Shown: positions 1 to 64,000, counted from the first letter of the stretch. The stretch: DNA of 64,000 nt from Oceanotoga teriensis (GCF_003148465.1 NZ_QGGI01000002.1:62001-126000), one strand, 5' to 3'. The notes: generated by a model not told the origin, from the letters alone. A program made the numbers and translations.

Positions 1-249
1 ATAGAAATAGGAATAATAAAAAGTAAAAAAACTTTAAAAGCAATAAAAGGTGAGACATGGTCTATAATACAAATCGGTGGTAAAGTAGAAGGTATAAGTT
101 TAGTAGGTTTTAAGTATAAATTAAAAGATTATAATTTAGATGAATATACGCCTCTTGGAATAAGTAATGAAGCTATCTCTGATGAGGTTGAAATAGAGTT
201 AAAAACTGGAAATATAGCTTATATTAGAACTATAGGTAAAAAAGCATAA
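1..249 (+). CDS. thiN: Thiamine diphosphokinase, C-terminal part (5' end outside window)
   Basis: The frame is open from the first base and ends at TAA, giving the last 82 residues of a protein. They contain the C-terminal beta-sandwich signature of thiamine pyrophosphokinase: GISLVGFKYKL followed by a GISNE motif and a closing run of short strands (EIELKTGNIAYIRT). The enzyme family transfers pyrophosphate from ATP to thiamine, giving the cofactor TPP in the cytosol. The N-terminal catalytic half lies outside the window. The gene is 13 bases upstream of lon and its Shine-Dalgarno, so the two are probably cotranscribed. Function is inferred from the tail only. Confidence 0.8.
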   Translation: MEIGIIKSKKTLKAIKGETWSIIQIGGKVEGISLVGFKYKLKDYNLDEYTPLGISNEAISDEVEIELKTGNIAYIRTIGKKA

Positions 250-262
250 TGGAGGTGGAATA

Positions 263-2644
263 ATGTCTGAAAAAAAAGAAATTATAGATAAGTATATAGA
301 TGAAACTAATAAAAAAAACATACCTGATAAATTACCAGCAATAGCCACAAGGGCAAAAATGCTTATATATCCGAATACAGTGATACCCATGTTTGTTGGA
401 AGAGAGAAATCAATAAAAGCCTTAGAAGAATCATTAGAGAAATATGAAAATTATATATTTTTAGTATCTCAGAAAAAAATAGAAGAAGAAGAACCAAAGG
501 TAAAAGATTTATATAGAGTTGGAACTGTTGCGAGAATAGTTCAACTTAGTAAATTACCAAATGGAGATTATAAAGTTTTAGTTGAAGGTATAAAAAGGGC
601 AAAAATAAAAAAAACTGTAGAAAGTAAAAAAATTTTTATGTTTGAAATAGAAATGTATAATAGTGATTTGAAAACAGATAAAAAAATTGAAGCACTTGTT
701 AGAAAGATAAAAGAATTATTAAAAAAATATATGGAATTAACTAAAAAATTTCCTCAAGAGGCTATTTTAGCTATTGAAGAAACTTCAGAGCCAGAAATAA
801 TAAGTGATTTAGTAGCTTCAATAATGCCTGTAGATCTTGATGAGAAACAAAAAATGCTTGAAATACAAGAAACTAAGAAAAGACTTGAATATGAACTTGA
901 AATTCTTGCAAGAGAAATAGAACTTTTAGAAATAGAAGAATCATTAGAAAGTACTGTAAGAGAAAAGATAGAAAAAAATCAAAAAGAATTTTATTTAAGA
1001 GAAAAATTAAATGCAATAAAAGAAGAATTAGATGGAAAAGAAGATGATGAAATAAAAGAATTACAGCAAAAATTAAAAGAAGGGGATTATCCTGATTTTG
1101 TGATAAAAAAAGCTGAAAAAGAGATAGATAGATTGAATAGAATGTCTCCATATTCTGCAGAAGCGACGGTTATAAGAACATATCTTGATTGGATATTAGA
1201 AATACCTTGGAATAAAAAAAGCCAAGATAATTTAAATATAAAAGAAGCTAAAAAGATACTTGAAAATAATCATTATGGTCTTGAAGAACCTAAAGAAAGA
1301 ATATTAGAATTTTTATCGGTAAGACAATTATCTAAAAATTCAAAAGCCCCTATATTATGTTTTGTTGGAGCTCCAGGGGTTGGAAAAACTACTCTTGGTA
1401 AATCTATTGCGGATGCTACCGGAAGAAAATTTGGAAGAATATCTCTTGGAGGAGTTAGAGATGAAGCAGAAATAAGGGGGCATAGAAGGACATATGTAGG
1501 AGCTATTCCAGGAAGAATAGTTGAAACTATTAGAAAAACGGGTACCATGAATCCTGTGATAGTTCTTGATGAAGTTGATAAACTTGGAACATCTTTTCAA
1601 GGAGATCCATCTGCAGCATTATTAGAAGTTCTTGATCCACAACAAAATAAAGATTTTACAGACCATTACCTTGAACTTCCTTTAGATTTATCAGAAGTAA
1701 TATTTGTTACTACTGCTAATGTTATACATACGATACCACCAGCTTTAAGAGATAGAATGGAAGTAATATATATATCTGGATATACTGACATAGAAAAATT
1801 CAAAATAGCAAAAAAACATATAATACCAAAAACATTAAAAGAACACGGATTAACTCAAAAAGAGTTTAATATATCAGATACGGCTGTAAAAGAAATAATA
1901 ACCAATTATACGAGAGAAGCTGGAGTTAGAAGCCTTGAAAAGACTATGGCAAAAGTAATGAGAAAATCAGCATTGAAATATGTTCAAAAGAACAAAAAAA
2001 TAAATATAACAGTATCTAATATACATAAAACACTAGGTGCAGCTCCTTTTTTTGATTCAAAGAAAAATGAAAAGCCTGATATAGGGGTTGTGACTGGGTT
2101 AGCCTGGACAGCGTATGGTGGAGTAATATTAGATGTAGAAGTAGCTACTATAACAGGAAAAGGTAGATTAATAACAACAGGTCAGCTTGGTGATGTAATG
2201 AAAGAATCAGCAAAAATAGCTTTAAGTTTATCAAGAAAAATAGTAGAAAAAATGGATAAAAAATATTGTGAAGAATTTGATAAAAATGACTTTCATATAC
2301 ATTTACCAGAAGGAGCTGTTCCAAAAGATGGTCCTTCAGCAGGAGTAACTTTGACAACAGCTATTATATCTTCAATATTAAAGAAAAAAGTTAGAAATGA
2401 TATAGCAATGACGGGTGAAATAACTTTAAGGGGAAAAGTTCTTCCTGTAGGTGGAATAAAAGAAAAAGTTCTTTCAGCTTATAGGTCTGGGATATATGAA
2501 GTTATAATTCCACAATCAAATGAAAAAGATGTAGAAAAAATCCCTGAAGAAATAAGAAGAAAAATAAAGTTTAATTTTGCAAAAGAAATTTTGGAAGTGC
2601 TTGAAATAGCTCTTATTGGAGGAGTAGAAAATGAAAATAAATAA
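263..2644 (+). CDS. lon: ATP-dependent Lon protease
   Basis: This is a full-length LonA-type protease of 793 aa, the usual size, acting in cytosolic protein quality control. The N-terminal LON substrate domain (about residues 40-240) is followed by a coiled-coil stretch, then the AAA+ module with Walker A GAPGVGKTT near residue 368 and Walker B VIVLDEVDK near 430. The C-terminal protease domain has the catalytic serine in PKDGPSAG (about 690) and the lysine of the Ser-Lys dyad in LPVGGIKEK (about 735). ATG is preceded by GGAGGTGG at the right distance. Its last 14 bases overlap engB, indicating translational coupling. Confidence 0.98.
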   Translation: MSEKKEIIDKYIDETNKKNIPDKLPAIATRAKMLIYPNTVIPMFVGREKSIKALEESLEKYENYIFLVSQKKIEEEEPKVKDLYRVGTVARIVQLSKLPNGDYKVLVEGIKRAKIKKTVESKKIFMFEIEMYNSDLKTDKKIEALVRKIKELLKKYMELTKKFPQEAILAIEETSEPEIISDLVASIMPVDLDEKQKMLEIQETKKRLEYELEILAREIELLEIEESLESTVREKIEKNQKEFYLREKLNAIKEELDGKEDDEIKELQQKLKEGDYPDFVIKKAEKEIDRLNRMSPYSAEATVIRTYLDWILEIPWNKKSQDNLNIKEAKKILENNHYGLEEPKERILEFLSVRQLSKNSKAPILCFVGAPGVGKTTLGKSIADATGRKFGRISLGGVRDEAEIRGHRRTYVGAIPGRIVETIRKTGTMNPVIVLDEVDKLGTSFQGDPSAALLEVLDPQQNKDFTDHYLELPLDLSEVIFVTTANVIHTIPPALRDRMEVIYISGYTDIEKFKIAKKHIIPKTLKEHGLTQKEFNISDTAVKEIITNYTREAGVRSLEKTMAKVMRKSALKYVQKNKKINITVSNIHKTLGAAPFFDSKKNEKPDIGVVTGLAWTAYGGVILDVEVATITGKGRLITTGQLGDVMKESAKIALSLSRKIVEKMDKKYCEEFDKNDFHIHLPEGAVPKDGPSAGVTLTTAIISSILKKKVRNDIAMTGEITLRGKVLPVGGIKEKVLSAYRSGIYEVIIPQSNEKDVEKIPEEIRRKIKFNFAKEILEVLEIALIGGVENENK

Positions 2645-3212
2645 TGCAAAATTGTTTAAAACTGTATATGAATTAAAACAACTCCCACCAGAAGAAAATA
2701 TTGAAATAGCTTTTGCAGGTAGATCTAATGTTGGAAAATCAAGTCTTTTAAATTCTATTATGGGAATAAAAGTAGCAAAAATAAGTGGAAAACCAGGTAA
2801 GACAAGATCAATAAACTATTATAAAATAAATGATAAAGATTTTTTTGTGGACCTCCCAGGATATGGATATGCAGCTGTTTCTAAAAAAGAAAGAGAAAAA
2901 TGGGATAATCTTTTACAACAATACTTCATAAATAGAGAGTCTTTAAGATTAGTATGTATATTAATAGATTCAAGACATGAACCTCAGAAATTAGATGAAA
3001 TGATGGTATCTTGGTTAAAATCTATGGAAATTCCTTTTATAATAGTGTTAACTAAAACAGATAAATTGAAAAGTTCAGAAAAAAACAAAAAAATAAATAA
3101 TATAAAAAATATACTTTCAAAATATGGACAATACGAATATTTTCCTGTTTCTGCAATTAAAAAAGAAGGAACTCAAGAATTATTAGATTATTTAGATATG
3201 TTTATAAAATAG
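2631..3212 (+). CDS. engB: EngB/YsxC ribosome biogenesis GTPase
   Basis: A 193-aa TRAFAC GTPase of the YihA/EngB/YsxC family, which assists late assembly of the large ribosomal subunit. The G motifs are in order: G1 GRSNVGKSS (about residue 29), the G2 threonine in GKTRS, G3 DLPGYG, G4 TKTDK and G5 SA. The start ATG lies inside the end of lon with GGAGGAG just upstream. The lon-engB pair is a common bacterial arrangement. An intrinsic terminator follows at once, so this ends the transcription unit. Confidence 0.96.
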   Translation: MKINNAKLFKTVYELKQLPPEENIEIAFAGRSNVGKSSLLNSIMGIKVAKISGKPGKTRSINYYKINDKDFFVDLPGYGYAAVSKKEREKWDNLLQQYFINRESLRLVCILIDSRHEPQKLDEMMVSWLKSMEIPFIIVLTKTDKLKSSEKNKKINNIKNILSKYGQYEYFPVSAIKKEGTQELLDYLDMFIK

Positions 3213-3244
3213 AATCCGGCATTATGATATGCCGGATTTTTTAT
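3213..3244 (+). terminator. Intrinsic terminator after engB
   Basis: Perfect 10-bp stem AATCCGGCAT / ATGCCGGATT with a 6-base loop, followed by a T-rich tail. It starts one base after the engB stop codon. Confidence 0.9.
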
Positions 3245-3325
3245 TAGAAAATAAAAATCAAAATCAAAAAATATGTCTAGAACAAAATAAAAAAATATAA
3301 AATGTCAATAAAATGAATACAAGTA

Positions 3326-3354
3326 TTACTAAAAACTAATAAAAGTAATATAAT
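3326..3354 (+). promoter_or_regulatory. Candidate promoter of the HPr-kinase-like gene
   Basis: TTACTA, 17-base spacer, TATAAT. The -35 is only a partial match and the region is very AT-rich. The rest of 3245-3470 shows no gene or clear hairpin. A second TATAAT-like element closer to the gene is an alternative. Confidence 0.35.
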
Positions 3355-3470
3355 TGCTTTTTTAATCAAATATTAAGCTTTGAAATACGTAATTTACATT
3401 TTAATTGTATAATAAAATTGGTAAGTGTGTTACTTTTATTTGTACTTATGATTTCAGGGAGGCGAAAGCT

Positions 3471-5234
3471 ATGAGAAGTTTTATTATTCCGGGAGAAGTG
3501 TCATATAATTCAAACTCTCAAATATTAAATTCAGCATTTTTTAGAGAATTAATTTGTGAACTCATTAACGATTCAGAAGAAAAGAAGAATTCTTTATACC
3601 CTTTTTTTGAATTATTTAAAAAAGATTTTGATACATTGAATCCGGAAGAAAAGTATGATATTGATGCAATAATACAATTAATGATTTCTTTAAGCGTCAA
3701 TACAGTAGAACATATTGATGCATCTGGATATTATGCATTTCCAAAACTTGGAACAAGAAAAGATTTATTGATAAAATTTGTAGAAAGACTTTTTAATTCA
3801 TGGAGAAATAAACATAGATTTATGGTTAAACAAAGTAGATTTACTCAAGATTCTTTTAATAGAATAAACAAACAAATGATGGTCGTAAAGAATAATGCGG
3901 ATTTAAAAAGTTTAGTATTATCACTTTATAGACAAATACTCGTAAATATAAATGAAACTAAACTAAAAGTATTAAGACAATTACCATCTGGAGCACAAGT
4001 TGGTTTTATAACTGACAATCCTGAAATAAAAGAAGAATATAAATTTAAAAATGCACAATGGATATATGATATGAAATTTGTTTGGAGTACCGTATTTGAA
4101 CCACCTGTTATATTTTATACAAAATCTAATAAAAGAAGAGGATTGTTTAAAGTAATAGATAAACCTATATTAGATAAAGTGAAAATTGAAAATTTAAATG
4201 ATTATTTATTATTTCCAATACATGTAAATTCAAAATTAATATATGTTATAGTTTATAAAGAATACCTTTCACATGCGGCAGGACTTGGTAATTTATTTGA
4301 AATCGCCAGTTTTAATGTTGTTAATAATAAGAAACCTGATGGAATATATATTTTTGGTATGAAAAATGATTTTTTTGAAGAAAATGATGATTATAATGGA
4401 ATTATTTATAAAGAAGAAGATGGAACTTATATTGGAATGGTTGGAGATGATCCATCTATAGATTATTTTGGATATATGAAAAAAATGATTCTTACAATAC
4501 ATAATTTACTTGTAATAGATGAAAAGAGAATTCCAATACATGGAGCTCTTGCTCAAATAAAATTAAGAGATGGAAGAAGTTTTAATGTTATGATTATGGG
4601 TGATTCTGGTGCTGGAAAATCCGAAACATTAGATGCTCTAAATAGATTAAAAGAAGAAGTTTCAGAAGTGAATATATTGATCGATGACATGGGATCATTA
4701 GATATACAAGATGGGAAAATTGTTGCTTATGGAACTGAAACAGGAGCTTTTGTAAGACTGGATGATTTACAACCTGGGTATGCTTATTCAGCAATGGATA
4801 GATCTATTTTTATGAACCCAAATGAAATAAATGCAAGAGTAATAGTTCCATATTCAAACTATGAAGATATTATAAAACCAACAGAAATAGATTATTTTTT
4901 GTATGCCAATAATTATGAAAAAATAAATAAAAATGAAGAATCTGTTTATTTTTATGAAAATGTGGATAATGCTTATGAAATTTTTTCAAAGGGAGCAAGA
5001 ATGGCAAAAGGAACTACAGCAGAAAAAGGATTGACTTATAGTTATTTTGCTAATCCTTTTGGAGCTATTCAAAGAAAAGAAGTACATGAAAAAATAGCTA
5101 AAATATATATGGAAGCAATGATAAATTCTGGTGTAAAAGTTGGAGCAATAAAAACTCAACTTGGAATTCCTGGTTTTGAAGAAAATGGACCAATAATAGC
5201 AGCTAAAGGATTATTAAATTTATTACATAAATAA
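3471..5234 (+). CDS. P-loop protein of the HPr kinase/PEP carboxykinase-like superfamily
   Basis: A 587-aa protein. The start is the ATG behind CAGGGAGGCG; an upstream in-frame ATG lacks a ribosome site. The C-terminal third has a Walker A GDSGAGKSETLDAL at about residue 377. It is followed by an acidic ILIDDMGSL and a segment with GTETGAFVRLDD and FMNPNEINARVIVP, reminiscent of the nucleotide-binding core of HPr kinase and ATP-type PEP carboxykinase. The N-terminal 370 residues match no domain I recognise. Known PEPCK substrate motifs are not evident, so real PEPCK activity is doubtful. It stands as a single gene between two terminators; no HPr gene is in view. Confidence 0.6.
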   Translation: MRSFIIPGEVSYNSNSQILNSAFFRELICELINDSEEKKNSLYPFFELFKKDFDTLNPEEKYDIDAIIQLMISLSVNTVEHIDASGYYAFPKLGTRKDLLIKFVERLFNSWRNKHRFMVKQSRFTQDSFNRINKQMMVVKNNADLKSLVLSLYRQILVNINETKLKVLRQLPSGAQVGFITDNPEIKEEYKFKNAQWIYDMKFVWSTVFEPPVIFYTKSNKRRGLFKVIDKPILDKVKIENLNDYLLFPIHVNSKLIYVIVYKEYLSHAAGLGNLFEIASFNVVNNKKPDGIYIFGMKNDFFEENDDYNGIIYKEEDGTYIGMVGDDPSIDYFGYMKKMILTIHNLLVIDEKRIPIHGALAQIKLRDGRSFNVMIMGDSGAGKSETLDALNRLKEEVSEVNILIDDMGSLDIQDGKIVAYGTETGAFVRLDDLQPGYAYSAMDRSIFMNPNEINARVIVPYSNYEDIIKPTEIDYFLYANNYEKINKNEESVYFYENVDNAYEIFSKGARMAKGTTAEKGLTYSYFANPFGAIQRKEVHEKIAKIYMEAMINSGVKVGAIKTQLGIPGFEENGPIIAAKGLLNLLHK

Positions 5235-5243
5235 TGATATAAT
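5235..5243 (+). promoter_or_regulatory. Extended -10 element, possible sirtuin promoter
   Basis: TGATATAAT directly after the preceding stop codon matches the extended -10 form seen elsewhere in the window. It lies just before a terminator hairpin, so a transcript from it would have to cross that hairpin. It may be chance. Confidence 0.25.
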
Positions 5244-5245
5244 TT

Positions 5246-5277
5246 AATGGAGAGATATTAATATCTCTCCATTTTTT
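5246..5277 (+). terminator. Intrinsic terminator before the sirtuin gene
   Basis: Arms AATGGAGAGATATT and AATATCTCTCCATT form a perfect inverted repeat followed by TTTTT. Confidence 0.85.
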
Positions 5278-5301
5278 CAATTCTTGGAAAGGAGAATAAA
5301 T

Positions 5302-6042
5302 ATGAATAATTTAGAGAAAACAGTATATTTATTGAAAAATTCAAAAAATATAACTGTATTGAGTGGTGCGGGTATGTCTACAAATGCTGGTATTGCTGAC
5401 TTTAGAGGGCCTAATGGAATATATACAAGAGCTGATATAGATTATCCAGAGAGAATTTTTGATTTTGAATATTTTAAAAAAGACCCTCATTTATTTTATA
5501 AATTTCATAGAGAATTTTTAAAAACTATAGAGAATGCAGTACCAACTTTTACACATGAATTTTTATTAAAATTGGAGAAAGAAGGAAAAATAAAATCTAT
5601 AATAACTCAAAATATAGATTCATTACATCAAAAAGCTGGTTCAGAAAAAGTTTTAGAAATTCATGGCGGAGTTATAAATAATTATTGTATTGAATGTCAT
5701 AAATTTTTTTCATATGAAGTGTTAAAAGAAAAATTAAAATCAGAAGATATACCTAAATGTGATTGTGGAGGAGTTATAAAACCAGATATAGTATTTTTTG
5801 GAGAAATGGTTAAATCTCTTGATCAATGTCAAAAACAAGTACAAGATTCAGATCTTCTAATAATTTTAGGTTCTTCATTAACAGTGACTCCAGCTGCTTT
5901 TCTTCCATCATATGCAGGTGGCAAAATAATAATTGTAAATAAAGGAGATATATCTTTTTTTTATGTGCCAGAAAAGAAATTAGAAGTATATGAAAATAAT
6001 GATATTGATAGTTTTTTTAAAAAAATATCCAATTTATATTAA
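5302..6042 (+). CDS. cobB: NAD-dependent protein deacylase (sirtuin, Sir2/CobB family)
   Basis: A 246-aa class III deacylase that removes acyl groups from lysines using NAD. It shows the Rossmann motif GAGMSTNAGIADFRG, the NAD/catalytic motif TQNIDSLHQKAG with catalytic His in EIHGG, a zinc-binding CxxC pair plus CDCGG, and VFFGE, GSSL and a late NKG motif. The Shine-Dalgarno GGAAAGGAG points to the ATG at 5302; an earlier in-frame TTG overlaps that site and is unlikely. It is monocistronic, followed by a bidirectional terminator. Targets cannot be told from sequence. Confidence 0.93.
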   Translation: MNNLEKTVYLLKNSKNITVLSGAGMSTNAGIADFRGPNGIYTRADIDYPERIFDFEYFKKDPHLFYKFHREFLKTIENAVPTFTHEFLLKLEKEGKIKSIITQNIDSLHQKAGSEKVLEIHGGVINNYCIECHKFFSYEVLKEKLKSEDIPKCDCGGVIKPDIVFFGEMVKSLDQCQKQVQDSDLLIILGSSLTVTPAAFLPSYAGGKIIIVNKGDISFFYVPEKKLEVYENNDIDSFFKKISNLY

Positions 6043-6073
6043 AATGAAGAAGAGTTTTTCTCTTCTTCATTTT
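6041..6073. terminator. Bidirectional terminator between convergent genes
   Basis: Stem AAAATGAAGAAGAG / CTCTTCTTCATTTT with a five-T loop. It has A/T-rich flanks on both sides and serves the sirtuin on + and the serine hydrolase on -. Confidence 0.85.
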
Positions 6074-7434
6074 AATTTTGGTGAATAAAAACCACTGATA
6101 TAAATACCGATAATATTTCCAGAATAATCTTTTTTAAAATAACAAAGCTCATCTTCGAAAAAAGGTAAAAACCAATTTTTCATTAAAAAATGATCATTAC
6201 CCAATGGAATAAATTTTACTGGATTTAATTTTTTTAAGGGGCCAGCATCTGGAAAAAAAGCTAATAGAGTATTATTTAGTGCTTTGATTTCAAATTTATA
6301 ATTATTAGGAAAATAATCAAATTTATAAAAACCTTCATATAAGTTAAGAGAAATAATTTTATTATTATTATTAACCTTAATTTCTTCAAAAAAAGGTATT
6401 AAATATTCTATAGATTTATAAGCCAAATCTTCTACAAGATATTGTGTATCTTTGTTTGTTAATATTATAGTTCCAAATTTTAATTTTGGAATTGCCGTAA
6501 TATTAGAACTCACACCATTTAATAATCCTCCAGAATGTCTAATTGTAGAATAATTTTTTATTTTATTTAAGGCCCAACCTAAGCCCATTCCACCACTCCA
6601 ATCTTCTAATATAAATTGTGGCTTATGCATTTGAAAAATAGTATTTGAATTTAATATTTCATTTTGATTAGAATCGTATTTAAATTGAAGAGATAAAAAT
6701 TTTGATAAATCTTTTATGTTTGAATAAAGTCCTCCACTTCTTTTAAATGCATTCATATTTGGTAAAGAATCAAAATTTAATTCTGTATATATTTTAGAGA
6801 TAGAAGAATTATTATTTAATTTTTTTAAATCAAATCCAGAATTAAACATTTTTAGAGGTATAAGAATTTCTTGAACTATATAATCTTCATAGTTCATGTT
6901 TATGACTTTTTCTAGAATACTGGCCAATAAAACTATTCCTAAATTAGAATAATGATAATTAGTTCCTGGTTTAAAATTTAATTCAATATTATTAATACTA
7001 TTCAAAACTTCTTTTGTACTTGGAAATTTATTGCTTATCCAATAATTCAATGGTGCTTCTCTTGGTAATCCTGAAGTATGTGATATTAAATGTCTGAAAG
7101 TAATATTTAAAGGATTTTTATCTTTAAAAAAATGATTTAAATTTAAATCATTTAAATATTTTTTTATTGGATCATCAATATTTATTATATTTTTTTCATT
7201 TATTTGCATACACATTATTGCAGTAAAAAGTTTTGTGATAGAAAATATCGGAAATATAGTATCTAAAGTAGTTTTTATTTTATTTTCCTTATCAGAATAG
7301 CCATAACTATTAGCAAAAACAACCTCATCATTAAAAATTATTGCATAAGAAATTCCTGGAATATCTTCTTTTTTCATATTTTCTATTATATATTTTTCTA
7401 AAAGATTTATTTGAGAAGTTAAGTTTTCATTCAA
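6067..7434 (-). CDS. Serine hydrolase, class C beta-lactamase/penicillin-binding-protein fold
   Basis: A 455-aa member of the beta-lactamase/transpeptidase-like family. The catalytic SxxK is present as FSITKLFTA (about residue 65), the YxN motif as HYSNLG, and the third motif as RHSGG, typical of esterase/DD-peptidase-like members rather than true cephalosporinases. No signal peptide is seen, so it is probably cytosolic. The last 80 residues form an extra C-terminal domain common in this family. Start is TTG behind GGGGAGAG; the nearby ATG is in another frame and closes at once. Single gene; substrate unknown (peptide or ester). Confidence 0.8.
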   Translation of the reverse strand: MNENLTSQINLLEKYIIENMKKEDIPGISYAIIFNDEVVFANSYGYSDKENKIKTTLDTIFPIFSITKLFTAIMCMQINEKNIINIDDPIKKYLNDLNLNHFFKDKNPLNITFRHLISHTSGLPREAPLNYWISNKFPSTKEVLNSINNIELNFKPGTNYHYSNLGIVLLASILEKVINMNYEDYIVQEILIPLKMFNSGFDLKKLNNNSSISKIYTELNFDSLPNMNAFKRSGGLYSNIKDLSKFLSLQFKYDSNQNEILNSNTIFQMHKPQFILEDWSGGMGLGWALNKIKNYSTIRHSGGLLNGVSSNITAIPKLKFGTIILTNKDTQYLVEDLAYKSIEYLIPFFEEIKVNNNNKIISLNLYEGFYKFDYFPNNYKFEIKALNNTLLAFFPDAGPLKKLNPVKFIPLGNDHFLMKNWFLPFFEDELCYFKKDYSGNIIGIYISGFYSPKLK

Positions 7435-7480
7435 AATTTCTCTCCCCTTTTTATGATAAATTATAAATCAAAAATTTATG

Positions 7481-7489
7481 TGATAGAAT
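7481..7489 (+). promoter_or_regulatory. Extended -10 promoter of the LysO gene pair
   Basis: TGATAGAAT, an extended -10 without a convincing -35, about 20 bases upstream of the GGAGGG ribosome site. Confidence 0.5.
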
Positions 7490-7522
7490 AATATTGTTTA
7501 TTAATTATATGGAGGGATTACA

Positions 7523-7795
7523 TTGTTAAAATATATACTTATAGCTTTTGTAGTGGGTTTGATTTTAGGAATAAACAAAAAATTTCTTTTTTTAAAGAAG
7601 TTAAAACCGGTTACATTTATAACTTTATTATTACTTTTTTTCATGGGTTATGAAATAGGAAATGATTCGGAACTCATATCTCAACTTTCTAATATAGGAA
7701 TTTTAGCTTTTTTTATAGCGGTATTTAGTATATTTGGAAGTGTCTTATTTACCGGAATATATGATAAATTTCGTAATAAGGGGATAAAAAAATGA
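7523..7795 (+). CDS. LysO-type exporter, small N-terminal subunit
   Basis: A 90-aa protein made of three hydrophobic segments, starting with TTG behind GGAGGG. It matches in layout the N-terminal part of the LysO (YbjE, DUF340) family, whose E. coli member exports lysine and is a single protein of about 300 aa. Here the next gene encodes the larger C-terminal part and the two overlap by four bases (ATGA), so they are translationally coupled and probably form one membrane complex. Substrate (lysine or a related cation) is inferred from the family. Confidence 0.7.
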   Translation: MLKYILIAFVVGLILGINKKFLFLKKLKPVTFITLLLLFFMGYEIGNDSELISQLSNIGILAFFIAVFSIFGSVLFTGIYDKFRNKGIKK

Positions 7796-8367
7796 TTCTT
7801 TTATTAATTGCCATTTCTTTAGGTATTATTTGTGGATATAATTTTAATATAATTATACCTGATAATTTAATCACAATTTTATTAATGTTCTTAGTATTTT
7901 CAGTTGGAATTGATATAGGTTCTGAAGAGGGAATATTAAAAAAAATAAAAATAAATTTGAAAGTTATTATAATACAAACTATTTTAACTATTGGTGGTAC
8001 ATTAATATTTGGATCTATGGTATCATTATTTACAAGTCTTAGCTTTAAAGAAGCTCTTGGAGCTTCTTCAGGACTAGGATGGTATTCATTGTCGGGAGTT
8101 ATGATAAGTAATTTATATTCTCCAGTTTTAGGAGCAATATCTTTTACATCGAATGTAATAAGAGAGATTCTATCAATTTTATTGATACCTATAATATCTA
8201 ACTTTACATACCTTGGTTCTATATCAATTGCTGGGGCTACATCTATGGATACTATGCTTGGTATTATATCTAAAAATACTGATAAAGAAAGTACTTTAAT
8301 AGGGTTTGGCCAAGGAGTTTTGATAACATTATCAGTTCCAATGTTGATCAGTATAATATTTAACTGA
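7792..8367 (+). CDS. lysO: LysO-type exporter, main membrane subunit (DUF340)
   Basis: A 191-aa polytopic membrane protein with about five to six hydrophobic segments and DUF340/LysO signatures: FSVGIDIGSE, SSGLGWYSLSGVMIS and GATSMDTMLGII. It lacks the first part of the fused E. coli protein, which is supplied by the small gene just upstream with a 4-base overlap. The predicted role is export of lysine or toxic analogues from the cytosol. A long AT-rich hairpin overlaps the stop codon. Confidence 0.8.
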   Translation: MILLLIAISLGIICGYNFNIIIPDNLITILLMFLVFSVGIDIGSEEGILKKIKINLKVIIIQTILTIGGTLIFGSMVSLFTSLSFKEALGASSGLGWYSLSGVMISNLYSPVLGAISFTSNVIREILSILLIPIISNFTYLGSISIAGATSMDTMLGIISKNTDKESTLIGFGQGVLITLSVPMLISIIFN

Positions 8368-8388
8368 GTTTTTACTCAGTTAAATATT
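8355..8388. terminator. Hairpin between convergent genes, weak terminator
   Basis: 15-bp stem AATATTTAACTGAGT / ACTCAGTTAAATATT with a four-T loop, overlapping both stop codons. Neither side has a clean T-run, so termination strength is uncertain. Confidence 0.5.
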
Positions 8389-9367
8389 AAAATAAATCTT
8401 TTTGTGGAAAAATTCCAAAAAGACCTCCAGTATTTATAAAAAGTATATTTTTAGAATTTTTAAAGGTTCCTTTTTTTATTTCCTTATAAAGTCCATACAT
8501 TGCTTTTACTGTATAAACAGGATCAAGTACTATGCCTTCTAGTTTAGAGATTTTTTTTATGAAATCAATTTCATATTCAGAAGATAATGCATATCCTTTT
8601 CCAACATAACCATCTATAATATTTATATCTTCTCTTTTTAAAGTTAAATCTAAATCAAAATATTCTTTTGTTTGATTAGAAATATCATAAATTTTGTTTA
8701 AAAAATATTCTCTATTATTACAAACATTTATACCAATAACTCTATTTTTTATACCTTTTATTTTATGCCCTAAATAGAGACCACTATAAGTTCCTCCAGA
8801 ACCAACAGCAGTGATTATATTATCAAATTGTATATTCATATTTTTCTCTTGTTCAACTATTTCAAATAAACAATTTATATATCCTAAATTTCCTATTTTT
8901 TCAGAAGCACCTTCAGGTATTATAAAACATTTTTCGCCTTTATTCTTTAATTTGAGTGTTATATTTTCCATTATTTCATTTCTTGAATGAGAATATTCTT
9001 CAGAATTAATAAATTTTATATCGGCATCGAATAGATTATCTAAAAGTAGATTTCCATCTAAAGAACTATTTTCGTCACCTCTCAACACCAAATGACATTT
9101 TAAACCTATTCTTGCAGCAATCGCTGCAGTGGCTCTTGCATGATTAGATTGAATTCCTCCACAAGTTATTAAAGAATCATAACCTTTATCTATTGCAAAT
9201 TTTATAAGATACTCAAGTTTTCTTACTTTGTTTCCACTGAATTCAGTTCCTGTTTGATCATCTCTTTTAAAATAAATATTTTTACCAACTAATTCAGAGA
9301 ATCTCGATAATAATTCTATCTTAGTTGGTAGATTTGCAAAATTAAACTTATCATTCAAAATTTTCAT
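8387..9367 (-). CDS. PLP-dependent D-cysteine desulfhydrase / ACC deaminase family protein
   Basis: A 326-aa fold-type II PLP enzyme. The PLP lysine lies in FSGNKVRKLEYL (about residue 50), with GGIQSNHARATAAIAAR near 75, and the phosphate-binding TAVGSGGTYSGL near 190. Members open D-cysteine to pyruvate, ammonia and sulfide or open 1-aminocyclopropane-1-carboxylate; sequence alone does not separate the two, D-cysteine desulfhydrase being commoner in anaerobes. GAGGAGG precedes the ATG. It follows a MerR regulator with an 11-base gap, which suggests ligand-controlled expression. Confidence 0.82.
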   Translation of the reverse strand: MKILNDKFNFANLPTKIELLSRFSELVGKNIYFKRDDQTGTEFSGNKVRKLEYLIKFAIDKGYDSLITCGGIQSNHARATAAIAARIGLKCHLVLRGDENSSLDGNLLLDNLFDADIKFINSEEYSHSRNEIMENITLKLKNKGEKCFIIPEGASEKIGNLGYINCLFEIVEQEKNMNIQFDNIITAVGSGGTYSGLYLGHKIKGIKNRVIGINVCNNREYFLNKIYDISNQTKEYFDLDLTLKREDINIIDGYVGKGYALSSEYEIDFIKKISKLEGIVLDPVYTVKAMYGLYKEIKKGTFKNSKNILFINTGGLFGIFPQKDLF

Positions 9368-9378
9368 TTTATCCTCCT

Positions 9379-10197
9379 CTATTTTACTGGTATTTGAATT
9401 TCTGTTATATAATATTTTTCTTTACCTTCAATAAAAGAATCTATATGAGATATTTCCATAGCATCACCATTTATGATTAAATTATTTTTTTTAATATAAT
9501 CTTTTAATTTTTTATAAGTTTTATGAGTTTCAAAATAAGGGCCTTTATGAAAAGTAGTTACGAAATAATTTTCTTCAATAGTTTTGATTTCTTTATTTAT
9601 TTTTATATCATCATCAATTATGAAATAAATAGATTTGAATTTATTAAAAACATTATTTATAATATTTTCTTTTGCTATTATAACTCCCATTTGAGAACTT
9701 GAAATAAAAATATTCGAACTTAGCGAATTTCTAACTTTGCTTAAAATCATTTCAACTTCGAATTCATTTTCAGTATCTCTTAAATCTATAGATACAATGT
9801 TTCTTTTGTTTATAAGTTTTAAAGTTATTATATCTTTATTTTGAGTGTTATATACATTAGAAATATATTTTATTTTTTTATCTATACGGGATTTAATTAG
9901 ATTCAAATTATTTATTTTTTCATCAATAATATTCTTTTGATCTTCTAAAAGTTTAATGGCATTATCAATTCTTCTATTATCGAGATAATTTTTTATTTTT
10001 TTTAGCGAAAAACCTAAAATTTTTAAATAAATTATAGTATTTAATTTTTCAAATTGGTCTATTGTATAATATCTATAATTTGTGTTTTTATCAATTATAT
10101 TAGGTTTTAAAAGATCTATAGAATCATAATATCTTAAAGTTTGTTTTGATATATTGAATAATTTAGATACTTCTCCAATTAAGAATTTCTCTTTCAT
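9379..10197 (-). CDS. MerR-family transcriptional regulator with GyrI-like effector domain
   Basis: A 272-aa regulator. Residues 1-70 form the winged helix typical of MerR (GEVSKLFNISKQTLRYYDSIDLL), then a coiled-coil dimerisation helix (about 75-115), then a C-terminal domain of about 150 residues resembling the BmrR/GyrI small-molecule-binding fold ending in YYITEIQIPVK. This is the layout of BmrR-type multidrug-sensing activators. It is first in an operon with the PLP enzyme downstream and lies divergent to the DUF4438 gene, so it may control both. The effector is unknown. Confidence 0.85.
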   Translation of the reverse strand: MKEKFLIGEVSKLFNISKQTLRYYDSIDLLKPNIIDKNTNYRYYTIDQFEKLNTIIYLKILGFSLKKIKNYLDNRRIDNAIKLLEDQKNIIDEKINNLNLIKSRIDKKIKYISNVYNTQNKDIITLKLINKRNIVSIDLRDTENEFEVEMILSKVRNSLSSNIFISSSQMGVIIAKENIINNVFNKFKSIYFIIDDDIKINKEIKTIEENYFVTTFHKGPYFETHKTYKKLKDYIKKNNLIINGDAMEISHIDSFIEGKEKYYITEIQIPVK

Positions 10198-10214
10198 AAA
10201 ATCACTCCAAAATA

Positions 10215-10242
10215 TTGTATTAATTATTCATAGTGTTATAAT
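10215..10242 (+). promoter_or_regulatory. Promoter of the DUF4438 gene (MerR intergenic region)
   Basis: TTGTAT, 16-base spacer, TATAAT, with TGT directly before the -10 (extended -10). It sits in the 79-base space shared with the divergent MerR gene, so regulator binding here is plausible. Confidence 0.55.
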
Positions 10243-10276
10243 TATTATATACTAAATTAATCAAGGAGGTCAAAAG

Positions 10277-11161
10277 ATGTTAACCAATAATAAAAATAAA
10301 GTGGTTAAAGTATCTGTTCAAGGTAAAATTCATCATCCATTGGGAGGCGCTTATAAAATAAGTCATGAAGGTATACCTAATATAATACCAGCAACCGGAG
10401 GAATAACTTATAATGTTAAGATTGGAGACAGTGTATTTGGACTTGCTGGAGATCATATAGAACCGGGAGTTTCTATAAGAAATGAAATAAAAGCGGAATC
10501 AGATGCTTTAATGACTCTTTCTTGTATAGGTAATGAAGCCATTGTTGTTACTGGAGAAGCTAAAGGTGCAAAAGGATTTGTTACAGGTACACATGGAGGA
10601 ATAGAACATGTGCTCATAGACTTTCCTTTAAAAGATATGGAAAACATGGCTATAGATGATAAAATACTCATAAAAGCTTATGGACAAGGCTTAAGTTTAA
10701 TCGATTATCCTGATATAAAAGTTATGAATATAGATCCAAATCTTTTTGAAAGAATACCAATAGAAGAAAAAGATGGAAAATTAATATTTCCAGTAGTAGC
10801 AAAAGTACCGCCATATTTAATGGGCTCTGGTATAGGTTCTGCATCAGCTTATTCAGGAGATTATGATATAATGACTGCAGATGAAAATGCAATAAAAGAA
10901 TATGGACTTGAAAATTTAAAATTTGGAGATATAGTTCTTCTAGAAGATTGTGATAATACTTTTGGTAGAGGATATCTAAAAAATGCTGTTTCTATAGGAG
11001 TTATAGTACATTCTGATTGTATAAAAATGGGACATGGCCCTGGAGTAACGACAATAATGACATGTAAGAAAAATATTATAGAAGCAAAGATAGATGAAAA
11101 TTCAAATATAAAAAATTATATGCTTCCAGATGAAGAAAACTTTATGGAGTCTATACTTTAA
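10277..11161 (+). CDS. DUF4438 domain-containing protein (Thermotoga TM1086-like)
   Basis: A 294-aa soluble protein resembling the DUF4438 family, known from structural genomics of a Thermotoga maritima protein. Recognisable parts are the N-terminal VSVQGKIHHPLGGAYKISHEG, GDHIEPGVSIRN, a glycine-rich VTGTHGGIEHVLIDF, and a late VIVHSDCIKMGHGPGV. The conserved His, Asp and Cys residues could form a metal or catalytic site, but no activity is known to me. AAGGAGG precedes the ATG. It is divergent from the MerR/PLP-enzyme operon. Confidence 0.75.
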   Translation: MLTNNKNKVVKVSVQGKIHHPLGGAYKISHEGIPNIIPATGGITYNVKIGDSVFGLAGDHIEPGVSIRNEIKAESDALMTLSCIGNEAIVVTGEAKGAKGFVTGTHGGIEHVLIDFPLKDMENMAIDDKILIKAYGQGLSLIDYPDIKVMNIDPNLFERIPIEEKDGKLIFPVVAKVPPYLMGSGIGSASAYSGDYDIMTADENAIKEYGLENLKFGDIVLLEDCDNTFGRGYLKNAVSIGVIVHSDCIKMGHGPGVTTIMTCKKNIIEAKIDENSNIKNYMLPDEENFMESIL

Positions 11162-11164
11162 ATA

Positions 11165-11197
11165 AATCAATATCATAATGTAATTATGATATTGATT
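11165..11197 (+). repeat. 33-bp inverted repeat between DUF4438 and radical SAM genes
   Basis: Arms AATCAATATCATAAT and ATTATGATATTGATT (15 bp each) around a 3-base loop, with no T-tract after it. It could be a weak terminator, an mRNA-stability hairpin or an operator. Confidence 0.7.
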
Positions 11198-11223
11198 ATA
11201 TATATTTAAAAGAGGTGTTTGTT

Positions 11224-12150
11224 TTGAATAAATATAAATATATATTTGGGCCGGTTCCTTCAAGACGAATGGGTCTTTCTTTAGGTGTTAGCCCAATACC
11301 TAAAGGACATTGTAATTATTCATGTGTTTATTGTCAATTGGGTAGAACAACTTCTATGACAAATGAAATTAAAAATTTTTATGACTCAAAAGAAATAGTC
11401 AATGAAGTTAAAGATTATTTGAGAAATGGTTTTAATTTTGATGTTTTAACTTTAGTTGGAGAAGGAGAACCACTCTTATATTCTAATATAGACGATTTAA
11501 TATCAGAATTAAAAAAAATCACAAAAAAGCCTATAGCTCTTATAACTAATGGAGCATTGTTGAGTGATAAAAATATAAGAGAAAAAATAAAAGATATAGA
11601 TATATTATTACCATCTTTAGACTCTTATAATCAAGAAATGCTTAGAAAAATAAATAGGCCTTATGGAAAAATAATTTTTGAAGATTCTGTTCTCGGATTA
11701 GAAAAATTTTCAAAGAATTTTGATGGACAAATATGGATTGAAATAATGTTAATAAAAAATATAAATGATGATAAAAATAGTATATTGGAATTTAAAAAAA
11801 TATTAGAAAAAATAAAATATGATAAAGTATATATAAATGTACCTGTGAGACCACCAGCAGAAGAATGGGTTCAAATTCCAGATGAAGAGAACATAAACTT
11901 TGCTGTTAATGAACTTGATGGAATTTCTATGGAAAGTCTTGCTTCAGAAGGTTTTTACAGTGAAGAAATAGATGATTTAGAAGCTATTATTTCAATAATA
12001 AAAAGACATCCTATGAATCAATTTGAAATAAAAAGCTTTTTAATAGAAAGAAAAAATGAAAAACCTCAAGAAATATTAGATAAATTAGATATCGATGAAA
12101 AAATAATAAAAATTGATTATAAAGGATATAAAAATTATAGAATAAAATAA
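11224..12150 (+). CDS. Radical SAM protein (COG0731-like)
   Basis: A protein of about 308 aa with an N-terminal FGPVPSRRMGLSLG followed by the iron-sulfur motif CNYSCVYC (CxxxCxxC), then the SAM-binding GEGEPLL and a TNGALL strand of the partial TIM barrel. The C-terminal 90 residues look like a small winged helix. The FGPVPSRR opening is typical of COG0731-like uncharacterised radical SAM proteins rather than archaeal TYW1. I choose TTG behind AGAGGTG as start; a GTG at 11215 overlaps that ribosome site. Substrate unknown; a terminator follows. Confidence 0.8.
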   Translation: MNKYKYIFGPVPSRRMGLSLGVSPIPKGHCNYSCVYCQLGRTTSMTNEIKNFYDSKEIVNEVKDYLRNGFNFDVLTLVGEGEPLLYSNIDDLISELKKITKKPIALITNGALLSDKNIREKIKDIDILLPSLDSYNQEMLRKINRPYGKIIFEDSVLGLEKFSKNFDGQIWIEIMLIKNINDDKNSILEFKKILEKIKYDKVYINVPVRPPAEEWVQIPDEENINFAVNELDGISMESLASEGFYSEEIDDLEAIISIIKRHPMNQFEIKSFLIERKNEKPQEILDKLDIDEKIIKIDYKGYKNYRIK

Positions 12151-12178
12151 AAAAAGAAGCTAATAAGCTTCTTTTTTT
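12151..12178. terminator. Bidirectional intrinsic terminator
   Basis: Stem AAAAAGAAGCT / AGCTTCTTTTT with a 4-base loop and T-runs on either strand. It ends the radical SAM gene (+) and the tRNA-Asp/tRNA-Cys unit (-). Confidence 0.88.
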
Positions 12179-12205
12179 GCATCTTATGTACTAGTGAATG
12201 AATAA

Positions 12206-12282
12206 TGGAGGCAACGAAGGGATTTGAACCCCCGAATAGCGATTTTGCAGACCGCCGCCTTAGGCCACTTGGCTACGTTGCC
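12206..12282 (-). tRNA. tRNA-Cys (anticodon GCA)
   Basis: Cloverleaf on the minus strand: acceptor GGCAACG/CGTTGCC, D arm GCC...GGC, anticodon loop CTGCAAA, T loop TTCAAAT. The discriminator is U, as expected for cysteine, and CCA is encoded. Confidence 0.96.
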
Positions 12283-12289
12283 CCATAGT

Positions 12290-12312
12290 AAAAACTCCTC
12301 TTTATGAGGAGT
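12290..12312 (-). terminator. Terminator-like hairpin between tRNA-Asp and tRNA-Cys
   Basis: On the minus strand ACTCCTC, loop ATAAA, GAGGAGT followed by TTTT. It sits between two tRNA genes that share one recognisable promoter, so it is either a partial terminator or a processing hairpin. Confidence 0.6.
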
Positions 12313-12318
12313 AAGAGT

Positions 12319-12395
12319 TGGCGGGGACGACGAGATTCGAACTCGCGGCCACCGGTGTGACAGACCGGCATGATAACCAACTTCACCACGTCCCC
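12319..12395 (-). tRNA. tRNA-Asp (anticodon GTC)
   Basis: Minus-strand cloverleaf: acceptor GGGGACG/CGTCCCC, anticodon stem CCGGT/ACCGG with loop CTGTCAC, T loop TTCGAAT, discriminator G, encoded CCA. Confidence 0.96.
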
Positions 12396-12414
12396 ATCTC
12401 CATTTCCGGATTCT

Positions 12415-12443
12415 ATTCTATCAAAAAAAAAGAGTTTTGTCCA
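12415..12443 (-). promoter_or_regulatory. Promoter of the tRNA-Asp/tRNA-Cys unit
   Basis: On the minus strand TGGACA, 17-base spacer, TAGAAT, with TGA before the -10 (extended -10). It lies 19 bases before the tRNA-Asp 5' end. Confidence 0.7.
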
Positions 12444-12480
12444 GAGAATTAATGTTGCATTTGTGTATCAAAATGATTTA

Positions 12481-12513
12481 AATAAAAGAGAGGCTTTTAA
12501 GCCCCTCTTTATT
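12481..12513 (-). terminator. Terminator of trigger factor
   Basis: Minus-strand stem AAAGAGGGGCTT / AAGCCTCTCTTT with one G.T pair, then a T-rich tail. It overlaps the trigger factor stop codon. Confidence 0.8.
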
Positions 12514-13783
12514 AATCTTCTTTGTTTTCTAATTTATCAGAGTCTACTTCTTTTATTGTTACTTTGTCTTGAATTTTTTCAACAACTTTTGATTTTAATG
12601 TGTCCCATACTACTTCATTTAATAATTTTTCATTAGAGTATATTACTTGCTTTGCTCTATCAAAAGGCATTTGCCACATAGTAGCTATATTTTTAATTGC
12701 ATTAGTCAACTCTTCATCAGAAACTTCTATTTCATTTTCTTTAGCTAATTTATCAACAACAACTAATTCTTTTATCCATTTTAATGATGAAGTTTTAGCA
12801 TTTTCTCTAACTTTCGATTCATCATTATCATTTTCTTCTAATTCTTTTTCAAATTTACCATCTTTTTTAAGATTTTCTACATATTTAGTTATATATTCTT
12901 CAATAGTTTCTTCGGCAATTTCAACCTCAACATGTTCTGGAATTTCTCCGATTATGTAATTTTTTATATAATCTTTATTCCAGCCACTGTACATTTCTTT
13001 ACCTTCTTCAGATAATTTTTCTTTTAACTCATTTAAAGATTCTATTTCTGTATCTAATTCTTTTATAAATTCTTCTGTTAATTCAGGAATAGTTCTTGTA
13101 TAAACTTCTTCTACTTTTACGGTATATTTATAATTTTTGTCATCAAAGTCTCTTTCATATTCAACGACATCGCCTTTTTCTTTTCCGATTACATTTTCAA
13201 CTATAGGTCTCTTATCATCTTCATATAATACATATTCAGACTCTTTATTTTCTTGTATAGTTTTTCCTTCATGATTTATTACAGTATAAGTTACTCTCAC
13301 ATAATCGTTGTATTCTGCTTTGCCTTCTTTTGGTTCTAATACAGCATTTTCTTCTAATAATTCTTTTAATTTATTTTCAACATATTTTTCAACAACACCT
13401 TCTGTTTTTGGGACTTCAACTGTTATATCTTCAAATTTTGCTGATGTTATTTCAGGGTATGTATGAAGTACTAATTCAAGTTCTATATTTCCTTCATCAT
13501 TTGCTTTTGAATCGACTATTGGTGGGAATAATAATTGTTCTTCTTTTTCAAAGTCAGTTATTGCTTGGTCTTGTAAAAGATCATTAACCCAAATATTAAA
13601 ATTGTCTCCCAATCTCATTTTAACGATTCCTTTTGGCGCTTTTCCTTTTCTAAAACCTTCAAATTTATAGTGTTGATTAACTTCTTTTACTATATCTTTT
13701 TCTGCCTTTTCAAGTTCATCTTTTGTGAACTTTACGAGGTATCTTTTAATATTTTTCACTTCGGATAAAAGCTGTTTCTCCAT
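12512..13783 (-). CDS. tig: Trigger factor chaperone
   Basis: A 423-aa ribosome-associated chaperone that receives nascent chains at the exit tunnel. The ribosome-binding signature appears as GFRKGKAPKG (about residue 42). The middle FKBP-like domain (about 150-230) is present, with DYVRVTYTVINHEGK. The long helical C-terminal domain carries many Glu and Lys. Length fits the family. The tig-clpP-clpX order of many bacteria is not kept: tRNA genes follow. GGAGGTTG precedes the ATG. Confidence 0.95.
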   Translation of the reverse strand: MEKQLLSEVKNIKRYLVKFTKDELEKAEKDIVKEVNQHYKFEGFRKGKAPKGIVKMRLGDNFNIWVNDLLQDQAITDFEKEEQLLFPPIVDSKANDEGNIELELVLHTYPEITSAKFEDITVEVPKTEGVVEKYVENKLKELLEENAVLEPKEGKAEYNDYVRVTYTVINHEGKTIQENKESEYVLYEDDKRPIVENVIGKEKGDVVEYERDFDDKNYKYTVKVEEVYTRTIPELTEEFIKELDTEIESLNELKEKLSEEGKEMYSGWNKDYIKNYIIGEIPEHVEVEIAEETIEEYITKYVENLKKDGKFEKELEENDNDESKVRENAKTSSLKWIKELVVVDKLAKENEIEVSDEELTNAIKNIATMWQMPFDRAKQVIYSNEKLLNEVVWDTLKSKVVEKIQDKVTIKEVDSDKLENKED

Positions 13784-14109
13784 CTAATACAACCTCCATT
13801 TTATTTATTGATTTAACTTGCTTTTATTATTATACATTGTAAATGCTTTAATTTTGTTAAAATTAAGTCAAAATTAATTTTAATTTATAATCTGTATGGA
13901 TATTATAAAGGCTTTTTTGTTATTTTATATAATACTTTTATATTTTAAAATAATTATATAATCTTTACATGAATTAGATTTTACTTTAAATTTATTTAAT
14001 TATAATGTATAATTGAGGTGAAAAATGTTAAAATATTAAGTGATAATAAAAATTACTATAATTTAATATTAAAGATTAAATATAAAAATTCTTGAGGTGA
14101 AGTATACTT
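13784..14109. other. Intergenic region, AT-rich, 326 bases
   Basis: Divergent space between tig and the TagA-type gene. It holds several TATAAT-like sequences (for example 14001-14006 and 14008-14013 on +, 13829-13834 on -), but no -35 partner stands out. A ribosome-site-like GAGGTG before a four-codon frame at 14025-14039 is seen. No RNA gene or conserved structure is recognised. Confidence 0.6.
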
Positions 14110-14826
14110 ATGTCTTTTGTTTACAATCTTGATGGAATAGATATGTTGACTGGTAATAGAGATGAAATAATTAAAATCATCAAAGAGAGTATTAATAATA
14201 ATGAAAAAACTTGGATAATTACTCTTAATGCTTTGATGTATATGGAATATTTAAACAATGAAACTTATAAACAAGCTATAAAAAAAGCTAATTATTCTAT
14301 TCCCGATGGTATAGGCATTGTAAAATATTTGAGAAAAAGAGGTGTTTTTTCAGAGAGATGTACAGGTATCGATACAATGAAAGAAATTTGTGATTATTCT
14401 TCAAAAAATAAATTGCGGATTTTTTTACTTGGATCGAAAGAAAATTATGTCTTTAAAGCAACAGAAAAAATTGAAGAAGAGTTTGGAGTAAAAGTTTCAG
14501 GTTATAGTGATGGATTTTTTGATCAAACTCGAGAAAAAAATATAGTTGATAAAATTAATGAAAGTAAAGCAGATGTTCTTTTTGTGGGAATGGGTATACC
14601 GAAACAAGAAGATTTTATTTTAAGAAATATAGATAATATTAATTGTAAATTTTTTATGGGTGTTGGTGGTAGTATCGATGTTTTTTCTGGTGAAATGAAA
14701 AGAGCCCCTGTTTTTTATCAGAAGATAGGAGCAGAGTGGTTATATAGGATGATTGTTGAACCAAAAAGGTTCAAGAAATTACCTGAACTTTTCAAGTTTT
14801 ATTCAAAAATTTATTTTAAAAGATGA
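14110..14826 (+). CDS. WecG/TagA/CpsF family glycosyltransferase
   Basis: A 238-aa GT26-type enzyme. Family marks are TLNALMYMEYLNN near residue 38, SIPDGIGIVKYLR near 65, an RCTGIDTM motif, a Rossmann-like LFLLGSKE strand, VGMGIPKQEDFI, and the C-terminal GAEWLYRMIVEPKRFKKL. Relatives add N-acetylmannosaminyl residues to undecaprenyl-linked precursors of cell-wall polymers or exopolysaccharide, at the inner face of the membrane. GAGGTGA lies 9 bases before ATG. Its stop overlaps the neighbourhood of the next gene, so they are coupled; no other glycan gene is near. Confidence 0.92.
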   Translation: MSFVYNLDGIDMLTGNRDEIIKIIKESINNNEKTWIITLNALMYMEYLNNETYKQAIKKANYSIPDGIGIVKYLRKRGVFSERCTGIDTMKEICDYSSKNKLRIFLLGSKENYVFKATEKIEEEFGVKVSGYSDGFFDQTREKNIVDKINESKADVLFVGMGIPKQEDFILRNIDNINCKFFMGVGGSIDVFSGEMKRAPVFYQKIGAEWLYRMIVEPKRFKKLPELFKFYSKIYFKR

Positions 14827-14843
14827 AAAGTGGAGGTGGCATG

Positions 14844-16136
14844 ATGATATTAAAAAATTGTACTATATTAACGGGTAATATAGGAGAAGTTATTGAAAAT
14901 GGTGCTATATTTATAAAAGATGGCAGAATTGTTGATTTTGGAAATGCTCAAGATATCATAGATAAATACGTTGAAGTTGAAGATGATATTAAAGATATGG
15001 AAGGGAAAATAGTTCTTCCAGGACTTTCAAATCCATATACAAGTTTTTATATCAATGAATTATCTTTGATAAATAAGTCAAAAAATTCAGATTTACCACC
15101 ATATGAAAAATTTTCTAAAATAGTTGGATATGCTCAAAATTTAGTTGAAGATAAAAATCTTTTTGAAGATATAGTCAAACTTGGCGCTTATAAATCTCTT
15201 ATAAATGGCATAACTACTTCTATTATATCAATTCCATATTCTGAAAAAATTTCAAGAGTAAAAGAAATTGGTGATCAAATAGGAGTTAAAATAAAACCTT
15301 CTCCAATTTTTTTAACTGAAAATGGTATACCACGTCAAGTCAGAGAAAAACTTTTAAAAGATAAAGATATTTCTTCTATAACTATTTTAGGCGTTTGGGG
15401 TTTAGAAAGTGAAGATTATGAGTTTTTGAAGGAATTCATAAAAATGGGGAAAAGATTGAGAATTGCTATTGTTGATTTCCAACAAGAAGAAAGATATTGT
15501 ATGCTTAAACATGGTAAACAACTTGTAAGTGTTATGAAAGAACAAAATATTTTATCTAAAAAAGTAGATATTATATTTGCTGGTAATATAACCAATCAGA
15601 TAATGGATTTTTTTGCATCTAAAGGAGTTAGACTCATAAAAAGTGTTAGAACAGAACTCATGGAAATAAATTATACCCCTAATCTTCTTGATATGCTTGG
15701 TAGGGGGATGAAAGTTTCTATTGGTACTGGTATAATAGATTATTCATTATTTAATGAGGCTAAAACACTTTTAATAACAGAAAAATTTCATAATAAAGCT
15801 AAACAAAGAATTTTATATTCTGAAGTTGAGAGAACTATTTTTATGAACAACTATTCTTTTGTTTCAGACGAATTTTCTATGCAAATGGGTAAAGTAAGTT
15901 CTGGACAAGAAGCAGATCTTACAATATTGAATTGTAGATCAGGAGAATTTTTATTCAATACAAAAACACCTTTTACAGAACTTTCTTTTAGACTTGGAAC
16001 TGAGATTGAAGTTTGGGGAGCTATTGTTGGAGGAAACATAACTCTTTGGGATAGAAAGGTTAAGTTTGCAGATATTGATGATATAAAAAATATTCAAAAA
16101 AGAATTAATAATAAAATTAAATATTTAGATATTTAA
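14844..16136 (+). CDS. Amidohydrolase-like protein lacking metal ligands (predicted pseudoenzyme)
   Basis: A protein of about 430 aa with the two-part layout of metal-dependent amidohydrolases of the SsnA/ATZ-TRZ group. The N-terminal beta strand is CTILTGN...GAIFIKDGRIVDFG, the barrel entry is KIVLPGLSNPYTSFY, and the C-terminal strand is VSSGQEADLTILN. Family members have NAHTH at the barrel entry; here it reads NPYTS. The later histidine sites read IIFAGNIT and IKSVRTEL, and the aspartate site GTDG reads GTGI. All usual metal ligands thus look lost. ATG 14844 best fits GGAGG; ATG 14841 and 14823 are alternatives. Confidence 0.72.
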   Translation: MILKNCTILTGNIGEVIENGAIFIKDGRIVDFGNAQDIIDKYVEVEDDIKDMEGKIVLPGLSNPYTSFYINELSLINKSKNSDLPPYEKFSKIVGYAQNLVEDKNLFEDIVKLGAYKSLINGITTSIISIPYSEKISRVKEIGDQIGVKIKPSPIFLTENGIPRQVREKLLKDKDISSITILGVWGLESEDYEFLKEFIKMGKRLRIAIVDFQQEERYCMLKHGKQLVSVMKEQNILSKKVDIIFAGNITNQIMDFFASKGVRLIKSVRTELMEINYTPNLLDMLGRGMKVSIGTGIIDYSLFNEAKTLLITEKFHNKAKQRILYSEVERTIFMNNYSFVSDEFSMQMGKVSSGQEADLTILNCRSGEFLFNTKTPFTELSFRLGTEIEVWGAIVGGNITLWDRKVKFADIDDIKNIQKRINNKIKYLDI

Positions 16137-16150
16137 ATAATATAAAAAAA

Positions 16151-16180
16151 TATAAAAAGTCGGTTTACCGACTTTTTATA
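16151..16180. terminator. Bidirectional intrinsic terminator
   Basis: Stem TATAAAAAGTCGG / CCGACTTTTTATA with loop TTTA. It overlaps the stop of the minus-strand gene and follows the amidohydrolase-like gene. Confidence 0.88.
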
Positions 16181-17135
16181 TTATTTGTACTCCTAATCTT
16201 GACATTTCTGAAGATATGTTTAAATAGACTATTTGATTTGCATCTGAATAATTACTTGAAATATATGAACCATCATCTCTTTGAAATAATCCTTCAAAAT
16301 TTTTTAAGTTTAATTCTCCTATATGGTTTAATACCAATCCAACTTTTTTTGGTAGTTTTACGGTTAATGAGGTTATTTCTAAATCCAAATCAATTATAGA
16401 ATCAGTAAATTCAGATGGAATTATTATTATTTTTGATGCAGTAGATTTTAATTTCATATTTTTCAAATAAATATCTCTTAAATCAAAGAATATTTCAGAT
16501 ACTGATACATTTGATTTGATTTCATATTCTTTTTGTTTTTTTATCTTTAAATTCATAAAAGCTTTTTCTGGTATTTTTATGTTTGATACTTTCAATTTAT
16601 TTTTTAATTTTAAGGCAGATTCATCTTCTTTGAAATCCATATTAGATCTAAATATATCTTTATTTATTTCACTTTTTAATTTAAAAAGTTGGTCTTGATT
16701 ATTTGAATTTAAATTAAATTTTGTCCAATCTACATCAAAAGATATTTTTTTTAATTCATTTGTGTTATTATCAGAAAATTCCATAATGTTTTTTTCTATT
16801 TCATGGTGTTTTTTGGATTTGAATAAAAATTTTCCGCTTGATAATATATTTGCCAATCCATAACCTATAAAATATGAAGCTATCATTAATAATACTATTG
16901 GCCAAAATTTTAATTTTTCTGGAAATAATTTAAAAGCATCCATTACGAGTATAAGACCAAATAATAAACTTCCTATATATTCTCCTTTGATTTTTTTGAA
17001 AATTCTCATACCTGATACTATAAGACTTATACCTATTATTAATTCTATTATTACATTAAAAGATATGGTTAATTTGAATACAATTCCTAATAATATTATT
17101 CCGCCTATTAGGATAGAAATTATTCCACTTATCAC
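16176..17135 (-). CDS. Membrane protein with C-terminal beta domain (LiaF/DUF4097-like layout)
   Basis: A 319-aa protein. Four hydrophobic segments fill the first 105 residues, followed by a basic cytoplasmic linker and then about 190 residues of short beta strands rich in Lys, Ser and Asn, including two similar stretches (LKLKNKLKVSNIKIP, FFDLRDIYLKNMKL). This layout recalls LiaF/VraT-type envelope-stress proteins, in which a membrane part carries a cytosolic beta-helical domain. It is the last gene of a five-gene operon; its start overlaps the preceding stop by four bases. Confidence 0.6.
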   Translation of the reverse strand: MISGIISILIGGIILLGIVFKLTISFNVIIELIIGISLIVSGMRIFKKIKGEYIGSLLFGLILVMDAFKLFPEKLKFWPIVLLMIASYFIGYGLANILSSGKFLFKSKKHHEIEKNIMEFSDNNTNELKKISFDVDWTKFNLNSNNQDQLFKLKSEINKDIFRSNMDFKEDESALKLKNKLKVSNIKIPEKAFMNLKIKKQKEYEIKSNVSVSEIFFDLRDIYLKNMKLKSTASKIIIIPSEFTDSIIDLDLEITSLTVKLPKKVGLVLNHIGELNLKNFEGLFQRDDGSYISSNYSDANQIVYLNISSEMSRLGVQII

Positions 17136-17644
17136 TTGATTTCACTCCTTTCTGGAATAAAAGAGGATATTCCAGTTGCTAACAGGTAAGAGCCTATTAT
17201 AACAAGAATAAATTCCCAAAAATTAAATTTTAGATTGAATAAATTTAATGAATCAAAGAAAAGTATTGTACCAGATGTTAAACCAAATATTATTTTTTTT
17301 ACTAAAGATTTTATATGAGTTTTTTTAAATACTTTTTTTTCAACATAGTTTATAGATTTTTTAGAAATATTTTTAGCCATTGAAGGTATTTCAGAATCTT
17401 CTAAATCTTCACGAGCATTTCTTAATTCTTCTTCAATCTCAATTTTTTCTTCTTCAGATATATTCGAAACATTTATTCCATTTATATGAATTTTTGAGAA
17501 TGTTTTAGGAATTAATCCGCTAATTATTAGCATTAAGGATATTATCAATTCGAATAATCTCCAAATTGTAAATTGAAAATCAAAAAATACCGTTAGAAAA
17601 ATAAGAATTCCTATCGTTATTAAAATCAAGGAAATCTTTTTCAT
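17132..17644 (-). CDS. Small membrane protein of the DUF2089-linked operon
   Basis: A 170-aa protein with two hydrophobic segments at the N-terminus (residues 4-45), a central charged helical part rich in Glu and Lys (about 55-115), and two more hydrophobic segments near the C-terminus. The N-terminal pair resembles the LiaI/LiaF-like membrane unit. GGGGGG lies 7 bases before ATG. It sits between the DUF4097-type protein and a larger membrane protein, with 4-base overlaps on both sides. No catalytic motif is visible; a scaffold or signalling role is inferred from context. Confidence 0.55.
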   Translation of the reverse strand: MKKISLILITIGILIFLTVFFDFQFTIWRLFELIISLMLIISGLIPKTFSKIHINGINVSNISEEEKIEIEEELRNAREDLEDSEIPSMAKNISKKSINYVEKKVFKKTHIKSLVKKIIFGLTSGTILFFDSLNLFNLKFNFWEFILVIIGSYLLATGISSFIPERSEIK

Positions 17645-18624
17645 TTTTGTACCCCCCTATCGTCCAAAAACTTTTTAGCTTCTTCTTCTTTGTAACCTAA
17701 TTGTTCAAGAAGTTCGATTGCGAAAGTTTTGCTTATCTTTTCAGATTTTAGTAATTCAATAATTTTTTGTTCTTCTTGAGTCAACATATTTATATTTTGT
17801 ATTTCATTTTCTACAGACAAATCTTCTTCTGAATTAGAATTTATAAAATCAGAATTTGAATTCGATAATTTTTTCTGTTTTATTCTTACGTCTCCAGTAA
17901 TTATTTTTATTTTTAAATTTCTATTAATCCCATAATCATTGTTCAAAGTTATATTTGATTTTAGTGAAGACGCCATAGATATAGATTTTTTTAGATTTAT
18001 AGGAGTTTCTCCTTCTACACTTATTGTTGCATCACCAGTTATTACTTTGATTTCACTTTCTTTAAAATTTTTTGTTAAATAATCTATTTTAAGATCACCA
18101 GTTACAAGTGAAGCCATTATTTTATTTATTTTTGTATTATTTAATGAAGTATCTCCAGTGGTCATTTTTAAATAAGCATCTTTGATCTCACTATCTTTTA
18201 CAGATAAATCGCCTGTAGTTAAATTACAATTCAATTGTTCAAGATTTAATCCAGATATTATCATATCGCCAGCAATTAATTTAGTTTTTAAATTTTTGAT
18301 TTTTATATCTTTAACATTTAAATCACCAGCAGTTGCCTCAATTTCAAGAGATTTTACATTTTCATTTATAAATAAAGTTATATCAATTGTTGAATTAAAC
18401 CCAAAATCAAATATTCTATCTATAATATTTCCATTTCTTTTTTCATTAGAAAATTCTAAAAATAATTCATTACCAAATTCTTGAATATCATATAACACAT
18501 TGTCTCCTGATTCAAAAACAATTTTATTTATATCATTTGAAGATTTTATTGTTATATCAGCACCTTTGTGTTTTATACTTAGTACTATTTTTTCATAATT
18601 TTTTAAAATTAGTTCTTGTTCCAT
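17641..18624 (-). CDS. DUF4097-family beta-strand repeat protein with C-terminal SHOCT-like tail
   Basis: A 327-aa soluble protein. Residues 1-220 form a repeated beta-helix pattern in which a T/A-GD motif returns about every 20 residues (ATAGDLNV, LIAGDMII, LTTGDLSV, MTTGDTSL, LVTGDLKI, VITGDATI). This is the hallmark of DUF4097/toastrack adhesin-like domains. After a polar linker, the last 45 residues form a small helical domain (EEQKIIELLKSEKIS...ALLEQLG-like) similar to the neighbouring 121-aa protein. This matches YvlB/LiaX-type proteins that sense envelope or antimicrobial stress in Firmicutes. Confidence 0.72.
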   Translation of the reverse strand: MEQELILKNYEKIVLSIKHKGADITIKSSNDINKIVFESGDNVLYDIQEFGNELFLEFSNEKRNGNIIDRIFDFGFNSTIDITLFINENVKSLEIEATAGDLNVKDIKIKNLKTKLIAGDMIISGLNLEQLNCNLTTGDLSVKDSEIKDAYLKMTTGDTSLNNTKINKIMASLVTGDLKIDYLTKNFKESEIKVITGDATISVEGETPINLKKSISMASSLKSNITLNNDYGINRNLKIKIITGDVRIKQKKLSNSNSDFINSNSEEDLSVENEIQNINMLTQEEQKIIELLKSEKISKTFAIELLEQLGYKEEEAKKFLDDRGVQK

Positions 18625-18644
18625 TATAATCCCCCCATTATTTT

Positions 18645-19010
18645 TTATTCTAAATTAAAGATAATTTCTGTCCCATCTTCAGTGTTTATAGTAGTTTTCT
18701 CGTCATCCATTTTGTCAATCGATTCGAATATATCTTTTGTTATATTTGCAGCTTCTTCACTATCAAACCCGTTATTTTTTAGATTTTTAGGTATTATACG
18801 TTTCATCAATTTTATCATTGAAATTGGTAATTTTAAAGAAACTTCATCTTTCCCAGGGGATTTTATAATCAGTCTTAGATATTTTTTTGTATAGTTATTT
18901 CCTGAATTAAAGTTCGGTTCTATAAGAGTTTCTAATAAATCAGTAGCTTCATCTATTGTAAGCTTTTCATCTCTAAACATAGAAAGTATTTTTTTTATAT
19001 CTTCCTTCAT
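18645..19010 (-). CDS. Short SHOCT-like/YvlB N-terminal-domain protein
   Basis: A 121-aa protein. Its first 30 residues (IKKILSMFRDEKLTIDEATDLLETL) match the short helical module found at the ends of YvlB-type and DUF2089-type proteins. The middle carries a conserved KYLRLIIKSPGKDEVSLKLPISMIKLMKRIIPK, a pattern I know from small proteins of this operon type. The tail is acidic, ending in a beta strand (GTEIIFNLE). No transmembrane segment or catalytic residue is seen. The repeated helical module in three consecutive genes suggests that the products bind one another. Confidence 0.6.
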   Translation of the reverse strand: MKEDIKKILSMFRDEKLTIDEATDLLETLIEPNFNSGNNYTKKYLRLIIKSPGKDEVSLKLPISMIKLMKRIIPKNLKNNGFDSEEAANITKDIFESIDKMDDEKTTINTEDGTEIIFNLE

Positions 19011-19012
19011 TT

Positions 19013-19387
19013 TTATTCCCCCCTATATTTTTTTAATATTTGTTTAGCTTCTTCTGGAGTTATTTCACCTTTTTCAATTTTTTCAAGAATTTCTAAAGTT
19101 TTTTTCCTATTATCATTTTCTGAGGAATAACCTAAAGCTTTTATTAATTCTTCAAGTCTTGCTTTTGCAGTTGGATAAGATATATTTAATTCTTTTTGAA
19201 GTTCAGATAAATTTCCTCTTGATTTTATAAAGATCTTTAAAAATATCAATTGTTCATCTGATAATTGTGTGAATTCTTCGATTTCAAAACTTCCTGTTAT
19301 TTCTGTATCGCATTTTTCACATCTGTATTTTACTATTTTTAATGGGCCATTGCACACGGGACAAGTCGTTAGTCTCCTTTTATACAT
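19013..19387 (-). CDS. DUF2089 zinc-ribbon/HTH protein, putative operon regulator
   Basis: A 124-aa protein. It opens with a zinc ribbon (CPVC at residue 9 and CEKC at residue 23), followed by a helix-turn-helix (LSELQKELNISYPTAKARLEELI) and a C-terminal helical module (EKGEITPEEAKQILKKY) of the SHOCT-like type also found in the next two genes. DUF2089 proteins are predicted transcription factors. It is first of five genes and has a strong sigma-A promoter just upstream; GGAGGTGAG precedes ATG. Autoregulation is likely but not shown. Confidence 0.82.
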   Translation of the reverse strand: MYKRRLTTCPVCNGPLKIVKYRCEKCDTEITGSFEIEEFTQLSDEQLIFLKIFIKSRGNLSELQKELNISYPTAKARLEELIKALGYSSENDNRKKTLEILEKIEKGEITPEEAKQILKKYRGE

Positions 19388-19407
19388 TTTCTCACCTCCA
19401 TAATAAA

Positions 19408-19436
19408 ATTATAATTTAAAAAATTAAAAAAGTCAA
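19408..19436 (-). promoter_or_regulatory. Sigma-A promoter of the DUF2089 operon
   Basis: On the minus strand TTGACT, 17-base spacer, TATAAT, placed 21 bases upstream of the start codon; the leader is very short. Confidence 0.75.
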
Positions 19437-19519
19437 GTATTGTTTTAAAATTTTTTAGTTTTTTTCTATTTTTTATAAAAATAATTATTTTAATTATAAT
19501 TTTTTTAAAATTATAATCA

Positions 19520-19549
19520 TTGTGTTTATATTAACAATTTTTTTATAAT
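19520..19549 (+). promoter_or_regulatory. Promoter of the GH13 gene
   Basis: TTGTGT, 18-base spacer, TATAAT, 62 bases before the start codon. Confidence 0.5.
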
Positions 19550-19610
19550 AAATAATGAATGAGAAATAATAATATAGTATCATTAAATTAGTATTTGAAG
19601 GAGGTTATAA

Positions 19611-20891
19611 ATGAATAAATCATATGATAATTTAAAAAATTCTATAATATATGAAATTTTCGTTAGAAATCATTCTAATCCTGGAACTTTTAATGATATT
19701 TATTATGATCTTGAAAGAATAAAGAAATTGGGAGTTGATATAATTTCTTTTATGCCAATATATCCAGTTGGTAAAAAAAATAGAAAAGGAACTTTTGGAA
19801 GTCCTTATTCAATAAGAGATTATTATAGTGTTAGTCCAGAATATGGTGGAATGAGTCAGTTCAAAAAAATTTTAAATAAAGCTCATGAATTAGAAATGAA
19901 AGTTTTTATAGATATAGTGTTTCATCATACTTCTTTAGATTCGATTTTATATGAAGAACATCCTGAATGGTTTTTGACGGATGAAAAAGGAAATCCAAAG
20001 AGAAAAATAGAAAATTGGTATGATATTGTAGAACTTGATTTTTCTAATTCTGATCTCATAGAATATCTTATCAAAAATCTTGAGTTTTGGGTAGATAATG
20101 GGGTAGATGGTTTTAGATGTGATACAGCTGGTTTAATACCCATTACTTTTTGGAAAAAAGCAAGATCGATTATAAATTCTAAAAAAAATATTATCTGGAT
20201 TGCTGAAACATTTAGAATGAAAGATTTAAGAATGTTTAGGGATAGAAATATTGAAGTTTATTCTGATATAGAACTTTCTAAAGTTTTTGATGTTACCTAT
20301 GATTATGATGGTTTTGAATATATAGAAGACTATTTTAAAGGATTAATAAATTTTTCATATTATATCAATCATTTAAATGTTCAAAAAGCTATTTATCCTT
20401 CAAAAACTCTTAAATTAAGATTTTTAGAAAATCATGATACTTGTAGAATTTGTTCGATTTTTAGTGGTAAAAATATTGTAAAGAATTGGACTATTTTTTA
20501 TTGTTTATTACCTGGCCCTTCTTTGATTTTTTCGGGGCAAGAAATAATGTCAAAAAAAAGTTTAAAATTATTTGATAAAAATTCAATAAGATGGGAAGAG
20601 GGAGATTATGAATTTTTAAGTTATTTTAAAAAAATGATAAAAATAATCAAAGATATAAAAGAAAAATGTGATATTTTCAATATTCATAGTATAGTAGAAG
20701 GTGTTTATTTAATTGAATGGAAATCAAAAGATGAAAAATACTATATCATTGTTAATCTTGAGAATCGAAAAGGTTGTGTTCCGATAAACTTTAAGTTTGA
20801 AGGTTTTGATATAATTAATAATTGTGATATTGTTGTTGATAATTTTTATGAAATTAAAAACTTACCAGAAATTTTTAAAATAAGGCCTTGA
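19611..20891 (+). CDS. Alpha-amylase family (GH13) glycoside hydrolase, cytosolic
   Basis: A 426-aa GH13 enzyme that acts on alpha-glucans or maltooligosaccharides. The four classical regions are present: DIVFHHTS (about residue 104), GFRCDTAG with the catalytic aspartate (about 166), WIAETF with the acid/base glutamate (about 198) and FLENHDT (about 276). There is no signal peptide or carbohydrate-binding module, so it works on internal glycogen or imported sugars. GAAGGAGG precedes the ATG. It stands alone between its own promoter and terminator. Exact specificity (amylase, neopullulanase, trehalose-type) is open. Confidence 0.9.
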   Translation: MNKSYDNLKNSIIYEIFVRNHSNPGTFNDIYYDLERIKKLGVDIISFMPIYPVGKKNRKGTFGSPYSIRDYYSVSPEYGGMSQFKKILNKAHELEMKVFIDIVFHHTSLDSILYEEHPEWFLTDEKGNPKRKIENWYDIVELDFSNSDLIEYLIKNLEFWVDNGVDGFRCDTAGLIPITFWKKARSIINSKKNIIWIAETFRMKDLRMFRDRNIEVYSDIELSKVFDVTYDYDGFEYIEDYFKGLINFSYYINHLNVQKAIYPSKTLKLRFLENHDTCRICSIFSGKNIVKNWTIFYCLLPGPSLIFSGQEIMSKKSLKLFDKNSIRWEEGDYEFLSYFKKMIKIIKDIKEKCDIFNIHSIVEGVYLIEWKSKDEKYYIIVNLENRKGCVPINFKFEGFDIINNCDIVVDNFYEIKNLPEIFKIRP

Positions 20892-20904
20892 GGCCTTATT
20901 TTAC
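20877..20904 (+). terminator. Intrinsic terminator after the GH13 gene
   Basis: Stem AAAATAAGGCC / GGCCTTATTTT around TTGA, overlapping the stop codon and followed by a T/A tail. Confidence 0.85.
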
Positions 20905-20924
20905 TTTATATTTTAAACAAAAAG

Positions 20925-20933
20925 TGTTATAAT
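20925..20933 (+). promoter_or_regulatory. Extended -10 promoter of ftsY
   Basis: TGTTATAAT, with a weak TTTATA-like -35 at 20905-20910. It is 24 bases before the GGAGGTG ribosome site. Confidence 0.55.
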
Positions 20934-20972
20934 TTTCAAGAATAAAAAAATAATTTGGAGGTGAACCTTTTA

Positions 20973-21878
20973 ATGGGTTTTTTTGATAAATTAAAAGAAG
21001 GTCTTTCTAAAGCGAGAGATAATTTCTTTGGCGGAATTAAAACTTTATTTGCTGGCAGAACTTTAGATGATGAAGTTTTAGAAGAACTCGAAGAAATACT
21101 TATAATGTCTGATATGGGATATGAAACAGCAAATAAAATATTAACAGAACTTAAAATAAGATATAAGAAAGACGAAGTTGAAGATCCTTTAATATTGTTA
21201 AGAGATATAATGACTGAAAATCTTGAAAAAGAAAATTTTGAAGAAAATCCAAATAAGAAACCTTATGTTATATTTGTTGTGGGTGTTAATGGCAGTGGAA
21301 AAACTACTACTATAGCAAAAATTTCAAAAAAATATGTTTCAGCTGGAAAATCTGTTGTATTAGCGGCAGCTGATACATTTAGAGCGGCAGCTATTGAACA
21401 ACTTAAACATTGGGGGAATAAAGTAGGGGCAACTGTTATAGCTCATGAACATGGTTCTGATGCTGCAGCGGTTGTTTATGATTCTCTTGCACATGCAAAA
21501 GCTAAAAATAAAGATGTGGTAATAATTGATACAGCTGGACGTCTTCATACAAAATCAAATTTAATGGAAGAATTAAAAAAAATTAAAAGAGTTATAGAAA
21601 AAGAAATACCAGGAGGATCAGATGAAACTATTTTAGTTTTAGACGGTACTACTGGTCAAAATGGTATCCAACAAGCTTTAGCTTTTAAAGAAGCTGTGGA
21701 TATTACGAGTGTTGTAGTTACTAAATTAGATGGTACAGCAAAAGGTGGTATAGCTTTTTCTATAAATAATCAATTAAATATACCAATTAAAATGATAGGT
21801 GTTGGTGAACGTGAAGATGATCTTCAAATGTTTGAACCAAAAAATTATGTAAATGCTTTATTAGGGGTTGAAGAATAA
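20973..21878 (+). CDS. ftsY: Signal recognition particle receptor FtsY
   Basis: A 301-aa SRP GTPase, which docks SRP-ribosome complexes at the membrane translocon. Motifs are GVNGSGKTTTIAKISKKY (G1), DTFRAAAIEQLK (G2/insertion box), DTAGRLHTK (G3), TKLDGTAKGG (G4) and GVGE (G5). A short N-terminal amphipathic lead (MGFFDKLKEGLSK) replaces the acidic A domain of E. coli, as is usual in Thermotogota and Firmicutes. GGAGGTG sits 9 bases before ATG 20973; an upstream in-frame TTG overlaps it and is rejected. Confidence 0.97.
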   Translation: MGFFDKLKEGLSKARDNFFGGIKTLFAGRTLDDEVLEELEEILIMSDMGYETANKILTELKIRYKKDEVEDPLILLRDIMTENLEKENFEENPNKKPYVIFVVGVNGSGKTTTIAKISKKYVSAGKSVVLAAADTFRAAAIEQLKHWGNKVGATVIAHEHGSDAAAVVYDSLAHAKAKNKDVVIIDTAGRLHTKSNLMEELKKIKRVIEKEIPGGSDETILVLDGTTGQNGIQQALAFKEAVDITSVVVTKLDGTAKGGIAFSINNQLNIPIKMIGVGEREDDLQMFEPKNYVNALLGVEE

Positions 21879-21879
21879 T

Positions 21880-22542
21880 ATGGATTATTGGAAGGACACT
21901 ACTGAATGTCCAGTTTGTAAAAATACTTTTATGTATTCAAAGGTATCTACTGCAGCTATTTCTGTTAAAAGTTATGATAAAGATTTAAAACCTAATTATA
22001 ATGGACCAAATCCATTAAAACATAGTATAATAACTTGTCCAAATTGCTTCTTTACTTTTAATGAAAAAGATGTTAAGGATATTCATAAGTTTATAAATGA
22101 TAGAAATTATTCTAAAATAAAAGATTTTTTGAGTAAACTCTATAAGGATGATTTTTTTGAAGTAAATAACTATGAAGATAAATCTAATAATTTTTATAAA
22201 CAACAAATAGTTTTAGCTTCTGAAATATATTCGATTTTAGACCTTCCTTTTGAAGTTGGAAGGTTACTATTAAAACTTTCTTGGCAATATAGAGATGATG
22301 GAGATGAAGGAAGAGAGCTTAAGATATTAAATGATGTATTAAAAATAACTCTTAATTATTTTGAAAAGGCTCTTGACAATAGAGACACTATTTTTTCACT
22401 TTTTTATACAGGGTATATTTATTATAGATTGGGAGATAAAAAAAATGCTGCTAAATATTTAGATAAACTTTTTAGAATGTTTAAGGATAGTAAGAGTCCA
22501 TACATAAGAGCTGCAAAAGATTTAAGAGGTGAATTAGAGTGA
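21880..22542 (+). CDS. DUF2225 protein (zinc-binding N-terminus, TPR-like helices)
   Basis: A 220-aa protein beginning one base after the ftsY stop. It has a split zinc site, CPVC (residue 10) and CPNC (about 54), flanking a polar strand, followed by an all-helical part. The final 100 residues resemble two to three TPR units (AGYIYYRLGDKKNAAKYLDKLF-type). This is DUF2225, common in Thermotogota and Firmicutes, of unknown function. It is coupled to the downstream lipoprotein gene by a 4-base overlap, so an envelope-linked role is possible. Confidence 0.75.
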   Translation: MDYWKDTTECPVCKNTFMYSKVSTAAISVKSYDKDLKPNYNGPNPLKHSIITCPNCFFTFNEKDVKDIHKFINDRNYSKIKDFLSKLYKDDFFEVNNYEDKSNNFYKQQIVLASEIYSILDLPFEVGRLLLKLSWQYRDDGDEGRELKILNDVLKITLNYFEKALDNRDTIFSLFYTGYIYYRLGDKKNAAKYLDKLFRMFKDSKSPYIRAAKDLRGELE

Positions 22543-24323
22543 AAAAAATTTATTTTTTATTAATTATAGTATTGAGTTTGTTTTTATCGAGTTGTTCTTT
22601 TCAAAGTGCCGATGAACAAAATAAATTACCGAATGAAGAACTCACAGAAATAAAAAGTACATTGAAATCATTAGAAATTCAATTAACAAGGTTGGAAGAA
22701 GATCTTAACAAATTATCGGATGAATTTTATCAGAATAAAAGAAAAAGCAGTTATGATTATAATGTAATAAGCGATCTTAAATCACAATTTTCTGGAATTT
22801 CTAAAAGATTAAATTTAATAGAAGGTTTAATAATTGATGGTGAAGAGGCGAAAGATGTTGAAAAACTTTTAGCTTTAGATGATAGAGTAGAAAATATAGA
22901 AAAGTCTATGACTAATCTTGAAAGTGGTGGAACATCTGAAAATCCTTCTCAAGTTTTTTCTAAAATAACTGATTTAGAAAAGAAAATAACTGATTTAGAA
23001 AAAAATTATACGAGTTTATTTAATAATGATGATAATATTTTTATTTTAGATAGCCTTCAAAATATTAATGATAGGGTATCAAAATTAGAGAATTCTAATA
23101 AAGATATGAATGGAAATTTTGTTAACTCTGATGATTTTAAAAATTTAATACAAAAAGAGTTAAAAAATGTAGATTTAAATAAAGATATAGATAAAATAAT
23201 CGAAATTAAAACCGAACAAGCTGTATCTAAGTTTTATTATAAATCTCAAAGTGATACGATTATAAAAGTAAAAGAATTAGAAGATAAGCTTAATAAAGTT
23301 GATAATAATGTAGAAATTTTAACTAATAATTTTGATAAAGCATTATCTTCACCTCCATCTAATTTAGATGAGAAATATAAAACGAAAATAGATGATTTAG
23401 AGAAAAGAATAAATGCAGCTATTTATACATTGGGAGATGAAGAGTTTAAAAGTATATTTGAAAATACTGATGAAATAGTATATAAAGTTAAATCAGGGGA
23501 TACTTTAAGTCAAATAGCTAAAGCTTTTGGACTTGGAAGTAATGGTGTTGATTTAATCGCTAAAGCAAATAATTTAATAAATGCTGCATATTTAAAAGTA
23601 GGTCAAGAACTTATAATACCTATTGGAAATATAGAAAAATATATTAATTGGCCTTTAAAAGCTACTAATCAGTCTGCTTTTGAAAGAATTGCTGTTAAAT
23701 TTGGAGATAGAAATTCTATGAGCATATCTCCTGGTATAGGTATAAAACCAATTAAAGATGAAAGAATTTATCCTATTTTACCTGGAAAAGTAGTAGAAAC
23801 AGGTTCATCAAGTAATGGAAATTGGTATGTTAAAATAGATCATGGTAGTTCTATAGTCAGCGTAGTTAGAAATATAAGTACCATATATGTAAAAGAAGGG
23901 GTTTGGGTAGATAACGAAACTTCTTTGGGACTAGTAAAAAAAGATTCACTTGTTATGCTTGAACTTTGGAAATCAGGTGAACCTAAAGATCCTTTAAAAT
24001 TATTTTTTAGAATAAGAGGAGATTATAAAGCGACATACTATACAGAATGGGATGATAAATTAGTATATTCTCCAACTTTTCGTTTAACAAGATCTGGTAA
24101 AAAACCTGAAAATTGGAGAACTATAGCAGCAGATCCAGAAGAATTACCCCTTGGAACTGTTGTTTATATACCAGAACTAAAAGATATGCCAAATAATGGT
24201 TTTTTTGTAGTTGAAGATACTGGTGGGAAAATAAAAGGTAATAAAATTGATATATATGTAAATGATGTCAGAAAAGCTCAAAAAACATCTGATGTAACGA
24301 TATATGTCGTTGGAAAGATTTAG
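22539..24323 (+). CDS. Lipoprotein with coiled coil, LysM, inactive M23-like and 3D domains
   Basis: A 594-aa protein starting with GTG. It has a signal peptide with lipobox LSSC (Cys 19 or so). A long coiled-coil region (about 30-300) follows, with many LEDKL-type heptads. A LysM peptidoglycan-binding domain (YKVKSGDTLSQIAKAFGLG, about 310-360) is next. After it comes a LytM/M23-like beta domain whose histidine positions are replaced (IDHGSSIVSVVRNIS where HLS would be expected). The C-terminus is a 3D/double-psi barrel with LPLGTVVYIPEL and FVVEDTGG. It probably binds peptidoglycan under the outer sheath and may regulate or perform glycan-strand cleavage. Confidence 0.82.
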   Translation: MKKIYFLLIIVLSLFLSSCSFQSADEQNKLPNEELTEIKSTLKSLEIQLTRLEEDLNKLSDEFYQNKRKSSYDYNVISDLKSQFSGISKRLNLIEGLIIDGEEAKDVEKLLALDDRVENIEKSMTNLESGGTSENPSQVFSKITDLEKKITDLEKNYTSLFNNDDNIFILDSLQNINDRVSKLENSNKDMNGNFVNSDDFKNLIQKELKNVDLNKDIDKIIEIKTEQAVSKFYYKSQSDTIIKVKELEDKLNKVDNNVEILTNNFDKALSSPPSNLDEKYKTKIDDLEKRINAAIYTLGDEEFKSIFENTDEIVYKVKSGDTLSQIAKAFGLGSNGVDLIAKANNLINAAYLKVGQELIIPIGNIEKYINWPLKATNQSAFERIAVKFGDRNSMSISPGIGIKPIKDERIYPILPGKVVETGSSSNGNWYVKIDHGSSIVSVVRNISTIYVKEGVWVDNETSLGLVKKDSLVMLELWKSGEPKDPLKLFFRIRGDYKATYYTEWDDKLVYSPTFRLTRSGKKPENWRTIAADPEELPLGTVVYIPELKDMPNNGFFVVEDTGGKIKGNKIDIYVNDVRKAQKTSDVTIYVVGKI

Positions 24324-24335
24324 GAGGGATGAAAC

Positions 24336-24785
24336 ATGGCCTTGACTGTAAAAAGTTCTTATGCTTTAAGAGCTTTGTTTGAATTAGCGCTCTTGAATAA
24401 AGAAGGTATAAAAAAAGTGTCAATTGCTGAACTTTCAAAAAGACAACAAATACCACGTGATTTTTTAGAAAAAATATTTTCTGAATTAAGAGATGCTGGA
24501 ATTTTAAAATCAATAAGAGGAAGATATGGTGGATATGTTTTGCTAAAAGATCCAAAAGATTTAAGATTAAGTGAAATTGTAAATGTTTTAGATAAGCCTT
24601 TACAATCGTATGATTGTGTTAGCGGTGAATGTAGAGTTGAAATTGATTGTGCTGTTGAATTTGTATGGAAAAGGGTTCATAATGTTATGATGCTTGAACT
24701 TGATAAAATGACTCTGCAAGACATAATAAGATATGGTAAAGAAATTTCTAAGTTAGGAAGTGGTGATGAAAAAAATGGGTCGTAG
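24336..24785 (+). CDS. Rrf2-family transcriptional regulator with cysteine cluster
   Basis: A 149-aa winged-helix protein of the Rrf2 family. The N-terminal DNA-binding part reads TVKSSYALRALFELA and RQQIPRDFLEKIFSELRDAGIL, with the wing SIRGRYGGYVL. A cysteine group CVSGECRVEIDC (about 90-101) is placed where IscR carries its iron-sulfur ligands, but the first spacing is one residue shorter. It overlaps the start of mnmA by 20 bases, suggesting control of thiolation or sulfur metabolism. Iron-sulfur binding is inferred. Confidence 0.88.
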   Translation: MALTVKSSYALRALFELALLNKEGIKKVSIAELSKRQQIPRDFLEKIFSELRDAGILKSIRGRYGGYVLLKDPKDLRLSEIVNVLDKPLQSYDCVSGECRVEIDCAVEFVWKRVHNVMMLELDKMTLQDIIRYGKEISKLGSGDEKNGS

Positions 24786-25869
24786 AGCTTTAATGCTAAT
24801 GAGTGGAGGAGTAGATAGTTCAGTAGCTGCTCATATTTTAAAAAAAGAAGGTTATGAAGTTATAGGTGTACACTTTAAAACTGTTGATGATATTGTTTTT
24901 TCTATGATACCTGAAAAAAAGAAGGTTTGCTGTAGTCCTTCTGATACTATTGATGCTATGAAAGTTGCTAAAGATGTTGGATTAGAAGACTTTAAAATCA
25001 TTAGTATAAAAGATGAATTTGAAGAAAAAATAATAAAATATTTTATAAATGAATATAAAAAAGGGATTACTCCAAATCCTTGTATACTTTGTAATAGATT
25101 TTTTAAGTTTGGTAAAGCTATTGAATTGGCTGATGAATATAATTGTGACGTTGTAGTATCTGGCCATTATGTTTTAAGTGAATATTCAGAAAAGTATGGA
25201 AAATATGTTATAAAAAAAGGTGTAGATAATTATAAAGACCAATCATATTTTTTATCATATGTTAAACAAGAGTATTTACCGAGACTTTATTTTCCACTTG
25301 CAAAATTGAAAAAAGATGAAATAAGAAAAATTGCCGAAGAATTAAATTTAATCGTAGCTCATAAACCTGATTCACAAGAATTATGTTTTATTCCTGATAA
25401 CAATTATAAAAGGTATTTAAAAGATAGAGGAATAGAGGTTGGAGATGGAAAAGTATATGATTTAGATGGAAATCATATAGGTACTCATACTGGATATACA
25501 AATTATACAATAGGTCAAAGGACTGGTATGACATTTTTTAAATCTCCTAATATGAAATTACATGTTTATAAAATAGATTCTCAAAATAATAGTATTATAG
25601 TAGCTCCTACAAAAAAACTTTATTTTAAAGGACTTATAGCTAAAAAATCTAATTTTTTTATAGATTTTGAAAAAATAGAAGCTGTTTGTAGAATCAGAAA
25701 AAAAAGTGAAGAAATGAAATCTATTATAACAAAGATAGACGAAAAATCTTTTAAAGTAGAATTTGAAGAACCTATTTTTGCAGTTACTCCAGGACAATTT
25801 GCTACTTTTTATGATGAAGATGGAATTGTATTGGGAACTGGGATAATAGATTCTTATTTGGAGGATTAA
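24766..25869 (+). CDS. mnmA: tRNA-specific 2-thiouridylase MnmA
   Basis: A 367-aa enzyme that puts sulfur at position 2 of wobble uridine in tRNA-Lys, -Glu and -Gln, using ATP and persulfide from a cysteine desulfurase. It shows the PP-loop MSGGVDSSVAAHIL, NPCILCNRFFKFG with the first catalytic cysteine, SGHYV, DQSYFLSYV, PDSQELCFIPDNNY with the second cysteine, and GQRTGM. The start at 24766 fits AGGAAG; ATG 24775 is possible. It overlaps the Rrf2 gene. No cysteine desulfurase gene is in the window. Confidence 0.93.
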   Translation: MKKMGRRALMLMSGGVDSSVAAHILKKEGYEVIGVHFKTVDDIVFSMIPEKKKVCCSPSDTIDAMKVAKDVGLEDFKIISIKDEFEEKIIKYFINEYKKGITPNPCILCNRFFKFGKAIELADEYNCDVVVSGHYVLSEYSEKYGKYVIKKGVDNYKDQSYFLSYVKQEYLPRLYFPLAKLKKDEIRKIAEELNLIVAHKPDSQELCFIPDNNYKRYLKDRGIEVGDGKVYDLDGNHIGTHTGYTNYTIGQRTGMTFFKSPNMKLHVYKIDSQNNSIIVAPTKKLYFKGLIAKKSNFFIDFEKIEAVCRIRKKSEEMKSIITKIDEKSFKVEFEEPIFAVTPGQFATFYDEDGIVLGTGIIDSYLED

Positions 25870-25873
25870 AAAT

Positions 25874-26362
25874 ATGCAAAAAAGAATAGCTGTTTATCCA
25901 GGAAGTTTTGATCCTATTACTTATGGCCATATAAATCTTGTTAAGAGAGCTGCTGAAAGATTTGAAAAACTTAATGTTGTTATTATGAATAATTCAGAAA
26001 AAAGATGCTTATTTACTCTTGAAGAAAGAGTTGAGATGACTAAAGCCAATTTATCACATATACCGAATGTTGAAATAGATACTTTTTCAGGATTATTGGT
26101 GCAATATTGTAAATTAAAAGATATTTCTACTGTAATAAGAGGTTTGAGAGCCGTTACAGATTTTGAATATGAATTGCAAATGGCAAATGGAAATAGATCA
26201 CTTATGCCACAATTAGAAATATTTTTTCTGATGTCTGATGTAGCTCATTCATTCATTTCATCTTCTATGGTAAAGGAAGTTGCAAGGTACGATGGAGATG
26301 TTAGTACATGGGTTTCACCATTAGTAGAAAAAAAGCTTAAAGAAAAATTTAAAAAAAATTAA
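25874..26362 (+). CDS. coaD: Phosphopantetheine adenylyltransferase
   Basis: A 162-aa nucleotidyltransferase that makes dephospho-CoA from 4'-phosphopantetheine and ATP, the fourth step from pantothenate to CoA. It has the YPGSFDPITYGHINLVKRA (T/HxGH) motif, the VVIRGLRAVTDFEYE substrate motif, and the ISSSMVKEVA signature. GGAGG lies 4 bases after the mnmA stop region, so it is in the same operon. Size is typical. Confidence 0.96.
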   Translation: MQKRIAVYPGSFDPITYGHINLVKRAAERFEKLNVVIMNNSEKRCLFTLEERVEMTKANLSHIPNVEIDTFSGLLVQYCKLKDISTVIRGLRAVTDFEYELQMANGNRSLMPQLEIFFLMSDVAHSFISSSMVKEVARYDGDVSTWVSPLVEKKLKEKFKKN

Positions 26363-26398
26363 AATTTAAAAAGTGTTAATTAAAATTTTTAATACTTA

Positions 26399-26427
26399 TT
26401 GAAATGGAAATAATAATGTGATAGAAT
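26399..26427 (+). promoter_or_regulatory. Promoter of tsf
   Basis: TTGAAA, 17-base spacer, TAGAAT, with TGA just before it (extended -10). Confidence 0.7.
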
Positions 26428-26470
26428 ATATTGGTTGAAATCATTAACACGCGCAAGGAGGGACTTTTAG

Positions 26471-27064
26471 ATGGCTGTAAGTACGGAAATGATAAAAGAA
26501 TTAAGAACAGCTACAGGTGCAGGTATGTTAGATTGTAAAAAAGCACTTGAAGAAACTAATGGTGATTTAGATAAGGCAATTGAACTTTTAAGAAAAAAGG
26601 GTGCTGCAAAAGCAGCTAAAAAAGCTCATAGAGAAACTAAAGAAGGAATTGTTTATTCTTATATTCACCACAATGAAAAAATGGGTGTTTTATTATTTTT
26701 AGGTTGTGAAACAGATTTCGTTGCTAAAACAGATGATTTTCATGAATTAGCACATAAAGTAGCTCTTCAAATTGCTTCTATGAATCCAAAATGGATATCA
26801 AGAGAAGATGTTCCAGAAGAAATAATAAATAAAGAAAAAGAAATATACGCTGAAGAATTAAAGAGTTCTGGAAAACCTGAACATATTATTGAAAAAATAG
26901 CTGAAAATAAAGTTAATAAGTTCTATGAAGAAAATTGTCTTTTAGAACAGAATTATGTTTTTGGTGATGGTGAAAAAATAGGTGAACTTATCACTGCTGC
27001 CATTGCTAAGATTGGTGAAAATATAAAAGTTGAAAAATTCTCAAGATTCTCAGTAGAAGATTAA
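26471..27064 (+). CDS. tsf: Elongation factor Ts (short form)
   Basis: A 197-aa EF-Ts, the nucleotide exchange factor of EF-Tu. The N-terminal UBA-like domain has [18 protein letters not shown]; the core carries [13 protein letters not shown], which inserts into EF-Tu. The length is much shorter than the 280 aa of E. coli and matches the short dimeric-type EF-Ts of Thermus and Thermotoga. AAGGAGGG precedes the ATG. The usual partner rpsB is not next to it; coaD is upstream and pyrH downstream. A strong terminator follows. Confidence 0.97.
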
Positions 27065-27071
27065 TTGATAT

Positions 27072-27103
27072 AGGGGGTGGTGTTTTTGTCACCCCCTTTT
27101 TTT
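27072..27103 (+). terminator. Intrinsic terminator after tsf
   Basis: Stem GGGGGTG / CACCCCC with a 10-base loop and a seven-T run. Confidence 0.93.
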
Positions 27104-27128
27104 ATAATTTACTGGAGGTATAGAAAAT

Positions 27129-29157
<2,029 letters not shown>

Positions 29158-29163
29158 ACAATT

Positions 29164-29188
29164 CCCCCTATAAAAAGGGGGTTTTTTT
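29164..29188 (+). terminator. Intrinsic terminator after eno
   Basis: CCCCC / GGGGG stem with loop TATAAAAA, then seven T. It also lies at the end of the convergent ABC ATPase gene. Confidence 0.9.
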
Positions 29189-29960
29189 ATTGAAAAATTA
29201 CTTGAGGTATTTTATATTTAGGATGAATTATGATTTCAGCTTTAAAATTATATATATCTTCTATTATTTTTTTTGTTATAACTTCATTTGGTGTTCCATC
29301 TTTTATTATTTTTCCATCTTTCATTATTAATATTCTATTAGAATAAAGACTTGCAAGATTTATATCATGAAATACAGATAATATAGTTAAATTTTCTTTT
29401 TGACTTAAATTTTTTATTATATTTAAAAGATACTGTGTATGACCAGGATCGAGATGAGAAGAAAATTCATCTAAAAGGAGTATTTTAGATTTTTGAGCAA
29501 AAGCTCTTGCTACCATGACTCTTTGTTTTTCGCCACCAGATAAATTAGAAAAACTTTTTTCTTTAAATTTATAAGTATCTGTTTTTTTCATGGAATTGGA
29601 TATTATGTTTTCATCTTCTTTATTTTCTGTAAAAAAATCAAATTTTTTTGAATAAGGTAATCTGGAAGTTTCCACAATACTTTTGACAGAATAATCAAAA
29701 ATAGTGTTAAATTCTTGAGGAACAACGGCTATCAATTTTGAAAGTTCTTTCAAATTTAAGGATTTTAAATTTTTAGAGTCTATAAATATATTTCCATATT
29801 TTAAAGGAAGAATTTTAGATATTAATTTTATTAAAGTTGATTTTCCAGCCCCATTAGGTCCAATTATTGATACAATTTCTCCATTTTTTATATGAAGATT
29901 TTTAATATCTAAATTGAATCCATTTCCATAATTAAATTTTATATTATTTATTTGAATCAT
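29187..29960 (-). CDS. btuD: ABC transporter ATPase, cobalamin/iron-chelate type
   Basis: A 257-aa ATPase of the FecE/BtuD family. Walker A is GPNGAGKSTLIK (about residue 35), the Q-loop AVVPQEF, the signature LSGGEKQRVMVARA, Walker B ILLLDEFSSHLD, and the switch His SVFHD. It is the third gene of a binding protein-permease-ATPase operon, with a 4-base overlap to the permease. The B12 riboswitch at the operon head argues for cobalamin or another corrinoid, rather than iron, as cargo. Confidence 0.88.
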   Translation of the reverse strand: MIQINNIKFNYGNGFNLDIKNLHIKNGEIVSIIGPNGAGKSTLIKLISKILPLKYGNIFIDSKNLKSLNLKELSKLIAVVPQEFNTIFDYSVKSIVETSRLPYSKKFDFFTENKEDENIISNSMKKTDTYKFKEKSFSNLSGGEKQRVMVARAFAQKSKILLLDEFSSHLDPGHTQYLLNIIKNLSQKENLTILSVFHDINLASLYSNRILIMKDGKIIKDGTPNEVITKKIIEDIYNFKAEIIIHPKYKIPQVIFQ

Positions 29961-30979
29961 AATTTTTTCCCTCTTTTTTTCATAACATATATAAATAAAG
30001 GCGCTCCGATTATAGAAGTTATTATTCCTATTGGAAGTTCGGAAGGAGCAAAAATTGTTCTGGATATAAAATCACTTATAGTTAAAAAAATTCCACCCGA
30101 TAATATAGATATTAAACTAGAAATTAATGAATATGGTCCTTTAATTTTTCTTACAAGATGTGGTATTATTAATCCAACAAACCCTATTATTCCAGATTTT
30201 GAAACAGCTATAGATACAGCAAATATATTTGTTAAAATTAGTATCATTTTTATTTTTTCTGGATTTACACCAGAATATATTGCCATATCATCACCCATAG
30301 ATAAAACATTTAATTCTTTATTATAAATTATTATTACGATAGTTTGTATTAATAATACTACAGTCAATATAAATATATCTTCCCATGTAATAGAAGCTGT
30401 ACTTCCCATGAGCCATATATTTACATGTATTAAATTTCTCCAAAACATTACTGTTATTAATGTTGTAAATGCATTGAACAAAAAACTAACTATTACACCA
30501 CTTAATATTAAAGATAATACTGGAAATTTTTTTCCTTCTTTTGCCAACATAAATACTATGATTGCAGATATTATAGAAAATATGAAAGAAAAAGTTTCTA
30601 ATCCGAAAAATAAATGTAATCCTAATATACCAGATAAAGCCGTATAAATTACAGCTCCAAAAGAGGCTCCAGAAGATATTCCAAGTATATAAGGGTCTGC
30701 AAGAGGATTTTGAATTATTAACTGTAATATATTTCCAGATAAAGCTAAAATACCTCCAATTATAAAACTACCTAAAATTCTTGGTAATCTCAAATCCATA
30801 ATGAGTAATTTATATGTAGAATTTTCTTGATTAAGAAATAGTGTTTTTATTACTTCTTTTAATGGAATATTTACACTTCCCAAAGAAGTAAAAATTATTA
30901 TAGATATAAAACTTATTATCAAAAGAATAAACAGGAGAGGTATAATCCTCTTCCTGTTTTTAATTTTTTTTATAGTCAT
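29957..30979 (-). CDS. btuC: FecCD/BtuC-family ABC permease
   Basis: A 340-aa integral membrane subunit with about ten hydrophobic segments. Family marks are LRLPRILGSFIIGGILALSGNILQ near residue 60, NPLADPYILGISSGASFGA near 90, and GIIGFVGLIIPHLVR near 265, the loop that contacts the ATPase. It belongs to the type II importers for cobalamin, heme and siderophores. Four-base overlaps join it to genes on both sides. Confidence 0.9.
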   Translation of the reverse strand: MTIKKIKNRKRIIPLLFILLIISFISIIIFTSLGSVNIPLKEVIKTLFLNQENSTYKLLIMDLRLPRILGSFIIGGILALSGNILQLIIQNPLADPYILGISSGASFGAVIYTALSGILGLHLFFGLETFSFIFSIISAIIVFMLAKEGKKFPVLSLILSGVIVSFLFNAFTTLITVMFWRNLIHVNIWLMGSTASITWEDIFILTVVLLIQTIVIIIYNKELNVLSMGDDMAIYSGVNPEKIKMILILTNIFAVSIAVSKSGIIGFVGLIIPHLVRKIKGPYSLISSLISILSGGIFLTISDFISRTIFAPSELPIGIITSIIGAPLFIYVMKKRGKKL

Positions 30980-31857
30980 TTTGACTCCTTTATTATTTCA
31001 TATATTGACTCTAATGCTTCTATTAATGAAGGTGATGCTTGTGAAGCTTTATCATTATTAATTGAAAATATTTTGTTGTTTTTAACAGCATTTACATTTT
31101 TAAATTGAGAAGCTGATTTTAAAGTTTCAATTCCAGAATTATCTCCCATAAAATAAGAAGGAACAATAATTATATCTGGATTTTTAGAAACTATAAATTC
31201 AGGGCCAACAGAAAGCCAACCATTATTTCCAGTATATGGTGAAGCAACATTTAAACTACCAGCGATTGATAGTAATTCATTCATAAAAGAACCTGTTCCA
31301 CTTGTCCAAATTGATGAAATATTTTGACTTGAAATCATTGCATACATAACAGTTGGTTTTTCTGACCAAGTAGATGTTTCTTTAGAAATATTAAGCATTC
31401 TTTCTCTTAAATTTTTTGATAATTTTATTGCTTGTTCTTTTTTATCAATTATAGTTCCTATTAAAACTGTGTCTCTTATTATATCATTTATGGATAATGG
31501 GTTTATAACTATAGTTTTTATATTATATTTTTCTAATCTTTCAAGTTCTTTTTCTTGGAATCCACCAGATATAAATACAATATCAGGATTTAAGCTTATT
31601 ATTTTTTCAAGATTCAAAGGTGTCATATTTCCTATTTTTTCAGCTTCAATGTTATTATCCCAATCAGTAACGCCTACAACAAGATCTTCTGCATTTAAAT
31701 GTTTCAAATAATCAGATACAGCTGGTGCAGCAGAAATTATTCTCTTAATATCTTGGTCTATTTTTACAGGTCTTCCAAGATCATCTATTATTGTAAATGA
31801 TGATAAAGCTATAATTCCTACTAATAACAATAGAACAATACTCAATGCTTTTTTCAT
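30976..31857 (-). CDS. btuF: Periplasmic cobalamin-type substrate-binding protein
   Basis: A 293-aa class III binding protein. A signal peptide (MKKALSIVLLLLVGIIALSS) without a lipobox cysteine leads, then DDLGRPVKI, RIISAAPAVSDYLKHL and NPDIVFISGG in the first lobe, a backbone helix, and NPDIIIVPSYF in the second lobe. This is the BtuF/FecB fold with a rigid linker. Placement behind the B12 riboswitch and before btuC/btuD indicates corrinoid capture. The Shine-Dalgarno GGGAGGT lies 7 bases before ATG and sits next to riboswitch hairpins. Confidence 0.85.
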   Translation of the reverse strand: MKKALSIVLLLLVGIIALSSFTIIDDLGRPVKIDQDIKRIISAAPAVSDYLKHLNAEDLVVGVTDWDNNIEAEKIGNMTPLNLEKIISLNPDIVFISGGFQEKELERLEKYNIKTIVINPLSINDIIRDTVLIGTIIDKKEQAIKLSKNLRERMLNISKETSTWSEKPTVMYAMISSQNISSIWTSGTGSFMNELLSIAGSLNVASPYTGNNGWLSVGPEFIVSKNPDIIIVPSYFMGDNSGIETLKSASQFKNVNAVKNNKIFSINNDKASQASPSLIEALESIYEIIKESK

Positions 31858-31864
31858 TTTTGCT

Positions 31865-31926
31865 ACCTCCCGTAATAATTACGCCAAGGTAAAAACTAAC
31901 TCCAAACACTTTGGCGCGAAGTGCTT
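31865..31926 (-). promoter_or_regulatory. Expression platform of the cobalamin riboswitch
   Basis: On the minus strand a hairpin AAGCACTT / AAGTGTTT has loop CGCGCCA. The CGCCAA in that loop can instead pair with TTGGCG nearer the gene. A small CGTAA/TTACG hairpin touches the GGGAGGT ribosome site. No T-tract is seen, so translational control is likelier than termination. Confidence 0.65.
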
Positions 31927-31941
31927 GAATTTTTAAAAATT

Positions 31942-32078
31942 ATAAATAAAGTATCCCGACTTATGAGTTATATCCTCCAAATTACCCTTCCCGATTTTTT
32001 AATCAGTGGTATGTAATTTTTTGTCCTCAATCACGGTGGCGCGACCGTATTAGATTTTCACTAATTTCCTTTATTTAT
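31942..32078 (-). promoter_or_regulatory. Cobalamin riboswitch aptamer
   Basis: On the minus strand a 10-bp closing stem (ATAAATAAAG with CTTTATTTAT) encloses the conserved elements: GTGAAAATCTAAT, the P5 hairpin ACGGT-CGCGCC-ACCGT, a GAGGAC/CACTG segment, GGGAAGGGTAATTTGGAGGA, and the AAGTCGGGATAC motif just before P1 closes. This is the B12-box architecture of adenosyl/methylcobalamin riboswitches. It heads the btuFCD operon and would repress uptake when B12 is plentiful. Its 5' end is only 16 bases after the bamA stop codon. Confidence 0.9.
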
Positions 32079-32094
32079 TATTTATATATTTTTT

Positions 32095-34347
32095 TTAAAA
32101 TACTTGACCAAATCCAAATTCAAATTTTCCTTTTAAATTTTTGTCCCAACCATATTCAAATCTGATTTGACCCAGTAAAGGAATGTTGAATTTTAAACCA
32201 GTTCCAAAAGACCAAATATTATCATTCAATATATTATTTAAATTATTTGAAGTATTTCCATTATCATAAAAAGCATATATATCAATTGGTACTGGATTTT
32301 TTAATAGTTCATAAGCTAATTCAGTATTGAATAAATACATATTATTACCTTGTTTAGAAGATAAACTATATCTTCTTACACTATTCATTCCGCCAACTGA
32401 ATAATTGAATAAGGAATAAGGATCATTAGAGAATCCGATTTTTAATCTTGTTCCAAAAGTAAATTTATAGAAACTTGTAAAATATTTACCTTCTAAAGTA
32501 TTACCAGTATAATATTGATCTGTGTTATTTAGATTTAATCCTCCAAAAACTCTTGTTGAAAAATATTCTCCCGAATAAGGTCTATATGGATTATCTAATC
32601 TGTTTAATTTGTAACCAATACCAGTAGAAAGTCTTTTTATATCATTTGATTTTAATTTTTGATAATAGTCATAGGATAAATCTGTTGTTATATATGAAAA
32701 ATCTGAAAATTTGAATGAAGGTGAAATAGAAAATGATAAATTATTTGTTATAGAAGCACCTAAAGTTTCTACATATTCACCATTTGGTACTGTTAGATAT
32801 GATGTGCTTAATCCAAGATCTATATCCGTTTTAAAGATTTTTGATACATTATAATTTAATCCGAATTTATATTTATTATTCAAAGGATTTAATTCAGTAT
32901 TTAGTCCAAAAGTTTGACCATAACCAAAAGGATTTGGAATATAAAAACTTAAAGTTCCTGCAAATCCATAATACCAATCTTTTACATCTGGCATAGACCA
33001 AGTTAATCCACCAGCTATCTTAACAGCATTTGTTCTTTCATGTGGATGAATCTCAAAGTCAACAGAGTCTTCTGACATTGAAATAGGATTTATATCAACA
33101 CTTTGGAAAAAACCTGTTCCAGTGAATGCTCTATAGGTATCTTGTAATTTATTTAGATTTACAACTTCATCTTTTTTTAATTTTATTAAATCATCTATTA
33201 TATAATCTTGGGTTTTTGCCGTAGCATCTTTTGTTATTTTTATATTACCTACTTTTTTCTCATTAAAATTATATATTAAATCATTATTTTTGTCTATATT
33301 TACTTTTGTATCAACAAATAAGAATCCTTCTTGTGTATATAATTTATTTATTACATCTAAAGATTTTAAAATATCTAAATTAGAAACAGTTGAGTTTTCT
33401 GTTATTATTTCTGATACCTTTTCATTTAATCTAAAACTTTCGATAGAATCATTACCATTATACTTTATTTTATTTATTTTGGTATTATCATCTATAACTC
33501 TTCTTAATTTTCCATCTAGTACAAGATTTAATTCTCCACCCAAGGATTCTTCTATATCTACGGGTTCCCATTTTATAGAAGTTTCTTCACTAAAATAAGG
33601 TAATGAAGCTATAGAAGACATCAAACCCTGTAATTTTTTTATATCTGGATATGATTCTTTTAATTTTGGCCTAAACAGGAAAAATTTATTTTCATAGTCT
33701 TTTCTAAATTTAAAATTTAGATCTTTCTTTACTTTTTCTTTATCTAATTGGGCATATTCGCCTTCTAATTTCAAATCCCAGAGTTTATATTCATTTATTA
33801 TGAATAATAAAGTATTTTCATCATATTTATTATTATTAATTTCTGTTGCTTCAAGTGTTACTTTATCACCTAATAATTTAATATTAGAACTTATTTCTAT
33901 AGTACTATAATCATTATTCGTATAATATAAATTTATGGAATTGAGTGCTTTTTGAAAGTCATATACATTTAAAGGAATATCTGTTTTTAAATTTAAATAA
34001 TCTTTTAAATCTTTTTTATCGACAAATCCATCACCATATACTTCTATTTCAACATTTTTGACTATTGGATTTGGATTTATTATTAATTTCAAATTTCCAT
34101 TTTCTTCGTCTAATTCATAAGAAAGCGAATTGAAAAAGCCGAGATTATTTACTTGTTTCATTGCTAATTTTATGTCTATATCTCCAACATAATTTCCGAT
34201 TTTTATATCATAATTATTCATAATATTATTTATATCTGTAGCAGCATAAGATATATCTGTACTATACTCTATTGAGTTAAGCTTTGTTATTGAGAATGAA
34301 AGAGTCAATAAAGATAATATAAAGATCATTAGAATTGATTTTTTCAT
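32095..34347 (-). CDS. bamA: Outer membrane assembly protein BamA/Omp85
   Basis: A 750-aa Omp85 protein that folds beta-barrel proteins into the outer membrane (toga). A signal peptide (MKKSILMIFILSLLTLSFS) is followed by about 400 residues of alternating helix-strand POTRA-like modules (for example IVKNVEIEVYGDGFVDKKDLKDYL, and GNIKITKDATAKTQDYIIDDLI). A C-terminal 16-strand barrel includes GGMNSVRRY, corresponding to the VRGY/F motif of the lid loop, and ends in the aromatic terminus GFGQVF. The start overlaps the preceding ATPase gene by one base. Confidence 0.93.
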   Translation of the reverse strand: MKKSILMIFILSLLTLSFSITKLNSIEYSTDISYAATDINNIMNNYDIKIGNYVGDIDIKLAMKQVNNLGFFNSLSYELDEENGNLKLIINPNPIVKNVEIEVYGDGFVDKKDLKDYLNLKTDIPLNVYDFQKALNSINLYYTNNDYSTIEISSNIKLLGDKVTLEATEINNNKYDENTLLFIINEYKLWDLKLEGEYAQLDKEKVKKDLNFKFRKDYENKFFLFRPKLKESYPDIKKLQGLMSSIASLPYFSEETSIKWEPVDIEESLGGELNLVLDGKLRRVIDDNTKINKIKYNGNDSIESFRLNEKVSEIITENSTVSNLDILKSLDVINKLYTQEGFLFVDTKVNIDKNNDLIYNFNEKKVGNIKITKDATAKTQDYIIDDLIKLKKDEVVNLNKLQDTYRAFTGTGFFQSVDINPISMSEDSVDFEIHPHERTNAVKIAGGLTWSMPDVKDWYYGFAGTLSFYIPNPFGYGQTFGLNTELNPLNNKYKFGLNYNVSKIFKTDIDLGLSTSYLTVPNGEYVETLGASITNNLSFSISPSFKFSDFSYITTDLSYDYYQKLKSNDIKRLSTGIGYKLNRLDNPYRPYSGEYFSTRVFGGLNLNNTDQYYTGNTLEGKYFTSFYKFTFGTRLKIGFSNDPYSLFNYSVGGMNSVRRYSLSSKQGNNMYLFNTELAYELLKNPVPIDIYAFYDNGNTSNNLNNILNDNIWSFGTGLKFNIPLLGQIRFEYGWDKNLKGKFEFGFGQVF

Positions 34348-34901
34348 TAAAATCCTCCTTTTAATTCTTTTTCTAAATTATAAATATTTTGTTTTATCTG
34401 TAACATAAATTTAGGAGTATCATATATATTTTCAAATGAGTTTTTTAATTGTTTTGTATCTATTTCATATCCATCATCTAAAAAAGTTCTTTTTATGTAC
34501 CAATTTATTTTAGAGTCGAGATATATAACAAAATAAAGAGCATTTGAAAGATCTCCTAATGGTTGGCAATCAATATTAGTTTTTACAAAAGTTGCATTTA
34601 CAGTTGTACCATTGTTTGGTTTTGTTTTGATATTAAAACTACCACCCGTTAATTCACAAGAGAACTTTAAAAAAGGCAATCCCATGCCAATTTTTTTCTT
34701 CCTCTCTTTTTTTGTAGTATAAAAAGGAGTAAGTGCATTGTTCAATTCTTCTGAATTCATCCCTATTCCATAATCTTTAACTTCGAAAGAAAAAAAATCT
34801 TTGCTTTCGATAATAATTAATTTACATTCTATTGAATTAGACCTTACAGCGTTTTCGCATATATCTATTATATGATCAGAGATTGTTTCTAATGTGGCCA
34901 T
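34347..34901 (-). CDS. GHKL ATPase-domain protein (histidine-kinase/anti-sigma-like)
   Basis: A 184-aa stand-alone HATPase. The N box is IIDICENAVRSNS (about residue 12), the G1 box VKDYGIGM, the linker LTPFYTTKKERKK, and the G2 box IGMGLPFLKFSCELTGG. There is no histidine phospho-acceptor or sensor domain. The C-terminal 70 residues are not recognised. Similar small ATPases occur with PHP and DRTGG genes beside [FeFe]-hydrogenase genes in Clostridia and Thermotogota (known association, from memory). It overlaps the PHP gene by 13 bases and bamA by one. Confidence 0.8.
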   Translation of the reverse strand: MATLETISDHIIDICENAVRSNSIECKLIIIESKDFFSFEVKDYGIGMNSEELNNALTPFYTTKKERKKKIGMGLPFLKFSCELTGGSFNIKTKPNNGTTVNATFVKTNIDCQPLGDLSNALYFVIYLDSKINWYIKRTFLDDGYEIDTKQLKNSFENIYDTPKFMLQIKQNIYNLEKELKGGF

Positions 34902-35614
34902 ACTGGTTTCACCTTACCATTATAGAGTGATTTTTTAAGTTCGTCAAAAGTTCTTGATTCACATTCTAAAATACAAGATGGATTTTTTAACTGATCTGGA
35001 AAATGAGAATCATTACCATAAATAAATCTTTTGTAGCCAAGTTTTTGTGCTTTTATTAATTCGTCTTCATTTTTTACTTCTACTGCATCGAAATCTAATT
35101 CTAAAGGAAGACCAAGTTGATATATAAGTCCAAAAGCTCTAAATATATGTGCCGGATATATTATTGATTTAAATTTTTTAGATAAATTATAAACTTCTTC
35201 AACAGTTAAGTTTGAAGAGCTTCCAAGATATGGAGAGCTTTTGATATCTATAAATTCTGATTTTTCATCGACTAGTATTTGATATCCTAATTTTTCTGGG
35301 TCATAATTTTTTATTATTAGAGTATTTTCAATTATTTTTGAGAATTTTATACACTCTTTTATATATTTAAAATAGATTATGATATGGACTTCTTCAGATG
35401 TTTGAACTTCTATTCCGGGAATTAATTTTATTCCAATTTTATTTAATTGAAAATTAAAAGAATACATATTTTCAGCAGAATTATGATCAGTTATTGAGAT
35501 CCAATCTATTGAACTTGAACTTAAAATATCATTATATATTTCAGGAGTCATAGTTATATCAGCACAGGGTGAAAGAACTGTATGATTATGAAAGCAGCAA
35601 TTATATTTATTCAT
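34889..35614 (-). CDS. PHP-domain metal-dependent phosphoesterase
   Basis: A 241-aa PHP protein. Motif I is FHNHTVLSPCAD (residues 8-19), motif II ITDHNSAENM, then GIEVQTSEEVHI with a metal-ligand Glu/His, YPAHIFRAF, and a closing YGNDSHFPDQL. These supply the His/Asp/Glu set of the trinuclear PHP site, so it is probably active on a phosphate ester or nucleotide (relatives include nanoRNase and PolX nuclease sites). It is coupled to the DRTGG gene upstream by an 8-base overlap. Confidence 0.86.
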   Translation of the reverse strand: MNKYNCCFHNHTVLSPCADITMTPEIYNDILSSSSIDWISITDHNSAENMYSFNFQLNKIGIKLIPGIEVQTSEEVHIIIYFKYIKECIKFSKIIENTLIIKNYDPEKLGYQILVDEKSEFIDIKSSPYLGSSSNLTVEEVYNLSKKFKSIIYPAHIFRAFGLIYQLGLPLELDFDAVEVKNEDELIKAQKLGYKRFIYGNDSHFPDQLKNPSCILECESRTFDELKKSLYNGKVKPVWPH

Positions 35615-35942
35615 TTTTTAGAAGATTATATATTTTGCCAGCAGTTTCAAAAGCATCATTTTCAGAAATTAAAAGAGAAATATCCATTTCTTCTGCTTTT
35701 TTAATTGTTTCTTCAAGATATTTTCCTGGTTTAGGCAGTACAATAGCCTTTGCACCTACTACTTCTGCAACTGCGATTATATTTTGATGAGTTTGATGAG
35801 TTATCCATATACAATCTTTTTTTGCGTCTCTCATCACTTCACTCAATAAATCTCCTATATGGCCAGATATTATATCTGTATCTGTTTTTGATGAATAGAT
35901 AATTTTTAGATCTAATTTTTCTATCATATTTTGTAGAGTCAC
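35607..35942 (-). CDS. DRTGG-domain protein
   Basis: A 111-aa protein with the DRTGG fold: KLDLKIIYSSKTD, DIISGHIGDLLSEVMRDAKKDCIWIT, a middle NIIAVAEVVGAKAIVLPKPGK, then LLISENDAFETAGKIYNLL. DRTGG domains occur in HPr-kinase-like and CBS/DHH proteins and are thought to bind ligands or partners. It lies 3 bases after the CBS/ATPase gene and overlaps the PHP gene; a second DRTGG-like gene precedes that pair. Confidence 0.78.
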   Translation of the reverse strand: MTLQNMIEKLDLKIIYSSKTDTDIISGHIGDLLSEVMRDAKKDCIWITHQTHQNIIAVAEVVGAKAIVLPKPGKYLEETIKKAEEMDISLLISENDAFETAGKIYNLLKNE

Positions 35943-35945
35943 ATT

Positions 35946-36899
35946 TTATTCCCCCTTATTGAAATAAAATAGCATTTCTAATTTTACTCCTTTTCCAGAA
36001 CTTGAAATTAATGTCATTCTATCTGAAAATCTTTTCATATTTGGAAGACCCATTCCAGCTCCAAATCCTTTTTCTCTAACATTTTCAGTAGCTGTAGAAT
36101 AACCTTCTTTTAGAGCAGAATCTATATCTTCTATACCTTTTCCAAAATCTTCGATGAATACTTTAATTTTATCTTCTTCTGTCCAACAATATAATATTCC
36201 ATTAGACTCTGAGTGAATTACAACGTTTGCTTCTGCTTCATATGTAGAAATAGATATTTTTCTTATCAATTCTGGATTAATATTTTTAGAAGTTAAAAAT
36301 TTTTTTAATTTTGTTGCGGCTATTCCTACCATTTCTACAGATTTATAATCTATAGAATATTTAAAGTCATATCCTTCAGTTTCAAAATTTTCTCCAGTTA
36401 TAGAAGATACATAATTTTTATTTAAAACTTTATCCCTTCTTTCATCATGAACATATATATAGCCAAGCTTTTTAAACATCCATTCTAATATATCAATTTT
36501 TGTTACCACGCCAACGACTTTTTTCTTAGAATTTATTACAGGATATCGTCCAAATTTCTCATTTTTATTTAGTTCTAAAAAAGTCATAATTGTATCTTCT
36601 TCATTTAAAAAAATTGGTTTTTTTGTCATCCATTTTTCGACACGTTCTTCTAGACTATTATTTTCAATTACTCTTATTATATCTTCTATACTTAAAATTC
36701 CGCTTAGAGTTAAATCTCTTTTTATAACAGGCATTCCAGATATTCCTTTTATTCTCATTATTTCTTTAGCGTATTTTAATTTAGTTTCGCCAGTGACTAG
36801 AATTGGTGGAGTGGTCATAATTTCATTTATTAAAGTGTTAGAAAAAACTTTTGATAATGTACTTACTAATTTATCAACTTCATTTTTATTTTCTAACAT
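35946..36899 (-). CDS. CBS-pair protein fused to an anti-sigma-type ATPase domain
   Basis: A 317-aa two-part protein. Residues 20-150 form a CBS pair (MTTPPILVTGETKLKYAKEIM and WMTKKPIFLNEEDTI), which normally senses adenine nucleotides. Residues 170-315 form a GHKL domain with the N box ISTYEAEANVVIHS, G1 IEDFGKGIED, and G2 GFGAGMGLPNMKRFSD. This joins an energy-state sensor to an RsbW-like kinase. It overlaps the upstream DRTGG gene by 7 bases. Partner protein unknown; a STAS protein exists in the same gene block. Confidence 0.84.
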   Translation of the reverse strand: MLENKNEVDKLVSTLSKVFSNTLINEIMTTPPILVTGETKLKYAKEIMRIKGISGMPVIKRDLTLSGILSIEDIIRVIENNSLEERVEKWMTKKPIFLNEEDTIMTFLELNKNEKFGRYPVINSKKKVVGVVTKIDILEWMFKKLGYIYVHDERRDKVLNKNYVSSITGENFETEGYDFKYSIDYKSVEMVGIAATKLKKFLTSKNINPELIRKISISTYEAEANVVIHSESNGILYCWTEEDKIKVFIEDFGKGIEDIDSALKEGYSTATENVREKGFGAGMGLPNMKRFSDRMTLISSSGKGVKLEMLFYFNKGE

Positions 36900-37270
36900 A
36901 ATTGATCATCCGTTCCCATAGCATCTTTAATTCCACTTTTGAATAAAATCGCGCATGCCATATACATAGAAAGGGAGGATTTTATGATACAAACCTCTAA
37001 ATCCTCCGCTATTTCTTTTAAATTTTCTGGAATTTCTTTTCCCCTAACAAATATTATTCCTTTTGCACCTATTACAGCAGCTGTGGTGATTGTTTGAGGA
37101 CTTGTTAAGCCAGTTATTAAGAACATATTTTCTTTTGAAAAGGCAAGAAAATCGCTCATTAAATCAGAAGCTCCGGCATATTCAATATTAAAGTTTTTAA
37201 TACTTTCAGGTAAAACTATGGCAGATCCTTTAACAATTTTAATTAACTCTTGTATATTCAAAAGTATCAT
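36893..37270 (-). CDS. DRTGG-like domain protein, second copy
   Basis: A 125-aa protein similar in layout to the 111-aa DRTGG gene nearby: GSAIVLPESIKNFNIEYAGASDLMSDFLAF, a central TAAVIGAKGIIFVRGKEIP strand-loop, and a final SLSMYMACAILFKSG helix. It lacks the classical DRTGG string, as do many members. It sits 4 bases after thyX and overlaps the CBS/ATPase gene, so the two DRTGG copies bracket that sensor. Confidence 0.7.
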   Translation of the reverse strand: MILLNIQELIKIVKGSAIVLPESIKNFNIEYAGASDLMSDFLAFSKENMFLITGLTSPQTITTAAVIGAKGIIFVRGKEIPENLKEIAEDLEVCIIKSSLSMYMACAILFKSGIKDAMGTDDQLC

Positions 37271-37274
37271 CTCC

Positions 37275-37976
37275 TTATAAGAGATCTCCTGTATAATTAT
37301 GGTTTATAAAAGCTTCAAAACTCCATGGACAAATTTCTTTTACTATTTCAGCCATTGCCCTTGCATATTCTTGTATTTCCCATTGAGCATGAGAATCAGC
37401 TCTCAGATTAAAAAAATGAAATAAAGCTCTTAAATTAGTTGTTAAATAGAACTCTGTATATTGACCAACTGGTAATACCATTCTCGCCATTTCTCTTGCA
37501 ACACCTTTATTTAAAAGATTATTATATATATTATAAGATTCCATATAAGCATTTTCTATCAAATTTATACATTCTTGTGAAAGTTCAGAGTTTTTTATTT
37601 TTATACTACCCTGTTTATTTTCTTTATCAGGAGTTCTTATATGATCTGGTATATAAAATTCATCAGCTTGTTTTGAAGTATATCTCCTTGAAATTTCATT
37701 TGGAGACATTCCAATCCTATGTCTAAACCATTGTCTAACAATAAATATAGGTGCTTTTACATGAAATGTAAAACTTATATGTTCAAATGGTGAAAAGTGA
37801 GAATGTTTTAAAAGATAGTTAATTAATTTTTTATCTCTTTCATCTGTAGAAATTTCTTGACCATAAGAAACTCTTGCTGCTCTTACAGCAGATCTATCAT
37901 TTCCCATTTGATCTATTAAAGTTACAAACCCTTTGTCAAGTATTTTGATTGTTTTTTTCTGATTCTCCTGCATCAT
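37275..37976 (-). CDS. thyX: Flavin-dependent thymidylate synthase
   Basis: A 233-aa ThyX, which makes dTMP from dUMP with methylene-folate and FAD. The family signature is present as RHRIGMSPNEISRRYT (about residue 85), with FSPFEHISFTFHVKAPIFIVRQWFRH before it and a C-terminal RADSHAQWEIQEYARAM. ATG 37976 suits an AAAGGA site; an earlier ATG (37988) abuts it. The start lies inside the end of the upstream gene, with 41 bases of overlap. It is the only thymidylate synthase in view. Confidence 0.95.
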   Translation of the reverse strand: MMQENQKKTIKILDKGFVTLIDQMGNDRSAVRAARVSYGQEISTDERDKKLINYLLKHSHFSPFEHISFTFHVKAPIFIVRQWFRHRIGMSPNEISRRYTSKQADEFYIPDHIRTPDKENKQGSIKIKNSELSQECINLIENAYMESYNIYNNLLNKGVAREMARMVLPVGQYTEFYLTTNLRALFHFFNLRADSHAQWEIQEYARAMAEIVKEICPWSFEAFINHNYTGDLL

Positions 37977-39108
37977 TATTTTCTTCATCCTTTCTTTTGT
38001 TTTTTTTAAATTTATTTATATTCAATAATAATATTCCAAATATTATTACGAATAAACTTAATGGAATTATATATGAGAACAATCCTGTTATTTTTGTTTC
38101 CTTGTCTATTTCTTTGAGGAGTTTTATTATTTCAGGGTCATTATTTTTGTAATAAAGAGCTTTTTGTAAATATAATCTCGATATTAATTTATCTTTTGAA
38201 GTTTTATAATATTCCATTCCAATCTTTCCTAAAGAATTAGGATTTTTTTCATCATATTCTAAAGATTTTTTATAATTATTAATTTTTTGAGTTGAAGTAC
38301 TCGATATATCTCCAAGAATTTCATAAGTAGAAGATAATATTGATTTTTTATTTGAATTATTTATCAACCATTCAAGAATATTTCTTGTTATGTTTTCTTT
38401 TTCCATTTCTTGAAAAGCTTTTGCAAAAAGAATCATTGTTTTTTCGTCTTTTTTGTTTAAAGTGGTATATACAGAATATAATTCTTCTATTTTATCATAT
38501 CTTTGAGATTCATAACTTAAACGAACTATTAATTGGCTCAATTTTATATTATCTCTATTATTATTGTACATTTTTTCTAAATTTTCATAAGCTTTTGAAG
38601 GATTTGAATTTATTTTTGAATACCATTGTATAATACTTTTATAGTATACTGTAAATGGTGACTCTCCATTTAATTTTTCGATTTTTTCTATAGATTCCAT
38701 TATTAGTTTTTCTTTTGTTGCATTATATTCTTCAGTTAGAGATTTATAAGCAAATTCTATGTAAAAAGCATTTATTATGACAGAATCTTTATAGAGTTTT
38801 GATAGTTCATAAAGTTTTTTTTCAGGAATATTTATTTGATTTGGTAATGTTTCTGATAATATGTTTAAAACAGCAGATTCATCTGCAGAAAAATCATTAT
38901 ATATTCTTGCTCTTAATAAATTAGCAGTATTTTTGTATTCTTCATTTGAAGTTTCCAAAAATTTTAAATATAAACCTAATGTATTCAATTTATTGTTTTC
39001 TTGATTTATTAGAGAATCGGTATCGAATATTTGTAAATATTGTTCAAGATCTCCTCCAAATATTACTATATTGGATATAATTAATAAAACTATTATTAAT
39101 TTTTTCAA
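37936..39108 (-). CDS. TPR-like membrane-anchored protein
   Basis: A 390-aa protein. A hydrophobic N-terminus (MKKLIIVLLIISNIVIFGG) acts as a signal or anchor. About 300 residues of helical repeats follow, with TPR-like spacing (EILGDISSTSTQKINNYKKSLEY, NSLGKIGMEYYKTSKDKL), then a C-terminal transmembrane helix (YIIPLSLFVIIFGILLLNI) and a basic/acidic tail. TTG at 39108 is preceded by GAGGA and gives the compact signal peptide; an upstream ATG is less likely. Probably a periplasmic scaffold. Its end overlaps thyX. Confidence 0.65.
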   Translation of the reverse strand: MKKLIIVLLIISNIVIFGGDLEQYLQIFDTDSLINQENNKLNTLGLYLKFLETSNEEYKNTANLLRARIYNDFSADESAVLNILSETLPNQINIPEKKLYELSKLYKDSVIINAFYIEFAYKSLTEEYNATKEKLIMESIEKIEKLNGESPFTVYYKSIIQWYSKINSNPSKAYENLEKMYNNNRDNIKLSQLIVRLSYESQRYDKIEELYSVYTTLNKKDEKTMILFAKAFQEMEKENITRNILEWLINNSNKKSILSSTYEILGDISSTSTQKINNYKKSLEYDEKNPNSLGKIGMEYYKTSKDKLISRLYLQKALYYKNNDPEIIKLLKEIDKETKITGLFSYIIPLSLFVIIFGILLLNINKFKKNKRKDEENNDAGESEKNNQNT

Positions 39109-39112
39109 AAGT

Positions 39113-40486
39113 TTATTCCTCGCTTTCATTGTAACCTTTCATAACTATTTTATCTTCATGAACTAAAAAAATAGTTTTTGTAAGTTCAGTGTTTGGAAAA
39201 AATTTTTTCTTATGTACTATTAATTCAGAACCAGGATATAGAATTTCTTTTACTATTATTTTTCCACCAAATTTTGAATTTTGAATGGCTTTTTTTATTC
39301 TATTTAATTTTAATTCATTTTCTCCGAGTGCAGCTTTTAATTGTTTTGCTGTTTCCAAGCTTTTTTTATATTGCATCATCTTGTTTTGATCTAATTTGTT
39401 TTCTTTTTTTAATTTCATCAAACCTTTTAATATCAAACTTAATTTTCTTAAATTTTCTATATCTATAGCTATTTGAGATTCTATGATAGTGAGTTCTTCA
39501 TTTAAAGAAGGTGAAACACCAACTTCTAAAGTGGTTTTTACATTCATTTTACTTCCAATATATGAAGCTTCTATTAATTGACCTGCAGTTATTACACCAC
39601 CAGATATTCTACCATTTTTATCTTGAACTATTACTTTATTTCCAGATTTTATATTTGAGTTAATTATAGATTGAGTTACATTTATTTTTTCTTCTACGTC
39701 TAAATTGGCATTTTCTATATAATTTACAAATATTTCTCTACATTTAATTATTCCTTTTCCAGCACCTTTTATTCCATTAGCTTTTATATTTCCGCCAGCA
39801 ATTAAAGTAGCCCCTTCGACTATTCCAGTTATTTCTATGTCATCATCAGCTTCAATTACAAATCCTGGCATTACATTACCATTTACTATAACTGTTCCAG
39901 GAAATCTAACATTTCCAGTTGAATAATCTATATCTCCATCTATTCTATGTATTTGTGAAACATCAATATAATAACTTAAATCATTTTCTTTATTTAATAT
40001 TAATTCGCCAGAGACAAAAGCTATTATTAAATTTTCATTTATTAAAGCATTTTTACCCAGAGTAACTTTAACAGCTTCTCCATCAAGACCTTCTATTTCA
40101 TTTCCAAATATATCCATTCCACTTTGACCTTTTGAAGGTGGAATTATTTTTGCAATTATTTCATCTTTTTCTATAGATATTATGTTAGATCTTTCTTTCA
40201 TATTTATATAATCTTGTGAAATTTCAGTTTTTTTCTTTTTTACTACCATTTCTAAACTGCCATTTCCACCTTTTTTAGGACCTATTCCATAGGCAACAGG
40301 GTATTCACGATCATATTGAGGATCAGCAGTCATATCATTTATTATGTTTTCTTGAATTCCATATTTTACTTTATTTTCATTAAGAAATGCAAGAATTTCA
40401 TTTTTTGAGACATGCTTTCCATCATCTGTCATAGTTATTGTAGCAAGCATATTATCCCCTGAGCTTTTAAAATTTAATTTAGCCAT
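39113..40486 (-). CDS. DUF342/FapA-like protein (polymer-forming beta-helix)
   Basis: A 457-aa protein. The N-terminal 90 residues are FapA-like. A DUF342 core follows, with GQSGMDIFGNEIEGLDGEAVKVTLGKNA and repeated strands of a right-handed beta-helix (GDIDYSTGNVRFPGTVIVNGNVMPGF, IEITGIVEGATLIAGGNIKANG). A coiled-coil segment lies near 340-410. Such proteins are linked to cell-surface and flagellar-assembly functions. Start ATG 40486 is placed 5 bases after GGAGGG; the earlier ATG lacks a site. It follows an RsbW-like ATPase gene. Confidence 0.82.
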   Translation of the reverse strand: MAKLNFKSSGDNMLATITMTDDGKHVSKNEILAFLNENKVKYGIQENIINDMTADPQYDREYPVAYGIGPKKGGNGSLEMVVKKKKTEISQDYINMKERSNIISIEKDEIIAKIIPPSKGQSGMDIFGNEIEGLDGEAVKVTLGKNALINENLIIAFVSGELILNKENDLSYYIDVSQIHRIDGDIDYSTGNVRFPGTVIVNGNVMPGFVIEADDDIEITGIVEGATLIAGGNIKANGIKGAGKGIIKCREIFVNYIENANLDVEEKINVTQSIINSNIKSGNKVIVQDKNGRISGGVITAGQLIEASYIGSKMNVKTTLEVGVSPSLNEELTIIESQIAIDIENLRKLSLILKGLMKLKKENKLDQNKMMQYKKSLETAKQLKAALGENELKLNRIKKAIQNSKFGGKIIVKEILYPGSELIVHKKKFFPNTELTKTIFLVHEDKIVMKGYNESEE

Positions 40487-40508
40487 AACATCCCTCCGCA
40501 ATAAAAAA

Positions 40509-40913
40509 CTATATTAAAATTTTTTTCAAAATCATTAAATTACCATCATTACAATATACCCATTGAGGTTTTCCAAATACCTGTTCTATTATGTAGACTC
40601 CAAGTCCTCCATCTCTTATATTATCTAAATCTCTATGTTTTATATTTTCAGGTATTATTTTCTCACCATAATCTCTGATTTTTATGGTTAATACGTCATC
40701 ATCATATTCTATTGATAAGTCTATTTTTTTATTTTCTTCGTATTTATAAGTGTGTTCTATAATATTTGCAATAGCTTCATTTAAAGCTAATTCTATCATA
40801 AATATTTCATCTTCATTTTTATATTTTATTATAGTGCAAAAATCTTTCATCATATTTCTTAAAAGTTTTATATAAATATTTTTACTTGGTATACTTATTT
40901 TTACGAAGTCCAT
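40509..40913 (-). CDS. RsbW-like anti-sigma/serine kinase ATPase
   Basis: A 134-aa stand-alone GHKL domain of the RsbW/SpoIIAB type. The N box is MIELALNEAIANIIEHTYK (about residue 40), the G1 box IKIRDYGEKI, and G2 GGLGVYIIEQVFG. Such proteins phosphorylate a STAS antagonist and bind a sigma factor or other output. A STAS protein is encoded in the same gene block at 45370-45672, but not adjacent. No sigma factor is in the window. Confidence 0.86.
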   Translation of the reverse strand: MDFVKISIPSKNIYIKLLRNMMKDFCTIIKYKNEDEIFMIELALNEAIANIIEHTYKYEENKKIDLSIEYDDDVLTIKIRDYGEKIIPENIKHRDLDNIRDGGLGVYIIEQVFGKPQWVYCNDGNLMILKKILI

Positions 40914-40927
40914 TTATAATCCCCCGA

Positions 40928-41728
40928 TCACCAAACGATAAATTTTCCTTTCCAATCTTTTAATTTTATTCTACCACTTTTTACTATATTAAATTCTTGA
41001 GCTATTTCTTTTTTTATTAGTATTATTCTTGGTTTAAAATTCTTTAAAATATTTATATTGTCCTTTATTACAGAATAAGGTATATCTTGAGGTATTTTTA
41101 AGACATCTTTTTTGAAGTTTTTAAAATACATATTGGCATTTTTCTCCCCAATATTTTCTACTAAATTATTATATTTTTCTTCTTTTGAAATTTTTTCTAA
41201 TTTTTTTGCTTCAAATATTGAATAAGAACATCCGCAATACGTTTGTCTGTATATATTCATATTTCTGCATAATTTTGCAGCTTCTTTTACTCCATCATTG
41301 GCTCTAAAATTAAAGTACATAAAATTTAATTCAAAATCTTTAGCTATTTTTTCTCCTATACTTTTTATCATATCATGATTTTTTCTTGGAGAAGCAAATA
41401 ATGTCGTTGAAAAATTTTCAAAATTATTTTTTTTAGCTATTTCAGCACTTTTTTTGAGACGTAATTTTATACACTCATAACATCTATTATTGTTAAGATT
41501 TTTGTTTATAGCATTAAAAAATTCTTTTTGTTTATATTCAGCTTCTATATTTTCAAGATACCAAATTTTTTTTAATTTTATAACTTCATTTAATCTTTTT
41601 TTATATTCATCTATAGGATGTATATTGGGGTTGTAAAAATAAAGAGTTGGATTTATATTTTGTTCAATTAATCTTTTATAAGATATAGTTAAATCTGGAG
41701 CACAACAAACATGCAATAATAGTTTCAA
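40928..41728 (-). CDS. queH: Epoxyqueuosine reductase QueH
   Basis: A 266-aa QueH (DUF208), which reduces epoxyqueuosine to queuosine at the tRNA wobble base. Iron-sulfur ligands are HVCCAPD (residues 8-9) and NRCYECIKLRL (CxxC, about 80), and the redox pair is YCGCSYS (about 165). A Trp-rich final segment closes the protein. The stop/start region overlaps the HhH gene by four bases. The rest of the queuosine pathway is not in the window. Confidence 0.92.
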   Translation of the reverse strand: MKLLLHVCCAPDLTISYKRLIEQNINPTLYFYNPNIHPIDEYKKRLNEVIKLKKIWYLENIEAEYKQKEFFNAINKNLNNNRCYECIKLRLKKSAEIAKKNNFENFSTTLFASPRKNHDMIKSIGEKIAKDFELNFMYFNFRANDGVKEAAKLCRNMNIYRQTYCGCSYSIFEAKKLEKISKEEKYNNLVENIGEKNANMYFKNFKKDVLKIPQDIPYSVIKDNINILKNFKPRIILIKKEIAQEFNIVKSGRIKLKDWKGKFIVW

Positions 41729-42219
41729 AATTCTATTAACCCCCTAAGATTGTTTATAGTATTTTTGGATAAGCCTATTTTTTTTAAATCATCTATATTA
41801 TCAAAGTGTTTTATTTTTCTATAATTTATTATTTTATCTGAATTTTTTTCTCCTATACCTGGGAGAGACATCAACTCATTTTTATTTGCAATATTTAAAT
41901 TTATTTTATTATTTTTTAGGGTTATTTTTTTATTAGATATATAAAAATATTTTTCAATATTTTTATACGTTTTTTCACCTATTCCATCGACTTTCATTAA
42001 ATCTTCTTTTTTATTAAAACCTATATCATTTCTATAAGCTAAAATTTTATTGGCTTTTGATTTTCCTATGCCATTTATTGTTATTAATTCATCAAAAGTC
42101 ACTGTTAATATATCATATTTTTTAACAGTGATGATATTTTTATTTTCTTTAGAATTATATATAAATCCGAGTAAAAAAAATATTAAAATTATAGAAGATA
42201 TATATATTATTTTTTTCAT
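41725..42219 (-). CDS. ComEA-like helix-hairpin-helix DNA-binding protein, membrane anchored
   Basis: A 164-aa protein. A single N-terminal membrane helix (KKIIYISSIILIFFLLGFIY) is followed by two helix-hairpin-helix units: LITINGIGKSKANKILAYRN and KVDGIGEKTYKNIE, then ELMSLPGIGEKNSDKIINYR. It looks like ComEA, the DNA receptor of natural transformation, although it has four HhH-type motifs in two pairs rather than one pair. Four-base overlaps link it to both neighbours. No comEC gene is in view. Confidence 0.78.
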   Translation of the reverse strand: MKKIIYISSIILIFFLLGFIYNSKENKNIITVKKYDILTVTFDELITINGIGKSKANKILAYRNDIGFNKKEDLMKVDGIGEKTYKNIEKYFYISNKKITLKNNKINLNIANKNELMSLPGIGEKNSDKIINYRKIKHFDNIDDLKKIGLSKNTINNLRGLIEF

Positions 42220-42965
42220 CTTTGCCCTATAAATCTTATACCTTTATACCATCTACCTTCAATTGAAAATCCAGTTAATTCAGTAATTTGTTTATCATCC
42301 ATATTATTTGAAAAATCTACAGCATCTGATTTATTTATAAAAAGTCCTGCAAGTATTCCCCAGTATTTTCCTCCACCTGTACTTTTTCCATTAAAAGCTA
42401 AAACTGGATATCCAGCTTTTCTCAATGTATTTGTTGGAAGATATGCATTTGATGCATTTAAGGTATAATAAATTTGAATTGTATATATAAATTGTTCATC
42501 TACATTTTCTTCTAATTCATAGTCTTCTCTATAAACATAAAATTTATCATTTGTTTTTGTTATGAAATATTCTATATTATTTTGATAGGCATTTATAACT
42601 TCATTTATAGCTTGTTGTTCATCTGTAAATAATTTTATAGCCCCTCGATTTACTTCTTCAAGAGATGATTTTGACAAAGAAATTAAATTATAATAATTAA
42701 GTTCTTTTATATCATATTTGAGTTCTGAAATATTTGGACGGATATCAATTAATTGAATATCTTTTATAGGAGAATTAGAAACATTTTTTTCTGGTATGTC
42801 TTCTGATTTTATTTTTATATCATTTATTTTTATATCAAATTTATTCATTTGATTTTTTAGATATATTGTATATGTAGTCATTAAAAAAGCTATAAATGGA
42901 AGTATAAATAATAGAGTTACCATTAAAGGTAATAAAACTCCTTTACTTTTTTTCAATTTTTCCAC
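42216..42965 (-). CDS. Membrane-anchored SPOR-like domain protein
   Basis: A 249-aa protein. A basic start and one transmembrane helix (LLPLMVTLLFILPFIAFLMTTY) are followed by a polar linker, a helix, and a C-terminal domain with YLPTNTLRKAGYPVLAF and YWGILAGLFINKSDAVDFSNNM. This is the pattern of SPOR domains, which bind denuded glycan strands at division sites. The assignment is moderate, as the repeat is divergent. It is coupled to the ComEA-like gene. Confidence 0.55.
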   Translation of the reverse strand: MEKLKKSKGVLLPLMVTLLFILPFIAFLMTTYTIYLKNQMNKFDIKINDIKIKSEDIPEKNVSNSPIKDIQLIDIRPNISELKYDIKELNYYNLISLSKSSLEEVNRGAIKLFTDEQQAINEVINAYQNNIEYFITKTNDKFYVYREDYELEENVDEQFIYTIQIYYTLNASNAYLPTNTLRKAGYPVLAFNGKSTGGGKYWGILAGLFINKSDAVDFSNNMDDKQITELTGFSIEGRWYKGIRFIGQR

Positions 42966-42966
42966 C

Positions 42967-43947
42967 TCAGATAATTTGTTTGAAATCTAATATATTATCT
43001 TTTATATCAGAATTAGATAATATAAATTCTTTATAACCATTCTCTGTAATAAAAATTTCTTTTAATGTAGAATTAGTGTTTTGAAAAGATATTTTTTTTA
43101 AATTATCTCTTTTTAATATATTCAATTTAAGTATATCATTTTTTATTTCTTCATATTTTTCTTTTGAAATTTCTTTTTTATTATAAGATATATATATTAA
43201 AAACAAAAATGATACGGCTAAAAACTCTAAGTAATCCATTTTTAAAAGATCAGATTCTTTAAAAATGAGTTTAGATATTTTTTCTCCTGGAAATGTATAT
43301 TCATGATTATAAAAATCTATAATATATTTTATATTTCTTTCTAAAAAATTGTCATAATCAAGATTTTCAAAGCTTGATGAATATTTTATAGATAATTTAG
43401 AATGATTTTTATCATATAATAAGCCTATAATGTAAGGAATTAAAAATTGTTTTTTTAATTCCTGAGTATTAAAATAGTTTAAAAAATTTTGATCTATATA
43501 TATATAATTAGGGTATCCTGTTACTTTTAAATAATTACGTGTAAAATTCATATTTGCATAAAAGTTTCCACTTAAAGGCAAATTAACAAAACTTGATAAT
43601 GTACTTGGAATTAATATGAGATTGTTTTTTTCAAAATTTAAAGTATTGAAAGCATATCCAACTATATCTAAGACATTTCCGCCACCAATTGCAATTATGT
43701 TATTATATTTTTTATTATTTATTAATTCACATAAGTACAGATATTTATCTAGAGATTTTGCTTCTTCTCCACCTTTTATATAAGTGTGATCATTTTTTAT
43801 TTTTATTATATTTCTTAATTTAGTGTCTAATATTATAAATGAACCATATGTGTTATCGTGTTTTTTTATTATATTTTTTATTATATTTTTTGATATAACT
43901 ATATTTATATCTTTTTCAATTCCTTTTGAAAAAACAAATGTTTTCAA
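42967..43947 (-). CDS. Dehydroquinate-synthase-fold protein lacking catalytic residues
   Basis: A 326-aa protein that aligns by eye with AroB. It has the NAD-loop IIAIGGGNVLDIVGYAFNTL (about residue 85), then LILIPSTLSSF where AroB has VPTTLLSQVDSSVGGKT, and YIYIDQNFLNYFNTQEL where AroB has a VVVD..L.TLP.RE motif. The lysine of DSSVGGK reads NLPLSGN, the zinc-ligand AE..K reads IPYIIG, and the HTFGHA histidines are absent. It is thus probably inactive as a cyclase. TTG behind AAAGGTGG is the likely start; a GTG at 43956 overlaps that site. Confidence 0.65.
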   Translation of the reverse strand: MKTFVFSKGIEKDINIVISKNIIKNIIKKHDNTYGSFIILDTKLRNIIKIKNDHTYIKGGEEAKSLDKYLYLCELINNKKYNNIIAIGGGNVLDIVGYAFNTLNFEKNNLILIPSTLSSFVNLPLSGNFYANMNFTRNYLKVTGYPNYIYIDQNFLNYFNTQELKKQFLIPYIIGLLYDKNHSKLSIKYSSSFENLDYDNFLERNIKYIIDFYNHEYTFPGEKISKLIFKESDLLKMDYLEFLAVSFLFLIYISYNKKEISKEKYEEIKNDILKLNILKRDNLKKISFQNTNSTLKEIFITENGYKEFILSNSDIKDNILDFKQII

Positions 43948-43958
43948 TAAAACCACCT

Positions 43959-44927
43959 TTAAATAATTAATCCATCAAAGAAACTTTTAATAGAAATTTC
44001 ATTTACGTTAGAATTATAACCGTTTTCTTGAAGGATAAGTTTTGGTACTTCTAATTTTGAAATGAGATTTCCAATGTTTTTAAAGTCATTACTATTCAAT
44101 TTAAAACAACTATTTTCATCATTTTCGTTCATATCAGTGCTAAGAGATATTATCAAAAAATCAGGATCAAAATTTTTAATTTCTAAAATAGCTTTTTCGA
44201 GAACTCTAATATAATCTTTAGCTTCATTATTTTTTGATAATGGAAAATTAATATTATAACCTCTACCTTCATTGCAGCCTAATTCCCATTCATAACCAGA
44301 TATATATGGAAAATTGTCGCTTGGATTTGAATGTATTGAAATTGTTAATGTAGTATTATCTTCATAAAATATTTCTTGTGTTCCATTTGCATGAAAACTC
44401 CCTATATTCAATATTGCAATATAAGCATTAGTTTTAGATTGAATATATTTTGCAGCTATTGCGCCGTTATTCAAATAGCATTTTCCGCCACCATTATCCA
44501 AACCTGCGTGTATTCCAGAAGGTCTTGTTAAACAATATGCATCATTTGCAGTCTTTATAATATAATCAGCACCAGTCAATGCACATTTGGCTGATATCCA
44601 AGCCATTTCAAATGTATTATTAGTTATAGGTGTCTGTGTATCATAAATTTTATCATATCCAAAAACTTTTGGAAAATATTCTTCTTCAGTTTTTAATTTT
44701 TTTGATAGTGTTTTTAACCATAAAATATATTCTTGATCATGTGCCAAATATAAATAAGATCTTGGAAAATCCATAGGTTTTATAAAATCGAATCTGAGAT
44801 CTTTTTTTAAAAGACCTACTATAGATTCGATTTTATTAGGATTATCAGGATTTACTTTAATTTTTGAGTTTTCAAAAATATTTTTAGGTTGAAAAAATAC
44901 ATGTCGAGGATCATAGATTACTTTCAT
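43959..44927 (-). CDS. Histone-deacetylase/APAH-fold protein with missing zinc ligands
   Basis: A 322-aa arginase-deacetylase-fold protein resembling acetylpolyamine amidohydrolase and AcuC. Landmarks are YDPRHVFF, AHDQEYILWL, TRPSGIHAGLDNGGGKCYLNNGAIAA, ILNIGSFHANGTQEIFY, SGYEWELGCNEGRGYNINFPL and LIISLSTDMNENDEN. In active members PPGHHA precedes and D-x-HHGNGT carries two zinc ligands; here they read PSGIHA and G-S-FHANGT. Only the third ligand Asp (STDMNEND) is kept. Loss of two zinc ligands suggests a non-catalytic or altered role. It is 11 bases from the AroB-fold gene. Confidence 0.75.
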   Translation of the reverse strand: MKVIYDPRHVFFQPKNIFENSKIKVNPDNPNKIESIVGLLKKDLRFDFIKPMDFPRSYLYLAHDQEYILWLKTLSKKLKTEEEYFPKVFGYDKIYDTQTPITNNTFEMAWISAKCALTGADYIIKTANDAYCLTRPSGIHAGLDNGGGKCYLNNGAIAAKYIQSKTNAYIAILNIGSFHANGTQEIFYEDNTTLTISIHSNPSDNFPYISGYEWELGCNEGRGYNINFPLSKNNEAKDYIRVLEKAILEIKNFDPDFLIISLSTDMNENDENSCFKLNSNDFKNIGNLISKLEVPKLILQENGYNSNVNEISIKSFFDGLII

Positions 44928-44930
44928 ATT

Positions 44931-45368
44931 TTATTCCTCCATGTTTTTTATTTTATTCACTCTTCTTTCATGTCTTCCACCTTCAAAATCTGTTTCTAAA
45001 AATGTATCAACTGTCCATTGAGCTAAATCTGGACCCATTATTCTACCGCCGAGTACTAATACATTGGCATTATTGTGTTGCCTTGCAAGTTTTGCCATAT
45101 CTGGGTATAAACATAATGCTCCTCTTATTCCATTTACTTTATTCACAGCTATTGACATTCCTATGCCAGTACCACACATTAATATACCAAATTTTGCTTC
45201 ACCTTTATTTACAACCTCACCCAATTTTTTAGCATAATCAGGATAATCAGTGCTTTCTTTTGAATATGTTCCCAAATCTATTACTTCATAATTTTTATTT
45301 TTTAAATATTCGCGTATATATTCTTTCATGTCGTATGCTGCATGGTCTGAAGCCAAAGCAATCTTCAT
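44931..45368 (-). CDS. rpiB: Ribose-5-phosphate isomerase B
   Basis: A 145-aa RpiB/LacAB-type isomerase converting ribose 5-phosphate to ribulose 5-phosphate. It shows ASDHAAYDMKEYI at the start, STDYPDYAKKLGEVV, the catalytic-cysteine motif GILMCGTGIGMSIAVNK, and ARQHNNANVLVLGGRI. Length is typical. It sits between the STAS gene and the HDAC-like gene with gaps of 1-3 bases. Confidence 0.96.
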   Translation of the reverse strand: MKIALASDHAAYDMKEYIREYLKNKNYEVIDLGTYSKESTDYPDYAKKLGEVVNKGEAKFGILMCGTGIGMSIAVNKVNGIRGALCLYPDMAKLARQHNNANVLVLGGRIMGPDLAQWTVDTFLETDFEGGRHERRVNKIKNMEE

Positions 45369-45369
45369 T

Positions 45370-45672
45370 TTATCCCTCCTGCATAATATTTAATATTTTG
45401 GTAAGTCCAACCATATCTAATAATTTTAGTATTTTATTGTCCACATTTTTTATGGTTAAACTTCCTCCTTTTAATAAGGAATTTTTATGAATACCTATTA
45501 GCATTCCAATTCCAGAACTATCTATATATTTTACATTTGTAAAATCTAATATTATTTCTTTTAATTCAAATGAATTAATTCTATTTTTTACATCATCGAC
45601 ATTTGACATATCGATTTCTCCATTTAATTTTATTATTTTTTTATCATGTTCTTCCTGAAGTATTATTTCCAT
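45370..45672 (-). CDS. STAS-domain anti-sigma factor antagonist
   Basis: A 100-aa single STAS domain of the SpoIIAA/RsbV type. Strand IIKLNGEIDMSNVDDVKNRI leads into VKYIDSSGIGMLIGIHKN, where the serine in DSSG is the usual phosphorylation site. ATG 45672 has GGGAGAGG 5 bases upstream. It follows lexA. The RsbW-like ATPase at 40509-40913 is the natural partner candidate within this block. Confidence 0.88.
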   Translation of the reverse strand: MEIILQEEHDKKIIKLNGEIDMSNVDDVKNRINSFELKEIILDFTNVKYIDSSGIGMLIGIHKNSLLKGGSLTIKNVDNKILKLLDMVGLTKILNIMQEG

Positions 45673-45700
45673 ATTAACCTCTCCCAGCATACATTTTAAT

Positions 45701-46318
45701 TTATAAAGTTCTTATTAAACCTACCATTTTTCCCTGTATTTTGAGATTTTTTGGATCTACTTTTATTATATCCATATTTTTATTTGCAGGAATTAAATGA
45801 ATTAATTTTTGATTTACTTTTTTGAATTTTTTTAATGTTGCATAATTATCTTCTATGAGAGCAACTACTATATCACCATCAGAAGCATGATTTTGTTTTT
45901 GTATTATTACATAGTCTCCACTTTTTATATGCTCTTCTATCATAGATTCGCCTTCAACTACTAATGCAAAATGTTCTTCATTTTTTGAAAAGAAATTTAC
46001 TGGTAATGGAATAGAATCAGAAATATTTTCTACAGCTTCTATAGCAGCACCAGCAGCTATTTTTCCTATTATCGGTACAACAGTTTCTCTTGTAAAAACT
46101 TCTCCAGATTTGGGTGTAAGTCTTATTCCCCTTGAGACACCTTTTCTTTCAATAAATCCTTTTTCTTCTAAGGTTATTAAATGTTTATGAGCAGCCCTCG
46201 GACTTTTAAATCCGAAGCTGTTCATTATGTCTCTCACACTTGGAGCATAACCATTTTTATCTATATAATCTTTTAAATATTCTAAGATTTGAGATTGTCT
46301 TTTTGTAAGTGCTTTCAT
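45701..46318 (-). CDS. lexA: LexA repressor
   Basis: A 205-aa SOS repressor. The winged helix (about 25-65) has APSVRDIMNSFGFKSPRAAHKHL. The self-cleavage site is Ala89-Gly90 in IGKIAAGAAIE, and the peptidase dyad is Ser125 (GESMIEEH) and Lys163 (ATLKKF). It lies 21 bases downstream of gyrA with GGGGGGAG before ATG. No clear Firmicutes-type GAAC-N4-GTTC operator is seen before lexA or uvrA, so the box sequence is unknown here. Confidence 0.95.
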   Translation of the reverse strand: MKALTKRQSQILEYLKDYIDKNGYAPSVRDIMNSFGFKSPRAAHKHLITLEEKGFIERKGVSRGIRLTPKSGEVFTRETVVPIIGKIAAGAAIEAVENISDSIPLPVNFFSKNEEHFALVVEGESMIEEHIKSGDYVIIQKQNHASDGDIVVALIEDNYATLKKFKKVNQKLIHLIPANKNMDIIKVDPKNLKIQGKMVGLIRTL

Positions 46319-46339
46319 AAGTATACTCCCCCCTTTTTA

Positions 46340-48817
46340 TCAGTTTGAAGAGTCTTCTTCTTCTTCTTTTACAACTATACTACCAACAACTTCATCATTA
46401 TCTGATAGTCTAACTGTAATTACTCCTTGAGTAACTCTTTTTAAAACTGTTATTTGAGAAACGCTAACTCTTATAGCTTTTCCAAGTTTTGTAAAACAAA
46501 TAATATCTTCAGAATCATCAACAGCTATAGCAGAGACAATTTCACCAATTTTGCTTATATCTCTTACAGTTTTCAATCCTAAGCCGCCTCTTGTTTGTGT
46601 TCTATAATTTGAAAATTGAGTTCTTTTTCCATATCCAAATTTTGTCAATATGATTAATTTTTTATCTTCTGATATTTTTACCGCATTTATAACTTCATCA
46701 TTCTTTTTTAATTTTATTGAATTTACTCCAGCTGCTCCTCTTCCCATAGTTCTAACTTGAGAATCTTCAAATCTTAGTGCCATACCTTTTTTTGTTATTA
46801 TTAATACATCTTCTGAAGGTGTATTATACACTAATAGTGCATCTACAACACAATCTGATTCATTTAGATTTATAGCTCTAACTCCGGTAGTTCTTGCATT
46901 TGCAAAGTCTCTTAAAGATGTTTTTTTAACTTTTCCAAGTTTTGTAAATATCATAACATTTTTATCATAGTCACCATCGAGAGAAACTGCAATCATAGTT
47001 TTTATAGTTTCTCCATCAGTAAGGCCTAAATAATTAGCTATATGTTTACCTTTTGTTGTTTTTTGTGACATATCGATTTCATATGCAGGCATTTGATAAG
47101 CTTTTCCAGCCGAAGTTATAAACATTAGTTTTGAAAGCCTGTTTGTATAAAGAGTTTCTATTATATTATCACTTTCGGCTATTTTAAGTCCTTTAACACC
47201 TTTTCCGCCTCTACCTTGGACTTTATATTCATTTGCTGGTATTGCTTTTAAATAACCCCATTTAGTAAGTATTACTATTATATCTTCATCGACTATTAAT
47301 TCTTCAGCTTTTTTTAAATCAGAGCTATATTTCATAATTTCAGTTCTTCTATCATCGCCAAATTTTGTTTTTATTTCATCGAGTTCTTCAGATACAATTT
47401 CTAATTTTTTGTTTTCATTATTTAATATATTATTACAATCATCAATTTTAACATTTAAATCTTTTAACTCATCTGTTAATTTTGTTGTTTCAAGTTTTGA
47501 TAAACTTATAAGTTTCATTTCAGTTATAGCTTTAGATTGTTCTTCAGATACATTTATAGTTTCTTGAAGTTCTAATATAGGATCTTCGGCATTTCTTATT
47601 ATATCTATTACAGTATCTATTCCTTGAATAGCTTTTATTACACCTTCAACTATGTGGGCTCTTTTTTTTGCTTTTATAAGATCAAATTCAGTTCTTCTTG
47701 TTATTACATTTATTCTATGTTCAATAAAAGCATTCATCAATTCTTTTAAGTTCATCAATGCTGGTTTTTCATTGTTTATTACATTCATCTGTACTGAAAA
47801 AGAAGATTGCATAGATGTATACTTTAAAAGATCATTTATTAATTTTTTGATATTGGCATTTCTTTTTAATTCAATTACTATTCTCATTCCTTGTTTATCA
47901 GATTCATCTCTAACATCTCTTATACCGGATTCTTTTTTTGCTTCTTTTTTTCTTATTGCATATTGTACTATTTGTTCTATTATATCTACTTTTGATACAC
48001 CATAAGGAATTTCGGTAACTACTATAGCAGTTCCTTTTTTATTCTCGATAATTTCATATTTACTCCTTATAGTTACTTTTCCTCTTCCTTTTTTGTACAT
48101 TTCATTTATTCTTTCGCCATCGACTATTATTCCGCCAGTGGGAAAATCAGGGCCTTTTATAAATTTATTTATTTCATCTATTGTACAATCAGGATTTTTT
48201 ATTAAGTGTTTAAAACCTTCTACTAATTCATTTAAATTATGAGGTGGAATATTTGTAGCCATACCAACAGCTATACCAGATACTCCATTCATTAATAAGT
48301 TTGGAAGTCTTGTTGGTAATACTGAAGGTTGTTTTAATGAACCATCAAAATTATCTACAAAATCAACAGTATTTTTTTCAATATCCTTTAACATATATTC
48401 TCCAGCTTCAGGCATTCTTGCTTCTGTATATCTCATTGCAGCTGCTGGATCTCTATCAATAGAACCAAAATTACCCTGACCATCGACTAGAGGATATCTC
48501 ATTGAAAATGGTTGTGCCATTCTAACTAGGGCTTCATATATAGAAGAATCACCATGTGGATGATACTTACCCATTACTTCACCAACTATACGTGCAGACT
48601 TTTTAAAAGAAGAATTATGTTTTAAACCAAGTTCGCTCATAGAATATAATATTCTTCTTTGAACTGGTTTTAAACCATCTCTTGCATCAGGTATAGCTCT
48701 GCTAACTATAACACTCATAGAATATAGTAAATAAGAAGTTTTTAATTCATCTACAAATCTTTTATCTTGTAATTTTTCATCATTATTATTTTTTATAAAT
48801 TCATCTTTTTCTGACAC
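46340..48817 (-). CDS. gyrA: DNA gyrase subunit A
   Basis: An 825-aa type II topoisomerase A subunit. The N-terminal breakage-reunion domain holds [41 protein letters not shown] and the catalytic tyrosine in [11 protein letters not shown]; the quinolone-region residues are HGDSSIYE. The C-terminal six-bladed pinwheel has [16 protein letters not shown], close to the GyrA box, and repeated G-R-x-x-G-V blades. The tail is acidic. It is followed closely by lexA and preceded by metG. ParC cannot be fully ruled out, but the GyrA-box favours gyrase. Confidence 0.95.
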
Positions 48818-48834
48818 AAAAAAGACCTCCTAAT

Positions 48835-50760
48835 TTAAGATACTTTTAATCCTGGTTCTATATCTCTGTCAACTGTTAATATTGTAAGTTTTTCAGAGTT
48901 TTTAGCTGCAAGTAACATACCATTTGATTCAATGCCCATCAATTTTGCTGGTTTTAGATTTGCAACCACAATTATTTTTTTTCCTATTAATTCTTCTGGT
49001 GTATAATGTTGTTTTATACCTGCGACAATTTGTCTTTTTCCCAATTCCCCAAGATCTAACTGTAATTTTAAAAGTTTTTTTGATTTTTTTACATCTTCAG
49101 CTTCCAATATTTTCGCTACTCTTAAATCAACTTTACTAAAATCCTCAAAATCTATTAAAGAAATTACATTATCTTCCATTACTTCTTCCTCCTTATTTTT
49201 CATGATTATTACTTTATTCCATTTTTCTATATCTATTCTTTGATATATAGGTTCTCCAATTGAAACTTTTTCTATATCAGGCAAAATTCCTATTTTTGTA
49301 TTTTTTGAATTTAGATGATCATTTTTAAGTCCTATTTTGAAGAGAATTTTTTCTGCAGTTTCTGGCATTATTGGAGAAATTAATATACTCACTATTCTAA
49401 AAGAATCTACAAGGTTATAAAGAACTAAACTTAGTCTTTCTTTTTTTTCAGGATCTTTTGCTAACTTCCAAGGTTCTGTTAAATCAATATATTTATTAGA
49501 AAATCTTATAATTTCCCAAACAGATTCTAAAGCTTGAGTAAAATTATAATTATCCATTAAATCATAGTATTTTTTACAGTTTTCATCAATTATAGAATGA
49601 AGTCTTTTATCTATATCTTCATAAGAATTAGTTTTTAAAATTTTACCTTCAAAATACTTATTTGCCATTGATAATGTCCTATGTACTAAATTTGAAAGAT
49701 CATTTGCAAGATCTGCATTGTATCTTGTTATTAGATTATCTTCTGAAAAATCTCCATCTCTTCCAAACTGTATATCTCTTAGTAAATAATACCTTATAGC
49801 ATCTTTCGAGTACTTATCCATTAGAAGTCTCGGTTCTATAGCATTACCTGCAGATTTTGAGATTTTTTCTCCATTTACAGTTAGCCATCCATGAGCAAAT
49901 ATTTGTTTTGGAAGAGGTAATTCAGCCGAAATTAGCATTGCTGGCCAAATTATGGAATGAAATCTATTTATTTCTTTTCCAATTAAATGAAGATCTGCAG
50001 GCCAATATTCTTTGAATTTATCATCATTATCAGTAGAATAACCTAAAGCCGATATATAGTTTATTAAAGCATCAACCCAAACATATATAACATGTTCAGG
50101 ATCATCTCTTAAGGGAATTCCCCAATCAAATGTAGTTCTTGTTATTGAAAGATCTCTCAATCCTGATTTTAAGATTTGATACATTTCATTTCTTCTAAAA
50201 TCAGGTTGAACGAAATTTGGGTTTTCTTCATAAAGTTTTAATAAAGCATCATTATATTTAGATAGTTTAAAAAAATAATTTTCTTCTTCAACCCATTTTA
50301 ATTCTCTATGACAATCTGGACAATAATTTTTTCCATCTTTTTTTTCGATATCGTCTTCATTCCAAAATGTTTCGCATGGAATACAATACCATCCTTCATA
50401 TTTTCCTTTATATATATCACCTTTGTTTTTTAATTTTTCAACAAAGTTTTTAACGGTTTCTTCATGTTTTTTGTCTGTAGTTCTTATAAAATCATCATTT
50501 GTTATTTCCATGTCTTTCCATAAATTTTTGAATTTATTTGATAATTTATCAACCCATTCTTGTGGAGATATATTTTTTTCTTTTGCTGATTGCATTATTT
50601 TTTGACCGTGCTCATCTGTACCAGTCAAAAAAAAGACATCAAAATTGTTCATTCTTTTATATCTCGCTATTATATCAGCAACTATTGTTGTATAAGCTGA
50701 ACCAATATGAGGTTCTGAATTCACATAATAAATAGGTGTTGTAACGTAGAATTTCTTCAT
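48835..50760 (-). CDS. metG: Methionyl-tRNA synthetase with C-terminal tRNA-binding domain
   Basis: A 641-aa class I enzyme. HIGH box SEPHIGSAYTT is at residue 16. A zinc knuckle CIPCETFWNEDD and CPDCHREL lies near 130, and the KMSKS variant GEKISKSAGNAI near 300. The anticodon-binding helices follow, then a fused EMAP-II/Trbp111-like OB domain (FSKVDLRVAKILEAEDVKKSKKL, about 545-641). ATG is preceded by GGAGG. It appears to head the long minus-strand gene block, with its own extended -10 promoter. Confidence 0.97.
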   Translation of the reverse strand: MKKFYVTTPIYYVNSEPHIGSAYTTIVADIIARYKRMNNFDVFFLTGTDEHGQKIMQSAKEKNISPQEWVDKLSNKFKNLWKDMEITNDDFIRTTDKKHEETVKNFVEKLKNKGDIYKGKYEGWYCIPCETFWNEDDIEKKDGKNYCPDCHRELKWVEEENYFFKLSKYNDALLKLYEENPNFVQPDFRRNEMYQILKSGLRDLSITRTTFDWGIPLRDDPEHVIYVWVDALINYISALGYSTDNDDKFKEYWPADLHLIGKEINRFHSIIWPAMLISAELPLPKQIFAHGWLTVNGEKISKSAGNAIEPRLLMDKYSKDAIRYYLLRDIQFGRDGDFSEDNLITRYNADLANDLSNLVHRTLSMANKYFEGKILKTNSYEDIDKRLHSIIDENCKKYYDLMDNYNFTQALESVWEIIRFSNKYIDLTEPWKLAKDPEKKERLSLVLYNLVDSFRIVSILISPIMPETAEKILFKIGLKNDHLNSKNTKIGILPDIEKVSIGEPIYQRIDIEKWNKVIIMKNKEEEVMEDNVISLIDFEDFSKVDLRVAKILEAEDVKKSKKLLKLQLDLGELGKRQIVAGIKQHYTPEELIGKKIIVVANLKPAKLMGIESNGMLLAAKNSEKLTILTVDRDIEPGLKVS

Positions 50761-50797
50761 TTATTGTACCTCCATAATTTTTATTTTAATCTTTATA

Positions 50798-50806
50798 ATT
50801 ATATCA
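50798..50806 (-). promoter_or_regulatory. Extended -10 promoter of metG
   Basis: TGATATAAT on the minus strand, 38 bases before the start codon. No T-box or other leader RNA is apparent. Apart from this, the 276-base region up to proS holds only AT-rich runs and TATAAT-like sequences for proS near 51000. Confidence 0.5.
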
Positions 50807-51036
50807 TAATTTGGGGTATTCAAAAATACACTTTCTTTAATAATTTTAACAGTTTAATTGACATATAAATTAAAAAAAGATACAATTTGAAATAATATCT
50901 ATTATGTGCATGTGATTTAAATATAAAAAAGCCATTTAATCAAAAAAAATTTTAAAATTAAAAAAATTGCCATAATTTTAAAATTTTCATCATGTATAAT
51001 TATACTTAGAATAAAAACAAATAATGGAGGGATTAT

Positions 51037-52764
51037 ATGAGATTTTCAAAACTTTATGCACCAACATTAAAAGAAGTACCTTCAGATTCTGATATTAAAA
51101 GTATAGAATTATTAACAAGAGGAGGTTTTATAAGAAAAGCCGCTTCAGGTGTATATACATATTTACCATTGGGTTGGAAAGTAATAAGGAAAATTGAAGA
51201 TATAGTTAGACAAGAAATGGAAAGAATAGAATCTCAAGAAATATTGATGCCTATAGTCCAACCAGCAGAACTTTGGCAACAATCTGGAAGATGGGAAGAT
51301 TATGGACCAGAAATGATGAAACTTGAAGATAGACATAATAGAAGCTTTACTCTTGGACCTACTCATGAAGAAATGATAACTTATCTTATAAAAAATGAAT
51401 TAAGATCGTATAAACAATTGCCTCTAAGTTTATATCAAATAAATAATAAATATAGAGATGAAATTAGACCAAGATTTGGATTGATAAGGTCTAGAGAGTT
51501 TATAATGAAAGATGCATACACTTTTCATGATACAGAAAAATCATTAGATGAAGCTTATGATGATTTTTATAAAGCTTATGAAAGAATTCTTGAAAAAATA
51601 GGTGTCAAGTACGTTGCTGTTGATGCCGATAATGGTGCTATAGGAGGCAGTGATTCTCATGAGTTTCAAATGCTTGCAGATACTGGTGAAAGCTCTATAT
51701 TGTTCTGTGATGAATGTAATTATGCTGCGACAGATGAGAAGGCTGAATCAGGTGAAATTTATGAATTTAATGATGAAAAAGATAAAGAATTAGAATTAAA
51801 AGATACTCCAAATGTAAAAACAATAGAGGATGTAGCGAATTTTTTAGAAAAAGATATAAAAAGTATAATAAAATCAATATTATTTAAAGGTAGAGATGGA
51901 TGGGTACTGGCTTTAATAAGAGGTGATTATGAGATAAATATATCTAAATTAAGAGGATATTTAAAAGATCAAACACTTCATATGGGAGAGCCACAAGAAA
52001 TAAAAAAAGAATTTGATGTTGAAACAGGTTTCATAGGTCCTATAGGAATAAAAAATATAAAAATAATAGCTGATAATAGTATCAAAACTATAAAAAATGC
52101 TGTTGTGGGTGGAATGGAAAAAGACAAACATTATATAAATGCAGTTTTTGAAAGAGATTTTAAAGTTGAAGCATATGTTGATATTAGAATTGTAAAAAAG
52201 GGTGAAAAATGTCCTAAATGTGATAAATATTTAAAAGAAAAAAGAGGAATAGAGGTAGGTCAAATTTTTAAAATTGGTCAAAAATACTCAAAATCAATGG
52301 AAGCTTTTTATACAGACGAAAGTGGAAAACAGAAACCATTTTTTATGGGATGTTATGGCTGGGGTATTTCAAGAACTATGAGTGCAGTAGTTGAACAATT
52401 ACATGATAAAAATGGTATACTATGGCCTAAAAACATAGCGCCGTTTGAAGTTGCAGTGGTAATAGTTTCAATGAAAGATAAAGAACAAATAAATATGGCT
52501 GAAAAAATTTATACAAAATTAAAAAATAATGGAGTAGAAGTAATAATAGATGATAGAAATGTTTCTACTGGTTTTAAATTTAAAGATATAGATTTAATGG
52601 GAATACCTTTAAAGATTGTTGTTGGAAAATCATTAAAAGATGGAAAAATAGAAATAAAACTTAGAAATGAAGAAAAAGGGGAACTTTATTCCATAGATAA
52701 TATGGAATCTATTTTAGAAAATATTGAGGAAAAATTGAATAATTACAATCCTGCTAAGATTTAA
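51037..52764 (+). CDS. proS: Prolyl-tRNA synthetase
   Basis: A 575-aa bacterial-type class II synthetase. Motif 1 is in [16 protein letters not shown], motif 2 in [26 protein letters not shown], and motif 3 in [17 protein letters not shown]. The YbaK-like editing insertion (about 225-385, with [14 protein letters not shown]) is present, as is a C-terminal anticodon-binding domain ending near YNPAKI. GGAGGG precedes ATG. A promoter and two tRNA genes follow. Confidence 0.97.
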
Positions 52765-52782
52765 TGCTTATAAGAAAAAAAC

Positions 52783-52811
52783 TTGACAGAACTATAAGTT
52801 GATGTTATAAT
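52783..52811 (+). promoter_or_regulatory. Consensus promoter of tRNA-Ser/tRNA-Arg
   Basis: TTGACA, 17-base spacer, TATAAT, with TGT just before the -10. This is the best consensus promoter in the window. Confidence 0.88.
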
Positions 52812-52844
52812 ATTTGCGGATTACAAATAATAAATAATATGGAC

Positions 52845-52938
<94 letters not shown>

Positions 52939-52953
52939 TTTTTACGTTAAAAA

Positions 52954-53030
52954 GTACCCGTGGCTCAATTGGATAGAGCGTTGGACTGCGGATCCGAAGA
53001 TTGCCGGTTCAAATCCGGCCGGGTACGCCA
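52954..53030 (+). tRNA. tRNA-Arg (anticodon GCG)
   Basis: Acceptor GTACCCG/CGGGTAC, D arm GCTC...GAGC, anticodon loop CTGCGGA giving GCG, T loop TTCAAAT, discriminator G, encoded CCA. A G at position 34 is uncommon for this arginine tRNA in bacteria, where ACG is usual. Confidence 0.93.
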
Positions 53031-53060
53031 AAAAAACAGAACTATTTGTTCTGTTTTTTT
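53031..53060 (+). terminator. Terminator of the tRNA pair
   Basis: Stem AAAAAACAGAAC / GTTCTGTTTTTT with loop TATTT and extra T, beginning right after the tRNA-Arg CCA. Confidence 0.92.
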
Positions 53061-53069
53061 TATATAGAA

Positions 53070-53103
53070 AAATGCATGATTTCAAATTTGAAATCATGCA
53101 TTT
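53070..53103 (-). terminator. 34-bp perfect palindrome, likely terminator of the purine permease
   Basis: Arm AAATGCATGATTTCAAA followed at once by its exact reverse complement, then TTCTATA on the minus strand after a run of T. It lies 38 bases after the permease stop. Confidence 0.6.
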
Positions 53104-53141
53104 AAAGAAGGTTAATACTTATATTTAAATGGAGTATAATT

Positions 53142-54470
53142 TTATCTTAAATAAATCAAATATAAAACAAATAATACGGCTAATATCCAAGAAAACCAAT
53201 GTACTTCTTTTCTTTTTCCAGAGAATAATTTAACTACTGGGTATATTATCATACCAAAAGTTATACCAGTTGCTATAGAGCCTGTAAATGGCATCATGGA
53301 TAAAGTTATAAATGCTGGTAATCCTTCTGTTGTATCATCCCAATCTATTTCAGTTAATCCTTTTAACATCAATGAACCTACAAAAATTAGTGCAGGTGCA
53401 GTTGCTGCACCTGGAATAGAGGCTGCCAACGGAGAGAAGAAAAGCATCAATAACATCAATATTGATGTTACAACTGAAGCTAATCCAGTTCTTGCGCCTT
53501 GAGCCATTCCAGCACCACTTTCTATAAAAGTTGTTACTGTAGATGTTCCAAATAATGAACCTACAACAGTACCAGTGGCATCTGCCATATATGCTTTTTT
53601 AGCTCTTGGAAGATTTCCATCTTTGTCTGTTAACCCAGCTGAATGTGATAAACCCATCAATGTTCCTGTAGTATCAAAGAAATCAACAAAGAAGAAAGTT
53701 AATACAACTATCCAAAAATTTGTGTTTAATAAACTATGCCAATCAAGTTTTAATTTTAAAAAAGTTGGAGAAATATCAGGTATTTTACCAACAACGCCCT
53801 TAAATTCAGTAACGCCTGTCATCATTGCAAAAATTGTAGAAACTATTATCCCTATTAATACAGATCCTGGTACTTTTAAAGCATATAAAATTGCTATTAC
53901 AAATAAACCTATTATAGTTGTTAATGCTTGAGCTGAAGTTATATTTCCTAAAGTGATCAAAGTATCTGGATCACTAACAACTATTCCAGAACTTTTTAAA
54001 CCAAGAAAGGCTATAAAAAGACCTATACCGGCACCAGTTGCTATTTTTATTGTTTTTGGAATAGCATTTCCTATAAATGTTCTAACCCCTGTTAAGGTTA
54101 TAATAACAAAAATCAATCCTTCAACAAAAACTGCACCTAAAGCTATTCTCCAATCAATACCCATTTTAAGAACAACAGTGTAAGTAAAATAAGCGTTTAA
54201 TCCCATACCTGGAGCTAAAGCTATTGGATAATTTGCTATTAATCCCATCATTAAAGTTGCAGTTGCTCCACCTAATATTGTTGCAACCATTAAAGCACCA
54301 AAATATTGTTGATATAAATCTGGATTACTTGCGACTTCTGGAATTGCATTTATCAATATTGATGGATTTACAAAAATAATGTATGCCATAGTTAGAAAAG
54401 TAGCAATACCACCGTATATTTCTTTTCTAACAGTACTTCCTGCTTTTTTTATTCCGAAAAAGCTTTCCAA
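53142..54470 (-). CDS. NCS2-family purine permease (guanine/hypoxanthine/adenine)
   Basis: A 442-aa polytopic protein with about 13 hydrophobic segments, of the AzgA/GhxP/PbuG branch. The family start SFFGIKKAGSTVRKEIYGGIATFLTMAYIIFVNP is followed by LAPGMGLNAYFTYTV, TGAGIGLFIAFLGL, and FFVDFFDTTGTLMGLS with the conserved acidic pair. It imports purine bases with protons. TTG with GGGAGG 8 bases upstream is the start; an upstream in-frame ATG falls inside the terminator hairpin. A guanine riboswitch leads the gene, which supports guanine/hypoxanthine as cargo. Confidence 0.9.
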   Translation of the reverse strand: MESFFGIKKAGSTVRKEIYGGIATFLTMAYIIFVNPSILINAIPEVASNPDLYQQYFGALMVATILGGATATLMMGLIANYPIALAPGMGLNAYFTYTVVLKMGIDWRIALGAVFVEGLIFVIITLTGVRTFIGNAIPKTIKIATGAGIGLFIAFLGLKSSGIVVSDPDTLITLGNITSAQALTTIIGLFVIAILYALKVPGSVLIGIIVSTIFAMMTGVTEFKGVVGKIPDISPTFLKLKLDWHSLLNTNFWIVVLTFFFVDFFDTTGTLMGLSHSAGLTDKDGNLPRAKKAYMADATGTVVGSLFGTSTVTTFIESGAGMAQGARTGLASVVTSILMLLMLFFSPLAASIPGAATAPALIFVGSLMLKGLTEIDWDDTTEGLPAFITLSMMPFTGSIATGITFGMIIYPVVKLFSGKRKEVHWFSWILAVLFVLYLIYLR

Positions 54471-54494
54471 CTGAATAACCTCCCTTAAAATAAA

Positions 54495-54524
54495 ATGCTC
54501 CTTCCTATTATCAGGAAGGAGCAT
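54495..54524 (-). terminator. Riboswitch-controlled terminator of the permease leader
   Basis: 12-bp stem ATGCTCCTTCCT / AGGAAGGAGCAT with loop GATAAT, followed on the minus strand by TTTATTTT. AGGAGGGA at the end of the aptamer can pair with TCCTTCCT of the 5' arm (one G.U), forming an antiterminator. Confidence 0.85.
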
Positions 54525-54558
54525 CATTTATATAAAAATATTTTATAAAAACAAAAAT

Positions 54559-54633
54559 CCCTCCTATAGTCAGATAATTTACGGTTATCTGGTAGAAACT
54601 TCCGAACCATATCTTCGGAAATATACAGGAAGA
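54559..54633 (-). promoter_or_regulatory. Guanine-type purine riboswitch aptamer
   Basis: On the minus strand P1 is TCTTCCTGTA with TATAGGAGGG, P2 TTCCGAA / TTCGGAA with loop GATATGG, J2/3 GTTTCTACC, and P3 CAGATAA / TTATCTG with loop CCGTAAA. The specificity base in GACTATA is C, as in guanine-sensing members (T in adenine ones). A closed P1 would free the terminator arm and stop transcription of the permease when guanine or hypoxanthine is abundant. Confidence 0.95.
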
Positions 54634-54649
54634 CGAAAAAGTATTAACT

Positions 54650-54658
54650 TTTATATCA
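54650..54658 (-). promoter_or_regulatory. Extended -10 promoter of the riboswitch-permease transcript
   Basis: TGATATAAA on the minus strand, about 17 bases upstream of the aptamer. The -35 region is weak. The rest of the space up to uvrA (54659-54854) shows only AT-rich sequence and a TATAAT before uvrA. Confidence 0.5.
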
Positions 54659-54854
54659 CAATGATTATTTTAACAGAATTTTCAGATTAAGTCTTTAAAA
54701 AAATGTAACGGTAAAATAAAAATAATAAAATTTACTTTTTTGAATTTATTGTATAATAATTTATAAAGTATTTAATTAAATTTTAAAATATTTTATTTGA
54801 AAAAGAGTTATAATAGTAAGGTATAAATTTGTATAAAAGAGATGGGAGGCATAT

Positions 54855-57674
54855 ATGTCAAAATATATAAATATAAAAGGTGCAAGAGAACATAACTTAA
54901 AAGATGTTGATGTTAAAATACCAAAAAATAAACTGGTTGTTATAAGTGGCCTTTCTGGTTCTGGAAAATCTACACTTGCTTTAGATACTATATATGCTGA
55001 AGGGCAAAGAAGATATCTTGAATCAGTTTCTTCATATGCAAGGCAATTTTTAGGAGATTTAAAAAAACCAGATGTTGAAATGATAGAAGGTCTTTCTCCA
55101 GCTATAGCAATTGAACAAAAATCTGTCAGTAATAATCCAAGATCCACTGTTGGAACTATAACAGAAATATATGATTATATAAGAGTTTTATATGCAAGAA
55201 TAGGAAAAGCTTATTGTCCAGATTGTGGTATAGAATTAAAAAGTTCAACAGTGGATGAAATAGTTGATAATATCTATAAAAACTTTGAACCAGAGTCAAG
55301 ATTATATATATTTTCACCTATTGCTAAAGAAAAAAAAGGAGAATTTAAAAAAGAAATTAATAGTATGAAAGTGTCTGGATTTAGAAAAGCTGAAATAGAT
55401 GGAGAAATTCTAGATTTAGAAGATATTGTATCATTACCTAAAAATGTGAGACATAATATAAATTTACTCATAGATAGAATAAAACTTAGAGATGAAAATT
55501 TTGAAAGAGTTTATGAAGCTGTTGAAATGGCATTAAGAGAATCTAACGGATTTGTTCAAATAAGAGAAATGGATAAAAAAGAAAAAACATTAAAAATTAA
55601 AAACTTTTCTGAAATGCTTGCCTGTCCAGAATGTGGTTATTCATTTCCAGAAGTAAATCCCAAATTATTTTCATTTAATAGTCCATATGGCGCTTGTGAA
55701 GACTGTCATGGGCTTGGATTTAAACTTGAAGTACAGCCAGAATATATTTTTGACTATGAAAAATCTTTAGATGAAGGTGCTACTCTTAATATGGGAAAAG
55801 ATACCTATATGGTAAAAATAATGAAAGGAGTAGTAAAAGCTTTAGGCGAAGATCCAAATAAAAAATTAAAAGATTTACCAAAAAAAATAACAGATAGCCT
55901 TTTATATGGAACTGAAAAAAAAGTAGAAGTTATACTTGAAAGAGAAGATTCTAGCTATAATTTTAATAGAAAATTTGAAGGTATGGTAAATTGGTATGCT
56001 AGGAGATATTTAGAAACTGATTCAAAAGATATAAGAGAATGGATTGAAAGAAATTTTATGGTTCAAAATACATGTAATACATGTAATGGACATAGATTGA
56101 GAAAAGAAGCTTTAAATGTCAAAATAAATGATTTAAATATTTCTGAACTTACTACCTTATCCATTGAAAAAGTTGATGAATTTTTTAAGGATTTAAAAGT
56201 TTCAAAATTTGAGTATCAAATAGTTGAAGAACTTTTGAGAGAAATAAAAAAAAGATTGGGTTTTTTAATTGATGTTGGATTGGGCTATATAGGTCTTTCA
56301 AGAACATCAAATACTCTTTCTGGTGGAGAGTCACAACGTGTTAGATTGGCAACACAAATAGGTTCTGGATTAACAGGAGTTACTTATGTTCTTGATGAGC
56401 CAACTATAGGTCTTCATTCAAGAGATAATGATAGACTTATAGATACTTTAAAGAAACTTCAAAAACTTGATAATACTGTGATCATTGTTGAACATGATGA
56501 AGAGGTTATAAGAGCTTCTGATTACATTATAGATCTTGGACCAGGTGCAGGAATAAATGGTGGTAATATAATGTATCAAGGCACTACAAAAAATTTACTT
56601 AATAAACCAGAAAAATCTCTTACAGGTTTATATTTAACAGGTAAAAAAAGAATAGAATTTATAGATAAAAAAAGAGAAAAAAATAATAAATTTTTGGAAT
56701 TGAAAGGTGCGACTCATAACAATTTAAAAAATATAGACTTGAAAATACCTTTGGGGAAAATGGTAGTTGTAACTGGTGTATCTGGATCGGGAAAGTCTTC
56801 ATTAATAATGGATACTCTTTATCCAGCATTACAAAAAGAAATCTATAATTCGAGAGTTATACCAGGTAATTTTAAAGAATTAAAGGGCTTAAAAAATATA
56901 GATAAAGTTATTTCTATAGATCAGAGCCCGATAGGTAGAACGCCAAGATCTAATCCGGCTACTTATACAGGTGTTTTTGATTTGATAAGAGATATATTTT
57001 CAGCTACACCAGAGTCCAAAATAAGAGGATATAATAAAGGGAGATTTTCATTTAATGTTAAAGGTGGAAGATGTGAGGCGTGTAGAGGACATGGGGTTTT
57101 AAAGATTGAAATGCAATTTTTGCCAGATGTATATGTTACATGTGATGTTTGTAAAGGAAAAAGATATAATAAAGAAACTCTTAAGGTAAAATATAGAGAT
57201 AAAAATATTTCAGATATTTTAGATATGAGTGTGGAAGAAGGAGCTGAATTTTTTAAAAATATAAATGCTATAGGGAGTATACTTGAACTTTTAAAAGATG
57301 TAGGGCTTGGTTATATAAAACTTGGACAACCAGCTACTACCTTATCCGGCGGAGAAGCTCAAAGAATAAAATTGACTTCTGAATTAAGAAAAAGATCTAC
57401 AGGAAAAACAGTTTATATACTCGATGAGCCAACAACTGGACTTCATTTTGAAGATGTGAGAAAACTTATAGGTGTTTTGAATCTATTAGTTGAAAAAGGA
57501 AATACAGTTATAATAATAGAACACAATATGGATGTTATAAAAAATGCCGATCATATAATAGATATAGGACCAGAAGGTGGAATAGAAGGTGGTTATATTG
57601 TTGGAGAAGGAACACCTTTAGAGATATCAAAATTAAATACATATACTGCCAAATACTTAAAAAAATATATTTAA
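54855..57674 (+). CDS. uvrA: Excinuclease ABC subunit A
   Basis: A 939-aa UvrA, the damage sensor of nucleotide excision repair. It has two ABC modules: Walker [21 protein letters not shown] (residue 31) and [17 protein letters not shown] (about 640), signatures [15 protein letters not shown] and [15 protein letters not shown], and Walker [15 protein letters not shown] and [14 protein letters not shown]. Zinc modules are CPDCG/CPECG...CEDC and [13 protein letters not shown]...CDVC. GGGAGG precedes ATG. It stands alone and overlaps the convergent DUF402 gene by four bases at a shared TTAA. SOS control is plausible but no operator is recognised. Confidence 0.97.
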
Positions 57675-58192
57675 TTATCTAATATCCAATCTATGGGTTC
57701 TGCACCAAAGATATTTTTTAAAGCATTTATTGGTCCAATACTTTGAAAATCATTCATCAATTTTTGTAATAAATTTAATACTATATTTAATTCAATATCA
57801 TTTATTCTTTTATTAAAATAAGAGTCTAATAACTCATCCATATCTAGAATTCTGTATTTGAATTCTTTTGTTATAAGAATATCGAGTTCCAAATCATAAA
57901 AAAATATATTATCTTTAGAAGATTTATATTTTCCAAAATCTATATATATCAGGTAATTTGCCATATCTCCAGATATATCTTTGAAATAAGAAAGCATTAG
58001 ATTTGTTTGTGGATTTAAAATACGTTTTACATAATCTACAGAATTATGTGTAGACAATTTTTCCCAATTTCTCTTAAATCCAAGTATGTGTTGATTAAAT
58101 TCTCTAAACTCAGTAAAATCAAATTTATTTTCATTTATATGAGTTTTTATATTTTCAGCTTTGTTTTTTATATCGAAATTGTATGATTTCAT
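57671..58192 (-). CDS. DUF402-domain protein
   Basis: A 173-aa protein. The centre and C-terminus match the DUF402 fold: [46 protein letters not shown], including the Asp/Glu-rich DLELD and LDMDEL motifs. Relatives are nucleoside tri/diphosphatases or RNA-binding FAU-1-like proteins that use metal ions. GGAGG precedes ATG. It follows a terminator-like hairpin after the DUF1015 gene, so expression may need its own promoter. Overlaps the end of uvrA. Confidence 0.7.
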
Positions 58193-58206
58193 TGAGCACC
58201 TCCAAA

Positions 58207-58237
58207 AATAAATGGTGACTTTAAGTCACCATTTATT
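58207..58237 (-). terminator. Hairpin after the DUF1015 gene
   Basis: Stem AATAAATGGTGACT / AGTCACCATTTATT with a 3-base loop. On the minus strand it continues into TTTT just before the ribosome site of the DUF402 gene. Confidence 0.75.
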
Positions 58238-58248
58238 ATATCATAATT

Positions 58249-59493
58249 TTATATTTTATGAATCAAAAGACCAGATCTTAGTTTTGGTTCAAACCACGTA
58301 GACTTTGGTGGCATTATTTTATTTTCATCTGCAACATTTATCAATTGTTCAAGAGGTGTTGGGAACATAGAAAAAGCGATAGACCATCCTTCATTATCAA
58401 CCCAATTTTCAAGTGTTTTAATACCCTTTATTCCACCTATAAAATGAATATTCTTATCTTTTCTTGGATCTTTTATATTCAATAGAGGATTTAAAAGATA
58501 TTCTTGTAATATATAAACATCTAATTCTTTAACTGGATCTGAAAGATCTATTATATCTTCTTTTGCTTCTAATTTATACCAAGTTCCTTCAAAATACATT
58601 CCATATTCATGAAGTTTCTTAGGTGAGAATTCCTCAGTTTCAAGTTTTGATACTACAAATTTATCTTTTAAATTATTAATAAAATCATCAAATTCCATAT
58701 TATTGAGACTTTTGACTATTCTATTATAATCTAAAACTCTCAATTCATCATGAGGAAAAATGGCAGCAAGAAAATAATTATATTCTTCTTTTCCATCATG
58801 ATTAGGATTATTCTTCATCTTCAATTGTCTTGTTCTTGAAGATGCAGCAGCTCTATGATGACCATCAGCTATATATAAAGCATCAAGTTTTTCAAAACTC
58901 TCTTTTATCTTTATAACTTGTTCATCATTATCAATGATCCATAGTTCATGTTTAACCGCATTTTCATCTACAAAATCTGCAATTTTTTTGCCGATTTCAG
59001 CTGATTCGTTTAAAAGCATTTTAATATCATCATCTGATTTAAAAGTTAAAAAGACAGGTCCAGTTTGAGCACTTAGAGTTGTAATATGTCTTGTTCTATC
59101 ATCTTCTTTTTCTTCTCTTGTTAATTCATGTTTTTTTATTAAGCCTTCATCATATTCATCTACAGAAACTGTAGCAAATATTCCAGTTTGAGATTTACCC
59201 CTCCAAGTTTCTCTGTATATGTAATATGATGGTTTCTCATCTTGAATCAGTACACCATTTGATTCAAAATTTTTCAAATTTTCTGATGCTTTTTTGTAAA
59301 CTTCATCAGAATGAGGATCGACATAATCCTTAAAATCGACTTCAGCTCTTGTAACCCTCAAAAAATTTTCGGGTTTTTTTGAGACTATTTCTTTTACCTC
59401 AGATTCTTCCAAAACATCGTATGGTGGACATGAAAAGTCTTCAATAATATCTTTTTTTGGCCGTAATGCCTTAAAGGGTCTAACTATAGACAC
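58249..59493 (-). CDS. DUF1015 family protein
   Basis: A 414-aa protein with the DUF1015 opening RPFKALRPKKDIIEDFSCPPYDVLEESE, then NFLRVTRAE, YYIYRETWRGKSQTGIFA, HELTREEKEDDRTRHI, and LYIADGHHRAAASSRTRQL near residue 210, followed by NYFLAAIFPHDELRVLDYNRIV. The conserved DGHHR and TREEK residues suggest an active site, possibly ATP-dependent or kinase-like. No transmembrane part. It is the last gene in a phoH-HD-ybeY-DUF1015 operon with 2-base spacing to ybeY. Confidence 0.88.
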   Translation of the reverse strand: MSIVRPFKALRPKKDIIEDFSCPPYDVLEESEVKEIVSKKPENFLRVTRAEVDFKDYVDPHSDEVYKKASENLKNFESNGVLIQDEKPSYYIYRETWRGKSQTGIFATVSVDEYDEGLIKKHELTREEKEDDRTRHITTLSAQTGPVFLTFKSDDDIKMLLNESAEIGKKIADFVDENAVKHELWIIDNDEQVIKIKESFEKLDALYIADGHHRAAASSRTRQLKMKNNPNHDGKEEYNYFLAAIFPHDELRVLDYNRIVKSLNNMEFDDFINNLKDKFVVSKLETEEFSPKKLHEYGMYFEGTWYKLEAKEDIIDLSDPVKELDVYILQEYLLNPLLNIKDPRKDKNIHFIGGIKGIKTLENWVDNEGWSIAFSMFPTPLEQLINVADENKIMPPKSTWFEPKLRSGLLIHKI

Positions 59494-59495
59494 TA

Positions 59496-59924
59496 CTATC
59501 CCTCCTCTTTAAGTAGATTGAAATATTTTTTTTGGATTTCAAACATTTCTTCTGCTTCAGATTCATCATAAATATGATCATAACCCAGAATATGTAAAAC
59601 TCCATGTATTAAAATATAATATAATTCATTATTAAAAGAATTATTGAATTCTTTTGACTGTTCATATATCTTTTCTGACGATATAACTATATCACCTATT
59701 ACGGGTTCATTCAAACCGTATTCAAAAGAAAGAACGTCGGTTGGTCCTGATTTTTTTCGAAAATTTTCATTATACTCTGTTATACGTTTATTATTTGTTA
59801 TTAATATGTTTATTTCAAAGTTATCATCTTTATACTCTGAAATGATAACTTTTTTTACTATTTCAATCATTTTTGCCTCATTTATTTCAAATTCATTCTG
59901 TTCATTATTTATATTTACTATCAT
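59496..59924 (-). CDS. ybeY: Endoribonuclease YbeY
   Basis: A 142-aa single-strand endoribonuclease for 16S rRNA 3'-end maturation and ribosome quality control. The zinc site is complete: HGVLHILGYDH (three histidines, about residue 112-122). The upstream strand FRKKSGPTDVLSFEY with a conserved Arg is present. It sits between the HD-domain gene and DUF1015, as part of the usual phoH-HD-ybeY group. Confidence 0.94.
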   Translation of the reverse strand: MIVNINNEQNEFEINEAKMIEIVKKVIISEYKDDNFEINILITNNKRITEYNENFRKKSGPTDVLSFEYGLNEPVIGDIVISSEKIYEQSKEFNNSFNNELYYILIHGVLHILGYDHIYDESEAEEMFEIQKKYFNLLKEEG

Positions 59925-59930
59925 AGTATT

Positions 59931-61313
59931 TCACCTTCTAAGATTTTTTTGATCTATTTTAGGGTATTTAATTCTTTTATGATTCATTTCCATTATAGTT
60001 CTTATTATTCGGCCTTTTATCATTTGAAGTTCTTTTAAAGTTAAACCACAATCATCTAATTGTCCCTCAAAAAATAAAGATTGAATTAAATCATCGAGTT
60101 TTTCTGTTAAATCATTTACATTCAAATCTGGCATGGATCTTGTCATAGCTTCTGTTACATCACATATCATAAGTATAGCGGATTCTTTAAACTGAGGTAT
60201 AGGACCAGGATATTTAAACATTTCTTTATCATATATACCAGTTTCATCATAATATTTCTTATAAAAATACTGTTTTATTCTTGTTCCTTGATGTTGAACT
60301 ATCATATCTTCTATTAAAATAGGTAATCTATATTTTTTTGCCAATTCTTGACCATAAGTTACATGATTATTTAATATAAGAGAACTTAATTTAGCACTTA
60401 TTTTATTATGTGGGTTTTGATTCTTCTGATTTTCTGTAAAAAAACTTGGTTTCCAAGTTTTCCCTATATCATGAAAATAAGAACCGACACGAGCTAATAT
60501 AGTATTACCTCCTATATGTTCAACAGCACTTTCGGCAATATTAGAAATTATCATGGAATGATAATAAGTACCAGGAGCTTTTAAAGTTAATTTTTTTAAT
60601 AAAGGATTGTTTAAATTTCCCAACTCTAATAAACCTATATCAGAATAAACTCTTGTGATATATTCAAAAAAAGGTAATATTCCCATAGTAATTAGAGTAT
60701 TAAAAAAATATACTACAAAAAGACCTGCATAATCATATGTTGTATCTGATAAATCTAATATGTAAAAACAAAGCATTTGTACTAATGAACCAATTATAAA
60801 TGGTAAGAAAATTTCTATTCTTCGCATTATTTTCTTTGAAATTATCGCAATAATAGCCGATGGTATAAATAAAGCAATTGTAAACTTTACATCAAATCCA
60901 TATATCAAACCAAAATATACTGAAAATATGAATGAGGAAAGTATTCCAGATTCATAGTCGATTAATAATGTTATTATTAATGTGGAAAGTATACTATTTA
61001 CAAAATATATATTTAAATATTTGAATATAAATAAATTATATAATATATTAAAAGTCAAGGGTATTAAAAAAGAAGACCAATAATTTATTGGATGTAATTT
61101 AAACATTCTTTTAAAAGATAATACAAGCTCTACTAAAAGTATCCAAATACTTAATATAATAATATTTATTTGAAATTGATAATTCAAAGTTATTCTTTTC
61201 CATATAATATATTCTGCAAATAAAGATATAATTATAAAAACTAATGAACGAAATACAATATGTTCAATTTTGGAATTAATAATTTTTTTAGAATTATAAA
61301 TCATAAAATTCAC
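59931..61313 (-). CDS. 7TM-HD family membrane phosphodiesterase (PgpH-like, without extracellular domain)
   Basis: A 460-aa protein. Seven or so hydrophobic segments (residues 15-235) precede an HD domain with KAPGTYYHSMIISNIAESAVEHIG, VGSYFHDIGKTWKP (the HD pair) and NPHNKISAKLSSLILNNHVTYGQELA, followed by IEDMIVQHQGT and MICDVTEAMTRSMPD. PgpH relatives cleave cyclic di-AMP. The large extracellular 7TMR-HDED domain of Firmicutes forms is missing. It overlaps phoH by four bases. Confidence 0.88.
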   Translation of the reverse strand: MNFMIYNSKKIINSKIEHIVFRSLVFIIISLFAEYIIWKRITLNYQFQINIIILSIWILLVELVLSFKRMFKLHPINYWSSFLIPLTFNILYNLFIFKYLNIYFVNSILSTLIITLLIDYESGILSSFIFSVYFGLIYGFDVKFTIALFIPSAIIAIISKKIMRRIEIFLPFIIGSLVQMLCFYILDLSDTTYDYAGLFVVYFFNTLITMGILPFFEYITRVYSDIGLLELGNLNNPLLKKLTLKAPGTYYHSMIISNIAESAVEHIGGNTILARVGSYFHDIGKTWKPSFFTENQKNQNPHNKISAKLSSLILNNHVTYGQELAKKYRLPILIEDMIVQHQGTRIKQYFYKKYYDETGIYDKEMFKYPGPIPQFKESAILMICDVTEAMTRSMPDLNVNDLTEKLDDLIQSLFFEGQLDDCGLTLKELQMIKGRIIRTIMEMNHKRIKYPKIDQKNLRR

Positions 61314-62287
61314 TCCAAATTATTCTCATATTTTTCATATGCAGATATTATTTTTTTTACCAAAGGATTTCTAACAACATCACTATTATTTAAATAACTG
61401 AATTTAATTCCTTTGATATTTTTTAAAAATTTAGTTACAGTTAGGAGACCACTATCTTTTTTCTTTTCAAGATCTATTTGAGTTATATCTCCAGTTACTA
61501 CTACTTTTGAATCAAATCCTATTCTCGTTAAAAACATTTTCATTTGCTGATAAGTAGTGTTTTGTGCTTCATCAAGAATTATAAAAGCATTGTTTAAAGT
61601 TCTTCCCCTCATATAAGCCAAAGGAACGACTTCTATTACACCCTTTTCTCTATAAAAGTCTAATTTTTCTAATCCCAAAAAATCTGTTAAAGAATCATAT
61701 AAAGGTCTTAGATAAGGATCTACTTTATCTTGTAAATCTCCGGGTAAAAAACCAAGTTTTTCTCCTGCTTCAACTGCAGGTCTGGTTAATATTATTTTTT
61801 GAACCTTACCAGATTTCAAAAAATCTACAGCCATAGCAACAGCTAAATAAGTTTTTCCAGTTCCAGCTGGTCCAATTGAAAATACAATTTCATTTTCTTG
61901 CAAATCTTTTATATATTTTGATTGACCTTCTGTTTTTGCAACTATTTTTACCCCTTTTATAGTTGTATTTATTATATCTTTCATAGAATTCAATGCTCCT
62001 TTTTTTATAGTTAAATCATTTGAATTATATCTTGAAATTATATACAAAAATTGAGACCAATCTGGAAGATGATTCTCGTTTAATATTTCTATTAACTCTG
62101 AAATTATATTATAAGTACTATCAAGATCTGATTCATGATCACTTTCTATTAAAAGGATTCTATTTTCATAATTGAAATTGATATTGAAGATCTTTTTTAA
62201 ATGTTTAAGTCTATTGTTATAAGCACCAAAAACTTCAACAGCTTCAAGATTTTCAGGTATCATTATTTGTTTTATCAGTATAATCAA
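61310..62287 (-). CDS. phoH: PhoH-family ATPase
   Basis: A protein of up to 325 aa. An N-terminal KH-like region is followed by the P-loop FSIGPAGTGKTYLAVAMAV (about residue 137), ILTRPAVEAGEKLGFLPGDLQDKVDPYLRPLYD, Walker B NAFIILDEAQNTT, and the sensor VVTGDITQID. PhoH proteins are RNA-related ATPases often paired with ybeY, as here. The start is unclear: the TTG at the given end abuts AAGGAG, CTG 62278 has better spacing, and ATG 62263 lacks a site. Confidence 0.9.
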   Translation of the reverse strand: MIILIKQIMIPENLEAVEVFGAYNNRLKHLKKIFNINFNYENRILLIESDHESDLDSTYNIISELIEILNENHLPDWSQFLYIISRYNSNDLTIKKGALNSMKDIINTTIKGVKIVAKTEGQSKYIKDLQENEIVFSIGPAGTGKTYLAVAMAVDFLKSGKVQKIILTRPAVEAGEKLGFLPGDLQDKVDPYLRPLYDSLTDFLGLEKLDFYREKGVIEVVPLAYMRGRTLNNAFIILDEAQNTTYQQMKMFLTRIGFDSKVVVTGDITQIDLEKKKDSGLLTVTKFLKNIKGIKFSYLNNSDVVRNPLVKKIISAYEKYENNLE

Positions 62288-62387
62288 CTCCTTAGAATAT
62301 AATGATTCTAATATATTCTAACATACTCATAAAAAAAATGTACTAATTATGTTTTTGAATCTTTATTTTTATGTTAATTAAAAAGAA

Positions 62388-62409
62388 AGTATATATGATA
62401 TTATATACT
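62388..62409 (+). repeat. Inverted repeat overlapping the rbgA promoter region
   Basis: AGTATATA, 6-base loop, TATATACT; its last base begins a TATAAT -10-like box at 62409-62414. It may be an operator or chance AT-rich symmetry. Confidence 0.4.
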
Positions 62410-62432
62410 ATAATGAGATTGGAGGGGAGATT

Positions 62433-63257
62433 ATGTGGTATCCCGGTCATATAAATAAAGCAAAAAATGCAATAAAGAAAAATTTAAAAATAGTTAATTC
62501 TATAATCGAAATAGTTGATGCAAGAGCACCTTATTCAAGTAGAGCGTATGAATTTGAAAAGTTATTTCAAGGTAAAGATAAAATAATAATATTAAATAAA
62601 GCTGATATATGCGATCTTGAAAAAACGAAGAAATGGGAAGAATTATATAAAAAAAGAGGATATAAAGTAATAAAAACCAGTTTAAAAGATGTAAATGCAA
62701 GAAATTTTTTGATAAAAAACGTAGCTCCTTTAATTCCAGTAAAATTTAATGAAAAAACTGCGATAATAGTTGGGGCTCCAAATGTTGGAAAATCAACTTT
62801 TATTAACTCAATAAAAGGTAAAAAGTCTACAAATACTGGTAATATGCCTGGAATAACAAGAGGAATACAATGGGTTAGTGCAGGAAATAATATAAGAATT
62901 CTTGATACTCCAGGAATATTATTTCCTGAACTGTATAATAAATCTATAACAAGTAAATTAATATTGATAGGTTCATTAAAAGCTGAAGATGATGAAGCCG
63001 ATGAAGCAGTTTTTTATGCATATGAATATCTCAAAAATAATTATCCAAAATTAATAAAGAAAATTGTTGATAATGATTTACATAAAGGAGCATACGAATT
63101 TATTTTAGAATTTGCAAAAAAAAGAAATTTTATAAAAAAAGGTGGTATTGGTGATTATGAAAGAGGTAAAATGACCTTTTTAAAAGAACTTATAGATGGC
63201 AAATATGGTAAAATTACTTATGATGACATTGAGGAATTTGAAGAGATTAAAATTTAA
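62433..63257 (+). CDS. rbgA: Ribosome biogenesis GTPase RbgA/YlqF
   Basis: A 274-aa circularly permuted GTPase for late 50S assembly. The start MWYPGHINKAKNAIKK and IIEIVDARAPYSSR are typical of YlqF. The permuted order is G4 LNKADICD (about residue 53), G1 GAPNVGKSTFINSIKG (about 117), G3 DTPGILFPE, with G2 TRGIQW between. A C-terminal helical domain follows. GGAGGGG precedes ATG. Its final 20 bases overlap the next gene. Confidence 0.95.
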   Translation: MWYPGHINKAKNAIKKNLKIVNSIIEIVDARAPYSSRAYEFEKLFQGKDKIIILNKADICDLEKTKKWEELYKKRGYKVIKTSLKDVNARNFLIKNVAPLIPVKFNEKTAIIVGAPNVGKSTFINSIKGKKSTNTGNMPGITRGIQWVSAGNNIRILDTPGILFPELYNKSITSKLILIGSLKAEDDEADEAVFYAYEYLKNNYPKLIKKIVDNDLHKGAYEFILEFAKKRNFIKKGGIGDYERGKMTFLKELIDGKYGKITYDDIEEFEEIKI

Positions 63258-64000
63258 ATATCTTTTCATATTATTGATGATAATTAATTCAAAGGTATTT
63301 TCATATGAAGTATTTAGTACAGAAGAATTCTTTGATTTTTTTTTGAAAAGCAAAGTAAGTTCTTCTGTTAATATAGATATAGTTACAATGAGTTTAGATG
63401 AAGAAATTCTAAATTTTTTTGATCAGAAATCTCAAAATATAAATATTTACTGTCACTATTTTGATAAAACTTATATAAAAAAATTTGAAAATATAAAATT
63501 TCATAAAATAAAAACTCAAGGTGGATACCTTCATCAAAAATATATGATATTAGATAATAGCAGTATCATATTAGGGACTGGAAATCTCACGAAAAGTGGA
63601 ATTTATCAAGATATAAACCATTATATATATACAGATAATGAAAAAATAGTTGAAATATTTAAAAAAGAAATTCAAAATATAAACTTAGATTTTAAAACAT
63701 ATAAAAAAGTGTTAAATTTAGAAAATGAAGAAATTATATTTTTAAATTTTCCATCTGAAGAAAATTTTAATTATATAAGAAAATTGATAAATAATGCCCA
63801 AAAAAGTATAAAAATTTTTACATTTTCTTTCACTGATCCGCTATTAACCTATGATATCCAATTAAAAAGTTCTGAAAATATTGAAATAAAAATATTATCA
63901 GATGATTGGAATAAAGAAAATGACTCTCCACTCAAATATATGAGTGGAGTAAAAATAAAATATTTAAAAAATTTACATTCTAAAATAATTATAATTGATG
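63238..64000 (+). CDS. Secreted phospholipase-D-like protein, partial (3' end outside window)
   Basis: An open frame of 254 residues to the window edge. A signal peptide (KRLKFKYLFILLMIINSKVFS) is followed by a PLD-type half with a first HKD motif LHQKYMILDNSSIILGTGN (near 99) and, in the last residues of the window, LHSKIIIID, the start of a second HKD motif. Two HKD motifs form one active site in PLD nucleases and lipases. TTG at 63238 is the chosen start, with GAGG only a few bases before it; it overlaps rbgA by 20 bases. Substrate (DNA or lipid) unknown. Confidence 0.78.
   Translation, partial: MKRLKFKYLFILLMIINSKVFSYEVFSTEEFFDFFLKSKVSSSVNIDIVTMSLDEEILNFFDQKSQNINIYCHYFDKTYIKKFENIKFHKIKTQGGYLHQKYMILDNSSIILGTGNLTKSGIYQDINHYIYTDNEKIVEIFKKEIQNINLDFKTYKKVLNLENEEIIFLNFPSEENFNYIRKLINNAQKSIKIFTFSFTDPLLTYDIQLKSSENIEIKILSDDWNKENDSPLKYMSGVKIKYLKNLHSKIIIID

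Follow-up and report, generated by a model that had tools for sequence, protein, structure and literature searches.

A DRTGG-PHP-ATPase gene cassette of Oceanotoga teriensis shares its order with the group D HydS loci of Clostridia and carries a CBS-fused ATPase without a HydS gene

Group D (M2e) sensory hydrogenases (HydS) are exemplified by TamHydS, which lacks Cys299, has Ser at position 353, carries a C-terminal cluster and no PAS domain, and has its gene upstream of that for a bifurcating hydrogenase (PMC8163306). Similarly, the group D genes Cthe_0335, Athe_1292 and TTE0887 precede HydABC by five locus tags in the table of PMC3561251. Beyond the hydrogenase itself, published accounts of such loci (PMC3561251, PMC8163306, PMC3608648) name just a regulator and a kinase, given as a histidine/serine kinase or a kinase-like ATPase, and the signal transduction from group D HydS has been posed as an open question (PMC8163306). 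Another described system with related parts is the CBS-DRTGG family II pyrophosphatase, in which AMP and ADP inhibit, and ATP and ApnA (including Ap4A) activate, via the CBS domains, while little role is assigned to DRTGG itself (PMC11172384). Here, we analyze a five-gene cassette in a stretch of 64,000 nucleotides (the window) from Oceanotoga teriensis, a member of the phylum Thermotogota. Its components are homologous to those of group D HydS loci upstream of bifurcating HydABC (Cthe_0335 with Cthe_0340-0342; TamHydS) and follow the same order (DRTGG - RsbW-type ATPase - slot - DRTGG - PHP - lone ATPase), but HydS is missing from the slot and from the genome, the ATPase carries a CBS fusion, and the cassette adjoins bamA instead of hydABC. 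Literature searches, whose reach excluded most subscription papers, turned up no earlier account of the module; the hydrogenase-associated regulatory locus is already known but mechanistically uncharacterised, and the form with a putative CBS input is new.

All five genes of the original prediction are present and intact on the minus strand, spanning 37270-34347 (Table 1). They had been described as overlapping, which applies to three of the four junctions (D1/CBS-ATPase, 7 bp; D2/PHP, 8 bp; PHP/ATPase, 13 bp), whereas the CBS-ATPase and D2 genes are separated by a 3-bp gap, leaving no HydS gene in the slot. The coordinates also agree with the predicted position between thyX and bamA, the latter overlapping the lone ATPase gene by one base. 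These genes form part of a co-directional run in which neighbouring genes overlap or lie no more than 15 bp apart and which, besides the cassette, comprises a stand-alone RsbW (40913-40509), fapA, a TPR gene, thyX and bamA. In the same run, about 8.5 kb upstream and with the stand-alone RsbW nearby, a gene at 45690-45370 encodes a STAS protein with a D-S-S-G motif; STAS proteins number four in the genome. A promoter scan yielded no signal above that of shuffled sequences.

Table 1. Cassette genes and neighbours in the window, and hydrogenase-type loci elsewhere in the O. teriensis genome.
Feature	Coordinates	Strand	Evidence
D1, small DRTGG-fold protein, 125 aa	36893..37270	-	family profile, structure model
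CBS pair fused to RsbW/SpoIIAB-type GHKL ATPase, 317 aa	35946..36899	-	Pfam
D2, second DRTGG-fold protein, distinct conserved subtype, 111 aa, GTG start	35607..35942	-	family evidence
PHP-fold metal-dependent phosphoesterase (predicted), 241 aa	34889..35614	-	ligands, model
Lone GHKL ATPase without DHp domain, conserved C-terminal tail, 184 aa	34347..34901	-	HATPase_c 4.4e-13
thyX, upstream neighbour of D1	37275..37988	-	TIGR02170 2.7e-67
bamA-type outer-membrane protein, downstream neighbour	32095..34347	-	POTRA 7.9e-11
hydABC-type loci with NuoE/NuoF neighbours	C32 and C27 (L114, L115)		PF02906
Group-C-like HydS with PAS, SpoIIE-type phosphatase, 2Fe-2S genes	C2:141176 (L116), ~40 kb from cassette		PF02906

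The Pfam DRTGG profile (PF07085) matches D1 (1.4e-3, 18.9 bits) and D2 (6e-3, 16.8 bits) below its cut-off of 25.2, and the assignment is kept because the wider family and the D1 structure model match DRTGG. Among the D1/D2 family members, 30 of 34 match PF07085 (best 2.2e-10), and the D1 model (pLDDT 95.2) aligns with the DRTGG structure 2IOJ at a TM-score of 0.75-0.78 and with 3L31/3L2B at 0.72 of the query, which bears out the proposal of two DRTGG proteins. The model resembles AF1212, which is a DRTGG protein, and the C. perfringens pyrophosphatase in its CBS-DRTGG unit. The D1 subtype is kept from Thermotogota through Clostridia, D2 has the motifs W-x-T and N-I-x-A-V of its own, and both share an invariant D-x-x-S and T, the D-x-x-S being a candidate phospho-site or contact.

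Proteins of the RsbW/SpoIIAB type act both as kinases and as switches that respond to ATP and ADP. The predicted fusion of a CBS sensor with an RsbW-like ATPase is recovered by Pfam, with both CBS (5.6e-23) and HATPase_c_2 (6e-8) above their cut-offs. The ribose-phosphate motif G-x-x-S/T-x-x-D is kept in each CBS repeat in 79 of 80 fusions, and the E-x-x-x-N, D-x-G-x-G and GxGxG boxes of the GHKL ATPase domain are conserved. Although this domain and its boxes match those of the RsbW/SpoIIAB anti-sigma kinases, the cassette protein differs in its CBS fusion, in the lack of a STAS protein in the module and in a TIGR01925 match (E=4.6e-15) of 55.7 bits against an equivalog cut-off of 135. A CBS pair and a DRTGG fold are likewise shared with the CBS-DRTGG pyrophosphatase, but that enzyme is one polypeptide with a DHH catalytic core and the cassette consists of separate small proteins and a GHKL ATPase. 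The D1 fold is like the DRTGG part of the pyrophosphatase regulatory unit that binds AMP and Ap4A, and since this enzyme responds to AMP, ADP, ATP and ApnA through its CBS domains, adenylates are the first guess for the CBS ligand of the cassette (PMC11172384). In addition, the second, lone ATPase had been correctly recognised, with a HATPase_c match above the cut-off; because this match begins at residue 12, leaving no space upstream, the protein is considered to be without a DHp domain and its phospho-accepting His. In clostridial hyd operons, the gene for the orthologue of the lone ATPase is flanked by NuoE or PHP on one side and by a 2Fe-2S thioredoxin-like gene on the other.

The putative phosphoesterase matches the PHP profile (PF02811) at 3e-5 and 24.9 bits, just below the cut-off of 26.4, and a clostridial homologue reaches 37.9. 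Its metal motifs, described as complete from this one sequence, proved to be a family property, as each of the nine ligands H9, H11, D43, H44, E69, H77, H156, D202 and H204 shows a conservation of 98% or more across 148 homologues, and a near-invariant L-S-P-C ... M-T-P motif is an extra mark of the cassette PHP subfamily. The structure model (pLDDT 96.6) has a PHP fold with a complete His/Asp/Glu ligand set. The nearest solved structures are EndoQ, TM0559, BAD_1165, RNase AM and Cv1693, at an identity of about 17%, and these relatives act on nucleotides or nucleic acids. TM0559 was considered as the cassette PHP of T. maritima and ruled out, with an identity of just ~16-18%.

The predicted link of such genes to hydABC operons is tighter in Clostridia than originally stated, since the same genes lie there in the same order directly upstream of hydABC or rnf. 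About seventy clostridial loci were taken from a scan of public genomes and 20 more from an even draw over the class, in which PHP is present in 135 of 291 genomes. The order is DRTGG - RsbW-type ATPase (~140 aa, no CBS) - 430-aa Fe-S protein - DRTGG - PHP, followed downstream by NuoE, lone ATPase, a 2Fe-2S thioredoxin-like gene, NuoF and HydA, with NuoE first in some loci. In the even draw, the first five genes are unbroken at 17 loci and contain an insertion at two, and PHP stands alone at one; the set runs into hydA at nine of the 20 loci, into rnfC/rnfD at five, into neither at five and to a contig end at one. In Alkaliphilus, a set without the 430-aa gene is found directly upstream of rnfCDGEAB, with neither CBS nor HydS. 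As the clostridial loci run into hydABC or rnf, their common context is ferredoxin/NAD-linked electron transfer and not just hydrogenase.

The 430-aa slot protein matches PF02906, with ferredoxin-like clusters at its N-terminus and an FeS motif at its C-terminus. The H-cluster residues Cys 300, 355, 499 and 503 and the C-terminal FeS Cys are kept in all 85 slot proteins, which also have Ser or Thr at position 353 throughout, Ala at 299 in 71 of 85 and a variable residue at 497. By these residue marks, which agree with those published for TamHydS (PMC8163306), and its position, the slot protein is assigned to group D (M2e) HydS, and the spacing of five locus tags between the published group D genes and HydABC (PMC3561251) is in line with the cassette layout.

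In the O. teriensis assembly (2.79 Mb, 45 contigs), group D HydS had no match anywhere, and the best HydS-like protein has Cys299, Gly353 and Met497 and no C-terminal cluster. The original statement that hydrogenase is missing holds for the neighbourhood of the cassette, which is free-standing as to its position, but not for the genome, in which the PF02906 profile finds three hydrogenase-type genes, none of them adjoining cassette genes. PHP, the DRTGG pair and the CBS-ATPase occur in one copy each. Given that the genome has hydABC loci without cassette genes, an effect on hydrogenase from a distance is conceivable. The group-C-like locus of the same genome resembles hfs-type operons (PAS, SpoIIE-type PP2C, sensory hydrogenase), a putative H2/redox-sensing module also tied to hydrogenase, but it is another gene set, without DRTGG, PHP or CBS parts.

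The occurrence of the CBS fusion and that of group D HydS exclude each other. With HydS counts filtered by length and score (RnfB excluded), none of 79 CBS-fused ATPases, 73 from Thermotogota and six from elsewhere (including Delongbacteria, Omnitrophota and two Verrucomicrobia), adjoins a group D HydS, which is found next to 85 of 90 unfused ATPases outside Thermotogota. The five unfused ATPases without HydS comprise two at contig ends, two Rnf-linked ones of Alkaliphilus and one from Nitrospirae. When Thermotogota are left aside, the exclusion still holds (Fisher p=5e-7). In the ATPase-domain tree, the Thermotogota form one clade and the other CBS-fused proteins one or two groups, which corresponds to one to three exchanges of input; the exclusion is mostly that of two large clades and about six other lineages, so the independent swaps are few (1-3). 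These patterns suggest that a redox control circuit, itself poorly understood, had its input exchanged during evolution.

The proposed survey of gene neighbourhoods with and without hydABC was carried out on 103 Thermotogota genomes, some loci being typed by profile-guided gene calls. PHP is present in 82 of the genomes and CBS-ATPase in 80: both occur in 80, PHP alone in two (both assemblies incomplete), CBS-ATPase alone in none and neither in 21 (Fisher 6e-20). In several families (f4, f8 and f10), the set is split into (thyX-)(D1-)CBS-ATPase and, apart from it, D2-PHP-ATPase(-bamA). Co-inheritance of PHP and CBS-ATPase even when unlinked argues for a joint function and identifies two sub-units. 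All Thermotogota fall into a single clade of the PHP tree (100/99), and several of its deep branches have the bamA context, so the position seen in the window is old; the survey thus places the non-hydrogenase position class-wide, and the idea that all homologues sit beside hydABC and this copy is a recent relocation from a hyd operon is ruled out. A strict tie of the cassette to hydrogenase is ruled out for the class as well, as 17 of the 103 genomes have hydA without the cassette and several lineages have lost it entirely, which shows that hydrogenase does not need it. Four genomes have the cassette with no hydA detected in assemblies that are incomplete or highly fragmented.

Based on homology, gene order, the HydS/CBS exclusion, co-occurrence and intact catalytic residues, there is about an even chance that the Thermotogota cassette is the signalling module of group D HydS in which an adenine-nucleotide (CBS) input has taken the place of the H2 sensor. 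With no HydS, and with a tandem CBS domain on its RsbW-type ATPase, the Thermotogota form would most likely sense adenine nucleotides, either AMP/ADP/ATP or diadenosine polyphosphates, instead of H2. A nucleotide on the CBS pair would switch the fused ATPase/kinase, for which D1 and D2 may serve as scaffold or target partners, and the lone ATPase may be a second ATP-dependent switch that forms a second arm with PHP. The compound removed by PHP, in turn, would be a small phosphoester and probably a nucleotide, serving to carry or reset the signal, and the output may be an adjustment of ferredoxin/NAD(H)-linked electron disposal. In this way, likely downstream parts of group D HydS signalling can be named, namely two DRTGG proteins, an RsbW-type ATPase, PHP and a lone ATPase. 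The core occurs as a unit both in combination with the H2 sensor and in its absence, and a putative nucleotide-type input on the same core amounts to a natural experiment. The pathway is thereby open to tests on small soluble proteins, and in lineages that serve as sources of biological hydrogen. A broader and more tentative proposal is that the module represents an unrecognised, widespread pathway controlling ferredoxin/NAD electron flow, with exchangeable inputs (HydS for Clostridia; for Thermotogota and other phyla, a CBS pair that senses adenylates), a common DRTGG-PHP-GHKL core and a new nucleotide signal turned over by PHP.

The conserved active site of PHP, the action of its closest solved relatives on nucleotides or nucleic acids and its inheritance with the CBS-ATPase even when unlinked could also be explained by a second-messenger system, in which PHP makes or destroys a nucleotide signal read by CBS and no special tie to electron flow exists in Thermotogota. 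We consider this rather unlikely, since PHP is equally conserved in Clostridia, where the module has no CBS, so that its product need not be the CBS ligand, and the identity to solved PHPs is low. The gene order inside hyd operons, where the lone ATPase lies beside nuoE and a 2Fe-2S gene, together with the lack of a DNA-binding protein in the module, is compatible with an accessory that controls assembly or activity of Fe-S/flavin oxidoreductases (HydABC, NuoEF, Rnf), the GHKL ATPases and DRTGG proteins acting on the enzyme complex and not on transcription. However, the hydABC loci of O. teriensis and most Thermotogota are without a linked cassette and several lineages have hydA and no cassette, making such a role improbable. 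The least likely of the explanations considered is a sigma-factor partner switch in which the upstream-encoded STAS protein is a phosphorylation substrate of the RsbW-like ATPase: the co-directional run of the cassette also holds the genes for this STAS protein and for the stand-alone RsbW, but the latter is the more obvious STAS partner and the module includes no STAS gene at the other loci examined.

The Thermotogota neighbourhood itself raises the question of recruitment to envelope biogenesis, with the module controlling bamA or thymidylate supply. PHP precedes bamA at 60 of 82 loci across deep branches, and D2-PHP-ATPase remains with bamA even where the CBS-ATPase has moved away; on the other hand, three families (f4, f5 and f11) retain the module without bamA, and adjacency of housekeeping genes within one class can be plain synteny, so this function is very improbable. 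For the preferred reading of an exchanged input, it runs against a redox role that the neighbours in O. teriensis and most Thermotogota are thyX and bamA and not redox genes; thyX adjoins D1 in several families. The originally predicted hydrogenase link within Thermotogota is found in a single family (f5), which keeps the set beside hydrogenase genes and accounts for the eight PHP loci situated before NuoE of a hydrogenase cluster. The remaining PHP loci comprise eight without the lone ATPase and six in other contexts. At one inspected locus without the lone ATPase, the next gene is, by sequence, gltX.

The genome that carries the cassette holds a second operon, about 40 kb away, which is a putative further H2 or redox sensor and includes a group-C-like sensory hydrogenase (HydS) with Cys299, Gly353 and Met497. 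Closer to the cassette, the STAS gene and the stand-alone RsbW-like gene form one co-directional run with it, and sister genera keep the latter gene at the same place. Downstream, the bamA operon probably ends at the cobalamin riboswitch and the terminator-like hairpin that follows it. In some Thermotogota (loci L142, L149, L130 and L131), response regulator or MotA/MotB-like genes replace bamA after D2-PHP-ATPase.

Features in the window and in a second locus (L116) of the same genome
Feature	Position	Strand	Remarks
BtuF-type binding protein-like gene	30976-31857		
Cobalamin riboswitch, then terminator-like hairpin	31949-32071	minus	between bamA and BtuF-type-like gene
RsbW-like ATPase, stand-alone	40509-40913	minus	
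STAS protein	45370-45690	minus	DSSG motif
Purine riboswitch aptamer	54547-54648	minus	Rfam RF00167, 88.7 bits
Operon: 2Fe-2S, PAS, SpoIIE-type PP2C, 2Fe-2S, group-C-like HydS	L116:7266-10905 (contig C2:138.3-141.9 kb)		

Among Clostridia, rnfC/rnfD directly follow the HydS-PHP-NuoE-ATPase-Trx-NuoF cluster at five loci (L266, L267, L270, L271 and L277) without an intervening hydA, an arrangement which suggests that either the NuoEF-like subunits or the sensor module is wired to Rnf.
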